Below are positions 1 through 45,496 of a stretch of DNA of 45,496 nucleotides, piece after piece. Source of the stretch: Membranihabitans marinus (lineage in GTDB: Bacteria; Bacteroidota; Bacteroidia; Chitinophagales; Saprospiraceae); assembly GCF_021729155.1 (NCBI RefSeq), contig NZ_JAJQYA010000021.1:41882-87377 (forward strand), given 5' to 3'. Both the position numbers and the translations under genes were made by a program. The notes beneath the pieces are model-generated. The model was not told the origin of the DNA. It saw only the letters and a list, made by a program, of their open reading frames with translations, and did no database searches. Each line of letters opens with the position of its first letter. Position 1 is the first letter of the stretch.

Positions 1-32
1 TTTTTATATTTTTCTATCTCAACTATAAATAT

Positions 33-221
33 TTGCACAATCTATTCCCCTTTGCCTATAAAAAATGGATGGTCATCATTGGATTTGCAGTATTCTATAC
101 ATTATCTATCTATCCATATGCTGAGATAGCCAGTCTCTACGTACCAATACCTGACGAAGTCAATACTTCTGAAGAAATGCAACCCAATGAAGATGATGGT
201 TCATACGAATTACATTTATAA
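33..221 (+). CDS. Small single-pass membrane protein, possibly the 3' end of a longer gene
   Basis: The product is not recognised. The reading frame is open all the way to the left edge, so this may be the C-terminal part of a gene that begins outside the window. Inside the window the possible starts are TTG at 33 and ATG at 69. From the ATG the protein would begin with a hydrophobic stretch (VIIGFAVFYTL) that could be one membrane helix, followed by a short acidic tail rich in E, D and N. No RBS can be judged. It is kept because of the coherent membrane-plus-acidic-tail pattern, but it could be chance. Confidence 0.35.
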   Translation: MHNLFPFAYKKWMVIIGFAVFYTLSIYPYAEIASLYVPIPDEVNTSEEMQPNEDDGSYELHL

Positions 222-300
222 TAATTCGAAATATAACCGACAATTATAAACCTATTTGGTATAAATAAAATAAAAGGATGATCAAGATAATCTTTGAAGT

Positions 301-330
301 CCCTGCACTGAGGCTTTGTCGAAGCCCCAT
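301..330. repeat. Small palindromic intergenic element
   Basis: The arms GGCTT (312-316) and AAGCC (322-326) enclose the loop TGTCG. The reverse complement contains CTTCGACAAAGCCTCAGTGCA, which resembles, from memory, the short CTTCGACAAGCTCAG-type palindromes scattered in many environmental bacterial genomes. It lies between the edge ORF and the convergent SRPBCC gene, so it could also help end transcription, although no T-run follows. Confidence 0.3.
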
Positions 331-351
331 TCCCTATCAGACAACCTTTAC

Positions 352-777
352 TTAATCCTTTTTACTATTTTCAACTCTGGCTTTTAATTCCCTATTCATG
401 GCCTCAAAACCATCTTTCGTCGTCGTCAATAGATTCTTCTTAAATAAGGGCAATAATATACCAGAAAAAATTTCACTCTGCTCAAACTTCGTCGTCCCAT
501 CTCCATTATCGGTCAATTGAAAAGAATGCTCTCCATCAAACAAACCTTTAAACCATAAATGCCCCAACCAAGTCAACTCTTTATTTTCCTCCAAGGTCAA
601 AACCACAGGCTTGAAATTCATACCGGGCAACTCAATTTTTATTTGATTGCCTTCTTTCACCTCTCCAGTCAACGACTTTACAAAAGGATTCCATTGAGGA
701 TAGTTCTGAAAATCAGTGAATACTTCCCATACCTCGCTCGGCTTTGCATTGATGATAATCTCAGTTTTTATTTCCAT
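352..777 (-). CDS. SRPBCC (START/Bet v1-like) domain protein
   Basis: This 141-residue protein is a single SRPBCC ligand-binding fold. The N-terminus (EIIINAKPSEVWEVFTDF, then YPQWNPFVKSL) is the typical first strand and helix of the polyketide-cyclase/AHSA1-like group. It has no signal peptide or membrane segment and should be cytosolic. Family members bind hydrophobic ligands or act as small stress-related proteins; the ligand cannot be predicted. It starts at ATG and lies 64 bases downstream of the Crp-type regulator on the same strand, so the two may be co-transcribed, with the regulator controlling this gene. Fold assignment is firm, function unknown. Confidence 0.85.
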   Translation of the reverse strand: MEIKTEIIINAKPSEVWEVFTDFQNYPQWNPFVKSLTGEVKEGNQIKIELPGMNFKPVVLTLEENKELTWLGHLWFKGLFDGEHSFQLTDNGDGTTKFEQSEIFSGILLPLFKKNLLTTTKDGFEAMNRELKARVENSKKD

Positions 778-841
778 AACCTTTATCGATTTTGTTTAAT
801 GCAAAAATCAGACTAATGAAATTATTTTGTCTTGACATAGA

Positions 842-1411
842 TCAATTAATGGGTTTTCTTCGAATCCTACTCAAGGTTTCTGGCGTCATTCCCAGCATAG
901 AAGCCAAATAATGCAACGGCACTTGGTTAAACAATTCGCTCTTGTGGTAAAATAACATTTTATACCTTTCCTCTGCCGACATGGACAAAAACGAATAAAC
1001 GCGATCTTCCAAAGTCAAAAAACACTTGGCGATAAACAGTTTTTCTATCTTATCCCATTCGGGAATGATTTCTCCAATCCCATCGTAGTTCTCTTGACTT
1101 ATGGTGTATAATTCACAAGATGTCAATGCCTGAATATTCCACCGGCCTCTTGTCTTAAAAACCAAACTGGATAGATCTGCTATAAATTCACCCTTGGAAG
1201 CAATCCATTGGGTAACATCCTTGCCATCAGTATAATTATAAACTCTCACATACCCCTCTTTGATAAAACTTAACTTGGAACAATGTTTCCCGATCTCTGA
1301 AAAATATTCGTCTTTTCCCAATGTCGTCAAAACAAATAATTCCGACAAAGCATTTAACTTACTTCGTTCGACACCAAAATATCCATTTATATACTGCTCT
1401 AATTCCGTCAC
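842..1411 (-). CDS. Crp/Fnr-family transcriptional regulator
   Basis: This 189-residue protein has an N-terminal cyclic-nucleotide-binding-like beta-barrel (about residues 20-115, including FIKEGYVRVYNYTDGKD and WIASKGEFIADLSS) and a C-terminal helix-turn-helix (PLHYLASMLGMTPETLSRIR). This is the layout of the many Crp-like regulators of Bacteroidota. The arginine/serine phosphate-binding cassette of true cAMP receptors is not visible, so the effector is unknown. The start is GTG: an in-frame TAA lies 15 bases upstream and no ATG is available between them. It sits upstream of the SRPBCC gene on the same strand and probably regulates locally. Confidence 0.88.
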   Translation of the reverse strand: MTELEQYINGYFGVERSKLNALSELFVLTTLGKDEYFSEIGKHCSKLSFIKEGYVRVYNYTDGKDVTQWIASKGEFIADLSSLVFKTRGRWNIQALTSCELYTISQENYDGIGEIIPEWDKIEKLFIAKCFLTLEDRVYSFLSMSAEERYKMLFYHKSELFNQVPLHYLASMLGMTPETLSRIRRKPIN

Positions 1412-1663
1412 TTTTTTAGCATTTTATGTTAAAATACAAACAACTATATTCATTTTAATCTAATCCTTATGGAACACAACCCTACTCAAAATGAAATATA
1501 AGAATCAGCCCTCAGAAAATTACCCCTTTCACTCTTCACCATTCAAATATCCTATAGAATTACCGTTTTTCTATTGTAATAATACATCACAATATATACC
1601 AAATACATTATTCATACGTGTATTTTACTGTGAATGAAGTAATTCCAAGTGGCGAATTCAAAA

Positions 1664-2389
1664 TCACCATAGAGATTTTAAGACATCGTAAGATTTAATG
1701 CGCTCGAAGGCGTGACTGTGAAACCGAATATAATCGATTACGTGATCAGTTAATTGCTGACGCTGAACCCTCGACAATTTAACGGATTCTAAATTTTCCG
1801 CTTCCACCCTTATTAAATCATAAAACAACGGTGTCAAACTCTGATCGATATACATAGGATGACCAGGAGAATGAGGTAAAAAAGAACCGGATTTTAAATC
1901 AAAATACGACTTTCCATTGTCCTCTAAGTGATGGGGTCCAAAACCCAACTGCACCGACAGCTGAATCAAAAAATGCAATAATACATTGGCCGGTTTTTCT
2001 ACCTCATCTAAGAGATAAATATAGGATTCGATAAAATCAAACATGGAGGGATTGACATCGTAGACCGGCAAAACCTTTTTCAAGACCTCACACATGCAGA
2101 GTGCCGTATTTCCTCTCAATATATCATAGGGTGTGCGCTGCAAATGACTGGCCAAAGTGACTTCCTTTATCCGCCACAACTTATGTGGATCACTTTCATA
2201 GTAAACCATATCCAGCAAATAACCGGGGGTAAACAAAACCGGTGACAATTTACTCCCCTTTTTTCGAACCCCAGACACAATACAGGCCACCATACCGTGT
2301 TGCTGAGAAAACACATCGATGATCATGCTACTCTCCCGATAGTTCATTCTACGCAGAACGATACATTGGGCTTGTGTCAGCTTTGCCAC
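1664..2389 (-). CDS. recO: DNA repair protein RecO
   Basis: RecO loads RecA onto SSB-coated single-stranded DNA together with RecR and RecF, in gap repair. The N-terminus (QCIVLRRMNYRESSMIIDVFSQQHG) is the characteristic OB-fold opening of RecO, and the helical C-terminal part continues to residue 241, the usual length. The start is GTG at 2389, one base after the ileS stop; the ATG at 2391 is in a different frame, and the next in-frame Met (residue 15) would cut the conserved OB fold. The gene is expected to be translated from the ileS transcript. No zinc-finger cysteines typical of some RecO proteins are evident. Confidence 0.93.
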   Translation of the reverse strand: MAKLTQAQCIVLRRMNYRESSMIIDVFSQQHGMVACIVSGVRKKGSKLSPVLFTPGYLLDMVYYESDPHKLWRIKEVTLASHLQRTPYDILRGNTALCMCEVLKKVLPVYDVNPSMFDFIESYIYLLDEVEKPANVLLHFLIQLSVQLGFGPHHLEDNGKSYFDLKSGSFLPHSPGHPMYIDQSLTPLFYDLIRVEAENLESVKLSRVQRQQLTDHVIDYIRFHSHAFERIKSYDVLKSLW

Positions 2390-2390
2390 A

Positions 2391-5300
2391 TCAATTTTTA
2401 CTCAACAAAATATGGATAAAGGTGCCCTCAACCAATTCAACTTCCTGACCTTCAACACCTCCATCTAGAGTAATATCATCGGCCAACACTTCGTTTTTAA
2501 TATATTGCCCAAATTTTTCCACAGCAGGCATTACCAATTCGTGATTGCTGATGCGGATATCGATGCGATCGGTCACATTAAAATCTTCCTGTTTCCTTAT
2601 ATTTTGAATCCGATTCACCAACTCCCTCGCTATACCTTCTGATCGCAACTCATCATCCATGTGAATATCTAAAGCCACTGTGATTTCGCCGTCTTTGGCC
2701 ACCAACCAACCTTCGATATCTTCGGAAGTAATCACAAAATCCTCAAGGGTCAACACCATTTCTTCCTCTCCCAAATTCAAGATATACTGTCCAGACTGCT
2801 CTATTGACACAATATCGGCATCGGTCAAACTACCAATCACTTGAGCTGCCTGTTTCATGTTTTTGCCCAGTCGTCGACCCAGGGTTTTGAAATTTGGTTT
2901 AATATTCTTTTTAACTATACCGGCAGTATCGGTCACATATTCTATGGACTTAACATTGACTTCCGCCAATATTAAATCCTCTACCTGAGACACCAAATGC
3001 TCAAAATTGGGATCCAATATCGGAAGCATTATCTTATTAAGCGGTTGTCTCACTCTAATTTGCTCTCTTTTTCGAAGCGAAAGCACCAAGCTACTGATGC
3101 GTTTGGCATAATCCATTCTCACTTCTAAATCTTTGTCTATCCATGCAGAATCAGAGTCTGGAATTAAACTGAGGTGTACCGACAATGCATCCTCTTTCTG
3201 ACTAATATCATTTAGATTTTTAAACAACCAATCCGCAAAGAATGGCGCAATAGGAGCCATTAACTTGGATATGGTTTCCAAACAAGTATATAGGGTTTGG
3301 TAAGCGGCTATTTTATCTTCTGAATAACTCCCCTTCCAAAAACGTCGTCGACAAAGTCGCACATACCAATTGGATAACTGGTCGTCTACAAAGTACATTA
3401 TTTTTCGCGCTGCATTGGTCGGTTCATAATCCGCATAACTGCGATCTACTTCAGCGACCAAAGTGTGTAGACAAGACAGTATCCAACGATCAATCTCTGG
3501 TCGATTCTCTTTGGCTATATCGGTTTCTTCGTATTTAAACCCATCAATATTGGCATATAGTGCAAAGAATGAATAGGTATTATACAGGGTTCCGAAAAAT
3601 TTACGACGTATTTCATCGATGCCATCCAAGTCAAATTTGAGATTATCCCAAGGCTGGGCATTGGACATCATATACCATCGAGTGGCATCAGCACCTTTGT
3701 CTTTCAAAGTGATAAATGGATCCACTGCATTACCCAATCGCTTGGACATTTTTTGGCCATTCTTATCCAAAACCAGACCGGTAGACAATACATTTTTAAA
3801 TGCTATCTTATCGTGAACCATGGAGGCTATAGCGTGCAATGTAAAAAACCAACCTCTGGTTTGATCCACACCTTCAGAGATAAAATCTGCTGGAAAGTTG
3901 GACTTAAATTTTTCTTGATTTTCGAAGGGATAATGCCATTGTGCATAGGGCATGGATCCACTGTCAAACCACACATCGATAAGGTCGGTTTCGCGATTCA
4001 TGACTTCACCTTCATCAGTCACCAAAACGATATTGTCAATGAATGGACGATGCAAGTCGTGAGGCAGGCTTTGCTCTAGCCCCAAAACTCGATTGGCCTT
4101 TGTGATTTCAACTTCTAGTTCCTCCAAACTGCCAATACATTTTTCGATGGTCGCATCGGCATTTCGCCATATCGGCAATGGAATACCCCAGTATCGAGAT
4201 CGGGATAGATTCCAGTCTTGAAGATTCTCCAACCAATTGCCGAATCGCCCCTCTCCTGTGTGTTTAGGCTTCCAGTTAATGGTCTTGTTCAATTCTACCA
4301 TTCGATCTTTGCGAGCCGTTGACCGCACAAACCATGAATCTAATGGATAATATAAAATCGGCTTATCTGTTCGCCAGCAGTGTGGATAACTGTGGACATA
4401 TTTCTGAACATTAAAAGCCTTATTTTCTTTTTTCAATTTAATGGCGATATCGACATCTACCGACACATAATCGGCCTCATCAACATAGTTTTTCACATAG
4501 CGATTGGCAAATTCACCCATTTCTGGCAAAAATTTACCTTGTTTATCGACCAAAGTCAATGAACCAACCCCGTATTTTTGGGCTACTCGTCTATCGTCGG
4601 CTCCAAAAGAGGGCGCTATATGTACTATCCCAGTACCGTCCTCTGTGGTTACGAAATCATCGACTAAGACTAAAAACGACAAACCATCCTCCACCTGCAC
4701 ATAGGGCAGTAATTGTTCGTACTGAATGCCTTCAAAATCTTTACCGACAAATCTCTCTTCTATAGACCAAGGAATGATTTTATCTCCCTGTGAATAGGCT
4801 TCAAAATCACCATCTTGTCCATCTGCTTTAAACCATTTAGACAATAGCTTTTCGGCCAATACCACTCTGATTTCTATCCCTGTATAGGGGTTAAATGTTC
4901 TAACCCTCACATATTCAATCTTTGGCCCCATTGCCAAGGCAGTATTGGATGGCAAAGTCCAAGGAGTTGTCGTCCAAGCCAAAAAATACAGATCTTGATC
5001 GGCATCCATATCGGCGAATATCGGATTGGATTTCTCATCCTTGACCACTTTAAATTGAGCTACAGCAGTGGTATCGGTCACGTCTTTGTAACATCCCGGC
5101 ATATTGAGCTCATGGGAAGAAAGACCAGTTCCCGCAGCTGGACTATAGGGCTGAATAGTATAGCCTTTGTAGATTAAATCTTTATCGTACAATTGTCTCA
5201 GCAAATGCCAAACCGACTCAATGTATTCATTCTTAAAGGTAATATATGGATCATCGAGATCAACCCAATACCCCATTTTACGGGTTAAGTCGTCCCACAT

Positions 5301-5684
5301 ATCCTTGTACTTCATGACGGTTTCCCGACATTTGGCATTATAATCTTCAATACTGATTTTCACACCAATATCGTCTTTGGTAATTCCGAGTTCTTTTTCA
5401 ACGCTCAATTCCACAGGAAGACCGTGGGTATCCCAACCTCCTTTTCGCTCTACTCGTTTGCCCTTCATGGACTGGTACCGGCAAAATAAATCTTTGATGG
5501 TTCGAGCCATAACGTGGTGAATCCCGGGCTGACCATTGGCAGATGGAGGTCCTTCGTAGAAGACAAAACTATTATCCTCATCCCTCTCTTCAATACTTCT
5601 TTGGAAAATATTTTCATTTGTCCAAAATTCCTGAATTTCCCGATCTATTTCTGGCAGATTGAGCCCATCATACGATTTATACAT
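2391..5684 (-). CDS. ileS: Isoleucyl-tRNA synthetase, type 2 (eukaryote-like), with GIHH signature
   Basis: Charges tRNA-Ile with isoleucine. The length (1097 residues) and a C-terminus without the bacterial zinc cysteines fit the type 2 (eukaryal-like) class. The class I catalytic core is complete: GPPSANGQPGIHH at residues 45-57, the editing (CP1) domain in the middle with TTTPWTLPSNTALA, and KMSKR at 645-649. The HIGH motif reads GIHH (residues 54-57, bases 5514-5525), with the first and third residues swapped relative to HXGH. Published work on type 2 IleRS links this swap to extreme mupirocin resistance; for this protein it is inference. Starts at ATG, upstream of recO in an apparent two-gene operon. 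Confidence 0.97.
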   Translation of the reverse strand: MYKSYDGLNLPEIDREIQEFWTNENIFQRSIEERDEDNSFVFYEGPPSANGQPGIHHVMARTIKDLFCRYQSMKGKRVERKGGWDTHGLPVELSVEKELGITKDDIGVKISIEDYNAKCRETVMKYKDMWDDLTRKMGYWVDLDDPYITFKNEYIESVWHLLRQLYDKDLIYKGYTIQPYSPAAGTGLSSHELNMPGCYKDVTDTTAVAQFKVVKDEKSNPIFADMDADQDLYFLAWTTTPWTLPSNTALAMGPKIEYVRVRTFNPYTGIEIRVVLAEKLLSKWFKADGQDGDFEAYSQGDKIIPWSIEERFVGKDFEGIQYEQLLPYVQVEDGLSFLVLVDDFVTTEDGTGIVHIAPSFGADDRRVAQKYGVGSLTLVDKQGKFLPEMGEFANRYVKNYVDEADYVSVDVDIAIKLKKENKAFNVQKYVHSYPHCWRTDKPILYYPLDSWFVRSTARKDRMVELNKTINWKPKHTGEGRFGNWLENLQDWNLSRSRYWGIPLPIWRNADATIEKCIGSLEELEVEITKANRVLGLEQSLPHDLHRPFIDNIVLVTDEGEVMNRETDLIDVWFDSGSMPYAQWHYPFENQEKFKSNFPADFISEGVDQTRGWFFTLHAIASMVHDKIAFKNVLSTGLVLDKNGQKMSKRLGNAVDPFITLKDKGADATRWYMMSNAQPWDNLKFDLDGIDEIRRKFFGTLYNTYSFFALYANIDGFKYEETDIAKENRPEIDRWILSCLHTLVAEVDRSYADYEPTNAARKIMYFVDDQLSNWYVRLCRRRFWKGSYSEDKIAAYQTLYTCLETISKLMAPIAPFFADWLFKNLNDISQKEDALSVHLSLIPDSDSAWIDKDLEVRMDYAKRISSLVLSLRKREQIRVRQPLNKIMLPILDPNFEHLVSQVEDLILAEVNVKSIEYVTDTAGIVKKNIKPNFKTLGRRLGKNMKQAAQVIGSLTDADIVSIEQSGQYILNLGEEEMVLTLEDFVITSEDIEGWLVAKDGEITVALDIHMDDELRSEGIARELVNRIQNIRKQEDFNVTDRIDIRISNHELVMPAVEKFGQYIKNEVLADDITLDGGVEGQEVELVEGTFIHILLSKN

Positions 5685-5720
5685 AGTGAAAATCTATCTT
5701 TAAATATTTAAAAGAAGATG

Positions 5721-5728
5721 CAAAGATA
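5721..5728 (-). promoter_or_regulatory. Candidate -7 promoter box for ileS-recO
   Basis: The minus strand reads TATCTTTG, a full match to the Bacteroidota consensus TAnnTTTG, 36 bases upstream of the ileS ATG. No TTTG -33 element is found at the usual spacing, so only the -7 half is supported. Confidence 0.5.
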
Positions 5729-6125
5729 CTAAGTCTAATCTTATCCTAGTAAATGAATGTCAAAAATTGTATGATTTCCCTGCATCGTCTTTTCTTCATC
5801 TCTTTGACCACGGCTCATAATACAACAACAAGCCGCTAGTTCTGTTTGAAAAACCAATCATCTCCCAATCTTAAACAAAACCCTAACTAAATTTAAAATC
5901 ATAAAACTTTACTATTATTAAAAATATTTCCACAAAATAAGTATTAAAGTCCACACTTAAATCACTCCATTTAAACACAATTTTATTTCAAAATAGACTC
6001 TAAATACGACATATTTAAAAATATACAACCAATTAAAAAAGATCATTTATTGAGATATCCACTATATCCATTATTTAATAATAAATTTTCCAATTAAAAA
6101 TTACCTAATTATAAAACTAATTACA

Positions 6126-6133
6126 TACTTTTG
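6126..6133 (+). promoter_or_regulatory. Candidate -7 promoter box for the susCD operon
   Basis: TACTTTTG matches TAnnTTTG and lies 57 bases upstream of the SusC ATG. No clear TTTG lies about 20 bases further upstream, so the call rests on one half-site in AT-rich DNA. Confidence 0.35.
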
Positions 6134-6190
6134 AATAATATTATTAACTTATCGTTTCATTTTTGTTAAGACTTTTTAAAACCCTGGTTT

Positions 6191-9100
6191 ATGAATAGAT
6201 TTTACTTTCATTACCCTGTAATGTCTTGCGTTATTTTACTATTTTTTATAATAATACAAGTAAATATTAACGCCTATCCCCTACCCTCAGAATATCACCA
6301 TCAACTATTAGATTCTATCCCGATTTCGGGGACTATAGTAGATGAAGACAATATTGGCTTACCCGGAGTAACCATTACTGTCGAAGGTTTATCTGGAGGT
6401 GTAATCTCAGACATAGATGGGAAATATTCCATCCCCGCACCCAGTGATGGCATCTTAAAGTTTTCCTTCATTGGAATGGAAACACAAGTCGTTCCTGTAA
6501 ATGCCCAGCGAAGAATAGATATTGTTATGTTAAGCAAACTAGAAGAGTTGGAAGGAGTAACTGTAGTGGCTTTTGGAAAACAGAAGAAAGAAAGTGTTCT
6601 GGCTTCCGTAACGACCATTAATCCCAGCGAACTCAGGGTTCCATCGAGTAATCTGACTACGGCCATGGCTGGAAGAATGTCTGGCATCATATCCTATCAA
6701 CGATCAGGAGAACCGGGACAAGACAATGCCGAATTTTTTATTCGAGGTGTCACTACATTTGGATACAATCGAAGTCCCCTTATCCTTATTGATGGAATCG
6801 AACTTTCCACCGATGATCTGTCCAGAATGCACCCAGACGACATCGCCAGTTTTTCTATAATGAAGGACGCCACAGCTACTTCACTCTATGGGGCGCGAGG
6901 TGCCAATGGAGTGATTTTGGTCACTACAAAATCTGGGGTAGAAGGTATAGCAAGAATCAATGTGCGATTTGAATCATCGATGTCAGAACCAACACAGCGT
7001 ATCGATTTTGCCGATCCACTAACCTACATGGCCCTACACAATGAAGCCATAAGGACACGAGATCCACTCGGCATCCTACCCTACTCTCAACTAAAGACAG
7101 AACAAACTGCTTTGGGTGCCAATCCATTTGTATATCCTGCCAACGATTGGTTTAAAGAAACCATTAAAGATAGAACCTTCAACAACCGTATCAACTTCAA
7201 TCTAAGCGGAGGTGGAAAAGTTGCTCGATACTATATATCTGCATCTGCAACCAAAGACAATGGTGCATTAAAAGTGGATCAAAGAAACAATTTTAATTCC
7301 AATATCGACTTACAAAAATATATCGTTCGATCCAATGTCGACATCAATTTAACCGAATCCACAGTAGCCACCATACGAATCCACGGCACCTTTGACGACT
7401 ACCAAGGTCCGATCAATGGAGGTACTCAAGTTTATAGAAATGTAGCCAGATCCAATCCTGTCCTCTTCCCAGCTTATTACGAACCAGATGAAGCCAATCA
7501 ATTTCGTCAACATATCCTATATGGAAATTCTGGAACGGGTCGATTTATGAATCCCTATGCGGACTTGACCCGAGGATATAAGGAATACAGCAATTCTTTG
7601 ATGTTGGCTCAGTTTCAAATAGAACAAGACTTAGGAAGTTTAGTCGAAGGTCTCAATTTACGAGGGATGGCCAACACCTATCGCGAAGCATTTTTTGATA
7701 TCACTCGGACTGCGGTTCCTTTTTATTATGAAATCAACAAATACAATAGCAGAACCGACAGCTATTCTCTCAAGCCACTGAACTCAGACCAAGGACGAGA
7801 ATATTTGGATTATGTACCGGGGAACAAAACCTTATTGTCCAACTTTTACGGAGAAATGGCCATTAATTACAATCGCGTATTTAACGATAAACACGGGGTT
7901 AGTGGATTATTGGTGGGGATTGCCCGTCAATCCTTATTTGCTCCAGACTTTGACTCTGATCTACAAACCAGCTTACCCAAGAGAAACGTTGGGGTATCTG
8001 GTAGGTTCACCTATTCCTACGACAATAAGTATTTTAGTGAATTCAATTTTGGATACAATGGAACCGAGCGCTTCTCTGAAAATGAACGCTTTGGATTTTT
8101 CCCTTCCTACGGTGTGGGCTGGTTAGTATCCAATGAAGATTTCTGGGAGCCACTATCACCCATTGTCAACAAATTGAAACTGAGAGCGACCTTTGGCTTA
8201 GTAGGCAACGATGCCATTGGAAGAGAAGAAGATCGATTTTTCTACCTTTCCAATGTCAACCTCAACAATGAAAGCCGAGGTTATCGATGGGGAACCGATG
8301 GTTTGATCTATGAACCAGGCGTATCTATCAGTCGCTATGCCAATGATTTAATCACCTGGGAGACTGCTGAGAAATTGAACCTCGGATTTGAACTCGGCTT
8401 ATTTAACTCCATTACCATAATTGGGGATATATTCTCAGAAAAAAGAGACAATATATTAATGGATCGAATTAACCTATCTACCTTGGGATTACAAGCCCAG
8501 ACTAGAGCCAATGTAGGGGCAGCATCGAGTAGTGGCATCGATTTGTCAATGGATATTGAACATTTTTTTAACAATGATTACTGGGTTATTGCCAGAACGA
8601 ATTTCACTTATGCTCGCGGTGTATTCGATCGCTTCGAAGAACCCAACTATCAAGCTACTCCGTGGTTATCTAGACTAGGGGCTCCGATTACTCAGCAATG
8701 GGGCTATATCGCAGAACGACTCTTTGTAGACGACGAAGAAGTAGCTCAATCTCCCGATCAGTTATTTGGCAGTGTGGTAAGAGGGGGTGATATCAAATAC
8801 AGAGACATCAACGGAGACGATAAAATCACTGGGTTGGATCAAGTCCCTATTGGCTATCCTACCACTCCGGAAATCATATATGGCTTTGGGTTTTCAGCGG
8901 GATACAAAAACGTAGATTTATCGATGTTCTTCCAGGGATCGGCCAATTCATCTTTCTGGATTGATCCCACCTTTATTTCTCCCTTCATCGACGCCACATA
9001 CTCTGACGAAACCAAAAATTGGATTGGATACAATGCTCTTATTCAAGACATTGCCGATAGTTATTGGTCGGAATCCAACCGCGATGTATACGCCTTTTGG

Positions 9101-9379
9101 CCCCGATTATCAGACAATCAAGAAGCCAATAATGTACAGCGCAATACTTGGTTTATGCAAGACGGTTCTTTCCTTAGACTCAAGTCGATAGAAGCGGGTT
9201 TTAGCCTTCCCCGCAAAATGGTTGACCGCCTAAAAACCAAAGAAATCAGATTTTACTTAAGTGGTACCAATCTATTGCATTGGAGCAAATTCAAACTTTG
9301 GGATCCGGAGATGGGAGGCAATGGCCTCGATTACCCCGTACAAAGGGTCTTTAATTTCGGTGCTCAAATTTCCTTTTAA
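6191..9379 (+). CDS. SusC/RagA-family TonB-linked outer membrane transporter
   Basis: An outer-membrane TonB-dependent channel that, with its SusD partner, imports large nutrients such as oligosaccharides or peptides. The 1062-residue protein has an N-terminal hydrophobic signal segment, a CarboxypepD_reg-like domain (about 47-105, with VDEDNIGLPGVTITVEG and DGKYSIP), a plug domain (about 125-250, with IRGVTTFG, LILIDGIE and YGARGANGVILVTTKSG, typical SusC/RagA signatures) and a C-terminal beta-barrel ending in FNFGAQISF. It is the first gene of a four-gene plus-strand unit; SusD follows 21 bases downstream. No adjacent sigma/anti-sigma pair or SusR-like regulator is present. Substrate unknown. 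Confidence 0.96.
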   Translation: MNRFYFHYPVMSCVILLFFIIIQVNINAYPLPSEYHHQLLDSIPISGTIVDEDNIGLPGVTITVEGLSGGVISDIDGKYSIPAPSDGILKFSFIGMETQVVPVNAQRRIDIVMLSKLEELEGVTVVAFGKQKKESVLASVTTINPSELRVPSSNLTTAMAGRMSGIISYQRSGEPGQDNAEFFIRGVTTFGYNRSPLILIDGIELSTDDLSRMHPDDIASFSIMKDATATSLYGARGANGVILVTTKSGVEGIARINVRFESSMSEPTQRIDFADPLTYMALHNEAIRTRDPLGILPYSQLKTEQTALGANPFVYPANDWFKETIKDRTFNNRINFNLSGGGKVARYYISASATKDNGALKVDQRNNFNSNIDLQKYIVRSNVDINLTESTVATIRIHGTFDDYQGPINGGTQVYRNVARSNPVLFPAYYEPDEANQFRQHILYGNSGTGRFMNPYADLTRGYKEYSNSLMLAQFQIEQDLGSLVEGLNLRGMANTYREAFFDITRTAVPFYYEINKYNSRTDSYSLKPLNSDQGREYLDYVPGNKTLLSNFYGEMAINYNRVFNDKHGVSGLLVGIARQSLFAPDFDSDLQTSLPKRNVGVSGRFTYSYDNKYFSEFNFGYNGTERFSENERFGFFPSYGVGWLVSNEDFWEPLSPIVNKLKLRATFGLVGNDAIGREEDRFFYLSNVNLNNESRGYRWGTDGLIYEPGVSISRYANDLITWETAEKLNLGFELGLFNSITIIGDIFSEKRDNILMDRINLSTLGLQAQTRANVGAASSSGIDLSMDIEHFFNNDYWVIARTNFTYARGVFDRFEEPNYQATPWLSRLGAPITQQWGYIAERLFVDDEEVAQSPDQLFGSVVRGGDIKYRDINGDDKITGLDQVPIGYPTTPEIIYGFGFSAGYKNVDLSMFFQGSANSSFWIDPTFISPFIDATYSDETKNWIGYNALIQDIADSYWSESNRDVYAFWPRLSDNQEANNVQRNTWFMQDGSFLRLKSIEAGFSLPRKMVDRLKTKEIRFYLSGTNLLHWSKFKLWDPEMGGNGLDYPVQRVFNFGAQISF

Positions 9380-9400
9380 CCATTGAAGAAAATATTTCAG

Positions 9401-11275
9401 ATGAAAATTTTAAAATATAGTTTTAGCATTATTGCCCTGGCCGTCATTCTCAGTTGCAAGAGTTATCTAGATGTAGTCCCAGACAATGTAGCCACCTTAG
9501 ACAATGCCTTTGCCGATAGAGCCAGCACTCAAAAATTTTTAGCCACATGCTATTCCTACTTGCCCAATTTCGGAGACCCCTGGGTCAATCCCGGATTATT
9601 GGCCAGCGATGAGGTGTGGTTAAATGAAGAACAAGGAGATCCCGCAGCAAGTTTGCTGTCCAAAAATCTTCAGTCTACCATTGAGCCGCTAATTAATTAT
9701 TGGGATGGCCGTGAACGGGGAAAGCCATTATACCAGGGAATTAGAGATTGCAACATTTTTCTAGAAAACATTGATAGGCCCTACGATATTCAAGAAACGG
9801 AAAGAAAAAGATGGACGGCTGAAGTCAAGTTTTTAAAAGCCTATTATCACTTTTGGCTGTTTAAAAGTTATGGCCCCATCCCCATAGTGGATGAAAACCT
9901 TCCGATATACACCTCTACAGAAGGAATCAAGACCTATAGAGAGCCAGTAGATGATGTCGTAGAATATATAGTCAACCTCATTGATGAAGCCATTGTTGAT
10001 TTGCCAGAACAAATTCAATCCAGCACTACAGAATTGGGTAGGATCACTACTCCCATCGCTCTTTCTATCAAGGCGAGACTACTGATGACGGCTGCCAGTC
10101 CATTGTTCAATGGCAATACCGATTATTCCGCATTGGTAGATAATGAAGGCAGACAACTCTTCAACCCCGATTATTCTGCCGCCAAATGGGAACGAGCCGC
10201 AGCCGCAGTCAAAGAAGCTATCGACGCCTGTGAAGCTAATGGATTTAGATTGGTAACCGAATACGAAACCAATTCCGACTTAAACGACACCATTAAGCAA
10301 GAATTAATGCTGCGTTCCATTATTTCCAAACGAGAATCCGAAGAAGTGATTTGGGGATCTACCCATTTCACCTTTTCATATACCTACCAGCGCATGGCCC
10401 AGCCACTATTGGTATCGGTACAATCTGCCAATCCCGTATCTCAATTCTACGCCGCCACATTGAGAATGGCGGAATTATTTTATTCAAAAAATGGACTGCC
10501 CATTGAAGAAGATCTCGAATACGAATACGACAAACGATTTGAATTTCAAAGAGCGACCAGCGCTGATGCCGACTATGTAGAACCCGGTCAATCAACGGTT
10601 AAACTACACTTTAACCGTGAGGCGAGATTCTACGCCGGAGTATCATTCGACAGAGGAGCATATGTGCTAGATCCAACCTATCGATACGTCCAAGTAAGGG
10701 CTGGAGAACTGGCCACCAAAAGAAATAGTGGAGAATTTTCAGGCACGGGATATTTTGTAAAAAAATTGGTCGATGCCAAAAACAATTTCAATGGAGAATC
10801 ATATGCCATCAACTACTCCTACCCTTTTCCCATTATACGATTGGGCGACCTGTACTTGCTCTATGCCGAAGCATTAAACGAAATCAAATCCAGTCCCGAT
10901 CAAGAAGTATATGAATACATAGACAAAATCCGAGAAAGAGCGGGGTTAGGCAAGGTAGTAGAAACATGGTCGGCATACTCGAGGACACCGGACAAACCAC
11001 TTACCCAAACCGGGATGAGGGAAATCATCCAGCGAGAGCGACTCATCGAATTGGCCTTCGAAGGCCAGCGTTTTTGGGACATTCGCAGATGGAAAACCGC
11101 CACTGATATTTTATCACAACCCATCAGAGGGTGGAATATTAACGGTCCTGGTCTAGAATTTTATCAAATAAAGACCTTGTGGAATAGTCAATTTGAACCC
11201 AAAAACTACCTATGGCCCATCCGCGAAACCGAAATTATTAACAATCCAAACCTCGTTCAAAATCCAGGTTGGTAA
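9401..11275 (+). CDS. SusD/RagB-family surface nutrient-binding lipoprotein
   Basis: The outer-membrane lipoprotein lid of the SusCD complex, which captures substrate at the cell surface. I start it at ATG 9401, giving a clean signal peptide with the lipobox ILSC (Cys19); the TTG at 9383 would add six residues before the signal. The family pattern is present: an early KSYLDVVPDN segment, the TPR-like region with WTAEVKFLKAYYHFWLFKSYG, and the C-terminal RERLIELAFEGQRFWDIRRW that is diagnostic of SusD/RagB. About 624 residues, full length. It lies directly after SusC and before two lipoproteins with discoidin-like domains, supporting one glycan-uptake operon. Confidence 0.95.
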   Translation: MKILKYSFSIIALAVILSCKSYLDVVPDNVATLDNAFADRASTQKFLATCYSYLPNFGDPWVNPGLLASDEVWLNEEQGDPAASLLSKNLQSTIEPLINYWDGRERGKPLYQGIRDCNIFLENIDRPYDIQETERKRWTAEVKFLKAYYHFWLFKSYGPIPIVDENLPIYTSTEGIKTYREPVDDVVEYIVNLIDEAIVDLPEQIQSSTTELGRITTPIALSIKARLLMTAASPLFNGNTDYSALVDNEGRQLFNPDYSAAKWERAAAAVKEAIDACEANGFRLVTEYETNSDLNDTIKQELMLRSIISKRESEEVIWGSTHFTFSYTYQRMAQPLLVSVQSANPVSQFYAATLRMAELFYSKNGLPIEEDLEYEYDKRFEFQRATSADADYVEPGQSTVKLHFNREARFYAGVSFDRGAYVLDPTYRYVQVRAGELATKRNSGEFSGTGYFVKKLVDAKNNFNGESYAINYSYPFPIIRLGDLYLLYAEALNEIKSSPDQEVYEYIDKIRERAGLGKVVETWSAYSRTPDKPLTQTGMREIIQRERLIELAFEGQRFWDIRRWKTATDILSQPIRGWNINGPGLEFYQIKTLWNSQFEPKNYLWPIRETEIINNPNLVQNPGW

Positions 11276-11294
11276 ACCATTAAAAAATATTAAA

Positions 11295-12452
11295 ATGAAT
11301 ATTTCAAGAATCATCTATCTCTCATTCATCTTAATTTCAATACATGGTTGTAAAGAAATTGAAAAGGAAGCAATACACAAGAACAATGGAGCCCCAGATC
11401 CTGTATCTGGGGTAGAAGTTGAAAACATTCCTGGAGGGGGCTATATTACCTACGACCTCCCAACTATTCCGGATTTGCTATATGTCAAGGGCAGCTACAC
11501 TTTAAAAGACGGCAAAGTGGCTGAACAGCGAAGTTCATTGTACAACGACACTTTAAAAATCTTGGGCTTTGGAGATACCGATGCCAAGGAGGTTACCATT
11601 ACTACCGTCAATCGAAGCAATATTGAAAGTCAACCGGTATCGGCCACCATTCATCCAGAAGAACCGCCAGTACACTCTACTTTCAAAACTGTGAAAATGA
11701 TACCAGACTTTGGAGGTGTTCAGTACAGTTGGCAAAATGAAACCAATGCCTCCTTGGCCTTTATATTATTGGCCAGAGACTCTACCGGCAATCTCCTACC
11801 CTATGAAACCGTGTACAGTGCTATCGATTCTGGAGTATTTACTTTGCGCGGATTTCCCCCTGTAGAAAACGATTTTGGCATTATAGTACGCGACCGGTGG
11901 GACAATTATTCTGACACCTTGATTATGTCCATCACTCCCTTGTTTGAAGAAGCACTAAACAAAAGAGAATTTAATAAAATCATCTTAGAAGGAGATCACG
12001 AAATGGATGCTTGGGGTGCGAGATACGAGCACGGTTATGACGACAACATTGAAACCTTTAATCACACATGGGCAGGTACTGGATGGCCGCAAATGTGGAC
12101 CCTTGACTTGGGTAGTTCAACCAAGCTATCCCGAGCCAATATTGTGCAGAGACGAAACTATTTTTATTCTCATGGCAATCCAAGACAATTGGAAATTTGG
12201 GGAACAAATACCGAACCCGTTGATGGCAGTTTCGATGGATGGACGAAACTATGTGATTGTGAAGCCAGTAGACCCACTCTTCAAGGCGGGACACCGGATG
12301 AAGACCAAATACATTATGACAATGGCGATAATTACAATTTTAAATTAACCGACCCAGCTGTGAGATACGTCAGATTTGTTGTAAAACAAACATGGGGCAA
12401 TACAGGATTTATACATTTTGGTGAAGTGTCATTTTGGGGACAAAAACAATAA
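11295..12452 (+). CDS. Surface lipoprotein with DUF4959-DUF5126-DUF5000-like domains
   Basis: I place the start at ATG 11295, just after the SusD stop; the longer in-frame TTG opening at 11193 would overlap SusD and bury the signal peptide. The protein begins with a lipoprotein signal (lipobox IHGC, Cys19). It then shows two beta-sandwich segments resembling DUF4959 (about 30-120) and DUF5126 (about 125-225), and a galactose-binding/discoidin-like C-terminus (about 235-385, with WTLDLGSSTKLSRANIVQRR and VRYVRFVVKQTWG) resembling DUF5000. This order is common in Bacteroidota glycan-utilisation loci, from memory. It probably sits on the cell surface and helps bind the SusCD substrate; the ligand is unknown. 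Confidence 0.85.
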   Translation: MNISRIIYLSFILISIHGCKEIEKEAIHKNNGAPDPVSGVEVENIPGGGYITYDLPTIPDLLYVKGSYTLKDGKVAEQRSSLYNDTLKILGFGDTDAKEVTITTVNRSNIESQPVSATIHPEEPPVHSTFKTVKMIPDFGGVQYSWQNETNASLAFILLARDSTGNLLPYETVYSAIDSGVFTLRGFPPVENDFGIIVRDRWDNYSDTLIMSITPLFEEALNKREFNKIILEGDHEMDAWGARYEHGYDDNIETFNHTWAGTGWPQMWTLDLGSSTKLSRANIVQRRNYFYSHGNPRQLEIWGTNTEPVDGSFDGWTKLCDCEASRPTLQGGTPDEDQIHYDNGDNYNFKLTDPAVRYVRFVVKQTWGNTGFIHFGEVSFWGQKQ

Positions 12453-12458
12453 AAAAAC

Positions 12459-13613
12459 ATGAAAGGAATAATGAATTATATCAAATATATAGCAGCACTC
12501 CTATTAATGGTGGAGACCTCATGCACAGACATCAATCAATTTCACGAAAAATATACGGAACCCGGTGAAATCATCTACACATCCAAACCCGTAGGGAAGA
12601 TTGTTCCAGGGCGAAATAGAGTCCAATTAAAGACCTATTATCCATCACCAAGTAGCGCAGTAGAAACCGTTGTCGAATGGAACCAAGGAGAAAATCAATC
12701 CAAACTCCAAGTGAATCCAGTCGGTAGATTGGACTCATCAATCATTATTATTGAAAATTTAGAAGAAAAATCCTACTTTTTTGATGTGCGCAACATGGAT
12801 GCCTTCGGCAATCAATCCATAGTAGTTCAAATGACCGGTACGGCCTATGGTGAAAAGTACGAAAAATCCCTTAACAACAAATTGCTGACCAACACCAGTT
12901 TGGGCGACAAAGACAGCTTGATATTAGAATGGGGATCTGCAGGCAATGGAGGGATATTATTGGAATTAAATTATGTAGACCGTGCGGATGCCAACCAAAA
13001 AATCTTATTGCCATCGAGTACCGGTAGTTATACCATTGGTGACTGGCAGCCGGGATCAAAAGCTTACTACAGAACCTATTATCTTCCTGCTCCACTAGCC
13101 TTAGACACTTTCTATAGCCTTTACGACACCTTAGACTTGCCCATTCCCATTCAATCTATACTGTTGGACAACAAAGAGGAATGGTCAATTATCGACTTTG
13201 ACACCGAAGAACCCGCAGAAGGCAATGCCAGCTACCCAGACAATGGTAAAGCCCTATCAGCTATAGACAATAATTTGGAAACCTTCTGGCATACCCAATG
13301 GTCGGGAGGAAGTCCGGGCTATCCCCATCATATCACTGTCGATCTCGGGAATCAATACGACATAACCGGCATCATGTCCCATCGACGCCGTGGAGATAGT
13401 AGGGGCCAAACGGTTATCCAAATATATACCAGTGAGGATGGTGAAAATTGGACGGACAATGGAATTTACGACATTTTAAATTCCACTGATGAAGGACAAA
13501 AAGTGGAATTTGAAAATCCCTCAACAGGTAGATATATAAGATATGTAGCTATGAATGGACCCAATTTCTTTGCCCTTCTGGCTGAACTCGATGTCTATGT
13601 GGTCGCGCCATAG
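12459..13613 (+). CDS. Surface lipoprotein with DUF4998-like N-terminus and F5/8 type C (discoidin) domain
   Basis: This 384-residue lipoprotein (ETSC lipobox, Cys22; the second Met at residue 5 is also a usable start) follows the previous gene after six bases. The N-terminal half (FHEKYTEPGEIIYTSKPVGK, then PGRNRVQLKTYYPSP) matches DUF4998-type proteins of SusCD loci. The C-terminal ~140 residues are a discoidin/F5-8C fold (AIDNNLETFWHTQW, HHITVDLGNQYDITGI, GRYIRYVAMNG), a carbohydrate-binding type of beta-sandwich. It is the last gene of the SusCD unit. No catalytic motif is seen; the role inferred is surface capture of a glycan. Confidence 0.85.
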   Translation: MKGIMNYIKYIAALLLMVETSCTDINQFHEKYTEPGEIIYTSKPVGKIVPGRNRVQLKTYYPSPSSAVETVVEWNQGENQSKLQVNPVGRLDSSIIIIENLEEKSYFFDVRNMDAFGNQSIVVQMTGTAYGEKYEKSLNNKLLTNTSLGDKDSLILEWGSAGNGGILLELNYVDRADANQKILLPSSTGSYTIGDWQPGSKAYYRTYYLPAPLALDTFYSLYDTLDLPIPIQSILLDNKEEWSIIDFDTEEPAEGNASYPDNGKALSAIDNNLETFWHTQWSGGSPGYPHHITVDLGNQYDITGIMSHRRRGDSRGQTVIQIYTSEDGENWTDNGIYDILNSTDEGQKVEFENPSTGRYIRYVAMNGPNFFALLAELDVYVVAP

Positions 13614-13746
13614 GAATATAAGATATACCCTGATGGATAGATTGATACATTGATAGACATATCCTGTGTTGTAAAATATCCTTCCTCGTTTCGCTTTTTT
13701 CAAAAGCATTTGGTAATTTGATGCCAACCAATATGTTTTGTAGACT

Positions 13747-14376
13747 ATGAAGCTAACGACGAAGGATATTTCTATTCAGTACCAAGACCAAAATTCAATT
13801 AAATACCCAGATATTGAGCTCAATTCTGGGGATAAGGTCTTATTAAAAGGCCCTTCTGGATGCGGAAAGTCCTCACTACTTTACGCATTATCCAATATCA
13901 TCCCCGTCCACCGAGGTCAAGTCTTGCTAGATGGAAATGATATTTCAAACCTCAGCATAAAGGATAAAGACAGTTTCAGAAGCCAGCATTTTGGCCTTAT
14001 TTTTCAAGAGCCGCGTTTCCTATACGCCTTGACTGTTTATGAGAACATTGAGTTGGCGGCAACCTATCAGTCTAAAATGAGTAAAAAAGAGATTATGGAC
14101 CTAGTCCAATCTTTAAATCTAACCGGTATTGCCCATAAAAAAATAGGTCATATCAGCACTGGAGAACGTCAACGAACAGCAATAGCTCGGACTCTGGTTC
14201 AGCGTCCGACCTTTATCTTAGCCGATGAACCTACTTCCGCTCTAGATGACAGGCACTGTAACGATGTGATAGAATTGTTGATTCACACATCGGCAGCCAT
14301 TAATGCTGGACTCATAGTCGCCAGTCACGATCATCGATTAGATCCCTATTTCCCATCAACCATCCAATTGATATGA
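13747..14376 (+). CDS. ABC transporter ATP-binding protein (LolD/MacB type)
   Basis: A 209-residue ATPase with Walker A (GPSGCGKSS, residues 35-43), Q-loop region (FGLIFQEPRF), ABC signature variant STGERQRTAIART, Walker B (FILADEPTSALDD) and the switch histidine in VASHDHR. The signature starts STGE rather than LSGGE, which is tolerated in this group. It overlaps the following permease by four bases (ATGA), so the two are translationally coupled and form one transporter. This ATPase type usually serves lipoprotein release or MacB-like mechanotransmission, not solute import. It lies 133 bases after the glycan locus and is probably a separate unit. Confidence 0.9.
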   Translation: MKLTTKDISIQYQDQNSIKYPDIELNSGDKVLLKGPSGCGKSSLLYALSNIIPVHRGQVLLDGNDISNLSIKDKDSFRSQHFGLIFQEPRFLYALTVYENIELAATYQSKMSKKEIMDLVQSLNLTGIAHKKIGHISTGERQRTAIARTLVQRPTFILADEPTSALDDRHCNDVIELLIHTSAAINAGLIVASHDHRLDPYFPSTIQLI

Positions 14377-15635
14377 AGTCATTATATATCGCTTTAAAAA
14401 ACAGTATTCATCGTCCGTTGGGTCCTATCCTTTCGACCCTCTTGATTGGCTTGAGCGTTGCATTGTTGGTGTTTAGCCTGCGCTTGCAAAACAAAGTAGA
14501 ACATCGCTTCTCAGAAAATCTAGCCGGCATCCAAATGATCCTAAGTGCCAAGGGAAGTCCGCTCCAATCTGTGTTGTGCAATCTATTTCACATAGATAAT
14601 CCAACAGGAAATATTAGCATTCAAGATGCCCAACCCTATTTGCGCCCTAACCATCCCTATATTCAAACCGCCATTCCCATCTCCCTTGGAGACAATTACC
14701 AAGGATACCGAATTGTAGGCTGTACTGAAGCTTTTTTCAACCATTATGGATTGAACCTGGCTTCTGGACAAGAGTTAACCGAAAACAACAGTGTAGTGAT
14801 CGGCAGTACGGTAGCCAAGGAATTGTCGTTGAAGATTGGCGACACCTTTCACAGTGGACACGGCATACGCGACATAGGAATGGAACACGAAGATGGTGGC
14901 CCACTAAAGGTAGTAGGTATTCTACAACATAAAGGCAATATTACGGATCAACTCATATATACCTTGGCTTCTACAGTTTGGGCCCAGCACGAAGGCATTA
15001 CCAAAATAGATCATGGCATTGAAGGAGACTCTTTAAACCATGCAACCCCAACCATCCGAAGCAATGAAGATTTATTGACCCATGTAGATCGGGAAATAAC
15101 GGCGGTATTGTTGGTATTCAAAGGACATAATATGCAGGTATTAAATTTTGGTCGCCAGATCAATGCACGAACCACCATAATGGCGGCTGATCCAGCCATT
15201 GAAATCAATCGTCTCTATTTATGGATAGGCAGTGGAATGGATATCACCTATCTATTGGCAATGGCGATTTTTGCCATATCTATGATTAGTATTTTTATTT
15301 CACAATGGATGACGATCAAGGAAAGAATCTCAGATATGGCTATTATTCGGATCCTGGGCGGAGGACGAAGTACGGTTATCAAGATCATCCTCTTGGAATC
15401 TCTCATCATTGGAGGATTGGGCATTGGTTTGGGCTATCTGCTATCTGCCACCGCATTTATGACCATCAATCCTTGGTTAAGGGATCAATATCAGGTCCGA
15501 TTACCCATATTCTATTGGAATAAAGAAGAAATCTTGCTTTGTGTAACCATATTGTGTATATGTGTGACCGCGGTACTGATTCCGGCATGGCGATTATATC
15601 GCCTGCCTTTGGCTTCGGCATTGGAAACGAAGTAA
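14373..15635 (+). CDS. FtsX/MacB-type ABC transporter permease
   Basis: A 420-residue inner-membrane permease: one N-terminal transmembrane helix (about 17-37), a periplasmic MacB_PCD-like domain (about 40-285) and three C-terminal helices (about 290-412, with ISMISIFISQWMTIKERISD and the FtsX-like ILGGGRSTVIKIILLESLIIG). The stretch AKGSPLQSVLCNLFHIDNPTG closely resembles, from memory, a conserved sequence of permeases found beside metal-associated genes in proteobacteria; no such partner is present here. It partners with the preceding ATPase. The cargo is unknown: lipoprotein, peptide or envelope-stress function are all possible. Confidence 0.88.
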   Translation: MKSLYIALKNSIHRPLGPILSTLLIGLSVALLVFSLRLQNKVEHRFSENLAGIQMILSAKGSPLQSVLCNLFHIDNPTGNISIQDAQPYLRPNHPYIQTAIPISLGDNYQGYRIVGCTEAFFNHYGLNLASGQELTENNSVVIGSTVAKELSLKIGDTFHSGHGIRDIGMEHEDGGPLKVVGILQHKGNITDQLIYTLASTVWAQHEGITKIDHGIEGDSLNHATPTIRSNEDLLTHVDREITAVLLVFKGHNMQVLNFGRQINARTTIMAADPAIEINRLYLWIGSGMDITYLLAMAIFAISMISIFISQWMTIKERISDMAIIRILGGGRSTVIKIILLESLIIGGLGIGLGYLLSATAFMTINPWLRDQYQVRLPIFYWNKEEILLCVTILCICVTAVLIPAWRLYRLPLASALETK

Positions 15636-15649
15636 GGAACACTGTTACT

Positions 15650-15669
15650 AATGACTACACTCAGTCATT
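15650..15669. terminator. Hairpin downstream of the ABC permease gene
   Basis: Perfect 7-base arms AATGACT (15650-15656) and AGTCATT (15663-15669) with a six-base loop, starting 15 bases after the permease stop codon. No T-run follows, so it may be a weak terminator or part of a dispersed repeat (its right arm lies within a copy of the AATGACTGARTGTAG element on the minus strand). Confidence 0.35.
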
Positions 15670-15670
15670 G
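15655..15670 (-). repeat. Dispersed 15-base element AATGACTGARTGTAG, copy 1
   Basis: The minus strand reads CAATGACTGAGTGTAG. It matches the copy at 45430-45444 in 14 of 15 positions, and the first 12 bases resemble the copy at 44050-44061. All three copies lie in intergenic DNA. Confidence 0.4.
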
Positions 15671-15701
15671 GTTAACTGACAATGCCAGGTTACTGGACGA
15701 A

Positions 15702-15765
15702 ATTTGGATAAAGATTGAGATTGAGATTGAGATTGAGATTGAATAATGTCAATTTTTATCCAAAT
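15702..15765. repeat. Inverted repeat enclosing a hexamer tandem repeat (AGATTG x5)
   Basis: Five perfect copies of AGATTG occupy 15712-15741. They are flanked by perfect 11-base inverted arms, ATTTGGATAAA (15702-15712) and TTTATCCAAAT (15755-15765), so the tandem array lies in the loop of a potential stem. A hexamer array can change length by slippage without coding consequence here, as the region is intergenic. It lies between the ABC permease gene and a small membrane-protein gene. Confidence 0.75.
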
Positions 15766-16022
15766 CTTCTATTTTTTCTTTTATCGTATATTTTTTTCGA
15801 TTTATACTTCACCAATTTAATGATACTGCCTTTAGAGCAATTTCACTACAATAACAACATATACACGTAATAATAAATAACAAAATCCTTTAATGCTAAA
15901 TTTTTAACATAAAAAAAGAAACATTTGATACAATAAATGTGTAAGTATCTGAAAATAAATGTTGTAAAATCGAAAATGGAATGATATTTGCTTTACATCA
16001 GACAGCTATACCTAATATCGAT

Positions 16023-16391
16023 ATGAAGCCTTTGTATAAAAAAAACAAATTTCATTTTTGGACTGTATTGACATTATTGTTAATGATGAGTTTGGTGGGA
16101 TCTTTTCAGGAAGAAACCACGGTTTGGTACTTGCTTTTTGGCATACTGGCTCTTAACGCCGTTTTATCAATCTTCCATCGGGGCATTAAAATGGTCTCTT
16201 GGATCATTATTACAGTTTGTGCTTTTGGCATCGTAATGTGTCTACCTGTCTTTGCGGATTGGATACTTTCAGGCATGCCCTCATTTGAAGAGGTCGATCA
16301 ACACATCGTCTACAAAACTCGCTTCTTTTCCTTTCTCAATTTTAGCCTATGCAGTGTTCTGGGGTTGGGACAGGTAAAATCAACAAATTAA
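16023..16391 (+). CDS. Small hydrophobic membrane protein of unknown function
   Basis: Not recognised. I prefer the ATG at 16023, because it gives a basic N-terminus (MKPLYKKNKF) directly before the first membrane helix; an in-frame ATG at 15981 would add 14 residues. The protein has about three hydrophobic segments (WTVLTLLLMMSLVG, VWYLLFGILALNAVLS, MVSWIIITVCAFGIVMCL) and a short soluble tail containing EEVDQHIVYKTRFFSF. It converges on the EamA gene, whose stop lies 41 bases away. The coherent topology supports a real gene; no function can be offered. Confidence 0.6.
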   Translation: MKPLYKKNKFHFWTVLTLLLMMSLVGSFQEETTVWYLLFGILALNAVLSIFHRGIKMVSWIIITVCAFGIVMCLPVFADWILSGMPSFEEVDQHIVYKTRFFSFLNFSLCSVLGLGQVKSTN

Positions 16392-16432
16392 TCGTACTCT
16401 TTCACCGACCAGTCACAAAATACACCTCAACC

Positions 16433-17335
16433 TTATTTTTTCCTAGCCAAAATAACAATAGTGGTAATAATACAGGCCGCTCCCAGATAATCCACTAAAA
16501 TAAAGGGCACTCCCATCACCAAAACAGCCAATATAGTGGCCGATAACGGCTGCACCGTCGCCAATAGTGAGGAAATCTCAGCCCCTATCATATGAATGGC
16601 ATTTAAATATAAATAAAATGCAATTAAACTGCCAAAGACCAGAATAAAACCTGTGGCCATAAAAGTACTCAGATCCCATATACCTGACACAGCCCAAGGA
16701 GGAGTCATCAAACAACTTATGGTCAGTCCTCCGATAAACATAGCCCAGCCCAAAACGATGGTCGATTCAAATTTTCGAAGCAGGGATATTGGAAAAATGG
16801 AGTTAAAGGACAAGGCCATGGCTCCTCCCAAGCCCCAAAACAAGGCTGGCTTTGAAATAGACAGTTTACTAATATCTCCGTGGGTCACCAATAGAAAAGT
16901 ACCTAAAACGGCCAAAACTATAGCGATCCTTTCTCTACCGGCTGGCCATCGACGTCTTCTCAATGCATAATAACTGGCGATTAATACCGGCCCTAAGTAT
17001 TGCAATACCGTAGCTGTCGCAGCATTGGATGCTTGAATGGCAGTAAAATACATAAATTGAACTCCCATCATCCCGCAGATACCAAAGGCAAAAACCTGGA
17101 TGGTATCCATCCTCGTTTTAAATATATCAAAAACAGCTTTGCCATGAGTAATACTAGAATACAATATCAACATAGTGCCAGAAAACAGGAGTCGAGCGCT
17201 GACCAACCAACGAGGTTCTATTTCTCTATATTGAAACAAAAACTGAGCGCAGATGGCAGAAACTCCCCATAGGACACCGGCAACCACTGCATAGATAATG
17301 CCCTTGGTTAAAACTTGTTTTTGGTTGATTTGCAT
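16433..17335 (-). CDS. EamA/DMT-superfamily transporter
   Basis: A 300-residue protein with ten hydrophobic helices in two EamA repeats, the drug/metabolite transporter layout (first repeat opening GIIYAVVAGVLWGVSAICAQ; second opening ALFWGLGGAMALSFNSIFPI; FGSLIAFYLYLNAIHMIGAE near the end). Such carriers usually export amino acids or related metabolites across the inner membrane. A Lrp/AsnC-family gene lies 300 bases upstream on the same strand, a frequent pairing for amino-acid exporters, so this may be its target. Starts at ATG with a -7 box upstream. Substrate unknown. Confidence 0.9.
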   Translation of the reverse strand: MQINQKQVLTKGIIYAVVAGVLWGVSAICAQFLFQYREIEPRWLVSARLLFSGTMLILYSSITHGKAVFDIFKTRMDTIQVFAFGICGMMGVQFMYFTAIQASNAATATVLQYLGPVLIASYYALRRRRWPAGRERIAIVLAVLGTFLLVTHGDISKLSISKPALFWGLGGAMALSFNSIFPISLLRKFESTIVLGWAMFIGGLTISCLMTPPWAVSGIWDLSTFMATGFILVFGSLIAFYLYLNAIHMIGAEISSLLATVQPLSATILAVLVMGVPFILVDYLGAACIITTIVILARKK

Positions 17336-17635
17336 AAATTTTTCTTCTCGCCTTTACACCTATAAAGACCGATGTGCAAATGTAAATCCTTTTGCCAAAT
17401 ATTATCTGACCTTTACTAGAGTTTTCCCAATATCCATAAAATTTCACCCTAAATAATTCTCTTCAGCCCTTTATTCTATGTTATTCATCATCCATAAAAT
17501 TCCAGAAATATAAGATATAAATAAGGAAATTGATAAAACGACTCGAGATTCACCTACTCGACCTAAGATTGTGAGAAGACCAGGTCAACTACCCAAACAC
17601 AAGGATGGAAATCTCGGAGAAAAAAAAAGGTCTAA
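17336..17635. other. 300-base gap between the Lrp-type regulator and EamA gene
   Basis: Contains the -7 box of the EamA gene near its left end. No ORF, RNA gene or strong hairpin is seen. Operator sites for the Lrp-type regulator would be expected here, but no symmetrical site stands out by eye. Confidence 0.45.
17377..17384 (-). promoter_or_regulatory. Candidate -7 promoter box for the EamA transporter gene
   Basis: The minus strand reads TACATTTG, a full TAnnTTTG match, 41 bases upstream of the ATG. A TTTG occurs upstream but closer than the usual ~20-base spacing. Confidence 0.45.
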
Positions 17636-18094
17636 TTATAAATCGATCTCCGTCGTTCGCTTTCGAGTCGACAGTGCAAACTGAGTTTTCACCTTGCCCA
17701 AATTTTCAATATTAGACAGCTTATTGAGGATAAAATCGTTGAACTGATCCATATCCTTAACCAAAATTTTCAATAAAAAATCGGAATCCCCCGTGGTGTG
17801 ATAGCATTCCATGACTTCTGGAAATACGGTAATTCTATCGACAAATGCCGTCACCTCTTTGAGATTGTGTTGACTGAGAGAAATCTGGACAAATGCCACC
17901 ATCTTATAGCCCAATAGGTCGGCATTGAGCAAGGCCACATATTTGTCAATAAGACCATTTTTTTCCAATCGCTTAATCCGTTCAAAGATGGGAGTGGCAG
18001 ACAAGGTCAATACAGCGGCCATTTCCTTAATGGTAATCCGTGCATTCTTTTGGAGCATGTCCATAATCTGACGATCAAATTCATCCAATTTCAT
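17636..18094 (-). CDS. Lrp/AsnC-family transcriptional regulator
   Basis: A 152-residue regulator with an N-terminal winged helix-turn-helix (LDEFDRQIMDMLQKNARITI, then ATPIFERIKRLEKNGLI) and a C-terminal RAM/AsnC ligand domain (about 65-145, with ECYHTTGDSDFLLKILVKDM, the conserved G-D-x-D loop of the amino-acid-binding interface). Family members sense amino acids and form octamers. The gene lies upstream of the EamA transporter on the same strand and is divergent from mnmG, sharing a 154-base intergenic region. The natural inference is control of itself and of the transporter. Confidence 0.93.
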   Translation of the reverse strand: MKLDEFDRQIMDMLQKNARITIKEMAAVLTLSATPIFERIKRLEKNGLIDKYVALLNADLLGYKMVAFVQISLSQHNLKEVTAFVDRITVFPEVMECYHTTGDSDFLLKILVKDMDQFNDFILNKLSNIENLGKVKTQFALSTRKRTTEIDL

Positions 18095-18188
18095 AGGGTA
18101 AAGATAAAAAAGAAGTTGTAATCCAACCTCAGCTATTCACAAAACAAAAGTAAAATTATCCCCCATTATTCGGGAAATTGAAAAATAA

Positions 18189-18223
18189 TTGTATCTATAT
18201 ACCTAAAGAAATCCCTACCTTTG
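18189..18223 (+). promoter_or_regulatory. Candidate promoter of mnmG
   Basis: TACCTTTG at 18216-18223 is a full match to the Bacteroidota -7 consensus, 25 bases before the mnmG ATG. A TTG at 18189-18191 lies 24 bases upstream of it, slightly further than the usual -33 spacing. The -7 half is convincing, the -33 half weak. Confidence 0.55.
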
Positions 18224-18248
18224 CAGTTCTAAATCAAAGTTTTAATCG

Positions 18249-20114
18249 ATGTTTCCAGAATACGATGTGATAGTAGTGGGCGGAGGTCACGCCGGATGCG
18301 AAGCCGCAGTAGCGGCAGCCAACATGGGATCTAAAGTCTTGTTGGCAACCATGAACATGAATACCATAGCACAAATGTCATGTAATCCAGCCATGGGAGG
18401 GATTGCCAAAGGTCAGATTGTGCGTGAAATAGATGCGATGAATGGTTACTCCGGTATTGTTACCGACCATACTATGATACAGTTTCGAATGCTCAACCTA
18501 TCCAAGGGGCCAGCGATGTGGAGTCCACGAGCGCAAAGTGATCGCATGGAATTTGCTGGAAAATGGCGGGAAATGTTAGAACAGAATCTAAACATTGATT
18601 TTTGGCAGGAAATGGTGACCGGAATTATCGTTAAAGACAGTAGAGCCTGTGGTATTTATACATCTCTGGGCTTGGAAATACCCAGCAAATCAGTAGTTCT
18701 AACCAACGGAACCTTCCTCAACGGCCTTATCCATATTGGCAATAAAAAATTTGGCGGAGGAAGAGCAGGTGAAAAAGCAGCGAAAGGCATTACCGAACAA
18801 TTGCGGGAATTGGGTTTTGAAAGTGGCCGGATGAAAACCGGAACTCCTCCCCGTGTCGATGGCAGGTCTCTCCATTGGGATCGAATGGATGTACAACCAG
18901 GGGATGAAAATCCGGGTCGTTTTTCATATACCGACACTCCAGCATTGACGGAACAACGTCCATGCCATGTCACCTATACCTCCCCAGAAGTGCATGCAGA
19001 ATTGGAAAAGGGATTTAAAGATTCGCCGATGTTCAATGGTCGAATCCAGGGCATAGGTCCGAGATACTGTCCGTCCATCGAAGACAAAATAAACCGTTTT
19101 GCAGAGCGAGATCGCCACCAACTTTTTATTGAACCCGAAGGCAGAACAACATGTGAAATCTATGTCAATGGATTTTCGTCTTCCCTTCCCGAAAACGTTC
19201 AATACAATGCATTGAAAAAAATAGTAGGATTTGAAGATGTCAAAATGTTTCGCCCTGGCTACGCCATAGAATACGACTACTTCCCTCCTCAACAATTGCA
19301 ACTTTCTCTGGAGACTAAATTGATTCAGAACCTGTTTTTTGCAGGTCAAATCAATGGAACTACAGGATACGAGGAAGCCGCAGGTCAAGGATTAATGGCC
19401 GGTATCAATGCCCACCTCAAGATCAATGAAGAAGATCCATTTATCCTCAACCGTTACGATGCTTATATCGGCGTGTTGATCGACGACTTGGTCAACAAAG
19501 GCACTCAAGAACCCTATAGAATGTTTACCAGTCGAGCGGAATTTAGAATACTCCTTCGACAAGACAATGCCGATATCAGACTCTCTCAAAAAGTGGCCGA
19601 CTTGGGCATGAAAAATATGGACCATCGAATTGAAATGGTCAATGAAAAATCTGAGGCTATAAAAGGAATTGAATCCTTTGCCAATCAATTTAGTGTAGAA
19701 CCCGGATTAATTAATCCATACCTCGAGACTATTGGCAGTACACCATTGCGTCAAAAGATAAAATTGTCTACTTTAATATTACGTCCCAATGTCTCTTTTG
19801 AAGCCATCAAAACCTACTTGCCCCCTCTCAATGAATTTTTACAACAATTTGACGGTGAAAAAATATCTTCAGCTGAAATTGAGATGAAATACAGTGGATA
19901 TATCGGTAAGGAAAAAGAACAAGCCGACAAACTGAAACGATTGGAGAAGGTAGTATTAGGTCCTACTATGGACTATGGGCGTATTACATCACTTTCTTCT
20001 GAAGCTAGAGAAAAATTAAATCAAATAAAACCGATGAACATAGGTCAAGCAAGTAGGATATCTGGGGTTTCTCCAGCTGATGTATCCGTACTTCTCGTCC
20101 ATATGGGAAGGTAA
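18249..20114 (+). CDS. mnmG: tRNA uridine 5-carboxymethylaminomethyl modification enzyme MnmG
   Basis: With MnmE, this FAD enzyme installs the 5-carboxymethylaminomethyl group on wobble uridine 34 of several tRNAs. The 621-residue length is standard. Visible hallmarks are the FAD-binding glycine motif GGGHAGCEAA (residues 11-20), SCNPAMGGIAKGQIVREIDA, the GTPPR segment, the C-terminal FAD/substrate region (NGTTGYEEAAGQGLMAGINA) and the PYRMFTSRAEFRILLRQDNAD signature. Starts at ATG with a good -7 box upstream. The next gene begins 11 bases after its stop, suggesting co-transcription with an unrelated surface lipoprotein. Confidence 0.98.
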   Translation: MFPEYDVIVVGGGHAGCEAAVAAANMGSKVLLATMNMNTIAQMSCNPAMGGIAKGQIVREIDAMNGYSGIVTDHTMIQFRMLNLSKGPAMWSPRAQSDRMEFAGKWREMLEQNLNIDFWQEMVTGIIVKDSRACGIYTSLGLEIPSKSVVLTNGTFLNGLIHIGNKKFGGGRAGEKAAKGITEQLRELGFESGRMKTGTPPRVDGRSLHWDRMDVQPGDENPGRFSYTDTPALTEQRPCHVTYTSPEVHAELEKGFKDSPMFNGRIQGIGPRYCPSIEDKINRFAERDRHQLFIEPEGRTTCEIYVNGFSSSLPENVQYNALKKIVGFEDVKMFRPGYAIEYDYFPPQQLQLSLETKLIQNLFFAGQINGTTGYEEAAGQGLMAGINAHLKINEEDPFILNRYDAYIGVLIDDLVNKGTQEPYRMFTSRAEFRILLRQDNADIRLSQKVADLGMKNMDHRIEMVNEKSEAIKGIESFANQFSVEPGLINPYLETIGSTPLRQKIKLSTLILRPNVSFEAIKTYLPPLNEFLQQFDGEKISSAEIEMKYSGYIGKEKEQADKLKRLEKVVLGPTMDYGRITSLSSEAREKLNQIKPMNIGQASRISGVSPADVSVLLVHMGR

Positions 20115-20125
20115 AACCGCAAAGA

Positions 20126-21457
20126 ATGGCATCATATAAAAATGTAGTTTTCTTGATTCTCTTTACTCTTTTATGTGGCTGTACATCCAACGACCAGGAT
20201 TATAAAGCTTCATTACATCAACCTCGCTACATTTTTGAATCGGTTAAAAAATTGACCGACATCATGGTCCACGATATTTTCTCTCCTCCAGTAGCCTCTC
20301 GCATTTATGCCTACCCCATGATAGCGGCCTATGAAATCATGCAACAAGGAGAAACCGATTATCAATCATTGGCAGGGCAATTGAAGGAATTGACTCCTAT
20401 CCCAGCGTGGGATACCACATCCAATGTAGACCTCTACGTAGCCGCCATCGATGCCTATACAAAAGTGGGCCAGAAACTGATTTTTTCGGAACATGAAATG
20501 GTGGATTATCGAGCTTCATTACACCAAGAGTGGAAAGATTTGGGATTACCCAGCTCTGTACTCAAAGCTTCTGAAGCCTATGCAGATCTAGTCGTCCATC
20601 ACATTGTTGAATGGATGTCTAAAGATCAATACGCAGAGACCAGAACCGATCCCAAATTCAGTGTAACCGATGATCCGTCCCGATGGGTTCCTACCCCGCC
20701 AGCATATATGGATGGCATAGAACCTCATTGGCGAAACATTAGAACCATGGTATTGCAACGTCCAGATCAATTTCAGCCAGCTCCCCCACCGCCATTCAGC
20801 ATAGAAGCCAACAGTGACTTTTATCGCGAAGCTCAAACTGTTATGCAAGATCTAAACGAAGAAAAAATAGCCATCGCCAGTTTTTGGGATTGCAATCCCT
20901 TCGTCATGCATCAGACCGGCCATGTAATGTTTGCTTCAAAAAAAATATCTCCCGGTGGTCATTGGGTTGGCATTACTGAATTGGCTTGCAAACAAGAACA
21001 GACCAATATAATAGAAAGCCTCGCAGCCTACACTATGGTCTCCATCGGTTTGTTTGACGCTTTTATCAGTTGTTGGGATGAAAAATATCGTTCCAATCTA
21101 ATTCGACCTGAAACCTATATCAACAAATACATTGACGATCAATGGCAACCGGTTTTACAAACTCCTCCATTTCCCGAGCATACCAGCGGCCATAGTGTAG
21201 TTTCCAGAACATCGGCAATTATACTGACCCAAATATTTGGACCAGACTTTGCATACAATGACACCGTAGAGGAAGAATACGGCCTCCCTGCCCGCCAATA
21301 TACTTCCTTTCTCCAAGCCTCTGAAGAAGCCGCCATCAGTAGGCTTTACGGAGGTATCCACTATATGCCTGCCATAGAGGAAGGCATTATCCAAGGCCAA
21401 AAAGTAGGCGAATATATATGGGAAAATATTTCACTTAAACCACAATTGAGTCATTAA
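20126..21457 (+). CDS. Vanadium haloperoxidase/PAP2-like phosphatase lipoprotein
   Basis: A 443-residue lipoprotein (lipobox LCGC, Cys19) of the PAP2/vanadium-dependent haloperoxidase superfamily. The three-part active site is visible near the C-terminus: KYRSNLIRP (K-x6-RP), HTSGHS (the PSGH-like motif) and SRLYGGIHYMPA (SR-x5-H). The usual Asp four residues after the His is Ala here, as I recall for other bacterial homologues of this kind, so activity as phosphatase or haloperoxidase cannot be told apart. A PTPPAYMDGIEPHWRNIRTM segment is typical of the lipoprotein group. It lies 11 bases after mnmG and 44 bases before the truncated hemoglobin gene. Confidence 0.85.
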   Translation: MASYKNVVFLILFTLLCGCTSNDQDYKASLHQPRYIFESVKKLTDIMVHDIFSPPVASRIYAYPMIAAYEIMQQGETDYQSLAGQLKELTPIPAWDTTSNVDLYVAAIDAYTKVGQKLIFSEHEMVDYRASLHQEWKDLGLPSSVLKASEAYADLVVHHIVEWMSKDQYAETRTDPKFSVTDDPSRWVPTPPAYMDGIEPHWRNIRTMVLQRPDQFQPAPPPPFSIEANSDFYREAQTVMQDLNEEKIAIASFWDCNPFVMHQTGHVMFASKKISPGGHWVGITELACKQEQTNIIESLAAYTMVSIGLFDAFISCWDEKYRSNLIRPETYINKYIDDQWQPVLQTPPFPEHTSGHSVVSRTSAIILTQIFGPDFAYNDTVEEEYGLPARQYTSFLQASEEAAISRLYGGIHYMPAIEEGIIQGQKVGEYIWENISLKPQLSH

Positions 21458-21501
21458 ACTTTCTCATCTCACTATCGTTGTTAAGATATGAACACTACAA
21501 T

Positions 21502-21900
21502 ATGAATCAGCCCAAAAAAGATATTGAAAGTCTGGACGAGGTCAAAGTCCTAGTGAACACCTTCTATGACAAAATAAGAATCGACGATGTTTTAGGCCCT
21601 ATCTTCAATGAAAGAATAAAAGATCAATGGCCTGTCCATCTTGAAAAAATGTACCGCTTTTGGCAAACCGTTTTGCTGAACGAACACAGCTACCAAGGCA
21701 GTCCTTTTCGTCCACATGCCCAATTGCCTGTTGGCTCAGAACACTTCAATCACTGGCTGTCCCTTTTTGAATCTACTCTCAACGAATTATTTGAAGGCCC
21801 CAAAGCTGATGAGGCATTGTGGAGAGCAAAAAAGATGGCCGAAATGTTTCAAATAAAGATAACTTACTATCGTCAAAACAAAAGCAAGCCAATTCTTTAA
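21502..21900 (+). CDS. Group III truncated hemoglobin
   Basis: A small 2-on-2 globin of about 132 residues that binds heme and may handle O2, NO or peroxide. I choose ATG 21502 over the TTG at 21478, which would only add an eight-residue tail upstream. Group III features are VNTFYDKIRIDDVLGPIF at the start, HLEKMYRFWQTVLL, and the proximal-histidine segment EHFNHWLSLF (His81). It has no signal peptide and should be cytosolic. It follows the PAP2-like lipoprotein gene and faces the heme-uptake operon, 40 bases from its end; the nearness may reflect shared heme biology but the strands are opposite. Confidence 0.92.
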   Translation: MNQPKKDIESLDEVKVLVNTFYDKIRIDDVLGPIFNERIKDQWPVHLEKMYRFWQTVLLNEHSYQGSPFRPHAQLPVGSEHFNHWLSLFESTLNELFEGPKADEALWRAKKMAEMFQIKITYYRQNKSKPIL

Positions 21901-21940
21901 AGATAAGAGATTGATTTGTACGAAATACATTTACAAACTA

Positions 21941-24007
21941 CTAGTCTTTATCGACCGTAAATCGATAATTTAATTTAAAAAAATAAGATCTACCCCAGTC
22001 CACCAATTGCTGCGAGGACGTCGAAGAATGAGCGCTACCGCTGGTTCCAGAAACGGAAATTGATTGAATGTCGAGTAAATTTTTCACCCCTAGGGATAAA
22101 AAGAGAGAGGTATTAAATAAACTTTTACTCACAGATAGATTGACCATATTCATCCCTCCTATTCGGCCTTCTTCCACGACATTATTTTCACCTAAATAAT
22201 ACCGTTGTTGTTGACTCGTCCATTTTTGAAAAATATAAAAATCTGATTCAATCCCCGGAATCCGATAACTTAGATTGTTTTGCCACTCAAATACATTGGT
22301 AAATCGATTGGCGTCCGAGATATCACTATATATATTGTATAAGCGAGTCCAACTACCGGCCGACTGAAATTGAAATCGATCAGAGAAAGCAATTTCCATG
22401 GAAGAATTAAGACCATGGCTCTCAAATTCGGATATATTTTGATAGGTATATTGATTGACATCAAACTCAGCCAGTATAATTTTGTTTTCAATGATATTAT
22501 TGAAAATCGAGGTAGTCCACATGGTTTTTCGATTCCACAATCTGATCTGGCCGGTAATATCGAGAGACATATTTTTAGAATGCTCTGCACCCAATTCCGC
22601 ATTGCCCACGATGTAGTGATTGATATCTATAAATTCAAATAACATCTCCTTAAGGTTGGGGGCTCTAAATCCATGGGCATAACTCACCCTTGCATTCCAT
22701 TGAGGATTTATCCGCCACAGTAAATTAGCAGCCGGAATCAATGGATGATCATAGGTAGAATTGTAACCGTATCGCAGATGACCTTGAACATCTAAAGAAG
22801 GGAGTAACTTGTATTTACTACTGATCCAACCCCCATAATTAATTTGCTTATTGGCCCTCGTTGAATCAGCCTTAATTCGATTGCCTTGAGCCGTCTCGTA
22901 TAGATATTCCAGTCCCAATTGACCAGACCAACGATCAGAAAAATCAATGGATGCAAAGTTTCTAGATAATAAACTGTGATATGTGGTGGTGTCCAAACTC
23001 TCTGCCAGTGTCGTCTCCAAACTTTCATCGAAATCCATTCGAATGGTTTCCAAGTTTCGATTATACGAATTGTATCCATTATTAGAAGTAAAGAACAATT
23101 TTGGCCCCAAATATCCCGAAAAATAGACACTATGGTCAATTCGCTCGGTATAATAGTAATCGTCAAATGCATAGGGTTTATACACAGGTCTTCGCACTTC
23201 GCCCATATTTTTCACCTCTTCATTTAAATAGCGAAATTTATAACGAATGGATGAAGAATCCGTGATTTGATATTTTAGAGTACCATCACCTGAATATTGA
23301 TATTTAGGATTCCATGGATATTTTTTAGTCCTAGTAATAATGCCACCATTGTCGATGACTTCATAGATACGAAGGCTATCACTAGAAGCTAACTGTGAAT
23401 GATATCGACGTCCATTGATCTCGCCATACCATTTACCCCATTGTTTACTTATACCCAAACCATTGTCCAATACACCTACTGATTCTATGACATTGCGCGA
23501 TTCAATATTAAGTCCCTTTATGGTACTTTGATCCGATATAATATTGATTACTCCCCCAGATGCATTGCTACCGTATTGTGCCGACATTGCACCTTGCACT
23601 ATTTCTATTCTTTTGACTCGAGTCATCGGAATTTGGGACAGGTCGATATTGCCATCCAATCTTCCAATTACGGGAATGCCATCTTGAAGTATTAATATAT
23701 TTTCACCGCCGATCCCCTGCATTTTCAAGCCATTGCCCAATACCAAATCGGTACTGACCTGCATATTCAGTTGAGTCAATAGCACTTCCGAAAGATTAGA
23801 TACGCCCATTTTCTGAATGGTTTGTCCATCAATCACACTTACTTTGTGCATAGCTTGAGAATAATGGGTAGGCTGATACTGTGCCGTCACCACAAATTCG
23901 TCCATTTTTAGATTCCATGCAATGGAATCAAAATGCAAACTATCCTGACCGATTACTCTCGATATTGTACAGAGTAATACCAATACCAATGTCGCTCGAC
24001 CATACAT
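21941..24007 (-). CDS. hmuR: TonB-dependent outer membrane heme receptor (HmuR-like)
   Basis: A 688-residue TonB-dependent receptor: signal peptide ending near VIGQ, a TonB-box-like EFVVTAQ, a plug domain (about 50-160, with LILQDGIPVIGRLDGNIDL, VKRIEIVQGAMSAQYGSNAS and GVINIIS) and a 22-strand-type barrel that ends FKLNYRFTV. YAHGFRAPNLKEMLFEF is the conserved FRAP-NPNL-like region of heme and vitamin receptors. It lacks the CarboxypepD-like extension of SusC proteins. As the last gene of the heme operon, one base after hmuS, its substrate is most likely heme or a heme-protein complex. No single residue proves heme specificity. Confidence 0.88.
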   Translation of the reverse strand: MYGRATLVLVLLCTISRVIGQDSLHFDSIAWNLKMDEFVVTAQYQPTHYSQAMHKVSVIDGQTIQKMGVSNLSEVLLTQLNMQVSTDLVLGNGLKMQGIGGENILILQDGIPVIGRLDGNIDLSQIPMTRVKRIEIVQGAMSAQYGSNASGGVINIISDQSTIKGLNIESRNVIESVGVLDNGLGISKQWGKWYGEINGRRYHSQLASSDSLRIYEVIDNGGIITRTKKYPWNPKYQYSGDGTLKYQITDSSSIRYKFRYLNEEVKNMGEVRRPVYKPYAFDDYYYTERIDHSVYFSGYLGPKLFFTSNNGYNSYNRNLETIRMDFDESLETTLAESLDTTTYHSLLSRNFASIDFSDRWSGQLGLEYLYETAQGNRIKADSTRANKQINYGGWISSKYKLLPSLDVQGHLRYGYNSTYDHPLIPAANLLWRINPQWNARVSYAHGFRAPNLKEMLFEFIDINHYIVGNAELGAEHSKNMSLDITGQIRLWNRKTMWTTSIFNNIIENKIILAEFDVNQYTYQNISEFESHGLNSSMEIAFSDRFQFQSAGSWTRLYNIYSDISDANRFTNVFEWQNNLSYRIPGIESDFYIFQKWTSQQQRYYLGENNVVEEGRIGGMNMVNLSVSKSLFNTSLFLSLGVKNLLDIQSISVSGTSGSAHSSTSSQQLVDWGRSYFFKLNYRFTVDKD

Positions 24008-24008
24008 A

Positions 24009-25079
24009 TTATTGATTTACCAAGGTTGAAACTATAGTGTCGTCGACGATGGATCTCCATTCTTCCAATTCCGGAACACCTGGTTTACGAGCTCCAAAAA
24101 AGTAGGTAATTAAATTTCCTTCTTTATCGAACAACTCTAAACTAGTCACGATACCGTCTTTGGTCGGTTTTCGAACAACCCAAGTTTCACAGATATCTGA
24201 TGATTTCAAATGTAAATTGAAATCGGGATCCAAGACATTAAACCAATCGCCAAAGGTTTTTAGGTTGCGAATAGGTCCGGTATGAATCTGGACACAACCT
24301 TTGCTGTGCACAAAGCACATAATCGGTACTTGACGCTCTGCAGCTAACGCACATATTTTCTCCACAGATTGATTAGAGACCTTTTGCGTCATTCCTTCTG
24401 GAGCTATGGACAATGCCGTTAATCGATCGAGATTAAATGATTTCAACATTCCAAAAAAGCTGTGGGTATCATCTAGATTTATCCATGCTTCACGAAAACC
24501 AGCTACATCGACTTGAGAAATATCAATCTCTTCCTTTTCACTGGGCTTGGTCTGACTTTTCTGAATCTCTATCGGTTCTTGTTCATCTGCTTTGTACTGT
24601 TCCACAAGAGAATGATAAGCCGTTATATCAGATTGAACTGTTGAAAATATTTTGTGGACAGCTTCCCCTTCTTCATTAAAAAATTGAAAGGAATATAAGT
24701 CATCGCCCTTGGGACGTACCATGACGACGGCCAATCCATACTTCCATGCATTCATAAAATAACGCATATCGATATCGGGATTCACAGCTACTCCCATATT
24801 GGCCTCACCTTTGTAAAAGGTTACATTTTCATAAATTCCTTTGCGTTCATGGACTACTGAAGAATTCCGGGTCAGAGCCATGATTTTGCCCATTTGGTAC
24901 ATATTTTCCAAAAGTGATTTAAAATCATCTCGAAGAAGGACGACTTTGTCGCCAATATTCAAGGTTAACAATTCAGCTTCTGAAATTCCCAATTTCTCAG
25001 CCAAATCTCTGTTCCGCAATTTGGGATTTGATTTTTTTAAATCTTCTAATTGACTTTTTAAATTTTTAATTCTATTCAT
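24009..25079 (-). CDS. hmuS: Cytoplasmic hemin-binding/degrading protein (HemS/ChuS/HmuS family)
   Basis: This protein receives heme after import and stores or degrades it. It is about 356 residues with the duplicated HemS/ChuX-like repeat: first half with VVLLRDDFKSLLENMYQMGK and VHERKGIYENV, second half with VCALAAERQVPIMCFVHSKGCVQIHTGP-type strands (LKTFGDWFNVLDPDFNLHLK). The N-terminal helix contains NRDLAEKLGISEAELL, the family opening. I start it at ATG 25079: it overlaps the hmuV stop in ATGA, and the longer opening upstream would add nine residues inside hmuV. It is cytoplasmic, with no signal peptide. Confidence 0.93.
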   Translation of the reverse strand: MNRIKNLKSQLEDLKKSNPKLRNRDLAEKLGISEAELLTLNIGDKVVLLRDDFKSLLENMYQMGKIMALTRNSSVVHERKGIYENVTFYKGEANMGVAVNPDIDMRYFMNAWKYGLAVVMVRPKGDDLYSFQFFNEEGEAVHKIFSTVQSDITAYHSLVEQYKADEQEPIEIQKSQTKPSEKEEIDISQVDVAGFREAWINLDDTHSFFGMLKSFNLDRLTALSIAPEGMTQKVSNQSVEKICALAAERQVPIMCFVHSKGCVQIHTGPIRNLKTFGDWFNVLDPDFNLHLKSSDICETWVVRKPTKDGIVTSLELFDKEGNLITYFFGARKPGVPELEEWRSIVDDTIVSTLVNQ

Positions 25080-25861
25080 AATGGTAAAGTTGTGATATGA
25101 GGACATCCCAATATAGGGTGTGGTTGAACAATGGAATTAATACCCAATACCGACTGTAGAATATCGGGTTGAAACATTTGATCAGGAGATCCGCTATACA
25201 CGAGTTCCCCAGACTTTAACAACAGGACTTGATCTGCAAATTGAGCAGCTAGATTGAGATCGTGAAATATGGCAAAAACCCCATAGTTTTCACGATGGCA
25301 TTTTTCCTTAACCAACTGCAAGATCTTATAGGAATGATGAATATCTATAGAAGCGGTTGGCTCATCTAGAAATAAATATTTAATATGATGATCACTGTCT
25401 GACAACTGAACAAAGCATTTGGCCAAAAGCACTCGTTTTTGTTCTCCACCAGAAAGGGTATCGAACATCCTGTCTTTGTATCGCAACATGCCGACTTCAT
25501 TCAAGGCTTGGAGGATTTTATTTTTCTTGTCCCCAGGAGATACTTTTTCATTTATAGCCATCATGCCCATTTCCACCAAATCGTATACCTTCATCGGAAA
25601 TCCCGGAGAGAACTGCTGGGACAATACCGCTCTTCGACGAGCCAAGATCTTAATATCCATTTGATGGAGGGGCAGTTTATCCCACAATATCCTGCCATCG
25701 AATCTTTTATTCCGTCCGGACAAGGTATTGAGCAGGGTGGATTTACCCGCGCCATTAACCCCGATTACCACGGTAAATCTGCCGGGAAGGATATCAAAAG
25801 AGATATCCCTTATGATTTCATGACCGGCTATTGCTACATTTATTTTTTGGACTGTTATCAT
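25076..25861 (-). CDS. hmuV: Heme ABC transporter ATP-binding protein HmuV
   Basis: The ATPase of the heme importer, 261 residues. Walker A is GVNGAGKST (34-42), then LSQQFSPGFPMKVYDLVEMG, the signature LSGGEQKRVLLAKC and Walker B YLFLDEPTASIDIH; IFHDLNLAAQFADQVLLL holds the switch histidine and is typical of FecE/HmuV-type importers. I start at ATG 25861, which overlaps the hmuU stop as ATGA; the longer form from 25900 would add 13 residues inside the permease gene. Overlaps at both ends show translational coupling with hmuU and hmuS. Confidence 0.94.
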   Translation of the reverse strand: MITVQKINVAIAGHEIIRDISFDILPGRFTVVIGVNGAGKSTLLNTLSGRNKRFDGRILWDKLPLHQMDIKILARRRAVLSQQFSPGFPMKVYDLVEMGMMAINEKVSPGDKKNKILQALNEVGMLRYKDRMFDTLSGGEQKRVLLAKCFVQLSDSDHHIKYLFLDEPTASIDIHHSYKILQLVKEKCHRENYGVFAIFHDLNLAAQFADQVLLLKSGELVYSGSPDQMFQPDILQSVLGINSIVQPHPILGCPHITTLPL

Positions 25862-26886
25862 AATAACCACTGTTCTTTTTGTGACCGCATCAATAACCAT
25901 AAAAAGAATGGCCCCCCTACCAAAGCCGACAATATTCCTATAGGCAGTTCTGCAGGAGCAATAATGGTACGCGCTAAATCATCGGTTAAAATCATAAATA
26001 TGGCACCTGTTAGGGCTGACGATTTCATTAGAAATCGATAATCTGCTCCTTTAATTAAGCGTATAAAATGTGGAATTACCAAACCTACAAAACCGATAAT
26101 TCCACTCATGGCAATACATACTCCGACTATGAGAGAGGATATGAGAATAACTCCTGTCTTGACTTTTTCCACAGCAACGCCCAGATATTCTGCTTCGTGC
26201 TCGCCCAGCATTATAGCGTTGAGAGAATGGCAGTAGGTATTTAATTTATATATTCCGATTAGGATAATAGGACCGGCAATAAAAACTTGAGTCCAAGTGG
26301 CTCCGCCAAAGCTCCCCAAACTCCAGAAAGTAATATCTCGCAATTGTTGTTCATCAGATAAATAAATAAAAATTCCGGAAATAGCACTAGTAAGGGCTGT
26401 GATAGCAATACCGGCCAATAACATCGTCATAATATGGGTTCTACCCGCTTTTTTGGATAAAAAATAGACGAGATAGATGGATACCATACTCCCCGCAAAG
26501 GCAAAAAGAGCCACCATGGATTGCTGAAAAAAAGCCGTCATTGAGGGCAGAATTACCCCCATTAAAACTATTGACATAACCGCAAACAACATGGCTCCAC
26601 TGGTCACGCCTATAAGAGAGGGATCGGCAAGGGGATTTCTAAACATTCCTTGAATAGCTGCTCCAGTAATTGCCAATCCGGCCCCAGTAAGACCAGCTAA
26701 TACTATCCTGGGCAGACGAATATCCATTAATATAAAGTATTGGCTCGACGCTAGGAATTCTGTGGAAGATTGTCCCATAAGTGACTTTAGGTCTACCTGA
26801 AATGCTCCCATATTGAGGGAGATTAAAACGGTAACCATTAGCAGTCCCCAGAGAGAGATAAATATTTGTCGATGGCTGAACTTCAT
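25858..26886 (-). CDS. hmuU: Heme ABC transporter permease HmuU (FecCD family)
   Basis: The inner-membrane channel of the heme importer: about 342 residues with nine to ten hydrophobic helices. FecCD hallmarks are RLPRIVLAGLTGAGLAITGA, GMFRNPLADPSLIGVTSGA and GIIGFVGLVIPHFIRL. I prefer ATG 26886 (MKFSHRQIF). A TTG at 26904 in the same frame overlaps the hmuT stop (TTGA) and would add six residues; coupling by that overlap is possible but TTG starts are uncommon in this window. It pairs with HmuV and HmuT. Confidence 0.94.
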   Translation of the reverse strand: MKFSHRQIFISLWGLLMVTVLISLNMGAFQVDLKSLMGQSSTEFLASSQYFILMDIRLPRIVLAGLTGAGLAITGAAIQGMFRNPLADPSLIGVTSGAMLFAVMSIVLMGVILPSMTAFFQQSMVALFAFAGSMVSIYLVYFLSKKAGRTHIMTMLLAGIAITALTSAISGIFIYLSDEQQLRDITFWSLGSFGGATWTQVFIAGPIILIGIYKLNTYCHSLNAIMLGEHEAEYLGVAVEKVKTGVILISSLIVGVCIAMSGIIGFVGLVIPHFIRLIKGADYRFLMKSSALTGAIFMILTDDLARTIIAPAELPIGILSALVGGPFFLWLLMRSQKEQWLL

Positions 26887-26900
26887 TTTAAATAGTGGTT

Positions 26901-27770
26901 TCAATATAATTTTTGAGACAATTCCAATGCTGCTTTACCCACCCGAGGACCGAAGGAAGTTAAATAATGTCCGTCCATGGCAATAATCTTCTTGTTCTTA
27001 AAGGCAGCAGTCTGAGACATACCTGGGATTTGAGACAGGCCCTCGACATTGTCAAAACTGGCCAATCCCGATTCAAACATCAGGACAACATCGGGATTGG
27101 ATTCCAGTAATGATTCCGCAGTTAGCGCTCTAAAACCTTGAAACTCTTCAACGGCATTTATTCCTCCAGCACATTTGATTATAGCAGCGGCAGAAGTTTC
27201 CTTACCGGCAACCATCAGATTACCTGCCCCTCTAGCATAGATAAACAATACTTTTGCTGGTTTTTCTATTTGATTTTTGAAATCATTTAGGCTGACGCTA
27301 TCTTGATCTAATTGCTGTTTTAATTCTTTTATTTTTTCATGGTCAATAGCTATATGTTCTGATAATTGTTCTGCTACATTATAGGCATTGTGCAATGTAA
27401 ACTGAGTTTGTACCGGCAGTATTTCCACTCCAGAATTGGCCAATTGTTCAAATACTGGATTTTGTGCCATCTGCTGAGCGTCGACCAATATCAGGTCTGG
27501 ACTTAAAGACATTATTCCCTCTGCATTGATTTGACTAATATGACCCAACTGAGGCAAACTTTTCACATCATCGGGATATGTACTGGTGACATCAACTCCG
27601 ACAATCTGATTTCCCAAATCCAAATCGTAGAGCAATTCTGTAACGAATCCACTAAGAGATATTATCCTCTTTTCTTGTACCGAAGTCAGCTGATTTTGTG
27701 GATCAGATGAATTTTGGCAAAAAGTTAGTAGCATTACAATGCCGGCTAGCGCTAGAATTTTAACCTTCAT
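26901..27770 (-). CDS. hmuT: Heme-binding lipoprotein of the ABC importer (HmuT-like)
   Basis: The periplasmic substrate-binding protein, 289 residues, anchored as a lipoprotein (LLTFC, Cys18). It is a class III (BtuF/TroA-like) fold: RIISLSGFVTELLYDLDLGNQ is the standard first lobe, followed by LPQLGHISQINAEGIMSLSPDLILV, and the second lobe contains VAGKETSAAAIIKCAGGINAV and LLESNPDVVLMF. MSQTAAFKNKKIIAMDGHYL precedes the C-terminal helix. The family ligand can be heme, cobalamin or siderophore; the neighbours HmuS and the HmuY-like protein argue for heme. Starts at ATG, ten bases after the HmuY-like gene. Confidence 0.92.
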   Translation of the reverse strand: MKVKILALAGIVMLLTFCQNSSDPQNQLTSVQEKRIISLSGFVTELLYDLDLGNQIVGVDVTSTYPDDVKSLPQLGHISQINAEGIMSLSPDLILVDAQQMAQNPVFEQLANSGVEILPVQTQFTLHNAYNVAEQLSEHIAIDHEKIKELKQQLDQDSVSLNDFKNQIEKPAKVLFIYARGAGNLMVAGKETSAAAIIKCAGGINAVEEFQGFRALTAESLLESNPDVVLMFESGLASFDNVEGLSQIPGMSQTAAFKNKKIIAMDGHYLTSFGPRVGKAALELSQKLY

Positions 27771-27780
27771 AATATTTTAT

Positions 27781-29055
27781 TTATTGAATGATAAGTTTTT
27801 TCGAGAATGCGGATCCATCCATCGATAAGACTAAATGATATAACCCGGGTTGGAAATTACTGGGAAGGACATAGGGATTGTCACCTACTTGTAATGATAA
27901 GGACTGGTGGAATAATCTTTGTCCAAGCACATTGTACAAACTAACCTCAGCCTCTTTTACAGTTTTAGTACTGGATATTATCCCATTTAAATCCCGACCT
28001 TGTAATATTGGATTGGGGTAGAGTTTAAATTCGTTGATATAAGATGGTCTCTCTAGATAAGAAGCTAATACTGTTTCATAGGTTTTCTGAAAAGTAGATA
28101 TCCCTGTCGACGATCCCTCAAAGTCAATAAACTGCAAGCGGTAAATACTGTCATTAGCCGTTTTAATAAAATACACTTGATCATCGGCTACTTCATACTG
28201 GAAGGTAGATAGACTAAAGGACTTCCATTCGTGACCGATGGTTTCAATATTAGACGACCACTGATCTTCGTAATCACTATATGGAACAGTTGCTGGATCA
28301 ACGCCGGTTACCTTAATGGCTTCCAACTCTCCGCGCAACAATACCCCAGTTACATTGTAGTCTAAAATTCCACCTTGACCATCGTCGAGAGGAGTATTAT
28401 ATCTGGTAAACTTTAAATCCCAATCTTCTGGTTCCAAGTCGAGTACTTGTTGATTTTGAAGAGAATAATAAGCAAATTGTTTGTTTTCAAAATCGGATTT
28501 ATCGATACTGTCTACTACGATATTTTGGCTTTCCAAATCTCCATATCTAAAGTAGTATTTACTTCCTCTCAGAAGATCAATCATACATTTACGATATTCA
28601 CCATTTCTTAGTTTTACAATAAATACTCGACTTCCAATGACATCATGACTAGCTGGATTATAGCTTCCCCATCCAAAATCAAAAACATCTGCGGTATCGG
28701 TTAAACTATTGAAGGCACCTTCTGACCAGGATGAACCACCATTGTACAGTTGATCTAAGATATGACTGGTATCCAATACTGCATCAAAATCATTTACAGA
28801 AGAACTGTAGAGAGCCACTGGAGGTAGGGCATCAGTAGCTGATGAAGCAGCTTCGTTGATAGCCACGGCCAATCCTCGACTACTGACTTGGAAAGCAATA
28901 TCCCATTGTTGATAATCGACACTGGTAGATTCGCCAGTTGATAAGCTGTAATAAACACTGGATCGGTAGCCATCACCTTGACTCACTTGGTCAATTTGGC
29001 CATAAGATAGTAGGGAAAAAAACATTAAAATGATAAGGGGTGTAATTATTTTCAT
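27781..29055 (-). CDS. Secreted tandem HmuY-like heme-binding protein with T9SS sorting domain
   Basis: The first gene of the heme operon. A 424-residue protein with a Sec signal peptide (cleaved near SYG-Q20) and no lipobox. Two repeats of the HmuY pattern are visible: YYSLSTGE...WDIAF (35-55), then VFIVKLRNGEYRKCMIDL, and again YYSLQNQQ...WDLKF (196-216), then VYFIKTANDSIYRLQFIDF. The last ~82 residues (343-424, beginning FKLYPNPI, with VSLYNVLGQRLF and ending KKLIIQ) are a type A T9SS C-terminal domain. Classical HmuY is a single-domain lipoprotein, so the duplication and the sorting domain are unusual. The expected role is extracellular heme capture; axial heme ligands cannot be assigned. 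Confidence 0.85.
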   Translation of the reverse strand: MKIITPLIILMFFSLLSYGQIDQVSQGDGYRSSVYYSLSTGESTSVDYQQWDIAFQVSSRGLAVAINEAASSATDALPPVALYSSSVNDFDAVLDTSHILDQLYNGGSSWSEGAFNSLTDTADVFDFGWGSYNPASHDVIGSRVFIVKLRNGEYRKCMIDLLRGSKYYFRYGDLESQNIVVDSIDKSDFENKQFAYYSLQNQQVLDLEPEDWDLKFTRYNTPLDDGQGGILDYNVTGVLLRGELEAIKVTGVDPATVPYSDYEDQWSSNIETIGHEWKSFSLSTFQYEVADDQVYFIKTANDSIYRLQFIDFEGSSTGISTFQKTYETVLASYLERPSYINEFKLYPNPILQGRDLNGIISSTKTVKEAEVSLYNVLGQRLFHQSLSLQVGDNPYVLPSNFQPGLYHLVLSMDGSAFSKKLIIQ

Positions 29056-29089
29056 TGTTATTCTTATTTAGACTTAGTCAAATTAAAGA

Positions 29090-29119
29090 TAAATATAGAG
29101 CTAAAAATTTCTTCTCAAA
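29090..29119 (-). promoter_or_regulatory. Possible promoter of the heme operon
   Basis: On the minus strand TTTG (29116-29119) is followed after 18 bases by TATATTTA (29090-29097), one mismatch from TAnnTTTG. This would place transcription start some 30 bases before the ATG at 29055. An overlapping TATCTTTA nearby is an equally good alternative. No classical Fur box can be recognised by eye in this 164-base gap. Confidence 0.3.
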
Positions 29120-29219
29120 ACATATTTGAAAAAAATTGAAAAAAATATTCTAGCTATGCTTACATATCAGTAGCATTAATAGATCGGAATAATTAATAGA
29201 GTTCTTCTATTCTAGCTTA

Positions 29220-29723
29220 TTATAAAGAAATGGATTGGAGGAAAGATCTCAATGTCTTGTGGATAGTGTCCAAGGACTGACTCATATCAATACGGAGATC
29301 GGCCGATGGTATTTCCAAGGTATCGAATTGAGATTGTAAGAGTGAAGGCGGCATAAAATGAGACCTTGCCTCCATTCGTTGACGAATAAGGTGAAAATCA
29401 CAATCTAAATATATCCAAATTCTATCTTCTTCACTGATGTTGTGATTTAGTACATGGCGATAGGATTCTTTTAAGGCAGAGCAAGCGACCACAACACTGT
29501 GGTTTTGCAGTTGATCGACCACAAATTCATTAATATTTGACAACCAACCTGCCCTATCGTCATCGTTAAGTGGATGGCCGGCGCTCATTTTTGCAATATT
29601 TTCTTTAGAATGAAAGGAGTCTCCATCGTAAAAAGCGATAGACAAATCTTCAGCCACCATTTCACCGATGGTCGTTTTTCCACTACCAGACACTCCCATT
29701 ACATATATTACCTTATGCTTCAT
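29220..29723 (-). CDS. gntK: Gluconokinase (GntK family)
   Basis: Phosphorylates D-gluconate to 6-phosphogluconate with ATP. The 167-residue protein has a P-loop GVSGSGKTT (10-18), the substrate region FYDGDSFHSKENIAKMSAGHPLNDDDRAGWL, which is diagnostic of the GntK/thermoresistant gluconokinase family, VVACSALKESYRHVL, and MEARSHFMPPSLLQSQFDTLE. Length and motifs are standard. It stands alone, without gluconate permease or dehydrogenase genes beside it. Starts at ATG. Confidence 0.95.
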   Translation of the reverse strand: MKHKVIYVMGVSGSGKTTIGEMVAEDLSIAFYDGDSFHSKENIAKMSAGHPLNDDDRAGWLSNINEFVVDQLQNHSVVVACSALKESYRHVLNHNISEEDRIWIYLDCDFHLIRQRMEARSHFMPPSLLQSQFDTLEIPSADLRIDMSQSLDTIHKTLRSFLQSISL

Positions 29724-30126
29724 TCTTATATCGCTTGAAAATTGAAGGATAAATTTGCATAAAATATATTTAAAAAATCGTGTTTATCTGACATAAAACA
29801 AAGTCAACCTAATAACATAGGGTAGTATATGATTGAAAAACGCCACCCTCATCAGAATTAAAAGAATATATCCATCCCTTCTTTTCTAATTATAATGACA
29901 TACCGAATTAGAATAAAATTGAATAAATACATCATATTTAATCCCGGCTTGACCTAGATAGGCTGGGAAAAAAGAGTTCTTGCTATATGAACCATAATAC
30001 CGCCAATATTTTACTTATATCAAAAAAATATATTTAAAAAATTTTCTCCTTCAACATATTTTCACTATATTGGAAATTCACCAAAAAATTAATTAAACCT
30101 TTATTTTCTCTTATAAAACAATTGAC
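29724..30126. other. Intergenic region between divergent gntK and a secreted-protein gene
   Basis: About 400 AT-rich bases. One GC-richer island holds a hairpin, CCCGGC (29943-29948) with GCTGGG (29962-29967), which pairs with one G-U wobble and is followed by AAAAAAG on the plus strand; on the minus strand that would be a T-run before the stem, so it is not a standard terminator for either gene. No RNA gene is recognised. Confidence 0.45.
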
Positions 30127-31419
30127 ATGCAGTTGTTTAATGAAAATATCGGTTGTATTCAGCAGATTAAATATGTTTGTCATATTGTAATTCTCCTTTT
30201 TACATATCCGGTCATCGGCCAGTGGTCCATCAATCAAATCGATAGTACAGCGAATATTGATTTTGATCAAACCTTAGACGGCGTATGCAATGACACTTTT
30301 ACTGGAAGTGGTTTTGCCCCCGCTCCTTCACCTGGGAATTTAGATTCAGACGCATGGAAGATATTGGGTTTCACCGCTGGCGATTTAAATTTCGGAGAGA
30401 CGGCTACGGAAAATGATTTTGCCAGAGGAATTTCTGAAGGTGGAAAAACTACTGGTGGTATTTATGCATTTATCCATTCTCCAAACAATCACAGTTTCGG
30501 TTTCCAGCCCACTGGAGGGGATTTCACCCCGGGCCAAATCATTCTTCGAGCCATTAACAACACGGGAATGGAAGTCAATGGATTAAATATCAATTACCAA
30601 ATTTGGACCTATAATAATGAGAATCGATCCAGTCACATCAAATTTTCATGGTCATTGGATGACGTAATATATCACGACATTCCCAGTTTAGACTATATCA
30701 GTCCGGAGGCAGAATCCGACTCTGCTGTTTGGAATATGACTTATCGCCAAGGAGACATTGACACCATATTGCCATCGGCATCGTCCATTTACCTACGATG
30801 GACGACAAATGACGAAGGAGGTTCTGGCAGCAGAGACGAATTGGCTATAGATGAGATAAATTTAAGGATGTTGTCATCTGGCCTCCCCATATATATACAG
30901 GCCTTTAAGGCCAAATGGCAAGACAAAGCCATAAAAGTGGTTTGGCAGCTGTTAAATATTGATGAATTATTTGCGCAATACCATTTACAACACAGTAACA
31001 ACGGTTATCAATGGGAAGATATTTTTGTGACTGAGGCTATGAAAGATGGGTCTGGCTTACATGATTTCACGTATTATTACAGTCCTAAATCTTCTGATGA
31101 ACATTTCTTTCGATTAAAAATTCATTCCGTCAATAGTCCTACAATATATAGTCGAACAGAAAACTTAAAACCAGAATCTCAATCTTCAAAAATCACCATA
31201 TATCCCAACCCAAGTGATGGTCACATAAAAATTGATTGGGGGCCATTTTCTCAAAACACCAATATATATCTAGTTTCTAATCTCGGTCAGATCGTCTTAA
31301 GAGATATAGGCTATAGAGATAAAACATTGGATTTGAGTTTTTTACCTTCTGGCATTTATTTTTTGGTCATAGAAGATAGGGGGGAATTAGAATGCAAAAA
31401 GATTGAGTTGGTCAGATAA
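30127..31419 (+). CDS. Secreted protein with T9SS C-terminal sorting domain, unknown N-terminal function
   Basis: A 430-residue secreted protein. Its signal peptide is preceded by an unusually long N-terminal region (hydrophobic core CHIVILLFTYPVIGQ, about 18-32). The N-terminal body (about 33-245) looks like a beta-rich extracellular domain: FDQTLDGVCNDTFTGSGFAP, then SFGFQPTGGDFTPGQIILRA and SIYLRWTTNDEGGSGSRDEL with LAIDEINLRM, a pattern I associate with LamG/endonuclease-accessory-type beta-sandwich proteins of Bacteroidota, without a firm family. About residues 250-345 are a fibronectin-III-like linker (IQAFKAKWQDKAIKVVWQLL). The last ~75 residues, starting ITIYPNPSDG and ending KKIELV, form the T9SS sorting domain. 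It has no partner gene. Confidence 0.8.
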   Translation: MQLFNENIGCIQQIKYVCHIVILLFTYPVIGQWSINQIDSTANIDFDQTLDGVCNDTFTGSGFAPAPSPGNLDSDAWKILGFTAGDLNFGETATENDFARGISEGGKTTGGIYAFIHSPNNHSFGFQPTGGDFTPGQIILRAINNTGMEVNGLNINYQIWTYNNENRSSHIKFSWSLDDVIYHDIPSLDYISPEAESDSAVWNMTYRQGDIDTILPSASSIYLRWTTNDEGGSGSRDELAIDEINLRMLSSGLPIYIQAFKAKWQDKAIKVVWQLLNIDELFAQYHLQHSNNGYQWEDIFVTEAMKDGSGLHDFTYYYSPKSSDEHFFRLKIHSVNSPTIYSRTENLKPESQSSKITIYPNPSDGHIKIDWGPFSQNTNIYLVSNLGQIVLRDIGYRDKTLDLSFLPSGIYFLVIEDRGELECKKIELVR

Positions 31420-31428
31420 GGATTATCC

Positions 31429-31456
31429 TATGATCAGGAAATGTTTGTTGATCATA
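31429..31456. terminator. Hairpin after the T9SS-protein gene
   Basis: Perfect 8-base arms TATGATCA (31429-31436) and TGATCATA (31449-31456), loop of 12, beginning ten bases after the stop codon. There is no T-run, so it is only a possible terminator. Confidence 0.3.
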
Positions 31457-31722
31457 AGACACTGAATACTAGGAACGATTGAGGATATATACTCACTACA
31501 TACATAGAGAAGATATAGAAGTTGGAACGAATCAATGGACAAAACAATAGATCACAGCAAATCAGGATGGAGAACTCAACCATTGGATCTCAGCCTATTG
31601 GGATGAAGAAGAAAGGTATAATACCAAATGCATTTAGAATGTTAGCGAGTACGAGTAATCAAAACTATTGATCATAAATTTAAGACGGATGATGTAGAAA
31701 CTAAATCTTGAGAAGTCAACTT

Positions 31723-31751
31723 CGTAGAGAATACAAATGCGTAGAGAATAC
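31723..31751. repeat. Two direct copies of CGTAGAGAATAC
   Basis: Identical 12-base copies at 31723-31734 and 31740-31751, separated by AAATG, in the gap before the transposase gene. Confidence 0.6.
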
Positions 31752-31921
31752 TACCCCTAAATATTTGCTAAAGATTAGCTGAATGAGGAAGATGAGGGGA
31801 AATGAGGGGAGGTAAAATATGTAGGAAGGGGGGAGGAATGGGTCGTTGGATGACCAATGGCGCATGAGGCGCTTAGCCATCAGAACACAATTCAAGTATA
31901 GCTGATTTAAAATTTAAAAAA

Positions 31922-32836
31922 ATGAAAGCAATATCAAAAAGCCTAACTTTGTCTGATTTTCAGAAAAAATTCCCCGACGATGAAAGTTGTTTGAAATACT
32001 TATCAAACAAAAAGTGGAAAAATGGATATCAGTGCCATCGATGTAAGCACGAAAAATATTGTAATACTGTAAAGAATTACCATCGTCGATGTACTAAGTG
32101 TGGATATATTGAATCACCAACTGCCAACACTTTATTCCACAAAGTGAAATTTAGTTTACTAAAAGCCTTTACCATTGTCTACTTTGTATCGACCAATAAA
32201 CGAGGGATTTCATCTACGGAACTCAGTCGAAAACTGGGTTTAAGACAAAAAACTTGTTGGCTTTTTAAACAAAAGACCATGCAAGCTATGGGGAGTAGAA
32301 AGATTTATTCCATAACCACCGATGTAGAAATTTTGCCATTGGAACTGGGAATCAACCATGTTATAGAAAATGGAGAAAAGGTGGTAAAGAAAAAACTAGC
32401 TGTTCTTGCTCATGAAAAAAAAGGCAGTGGTAGAGGCAACACATATGGTCACAGAATAAAAAACCTGAGTTCCAAAGAATTGAGCGTAATTTTTCTAAAT
32501 CATATTGACAAAACAGCAACTATAAAAACGACGGGATGGTCTGGCTTTGCCCCATTACAAAATGTATATGGAAAAATGAAACCTTTCAAACCCAATAAAG
32601 GGAAACGTCCCCTAGTGATGTCTTATCGTATCGGTTGTGGGCTATTGCAGTGGCTCAGGGGAATTCACGGACATGCCGAACATTTGCAGTATTATATAGA
32701 CGAATACTTCTTTAGGCTTAATAGATGTGATATGGAAGATGGCATTTTCCTCCACCTTATAGAACGGATGATAAAACATGAAGCGAGAACTTACAAAGAC
32801 ATTGTGACCTATAAGCCTAAAGCGCCTTTAGTCTGA
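31922..32836 (+). CDS. IS1595/ISXO2-like transposase with altered catalytic residues
   Basis: A 304-residue protein of the IS1595 (ISXO2-like) transposase family, full length. It has the N-terminal zinc ribbon (Cys38, Cys41, Cys57, Cys60), the linker region TNKRGISSTELSRKLGLRQKT, and the C-terminal WLRGIHGHAEHLQYYIDEYFFRLNR. The expected catalytic signatures are degraded: VDE-type D134 is followed by Val instead of Glu, the second Asp (KTDxWxGY) is Thr204 in KTTGWSGF, and the LHxxIMNFK segment reads SYRIGCGLLQ (His to Tyr235, Asn to Gly240, Lys to Leu242). It is therefore probably inactive or repurposed. Flanking inverted repeats and target duplications are not recognised. Confidence 0.85.
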   Translation: MKAISKSLTLSDFQKKFPDDESCLKYLSNKKWKNGYQCHRCKHEKYCNTVKNYHRRCTKCGYIESPTANTLFHKVKFSLLKAFTIVYFVSTNKRGISSTELSRKLGLRQKTCWLFKQKTMQAMGSRKIYSITTDVEILPLELGINHVIENGEKVVKKKLAVLAHEKKGSGRGNTYGHRIKNLSSKELSVIFLNHIDKTATIKTTGWSGFAPLQNVYGKMKPFKPNKGKRPLVMSYRIGCGLLQWLRGIHGHAEHLQYYIDEYFFRLNRCDMEDGIFLHLIERMIKHEARTYKDIVTYKPKAPLV

Positions 32837-33151
32837 AAAACCGAGTAATTTTTTCAATGACAAAAATTCTCGCCGATTTCCAACAGCATCAACCGAATCT
32901 CCAATATCGCTTCCTCAACTAAAAATGAAATCAATACCGAAATTTCATTCGACATCAATTGCTTCTCATCACAAAAACTATTGAATTGAATTACCTATCC
33001 TTAACCTCATGATAAACAAATTGATCTAATTATATCGAAAACCACAACCTCATCACAACAAAATCAAATCCCGTAATCGCCACCCAATCAATCCGCTAAA
33101 TTCTGATCATGACTAAAAATCAAAACACAAAATCTCTATACCCAACCTCCT
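32837..33151. other. Gap between convergent transposase and helicase genes
   Basis: About 315 bases, rich in C and A on the plus strand. One weak hairpin: AATGAAAT (32924-32931) with ATTTCATT (32942-32949). No ORF, RNA gene or T-run terminator is seen. If the transposase was once mobile, its right end should lie here, but no terminal repeat matches the left side convincingly. Confidence 0.45.
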
Positions 33152-35428
33152 TTACTCGCCATCGGTTAAAATTTGAAGCTTAGCAAATTTTAACATTATT
33201 CGCCGTTGTGGACTATCGATTTCCTTGAAAAATATCGTAGCGACCTTGCTCTTATTCTTTCCGTCAATATTCAATACCTTACCCTTACCAAATTTTAAAT
33301 GTAAAACATACATGCCCACTTCAATATCATCGGGATTGCATGGCTTGAAATCAGCAGGCGCTGTTCTGGTCACCATCTTTGGCGCCGACCTCGACTTCCC
33401 TATACCTGTGACCGTAGCCCTAGAACTGGCAACAGTAGTCTGTGGAACTCCGTGCAATACATTGGGATTCTCAAGGTGTTGTGCCGACAACTCTTCAAGA
33501 AATCGACTGGATCGATTGTATACCAATTTGCCAAATCGATACCTTGAAGTGGCAAATGCCAAAGTCAAATACTTGCGTGCCCTCGTAATCGCAACGTAAA
33601 ACAACCTCCTCTCCTCATCCACATCCTGTTCATTCTCCATGGACATAAACGATGGAAATAAATTCTCCTCCATCCCCACTACAAATACCGCGTCAAACTC
33701 CAATCCCTTGGCCGCATGAACAGACATTAATGTCACCTGCTCAAATTCCGAATTCTCATTGTCCTGATCCGTCAATAACGCTATGTTCTGAACATAACTA
33801 GCCAAACTTCTATCCACTTCCTCTTCATCATCGGATTCTACAACTTCGTCAGCCTCTACAAAATCCTTGATCCCATTGAGCAATGCTTCAATATTTTCCA
33901 ATCGACCCAAACTCTCCACCGTATTCTCATCCTTCAATGACTTAATGATGCCACTGGCATTGGCTACATAATCAGCAGTAGCATAAGCCGCATCAGGTTG
34001 ATTTTTGGCAATACCGGACTCAATAATAGATATGAAATTATTGATCTGTGTTCTAGCTCTCGCACTGAGTGGAGCCTGCTTTGCCGCTTCAAAAAGCGAA
34101 ATATTATTGGCCGCAGCATAAGACAAAATTCCGGCTAAGGTCGTATCCCCTATCCCTCGCTTGGGATAATTGACTACCCGTTTAAAAGCTTCTTCATCAT
34201 TGGGATTAATAACCAATCTGAAATAAGCCATCATGTCCTTTATCTCCTTGCGCTGATAGAATGATTGCCCCCCGTAAATCCTGTATGGGATATTGTACCG
34301 TCGAAGATGTTCTTCAAAAACCCTTGACTGTGAATTCGTCCGATACAATATAGCGATCTCATTGTTGGGCACATGGTGCCTATTCTTATATTCCAGTATC
34401 AAATCGGCCACTCGCTTACCTTCCTCTCCATCTGACACCGCTTTGAGTACCTTGATCTTTTCTCCCTCCTGCTGATCCGTCCAAATCTCCTTCTTTATCT
34501 GCCGCTTATTATACCCAATAACCTCATTGGCTGCCGCAACTATATGTAAGGTACTTCGATAATTTTGCTCTAACTTAAAGACCTTGACATTTGAAAAATC
34601 TTTTTCAAAGTCTAAAATATTATCGATGGTCGCCCCCCTAAATCCATATATACTCTGGGCATCATCCCCAACAATACATATATTCTCTGGACTGTTGGCA
34701 TACTTGGTCAATTTGCGAATAATGGCATATTGCAAGAAATTGGTGTCCTGAAACTCATCTACCATAAGATATTTAAATCGCGCGCGATACTTATCTAAGA
34801 CTTCTGGCTTTTTCTGAAACAACTCGTACAGTCGAAACAATAAATCATCAAAATCCATTGCTCCTGCCGCCTTACATCGATCTACATACTTCTTATAAAT
34901 CTCGTGAAAATGAGGACGATTCGCTATTTGATCCGCCTGCATATTATTCTTGTCCATTACATAGGCCTTCGGCGTCATTAAATTGCTTTTGGCCGCCGAA
35001 ATCTTGGACAATACCTGATTAGGAGGATAGGCATCCTTATTCAAACTCATTTCCTTGATTAAGGTCCGCAACAGACTCTTTGAATCATCGGAATCGTAAA
35101 TTGTAAAATTACTGGGGTAACCAATATGATTGGCCTCTATCCGCAATATTCTGGCAAACAAGGAGTGAAAAGTACCGGCCCACAAAGAATTAATAGAACC
35201 GTTGGTTACCTTTTCTATCCTCTCCTTCATCTCCTTGGCCGCCTTATTGGTAAAAGTAAGCGCAAGAATCTCATGAGGCTTTACCCCCTGAGTCAACATA
35301 TAAGCTATCCGAAAAGTAAGTACTCTTGTCTTACCTGATCCCGGACCTGCCACAACCATAACAGGCCCCTGAAATTGGGTAACTGCTTGTTTTTGAATCG
35401 GATTCAACCCATTTATAAAATCTGCCAT
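33152..35428 (-). CDS. pcrA: UvrD/PcrA-type ATP-dependent DNA helicase
   Basis: A superfamily 1A 3'-5' helicase for repair and for clearing stalled replication and transcription complexes. The 758 residues carry all motifs: LNPIQKQAV (Q motif), AGPGSGKTRVLTFRI (Walker A, residues 27-34), LALTFTNKAAKEM, DEFQDTN, VGDDAQSIYGFRGA, LEQNYRST, TLMSVHAAKGLEFDAVFVVG and EERRLFYVAITRARKYL. The C-terminal segment GMYVLHLKFGKGKVLNIDG is the Tudor-like domain that in PcrA/UvrD contacts RNA polymerase. Starts at ATG, 69 bases after the M1 peptidase gene, at the end of a minus-strand series. Confidence 0.95.
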   Translation of the reverse strand: MADFINGLNPIQKQAVTQFQGPVMVVAGPGSGKTRVLTFRIAYMLTQGVKPHEILALTFTNKAAKEMKERIEKVTNGSINSLWAGTFHSLFARILRIEANHIGYPSNFTIYDSDDSKSLLRTLIKEMSLNKDAYPPNQVLSKISAAKSNLMTPKAYVMDKNNMQADQIANRPHFHEIYKKYVDRCKAAGAMDFDDLLFRLYELFQKKPEVLDKYRARFKYLMVDEFQDTNFLQYAIIRKLTKYANSPENICIVGDDAQSIYGFRGATIDNILDFEKDFSNVKVFKLEQNYRSTLHIVAAANEVIGYNKRQIKKEIWTDQQEGEKIKVLKAVSDGEEGKRVADLILEYKNRHHVPNNEIAILYRTNSQSRVFEEHLRRYNIPYRIYGGQSFYQRKEIKDMMAYFRLVINPNDEEAFKRVVNYPKRGIGDTTLAGILSYAAANNISLFEAAKQAPLSARARTQINNFISIIESGIAKNQPDAAYATADYVANASGIIKSLKDENTVESLGRLENIEALLNGIKDFVEADEVVESDDEEEVDRSLASYVQNIALLTDQDNENSEFEQVTLMSVHAAKGLEFDAVFVVGMEENLFPSFMSMENEQDVDEERRLFYVAITRARKYLTLAFATSRYRFGKLVYNRSSRFLEELSAQHLENPNVLHGVPQTTVASSRATVTGIGKSRSAPKMVTRTAPADFKPCNPDDIEVGMYVLHLKFGKGKVLNIDGKNKSKVATIFFKEIDSPQRRIMLKFAKLQILTDGE

Positions 35429-35497
35429 AATATTTTTTCAATTTCACCGTCACCCTTACAGTGACTCCCCATCAAATTTACCTCTTTTAATATTCTC

Positions 35498-38092
35498 TTA
35501 CTTTACCAGCGATTGAAAATAAACTTTGTATTGTGGATTATCCACAGTGGAAATAATTTTAGCCGCGTAATTCCTTAGAACTCCTGATCCGATCTCTAAA
35601 GTCTCTCCCGATGACAATACATCTCCTATTCCTTTAATGGCCCCATATTTAGTATAAAGATCACTGGATGATGATATATTTTCAATTAATGTATCCCATT
35701 TTGACTCCACACTATCGTACTCTATACCAGACATCAAACGCATATAACCACCATAAAAATCTAATGCCGTTTCTCCTGTGATTTTATGAGCATTATTCTC
35801 AAAGAAAGGCAAATTGGCTGCATCTCTCGAATGGCTCAATATATTACCTGCACTGGCCACCAATGTAGGCGACTCCTCTATATTTATAGTGTGTAAAACT
35901 TCAATCGCCTTTTCTTCATCGGACTCGTACAATGCCTTAAGCGCAGCATCAACCACTCGATATGGAAGAGATGATGACTGTACCATAGCCATTAATTTAA
36001 CATCCGACATCGGAGTGCCAATGGTAGACAATACGCCAATAGCCTTAGCTTTCACAAAACTATTTTTATCGCTCATTGCCATCTCCATCACCTTTTCTTT
36101 ATGAGAAACTGGGCTCATCGGTGAAACAATATCGAGGGCCATTAATTTAAGATCTTTAGAAGGATGACTTAATAATCGATCTACATCGATAGCCATGGGA
36201 TCAGCATTTCTAGCATTCAACAATACATCGGCTACATGATCGGTATGGTTGATCAAAAAACTGGCTTGCAGTCCAGAATAATTTTGATTGGTCACCACCA
36301 ATTGAACGTGATCCGGATCAAAATTGACTACGGCTGGCTCACTATCGATATCGGTAATAGTAAAAGTCTGATTGCGTTGATTCAACCAAAACTCAAATCT
36401 CTGTTTACTGCCATCTTGGGCATAGACATCAAATACGGCGGGAATTTCAAAAATGGCTACCGAAATATTCGGATCCTGAGTCTGACTTACATTTACCTCC
36501 AAGGATTGATTCGAACTATCATAATTATACTCAATATCCAATTCTGGATGACCGGCACCTAAATACCACTGGTTAAAGAACCAATTTAAATCCTGTCCAC
36601 TTACTTTCTCAAATGCCAAACGCAAATCGTGTACTTCTACAGAAGAATAAGCATGCTGAGTAAGATAGGTATTCAAGCCGGCAAAGAAAGCTTCATCACC
36701 CAAATGATGACGCAACATATGCAATACCATTCCCCCTTTGTTGTAGGTATGCGCATCGAACATGTCTTCGTCTACGGCATATTGAAAATCAATTAAGGGA
36801 TGAATTTCGGTAGATGTTGAATAAATATATCCAAATTTCTCTTCAAACAATTGAGCTTGACCTTCGTATTTTCCATACTTATGTGCCCGCCATAAATGTT
36901 CACTGTAATTGGCAAAACCTTCATTGAGGGTTAAGTTAGACCAACTCTCTGTAGTTACTAAATCACCAAACCAATGATGAAAAAGTTCGTGGGCTACAAT
37001 TCTATCGTTGTTGTTGTCGATTAAATCTCTGCTCCGACGTTGTACAAACTCTCCAAAGATAACAGCAGTGGTGTTTTCCATGGCTCCAGATACATAATCT
37101 CGAACTACAATTTGATCGTATTTCTGCCACGGAAATGAAATACCTAGCAAATCAGAAAAATACGATAACATCTCAGGGGTATTATCAAAAATGGCTTTGG
37201 CATCTTTTTCAAATTCTGGCTCTACCCAATATCCGAGTGGAATACCATTCCAACTATCCTCAACTACTGCAAACTCTCCTACAGCCAACATAAATAAATA
37301 GGGTGCATGGGGTTGATCCATTTTCCAATGGTCGGTTCTCTTACCGTTGCCCTCGTCCTTGGAACTGAGCAATAAACCATTAGACAGCGTCTTGAATTTG
37401 TCCTGTACCGTAATATAGATATCAGCCGTTGTTCTCTCATTGGGCTTGTCTACTGTGGGAAACCACTTTGAATTGTGTTCTGTTTCTCCTTGAGTCCATA
37501 TTTGCTGAGGTTTATTTTCAGAGCCATCAGCGTTGATAAAAAACAAACCCTTGTCTGAAGTAATGGCAGCACTTCCACCAGTTTCTCCTGGAAAGGCTGT
37601 ATAATCAATGGTCAGCTTAACCTTATTTTGACGAGTTAAAACCGCGTCCAATATCACGGTTAACAATTGACCATCGTAGGTATAGTCCATCCCTATCTCG
37701 CCATTATTCACTTTGATATCGTGAATTTCAAAACCTTTGGCATCCAAAACAATGGTATTGGTTGCATAAAATAGGGGTTTAAGGGTAATTTCAGCCTGGC
37801 CCAACACCGCTTCGCGTTCCCAATCAAAGGCTACCTTTAAAGTAGTATGTAGTATATCGATTGTTCTTTCAAAAGTGGCTCGATACACCTCTAATTCATT
37901 GGGGACTTCTTCCGTTTGAACGACAGGCATCTCCTCCTTCAAAGTGTCCAATTTAGGTGCTGTAACCACCATTGTATCCAATTGTCGCTGTTCAATGCTG
38001 GGAATATTTTCATCTCCAGATTTGACGATTTTCTTACTCCCCGAACACGCGACCAATTGAAATAAGACAATACAAAATACTACATACTTCAT
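35498..38092 (-). CDS. M1-family metallopeptidase (aminopeptidase N-like) lipoprotein
   Basis: An 864-residue zinc aminopeptidase, probably anchored in the envelope (lipobox LVAC, Cys16). The M1 catalytic set is complete: exopeptidase motif GAMEN (336-340), zinc motif HELFH (368-372) and the distal Glu391 in LNEGFANYSE. The N-terminal beta-saddle domain precedes it and the C-terminal third looks like helical HEAT/ARM-like repeats (SHPSKDLKLMALDIVS, DKNSFVKAKAIGVLSTI), as in other bacterial M1 enzymes with regulatory C-termini. It would trim peptides for nutrition. It lies 11 bases downstream of dapD on the same strand. Confidence 0.93.
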   Translation of the reverse strand: MKYVVFCIVLFQLVACSGSKKIVKSGDENIPSIEQRQLDTMVVTAPKLDTLKEEMPVVQTEEVPNELEVYRATFERTIDILHTTLKVAFDWEREAVLGQAEITLKPLFYATNTIVLDAKGFEIHDIKVNNGEIGMDYTYDGQLLTVILDAVLTRQNKVKLTIDYTAFPGETGGSAAITSDKGLFFINADGSENKPQQIWTQGETEHNSKWFPTVDKPNERTTADIYITVQDKFKTLSNGLLLSSKDEGNGKRTDHWKMDQPHAPYLFMLAVGEFAVVEDSWNGIPLGYWVEPEFEKDAKAIFDNTPEMLSYFSDLLGISFPWQKYDQIVVRDYVSGAMENTTAVIFGEFVQRRSRDLIDNNNDRIVAHELFHHWFGDLVTTESWSNLTLNEGFANYSEHLWRAHKYGKYEGQAQLFEEKFGYIYSTSTEIHPLIDFQYAVDEDMFDAHTYNKGGMVLHMLRHHLGDEAFFAGLNTYLTQHAYSSVEVHDLRLAFEKVSGQDLNWFFNQWYLGAGHPELDIEYNYDSSNQSLEVNVSQTQDPNISVAIFEIPAVFDVYAQDGSKQRFEFWLNQRNQTFTITDIDSEPAVVNFDPDHVQLVVTNQNYSGLQASFLINHTDHVADVLLNARNADPMAIDVDRLLSHPSKDLKLMALDIVSPMSPVSHKEKVMEMAMSDKNSFVKAKAIGVLSTIGTPMSDVKLMAMVQSSSLPYRVVDAALKALYESDEEKAIEVLHTINIEESPTLVASAGNILSHSRDAANLPFFENNAHKITGETALDFYGGYMRLMSGIEYDSVESKWDTLIENISSSSDLYTKYGAIKGIGDVLSSGETLEIGSGVLRNYAAKIISTVDNPQYKVYFQSLVK

Positions 38093-38103
38093 ATAAATAA
38101 TTT

Positions 38104-38928
38104 TTAAACTGCTACATTAAAATCTCTCAAAGCACTATTCAAACTCACCTTTTTATCCGTGCTTTCTTTTCTCTTACCGATGATCAAAGCACAAGAAACC
38201 TGATACTTACCAGCGGGAAAATCTTTCTCATAGGTTCCAGGTATTACCACACTTCTGGCGGGAACAACTCCTCTGTAGGTAACAGGTTCCGAACCCGTAA
38301 CATCGATGATATGAGTAGACTGAGTAAGTACGACATTGGCACCCAATACCGCCTCTGTTTCTACCTTTACTCCTTCGACAACGATACATCTTGATCCGAT
38401 AAAACAGTTGTCTTCAATAATTGTTGGAGCCGCTTGAGGTGGTTCCAAAACACCGCCTATACCTACACCACCACTGAGGTGTACATTTTTACCTATTTGA
38501 GCGCATGAACCTACTGTGGCCCATGTATCTACCATTGATCCAGCACCTACATAGGCACCTATATTGACGTATGAAGGCATCATAATGGTCCCGGGCTCGA
38601 GGAAGGATCCATATCTCGCTATAGCATGAGGGACGACTCTAACGCCTTTCTCTGCATAATTTTTCTTCAATGGAATTTTATCGTGAAACTCGAATGGCCC
38701 GACCTCAATGGTCTCCATTTTACGAGTAGGAAAATACAAGACTACGGCTTTCTTTACCCAATCATTGACCTGCCAAGTTCCGTCGGCAAGTGGTTCTGCA
38801 ACTCTAAGAGCACCCTGATCCAATAATTCTACCACCGCCTCTATAGCCTCCAATGTTTCAGCAGACTCTAAAGTGGATCGGTCTTCCCAAGATTTTTCAA
38901 TAATCTGTTGTAACCTTTGAATATTCAT
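38104..38928 (-). CDS. dapD: Tetrahydrodipicolinate N-succinyltransferase
   Basis: Transfers succinyl from succinyl-CoA to tetrahydrodipicolinate in lysine and meso-diaminopimelate synthesis, feeding peptidoglycan. The 274-residue protein has the N-terminal helical domain (IIEKSWEDRSTLESAE) and a left-handed beta-helix with hexapeptide repeats: PSYVNIGAYVGAGSMVDTWA, SCAQIGKNVHLSGGVGIGGV, EPPQAAPTIIEDNCFIGS and VVEGVKVETEAVLGANVVLT. The AFDVAVIGKRKESTDKK-like tail (LIIGKRKESTDKKVSLNSAL) completes the fold. It lies ten bases downstream of the PAP2-like gene and eleven bases upstream of the peptidase gene on the same strand. Confidence 0.97.
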   Translation of the reverse strand: MNIQRLQQIIEKSWEDRSTLESAETLEAIEAVVELLDQGALRVAEPLADGTWQVNDWVKKAVVLYFPTRKMETIEVGPFEFHDKIPLKKNYAEKGVRVVPHAIARYGSFLEPGTIMMPSYVNIGAYVGAGSMVDTWATVGSCAQIGKNVHLSGGVGIGGVLEPPQAAPTIIEDNCFIGSRCIVVEGVKVETEAVLGANVVLTQSTHIIDVTGSEPVTYRGVVPARSVVIPGTYEKDFPAGKYQVSCALIIGKRKESTDKKVSLNSALRDFNVAV

Positions 38929-38938
38929 TCGTTAATTT

Positions 38939-39613
38939 TTATATGATATAAACTAATTTTAGCGCAAATATCTGTCCAGCAACGCCCAATAATAACCCTC
39001 CAAAAAGCTCTAGCCAACTGTGACTCTTTAAATAAAACCTCGAAATTACCACTAAAAAACCGATTATTAAAGTCGCTACTAAAACAAAAGCCAAGGGCAA
39101 ATAATAAAAATGCCCACCTTGATGCCATGTGATACTTCCATATTCAAAAGCGAGATTAGCAATAGCTAAATTGACGATGAGGCTGGCTATCCCAGCACTA
39201 TGCATACTGACTTTAAAGAAATTGTTGATAAAAAAACACAAAAACAAGGTAATCAAACTACCTAAAATAAAAATTTCAAAAATCAGGGCGACACCGTAAT
39301 TCTGAATATTTAAATAATACCATATATAAAATATAGCGGTAACAATATAAGGACCTATTCGATCCATCCTCTGTGTCAAATGAATAGAGGAAACCAGATT
39401 TAATCGAGCCATCATAAATACGGCAATCAATGGCATCATCACACAAATAAAGAGAGTCTGTACCAAAAAAACAACATCTTCAAAAGGACTGCTATATCCA
39501 AACTGATAGGGATTGGCCATTAAATATATCACCAATATATACAGTGGTAAAAATATGGGATGAAATACAACCGACATTGCCTTGGCAACGATCTCACTTA
39601 CTTTTGCTATCAT
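38939..39613 (-). CDS. PAP2-like integral membrane protein
   Basis: A 224-residue membrane protein with about six to seven hydrophobic helices. The C-terminus (SRFYLKSHSWLELFGGLLLG) keeps the SR-x4-H pattern of the last PAP2 motif, and KVSMHSAGIASL resembles the middle motif (SGH-like, here MHSAG). The first motif (K-x6-RP) is not evident: LTQRMDRIGPYIVTAIFYIW may be a remnant (R-x-D-R). Such proteins are usual in Bacteroidota next to envelope genes and are described as PAP2-like or hypothetical. A role in undecaprenyl or lipid phosphate handling is inference. Starts at ATG. Confidence 0.7.
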   Translation of the reverse strand: MIAKVSEIVAKAMSVVFHPIFLPLYILVIYLMANPYQFGYSSPFEDVVFLVQTLFICVMMPLIAVFMMARLNLVSSIHLTQRMDRIGPYIVTAIFYIWYYLNIQNYGVALIFEIFILGSLITLFLCFFINNFFKVSMHSAGIASLIVNLAIANLAFEYGSITWHQGGHFYYLPLAFVLVATLIIGFLVVISRFYLKSHSWLELFGGLLLGVAGQIFALKLVYII

Positions 39614-39646
39614 AGAAATATTTATTCAAAGGTAATAATTCCTCGA

Positions 39647-41434
39647 TTAAGTCTTGGTAATCACGATTTCTACCCGTCGATTTTTGGCCTTATTAAATTC
39701 ATTGGAATTGTCTGAAATCGGTCTAGCTCTTCCATATCCTATAGTTCTCATCCTGTCACTCGACACGCCTTGGCTTTCCAAAAATCTTTTAACAGCATAG
39801 GCGCGTTTCTCTGACAACTCGCGCAGAGCTTCTTCATCACCAAAATTATCGGTATGACCTTCTATTAAAATGCTAATATTTTTGTACTTTTTCATAACAT
39901 CGACCAACCGTTGAATTTCTGGATAGGAAACAGACAATATACGATCCTTTCCCCTATTGAAATATATTGGGTCTAAAGTAATTCTACTGTCGACTTTTAC
40001 CGGATCTACTCGGACAATAATCTCAGGTATGGTCTTCGCATTTTGCAACAAAGTGGCCAAATTTTGAGTAATTGGTTTTGAAATATATTGATCCAATTGG
40101 GCTTGAAAAGTAACCAAACTCGCATCGTTAATATCCAATATAACACCATCTGCGCCAACATCAACATTCAAATTTAGTCCGCCTTCCTGAGGTCTCATCT
40201 GTACGATTGAAGCCAAGGGCTGTTGGGTTTGTGAATCGACTACTTTCAATTTAATCTTATTAATACGGGGCTTAGCTTGGACTTGTTCTTTAGGTTGGGC
40301 CACAGGTTTGGATTCCACATTGACCGAACGATTCGCCAGGACCAAATCATCCTTTTGGCTCACTACACTTTCATCTATCTCCGTTGAATTATTAGACAAA
40401 GCCTTTTCCTCTTTAACTATTTCGTCTTGTATTTCTGCCTTAAAATCATAAGAAAATATATCCCAACTACCATCGCGATCAGAACTAAAATACAATTTTT
40501 TACCCACCACAAAAGGGTGGCCTTCATGAGAAGGGGAATTAATCGGTTCATTTAATCTTTGAGGTTCACTCCAATGCAGATAGCTTTTGTCCAATCGCCG
40601 CGATACATATATATCACTTTGATGCATTCCTGGACTTCTAGTGGACGAAAAAAACAAAAATTTTCCATCTTCACTTAAGGCTGGACTAAACTCTCGATAA
40701 GGACTATTGACTAGACCGGGCAGTAATTCCGGTTGGCTATAAATATTGGTATTTACCCTGGTAGACAAATACAGATCCGTGTCGTTCTGCCCCTCCTTGG
40801 CCAAAGCGATGATCATAATTTCACCATTTCGAGACAAACAAATATTGGCTTGTCCCACCAGCATATCATCAAATCCATAAATAAATAGGGGCTGGGGAAA
40901 ATCGTATTCATTTTCACTTGCCTTTTCAGCAAAAGAAAAGCCCTTATACATACTGCCATTCTCATAGAATTGATTGAGCAGGACCAAAGTAGTCTGATCC
41001 GGCATTATGGCGCAGACAGAATTGGGTAGGGCATTGTTGAGAGGATGATCGGGGTGATGGAGCTTAGCAAACTTTCCATCGACCTTTTTCGCTATAAAAA
41101 TATCTTGATTAAAAGGAGATAGATACAACTCACTGTGCTTCTTATCGCCCAGAGATAAGTAAACTTCCTGTATTTTTTCGAGATAATCCGCAAAACCCAA
41201 TATTTTGGACAAATCCTCTCCATTGTAATACAATGTTCTGTTGAACCTGGCATCCTTCATCCTAGTGAAATACATTGTATTGCCATCCCAAGTAAGGATA
41301 GGAGCTATTTCATCGGTATTAGGTCCATTAACAAAACCTGGAAGCTTTTGAAGCTTTGACGAGAGATCTTGACCCAAAACGAGTTTTCCAAAAAACAACA
41401 AAATGATGACAGACCAAACACAGCTTCTATTCAT
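39647..41434 (-). CDS. OmpA-family outer membrane protein with PD40 propeller repeats
   Basis: About 595 residues. I start at ATG 41434 (MNRSCVWSVIILLFFG), which gives a normal Sec signal cleaved near VLGQ; the longer opening from 41488 would add 18 residues before it. The N-terminal 350 residues carry PD40/WD40-like repeats (SPALSEDGKFLFFSSTRSPG, GKKLYFSSDRDGSWDIFSYD). A charged linker rich in K, E and V and a short beta-sandwich (KLKVVDSQTQQPLASIVQM) lead to the OmpA peptidoglycan-binding domain (ILIEGHTDNFGDEEALRELS, then RMRTIGYGRARPISDN and NRRVEIVI). It probably links the outer membrane to peptidoglycan, in the same class as PorE-like and gliding-related proteins. Confidence 0.92.
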   Translation of the reverse strand: MNRSCVWSVIILLFFGKLVLGQDLSSKLQKLPGFVNGPNTDEIAPILTWDGNTMYFTRMKDARFNRTLYYNGEDLSKILGFADYLEKIQEVYLSLGDKKHSELYLSPFNQDIFIAKKVDGKFAKLHHPDHPLNNALPNSVCAIMPDQTTLVLLNQFYENGSMYKGFSFAEKASENEYDFPQPLFIYGFDDMLVGQANICLSRNGEIMIIALAKEGQNDTDLYLSTRVNTNIYSQPELLPGLVNSPYREFSPALSEDGKFLFFSSTRSPGMHQSDIYVSRRLDKSYLHWSEPQRLNEPINSPSHEGHPFVVGKKLYFSSDRDGSWDIFSYDFKAEIQDEIVKEEKALSNNSTEIDESVVSQKDDLVLANRSVNVESKPVAQPKEQVQAKPRINKIKLKVVDSQTQQPLASIVQMRPQEGGLNLNVDVGADGVILDINDASLVTFQAQLDQYISKPITQNLATLLQNAKTIPEIIVRVDPVKVDSRITLDPIYFNRGKDRILSVSYPEIQRLVDVMKKYKNISILIEGHTDNFGDEEALRELSEKRAYAVKRFLESQGVSSDRMRTIGYGRARPISDNSNEFNKAKNRRVEIVITKT

Positions 41435-41498
41435 TACACAGACATTAGAGAGTGCAAATATACTGGCATCCCTCTTTAAAAAAAGCATTCCCGAGGTT

Positions 41499-43151
41499 TT
41501 AACTTCGCAATTCTTTTCTTAAAATCTTCCCAACATTACTTTTCGGCAATTCTTTCCTAAATTCTACATACTTAGGTCTCTTATATCCAGTTAAATATTT
41601 TTTACAAAACTCCTTCAACTCCTTTTCCGTTAGACTATTATCCTTCTTAACCACGAAGACTTTGACCACTTCAGACGAATGTTCATCCGGTACACCAATG
41701 GCAGCTACCTCCAAAACCTTTGGATTCATAGCGATCACATCTTCTATTTCATTGGGATATACATTGAATCCCGAGACTAAAATCATATCTTTTTTGCGAT
41801 CCACTATTTTAAAGAAACCATCGGATTCAATCAATCCCATGTCTCCCGTCTTCAGCCAACCGTCCTGAAGTACTTTAGCCGTCTCATCAGGTCTTTTATA
41901 ATAGCCCTTCATTACCTGAGCTCCCTTGACCTGGACTTCTCCCACCTGATCAAAACCCAAAACATTGCCTTCATCATCGACAATACGCATATCGGTAGAA
42001 GGGATGGGAATACCTATAGTTCCCAGTCGAGCTGAATCGTTAAATGGATTCACACAGACTACAGGACTGGCCTCTGTCAAACCATAACCTTCGCTCAATA
42101 CACAACCGGTGACTTCCTTCCACTTCAGAGCTACTGCTTTTTGCACGGCCATACCTCCACCAACGGTAATTTTCAAACTGGAAAAATCACAGTTTCTAAA
42201 ATCCTCATTATTGGTCAGTGAATTAAACAAGGTATTTAAACCGGGGAATACCGATATTTTTTCATTCTTGAACACCTTTACCAGGGAATTAATATCTCTG
42301 GCATTGGTAACCAAGACGTTTTTCATACCCAAGGCGGATAGGGCGATAAAATTTACCGTAAAGGCAAATATATGGTATAGAGGTAGTGGACAGATGGCAA
42401 TCTCCTTGCCGTCTTCCAAAAATGGACTCATGATTTCTTTTACCTGCAAACCGTTGACCACCAAGTTTCGATTGGTCAACATAGCTCCCTTAGACACTCC
42501 TGTCGTACCACCGGTATACTGTAATACCACTACATCATCGGGATGGGATTTTACGGGCTGCATAGTAAATTTCTTACCCGCATCCAAAGCTTCACTAAAG
42601 GTAACTGAATTCGTTAATTGATATTTGGGAACCATTTTTTTAACCTTGCGCACCACAAAGTTTACCATATGACCTTTGAGACCTAGCAACTCTCCAATAC
42701 TCGTCCTGATAACCACTCTAATATCGGTTTCAGCCGCTATCTTCTCATATTCTGCTGCAAAATTTTCTAGGATAATTAAGGCTTTTGCATCTGAATCTAC
42801 AAACTGATGCTTCATCTCATGTGAAGTATATAGTGGATTGGTATTGACTAAAACCATTCCCGCCTTTATTACCCCATAGGCTGCGATGGGAAATTGTAAG
42901 ATATTAGGCATGACCAAGGCCACTTTATCCCCAGCGACCAAGCCTCGAGACTGTAGATAGGCTGCAATATAAGTAGCTGTAACCTCTATCTCGTGATAGC
43001 TCATGTCTTTCCCCATACAGGAATAAGCTGTCAGTTTACTGTATTTTTTAAAACTATCGCTTAAAAATTGATTTAAACTATCGTAAGCCGATATATCTAT
43101 ATTCGCCGCCACTCCAGTCGGATAATTTTCTAACCAAGGTTTATTTCCCAT
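41499..43151 (-). CDS. fadD: Long-chain fatty acid-CoA ligase
   Basis: Activates fatty acids to acyl-CoA through an acyl-adenylate. The 550-residue ANL-superfamily enzyme shows the P-loop YTGGTTGVSKGAMLTNRN, GYGLTEASPVVCVNPF, GWLKTGDMG, IVDRKKDMILVSGFNVYPNE and the C-terminal catalytic lysine in LPKSNVGKILRKELR. ERATAYLQ-like and PLPLYHIFAFTVN segments are typical of FadD. It has no signal peptide. It starts at ATG, has a good promoter upstream, and appears to lead a long minus-strand series (OmpA protein, PAP2-like, dapD, peptidase, helicase) with gaps of 10-69 bases. A role in lipid degradation or remodelling is expected. Confidence 0.95.
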   Translation of the reverse strand: MGNKPWLENYPTGVAANIDISAYDSLNQFLSDSFKKYSKLTAYSCMGKDMSYHEIEVTATYIAAYLQSRGLVAGDKVALVMPNILQFPIAAYGVIKAGMVLVNTNPLYTSHEMKHQFVDSDAKALIILENFAAEYEKIAAETDIRVVIRTSIGELLGLKGHMVNFVVRKVKKMVPKYQLTNSVTFSEALDAGKKFTMQPVKSHPDDVVVLQYTGGTTGVSKGAMLTNRNLVVNGLQVKEIMSPFLEDGKEIAICPLPLYHIFAFTVNFIALSALGMKNVLVTNARDINSLVKVFKNEKISVFPGLNTLFNSLTNNEDFRNCDFSSLKITVGGGMAVQKAVALKWKEVTGCVLSEGYGLTEASPVVCVNPFNDSARLGTIGIPIPSTDMRIVDDEGNVLGFDQVGEVQVKGAQVMKGYYKRPDETAKVLQDGWLKTGDMGLIESDGFFKIVDRKKDMILVSGFNVYPNEIEDVIAMNPKVLEVAAIGVPDEHSSEVVKVFVVKKDNSLTEKELKEFCKKYLTGYKRPKYVEFRKELPKSNVGKILRKELRS

Positions 43152-43183
43152 AATCCATCATTTTATTTATAATTTCAAGACGT

Positions 43184-43215
43184 AAAAGATACGATGATTT
43201 TTAGTATTTAACAAA
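43184..43215 (-). promoter_or_regulatory. Promoter of fadD and the downstream series
   Basis: On the minus strand TTTG (43212-43215) is followed by a 20-base spacer and TATCTTTT (43184-43191), one mismatch from TAnnTTTG. The spacing matches the Bacteroidota sigma-A type promoter, and the box lies 32 bases before the fadD ATG. Confidence 0.5.
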
Positions 43216-43355
43216 ATACAATATAATTCTAAATTTTCATCATCCAGAATATTCGTGGTATTTAACCCGAAATTCACAGATGAATATAACAAACTATTTG
43301 TATTATACTATAAAACACCTTTAGTTTATGAGAAAAATAAAGAGAAAACTTCATC

Positions 43356-43985
43356 CTATTTTCGACCAAAATCAGCTGGTATTTCTCCCCAGTTGACCGT
43401 ATCCCACTTCAATATTGGGTTGCGCACTTCATGCTCTTTCAACCACTTTTCCGCTCGATCCACCAATTCAAATAGGGCTGCATTTTTATTATTACGCTCC
43501 AAAGTAGTTTTGATCTTCTTATTCCGAACCCAAGCTTGTGCCGTCTTCGAGTCCGAATATATGGGTATTTGATAGGCTTTTTTCTTGTCCAACATAGCCA
43601 ATGCATGGACTAAAGCCAGAAATTCTCCCAAATTATTGGTACCCTGCTCAAATGGCCCCTGATGAAAGATCAACTGCTTATTATGGGTCCAAACTCCTTG
43701 ATATTCAACCCTGCCGGGGTTGCCCGAACTTGCCGCATCCACACTGATACTATTCATAATAATACCTTGAGACGACGAGGGCTTGGCGCTGACTTTCTTT
43801 TGTTCTGCTTTAAAAGAAGATTTCCACCCCTCTCTAAAAGCCAAAGTAGCTGACTCAGCATCGGGATAAGACTTGTATTTGGCATTGGGATATCCTTTAA
43901 TATTTTCTTGACATTTACTCCATGAATCGTATATGCCTGGATTCAATCCCTCCCAAACCACGTAATATTTAGACTTTTTACTCAT
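43356..43985 (-). CDS. rnhA: Viroplasmin-domain ribonuclease H
   Basis: Degrades the RNA strand of RNA-DNA hybrids. The 209-residue protein has an N-terminal viroplasmin-like (caulimovirus, eukaryotic RNase HI-type) module (residues 5-50: YYVVWEGLNPGIYDSWSKCQ, then YPDAESATLAF) that binds hybrids, and a C-terminal RNase H domain with the acidic residues visible in ISVDAASSGNPG, NNLGEFLALVHAL and IYSDSKTAQAWV. This fusion is well known in Bacteroidota. The fourth catalytic Asp near the C-terminus is plausible in ILKWDTVNWGEIPADFGRK. Starts at ATG; the divergent dprA begins 175 bases away. Confidence 0.93.
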   Translation of the reverse strand: MSKKSKYYVVWEGLNPGIYDSWSKCQENIKGYPNAKYKSYPDAESATLAFREGWKSSFKAEQKKVSAKPSSSQGIIMNSISVDAASSGNPGRVEYQGVWTHNKQLIFHQGPFEQGTNNLGEFLALVHALAMLDKKKAYQIPIYSDSKTAQAWVRNKKIKTTLERNNKNAALFELVDRAEKWLKEHEVRNPILKWDTVNWGEIPADFGRK

Positions 43986-44027
43986 TATTATATTTTATTT
44001 CTAGGTCCAAGACCAGTTTTTTTTGTA

Positions 44028-44046
44028 TTTTATACGAAATGCATTT
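44028..44046 (+). repeat. Left 19-base arm of an inverted repeat around dprA
   Basis: TTTTATACGAAATGCATTT; its reverse complement matches 45339-45357 in 18 of 19 positions. The two arms lie 133 bases before the dprA start and 80 bases after its stop. Confidence 0.7.
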
Positions 44047-44061
44047 TACAATGACTGAATG
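44042..44061 (+). repeat. Intergenic repeat unit A upstream of dprA
   Basis: CATTTTACAATGAC (44042-44055) matches unit B at 45268-45281 in 13 of 14 positions, and AATGACTGAATG (44050-44061) is identical to 45430-45441. Confidence 0.55.
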
Positions 44062-44160
44062 CGTCATACCTCGACAACAAATCGAAAGATTACCGTTAAT
44101 TATAGATGATTTTCGTTTAAATCACCTTCGAGCCGCCCCATCCACAACAACTTTCCCGTT

Positions 44161-45258
44161 ATGGAAAATCAAGTCCAGCAACTCATTGCCCTAACTCAAA
44201 TAAAGGGAATCGGATCTGTAAAAGCAAAAGCAATAATTCAAACATATGGTTCCGTGCATGATTTTTTTTCACTCTGTAGATCACAATCCTCAGATATCCC
44301 AGTAACACTGAAACAACTTTGCAACTATAAAAATATTGAATTCGGCTTAAGATGGGCAGAAAAACAGATGATTTATGCACAAAAAAACAATTGCGAGATT
44401 GTTACCTACTTCGACAGCAAATATCCATATCGACTTAAACACTTTGATGACAGCCCCCTTGTATTGTATACCAAGGGACAAATGAACCTCAACGCCGATA
44501 GAATGATAGGCATTGTCGGTACTAGGAAAATGACGACTTACGGCAAATTTAATATAGAAAAATTCGTTCAAGACTTAAAGGGACTGAACATTGTCATCAT
44601 CAGTGGATTGGCCTATGGTGTCGATACTATGGCCCATAGGTCTGCGTTGGAGAATGGAATCTCAACCATAGCCGTGATGGGAACTGGACTCGACCTCATC
44701 TATCCCAATATCAATCGATCGATTGCCCAAAAGATGCAGAAGAATGGGGGACTAATAACTGAACTCGGCATCGACACCCTTCCTGAATCATATCATTTCC
44801 CCGCTCGCAACAGGATAATTGCCGCCTTGTCCGATGCCCTACTGATTGTGGAATCTAAGACCAGGGGCGGTGCCATGATCACAGCCAATCTGGGCTTTGG
44901 TTACCACAAGGACATTTTTGCCTTTCCCGGACGATCCAATGATATCTATTCTAGCGGGCCCAATAAATTGATCAAAGAGCACAAAGCTCAATTAATCATG
45001 GGAGCTCAGGATTTGTTAAAAGCTATGTCCTGGGACAAAATCCAAAGAAATTCCTTGGTTCAAACCAGCCTATTTCACGAGTTTACAACATTGGAAAAAA
45101 TCATTTTAGAATCTTATACCAAAAACCAAGCCTTCCACATCGAAGAAATACTAGCCGATTTGCCCTATTCCAATGGGGAAATCGCCACTGCCTTGCTCCA
45201 ACTCGAACTCAAGGGCATTGTCAAGACCCTGCCAGGCAGTAGATATCTTATTGTTTAA
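44161..45258 (+). CDS. dprA: DNA-processing protein DprA
   Basis: Protects incoming single-stranded DNA in natural transformation and loads RecA. The 365-residue protein has an N-terminal helix-hairpin-helix region (TQIKGIGSVKAKAIIQTYG), the Rossmann-like DprA core (GIVGTRKMTTYG, IISGLAYGVDTMAHRSALEN, TIAVMGTGLDLIYPNINRSI, FPARNRIIAALSDALLIVES, ITANLGFGYHKDIFAFPGRS) and a C-terminal winged helix (FTTLEKIILESYTKNQAFHI, then GEIATALLQLELKGIVKTLPG). Length and motifs are standard. It is alone and surrounded by short repeats on both sides. Confidence 0.97.
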   Translation: MENQVQQLIALTQIKGIGSVKAKAIIQTYGSVHDFFSLCRSQSSDIPVTLKQLCNYKNIEFGLRWAEKQMIYAQKNNCEIVTYFDSKYPYRLKHFDDSPLVLYTKGQMNLNADRMIGIVGTRKMTTYGKFNIEKFVQDLKGLNIVIISGLAYGVDTMAHRSALENGISTIAVMGTGLDLIYPNINRSIAQKMQKNGGLITELGIDTLPESYHFPARNRIIAALSDALLIVESKTRGGAMITANLGFGYHKDIFAFPGRSNDIYSSGPNKLIKEHKAQLIMGAQDLLKAMSWDKIQRNSLVQTSLFHEFTTLEKIILESYTKNQAFHIEEILADLPYSNGEIATALLQLELKGIVKTLPGSRYLIV

Positions 45259-45264
45259 GACAAA

Positions 45265-45292
45265 TTACATTTTATAATGACGGAAAAGATTT
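45265..45292 (+). repeat. 28-base direct repeat, unit B
   Basis: Begins seven bases after the dprA stop and matches unit C at 45399-45426 in 26 of 28 positions. The core is TTTTATRATGACGGAAAAG. Confidence 0.75.
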
Positions 45293-45338
45293 AGCTCGTT
45301 CACCACCGTGTCGTAGATGGGTGAGCTTATTAATCATT

Positions 45339-45357
45339 AAATGGATTTCGTATAAAA
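45339..45357 (-). repeat. Right 19-base arm of the inverted repeat around dprA
   Basis: Reads AAATGGATTTCGTATAAAA on the plus strand, the partner of 44028-44046 with one mismatch. Confidence 0.7.
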
Positions 45358-45398
45358 CATATATGATATGATAAAACTATAGTGGCGAATAATACGAT

Positions 45399-45426
45399 TT
45401 ACGTTTTATGATGACGGAAAAGATTT
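45399..45426 (+). repeat. 28-base direct repeat, unit C
   Basis: Second copy of unit B with two A-to-G differences; followed directly by AATGACTGAATGTAG (45430-45444) and then by two hairpins. Confidence 0.75.
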
Positions 45427-45443
45427 TTGAATGACTGAATGTA

Positions 45444-45484
45444 GTTGCCCTTTAGGGCAACCAAAGGTCGTAAATCGACCTTTG
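45444..45484. repeat. Two back-to-back perfect hairpins
   Basis: First hairpin: GTTGCCC (45444-45450) and GGGCAAC (45455-45461) with a four-base loop. Second hairpin: CAAAGGTCG (45462-45470) and CGACCTTTG (45476-45484) with a five-base loop. They abut without a spacer. No T-run follows within the window, so they look more like part of an intergenic repeat element than a simple terminator; the window ends 12 bases later. Confidence 0.75.
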
Positions 45485-45496
45485 ATGAAGATGACC

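Follow-up and report, generated by a model that had tools for sequence, protein, structure and literature searches.

The isoleucyl-tRNA synthetase (IleRS) encoded in the window, by which we mean the whole stretch of 45,496 nucleotides of Membranihabitans DNA that was analysed, is a type 2 enzyme in which the class I signature HXGH is naturally replaced by GXHH. Very probably it is the sole housekeeping IleRS of its organism, one that would charge tRNA-Ile and would need millimolar mupirocin for inhibition, with a swap that is old in the phylum. Four points are direct observations: the motif itself, the assignment to type 2, the single gene copy, and GXHH in every relative read.

The gene, ileS, occupies positions 2391..5684 on the minus strand and encodes 1097 amino acids. 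It was assigned by its match to TIGR00392, the ileS equivalog model (986.7 bits against a cut-off of 621.4), and by its similarity to the P. megaterium type 2 enzyme (PmIleRS2). The protein is full length, has no internal stop, and contains the class I catalytic domain tRNA-synt_1, the anticodon-binding domain Anticodon_1 and DUF5915. Its second class I signature is intact and aligns as KMSKR (residues 645-649, positions 3738..3752 on the minus strand; for this and other residues placed by alignment, coordinates were counted from the ORF start at 5684). The first signature lies at residues 54-57 (5514..5525, minus strand), where the plus strand reads GTGGTGAATCCC and the minus strand GGG ATT CAC CAC, that is, Gly-Ile-His-His. 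The initial annotation had reported this GIHH in place of HXGH, between GPPSANGQP and MARTIKD, and direct reading and alignment to PmIleRS2 agree with it: GPPSANGQP stands immediately before the motif and VMARTIKD immediately after. Two P. megaterium IleRS2 chains, 8c8v and 8c8u, have HVGH opposite GIHH in the phmmer alignments, and a third, 8c8w, has GVHH; this third chain, judging from its alignment and from PMC10485003, appears to be the published GVHH mutant. GIHH is also the sole [GA]-x-H-H of the protein. A whole-protein pattern search found no H-x-G-H elsewhere in the 1097 residues, and the swapped GIHH is therefore the real signature rather than a bystander to a catalytic HXGH at another site.

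The protein had also been described as having the type 2 length and as devoid of the bacterial C-terminal zinc cysteines, and alignment with both types of IleRS placed it nearer type 2. Among solved chains, phmmer gave 824-836 bits for PmIleRS2 (the best-scoring chain being 8c8w, at 835.6 bits) and 721 bits for the T. thermophilus enzyme, as against 242-330 bits for type 1 chains (S. aureus IleRS1, 1ffy, 329.7 bits). The window IleRS carries HYPFE at residues 584-588 (3921..3935, minus strand), which PMC4861432 names as a signature of the eukaryote-like IleRS type. At the columns occupied by Tyr-59, NKIL and SSL in type 1 enzymes it has Ser-48 (5541..5543, minus strand; the place of E. coli Tyr-59), ARTI and TLH; according to PMC4861432, the Tyr-59 place in the eukaryote-like type is filled by Phe or Thr. 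The last Cys of the protein lies no later than residue 801, and a C-terminal CxxC...CxxC pattern was absent from 200 of 200 aligned rows, at least three of which are too short to show it, whereas the E. coli control was positive. The IleRS1 enzymes of E. coli and S. aureus have the reaction and the class I catalytic domain in common with the window IleRS, but that of E. coli is only 27.7% identical to it and has a HIGH motif and the C-terminal Cys4. The protein is neither of the acquired mupirocin-resistance enzymes MupA and MupB: the models for these two reflect the type 2 likeness (773 and 768.7 bits), but both scores are far below the cut-offs of 1900.

The swap itself is already known, and by its sequence the window IleRS is a member of the G/AXHH IleRS2 class described by Brkic et al. 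2023 (PMC10485003), who tied that class to millimolar mupirocin Ki values and who counted, among 379 IleRS, 86 G/AXHH IleRS2 and 77 HXGH IleRS2. The members from Deinococcus radiodurans (ALHH) and Streptomyces griseus (the same type of non-canonical motif) are, like the window enzyme, type 2 proteins in which motif residues one and three have changed places; the window enzyme differs from them in its origin in the Bacteroidota, in the Ser at the Tyr-59 place and in KMSKR. P. megaterium IleRS2 and T. thermophilus IleRS resemble it over nearly the whole length but have HVGH (PMC10485003, Table 1) where it has GIHH. The link between GXHH and extreme mupirocin resistance on which the initial annotation drew is indeed reported in PMC10485003, for other enzymes. 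There, the wild-type ALHH enzyme of D. radiodurans has a Ki of 6600 uM (6.6 mM; Table 1), and reversion to HVGH lowers it to 8.1 uM, an 823-fold drop; conversion of two type 2 enzymes to GVHH raises the Ki from 0.20 to 35 uM and from 1.08 to 460 uM. The same swap abolishes activity in type 1 enzymes (PMC10485003), and the Ki of E. coli IleRS1 is nanomolar (PMC4861432). The structural account given in PMC10485003 is that the motif-bearing tip is displaced in type 2 enzymes, so that a third-position His is tolerated, and that this His clashes with mupirocin.

For the activity, structural accommodation and resistance of the window IleRS we extrapolate from these other enzymes. Given the type 2 displacement of the helix alpha-1 tip that bears the motif, the His at motif position 3 would fit without pushing the ATP adenine out of place, and the enzyme is predicted to charge tRNA-Ile normally. 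The same His would be expected to clash with mupirocin, so that millimolar mupirocin should be needed to inhibit the enzyme, which would make it hyper-resistant. Because it has Ser-48 rather than Phe or Thr, together with KMSKR, the published Ki numbers are not exactly transferable to it. Ser-48, KMSKR and the kept glycine of EG (residue 605; EG is present in 195 of 200 rows) differ from reports on characterised resistant enzymes; PMC4861432 reports that the S. griseus enzyme, which is highly resistant, has lost the EG glycine.

We then asked how widely the swapped motif is distributed. In a scan of named genomes the best 80 of 149 confirmed relatives were kept, and GIHH was present in 80 of 80 by alignment and in 79 of 80 by regular expression, the one missed locus (L047) being GIHH by alignment. 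The nearest named ileS relatives are those of Membranihabitans maritimus (79% identity) and M. marinus (74%), of the Saprospiraceae. The same motif thus recurs in independent named genomes, and GIHH is not a sequencing accident. The phylum sample comprised 395 genomes with 55 family codes, and all 395 had a query match, though valS is enough to give one. Letters were read in the window genome and 146 others, which together represent all 55 family codes (248 genomes were left unread); the choice of the 146 was not random: it aimed at family coverage and beyond that followed rank or convenience. GXHH was found in every genome read, three of which (G176, G280 and G212) contributed only a fragment at the end of a contig. 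Two rows, L016 and L099, coincide in their cores and might represent a single genome sampled twice. Counting the window with 199 loci, the first 200 rows comprised 189 GIHH, 7 GVHH, 3 GLHH and 1 GMHH, with HIGH in the E. coli control. A second set of 30 loci, in which three genomes were read for a second time, gave 20 GIHH and 10 GVHH.

A search of the 395-genome sample, in which scoring was limited to the top two first-look candidates of each genome, revealed no type 1 IleRS among the matches listed. An E. coli IleRS1 query hit 277 of the 395 genomes at E up to 1e-60, once each, with a best score of 330.3 bits, again among the matches listed, and the ten best places were GIHH type 2 frames that score 879-1024 bits to the window IleRS. 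Against the PDB, the same query gave 652-898 bits for type 1 chains and 321-354 bits for bacterial type 2 chains. The swap looks fixed across the phylum sample, and it is most likely old in the phylum. Since GXHH is present in all phylum relatives read, the trait is probably old and inherited rather than acquired; if the swap is old, resistance would be intrinsic and passed on by vertical descent. What our analysis adds to the published class is this distribution, with the swap in all relatives read and the trait probably both intrinsic and old.

It could instead be proposed that this lineage gained the swap recently as an adaptation for antibiotic resistance, under selection and perhaps by transfer. 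PMC10485003 and PMC4861432 do argue that mupirocin producers have exerted selection on type 2 enzymes, in other bacteria. We nevertheless consider a recent adaptation improbable here: every row read in the phylum sample, in 55 of 55 family codes, is GXHH, the genome has no second ileS, and the titles of the 16 nearest loci in named genomes, at 62-79% identity, are all Membranihabitans, Portibacter or Saprospiraceae, as vertical descent predicts.

Still less probable is that the swapped IleRS is a non-working paralogue beside a normal synthetase. Some bacteria do carry both IleRS types, and a type 2 enzyme can also be the sole ileS (PMC10485003). The genome was searched as assembled (5,396,799 bases in 78 contigs, listed as 100% complete), and a single place scored over the ileS cut-off, in keeping with the earlier observation that this was the only ileS in view. 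The next-best place (C24) was rejected as a second ileS because it is valS (TIGR00422, 952.5 bits), and the remaining places were rejected as weaker class I synthetase frames. The absence of internal stops, the full length and the intact KMSK of the window IleRS also speak against a paralogue that does not work. As for a misreading, whether by sequencing error, by misalignment or through a true HXGH elsewhere, it is scarcely credible, given GIHH in independent genomes and no second HXGH in the protein.

The initial annotation had regarded recO as a housekeeping context for ileS, and recO does lie directly downstream (1664..2389, minus strand; TIGR00613, 80.2 bits against a cut-off of 48.7). 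The adjacency is real, but the neighbourhood is not conserved: of the 68 named-genome loci whose downstream sequence runs to 900 bases or more, recO was found next to ileS in two, both Membranihabitans, at phmmer E up to 1e-4, a threshold that a very diverged recO may escape. In five other named-genome loci recO is 3.6 kb or further from ileS. With the pairing confined to two Membranihabitans loci, we rejected a conserved ileS-recO operon, and the housekeeping argument is founded on single-copy ileS in place of the recO context.

Upstream of ileS, no T-box or other RNA control element was recognised: Rfam gave nothing anywhere in the window at gathering scores, nor between 5600 and 7000 at E up to 1. 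A divergent SusC/SusD-like pair, named by reading the translations, begins at 6191. ARAGORN called a tRNA-Cys at 6783-6865 (minus strand), within and antisense to the SusC-like ORF; this is probably a false call, since Rfam had no match there at E up to 1. Elsewhere in the window, again by reading translations, a run of genes at 21941-29055 (minus strand) resembles a haem-uptake operon (TonB-dependent receptor, HmuS-like protein, ABC ATPase, permease, binding protein and HmuY-like protein), and an ORF at 31922-32836 (plus strand) resembles an ISXO2/IS1595-type transposase.

Returning to the active site, the residue at position 48, which is Tyr in E. coli, is Ser in 137 of the 200 aligned rows and Thr in 63. 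According to the kinship column, the Thr rows come from outside the window's class, and the Ser rows are those from inside it plus all 80 named-genome loci; the 30 loci of the second set, which likewise lie outside the class, all have Thr. A FastTree tree of 198 rows, rooted on E. coli, gathers the 136 Ser rows into a single group and leaves the Thr rows paraphyletic; we place no weight on the support value of the Ser node, which was given as 0.0 after rerooting. KMSKR accompanies Ser in 125 rows and Thr in 1, and 11 Ser rows have KMSKS. Ser-48 and KMSKR thus occur mostly together in the window's class, and Thr occurs with mostly KMSKS in the rest of the sample. Because GXHH is present in both the Ser and the Thr groups, the most economical sequence of events puts the swap before the Thr-to-Ser change. 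The class-wide change to Ser, at a position associated with pre-transfer editing, and KMSKR may then be later adjustments of the active site.

We compared this picture with the literature on mupirocin. No word beginning with Bacteroid appears in the main texts of PMC10485003 and PMC4861432, although the tree data and supplements of PMC10485003 may well include such sequences. Among the papers searched, a single one pairs GXHH with isoleucyl-tRNA synthetase. We found no direct mupirocin MIC data for Bacteroidota, a measure that permeability confounds in Gram-negative bacteria, in the open-licence literature (titles and abstract openings), and no kinetic or inhibition data for any Bacteroidota IleRS in the literature surveyed. 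PMC13085705 reports that mupirocin in the medium inhibits non-bifidobacterial strains, and its model associates mupirocin with more Bacteroidaceae diversity and also with more Enterobacteriaceae; because the latter, with type 1 enzymes, are also predicted to rise, that study does not discriminate. In the resistance table for an Ornithobacterium genome, PMC10835994 has isoleucyl-tRNA synthetase as a mupirocin entry.

Taken further, our results lead us to favour, with some reserve, the view that GXHH is ancestral and fixed in all Bacteroidota, which would have no type 1 enzyme, and that an ancient rearrangement of the active site has, as a side effect and not through selection for defence, left the whole phylum with intrinsic hyper-resistance to mupirocin, with the Thr-to-Ser change and KMSKR perhaps following later. 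This suggests that the published resistance mechanism would be the rule in a whole phylum. If so, insensitivity to mupirocin at the level of the enzyme would be predictable from the phylum, and counts of resistance genes should not treat the ileS of these bacteria as acquired.
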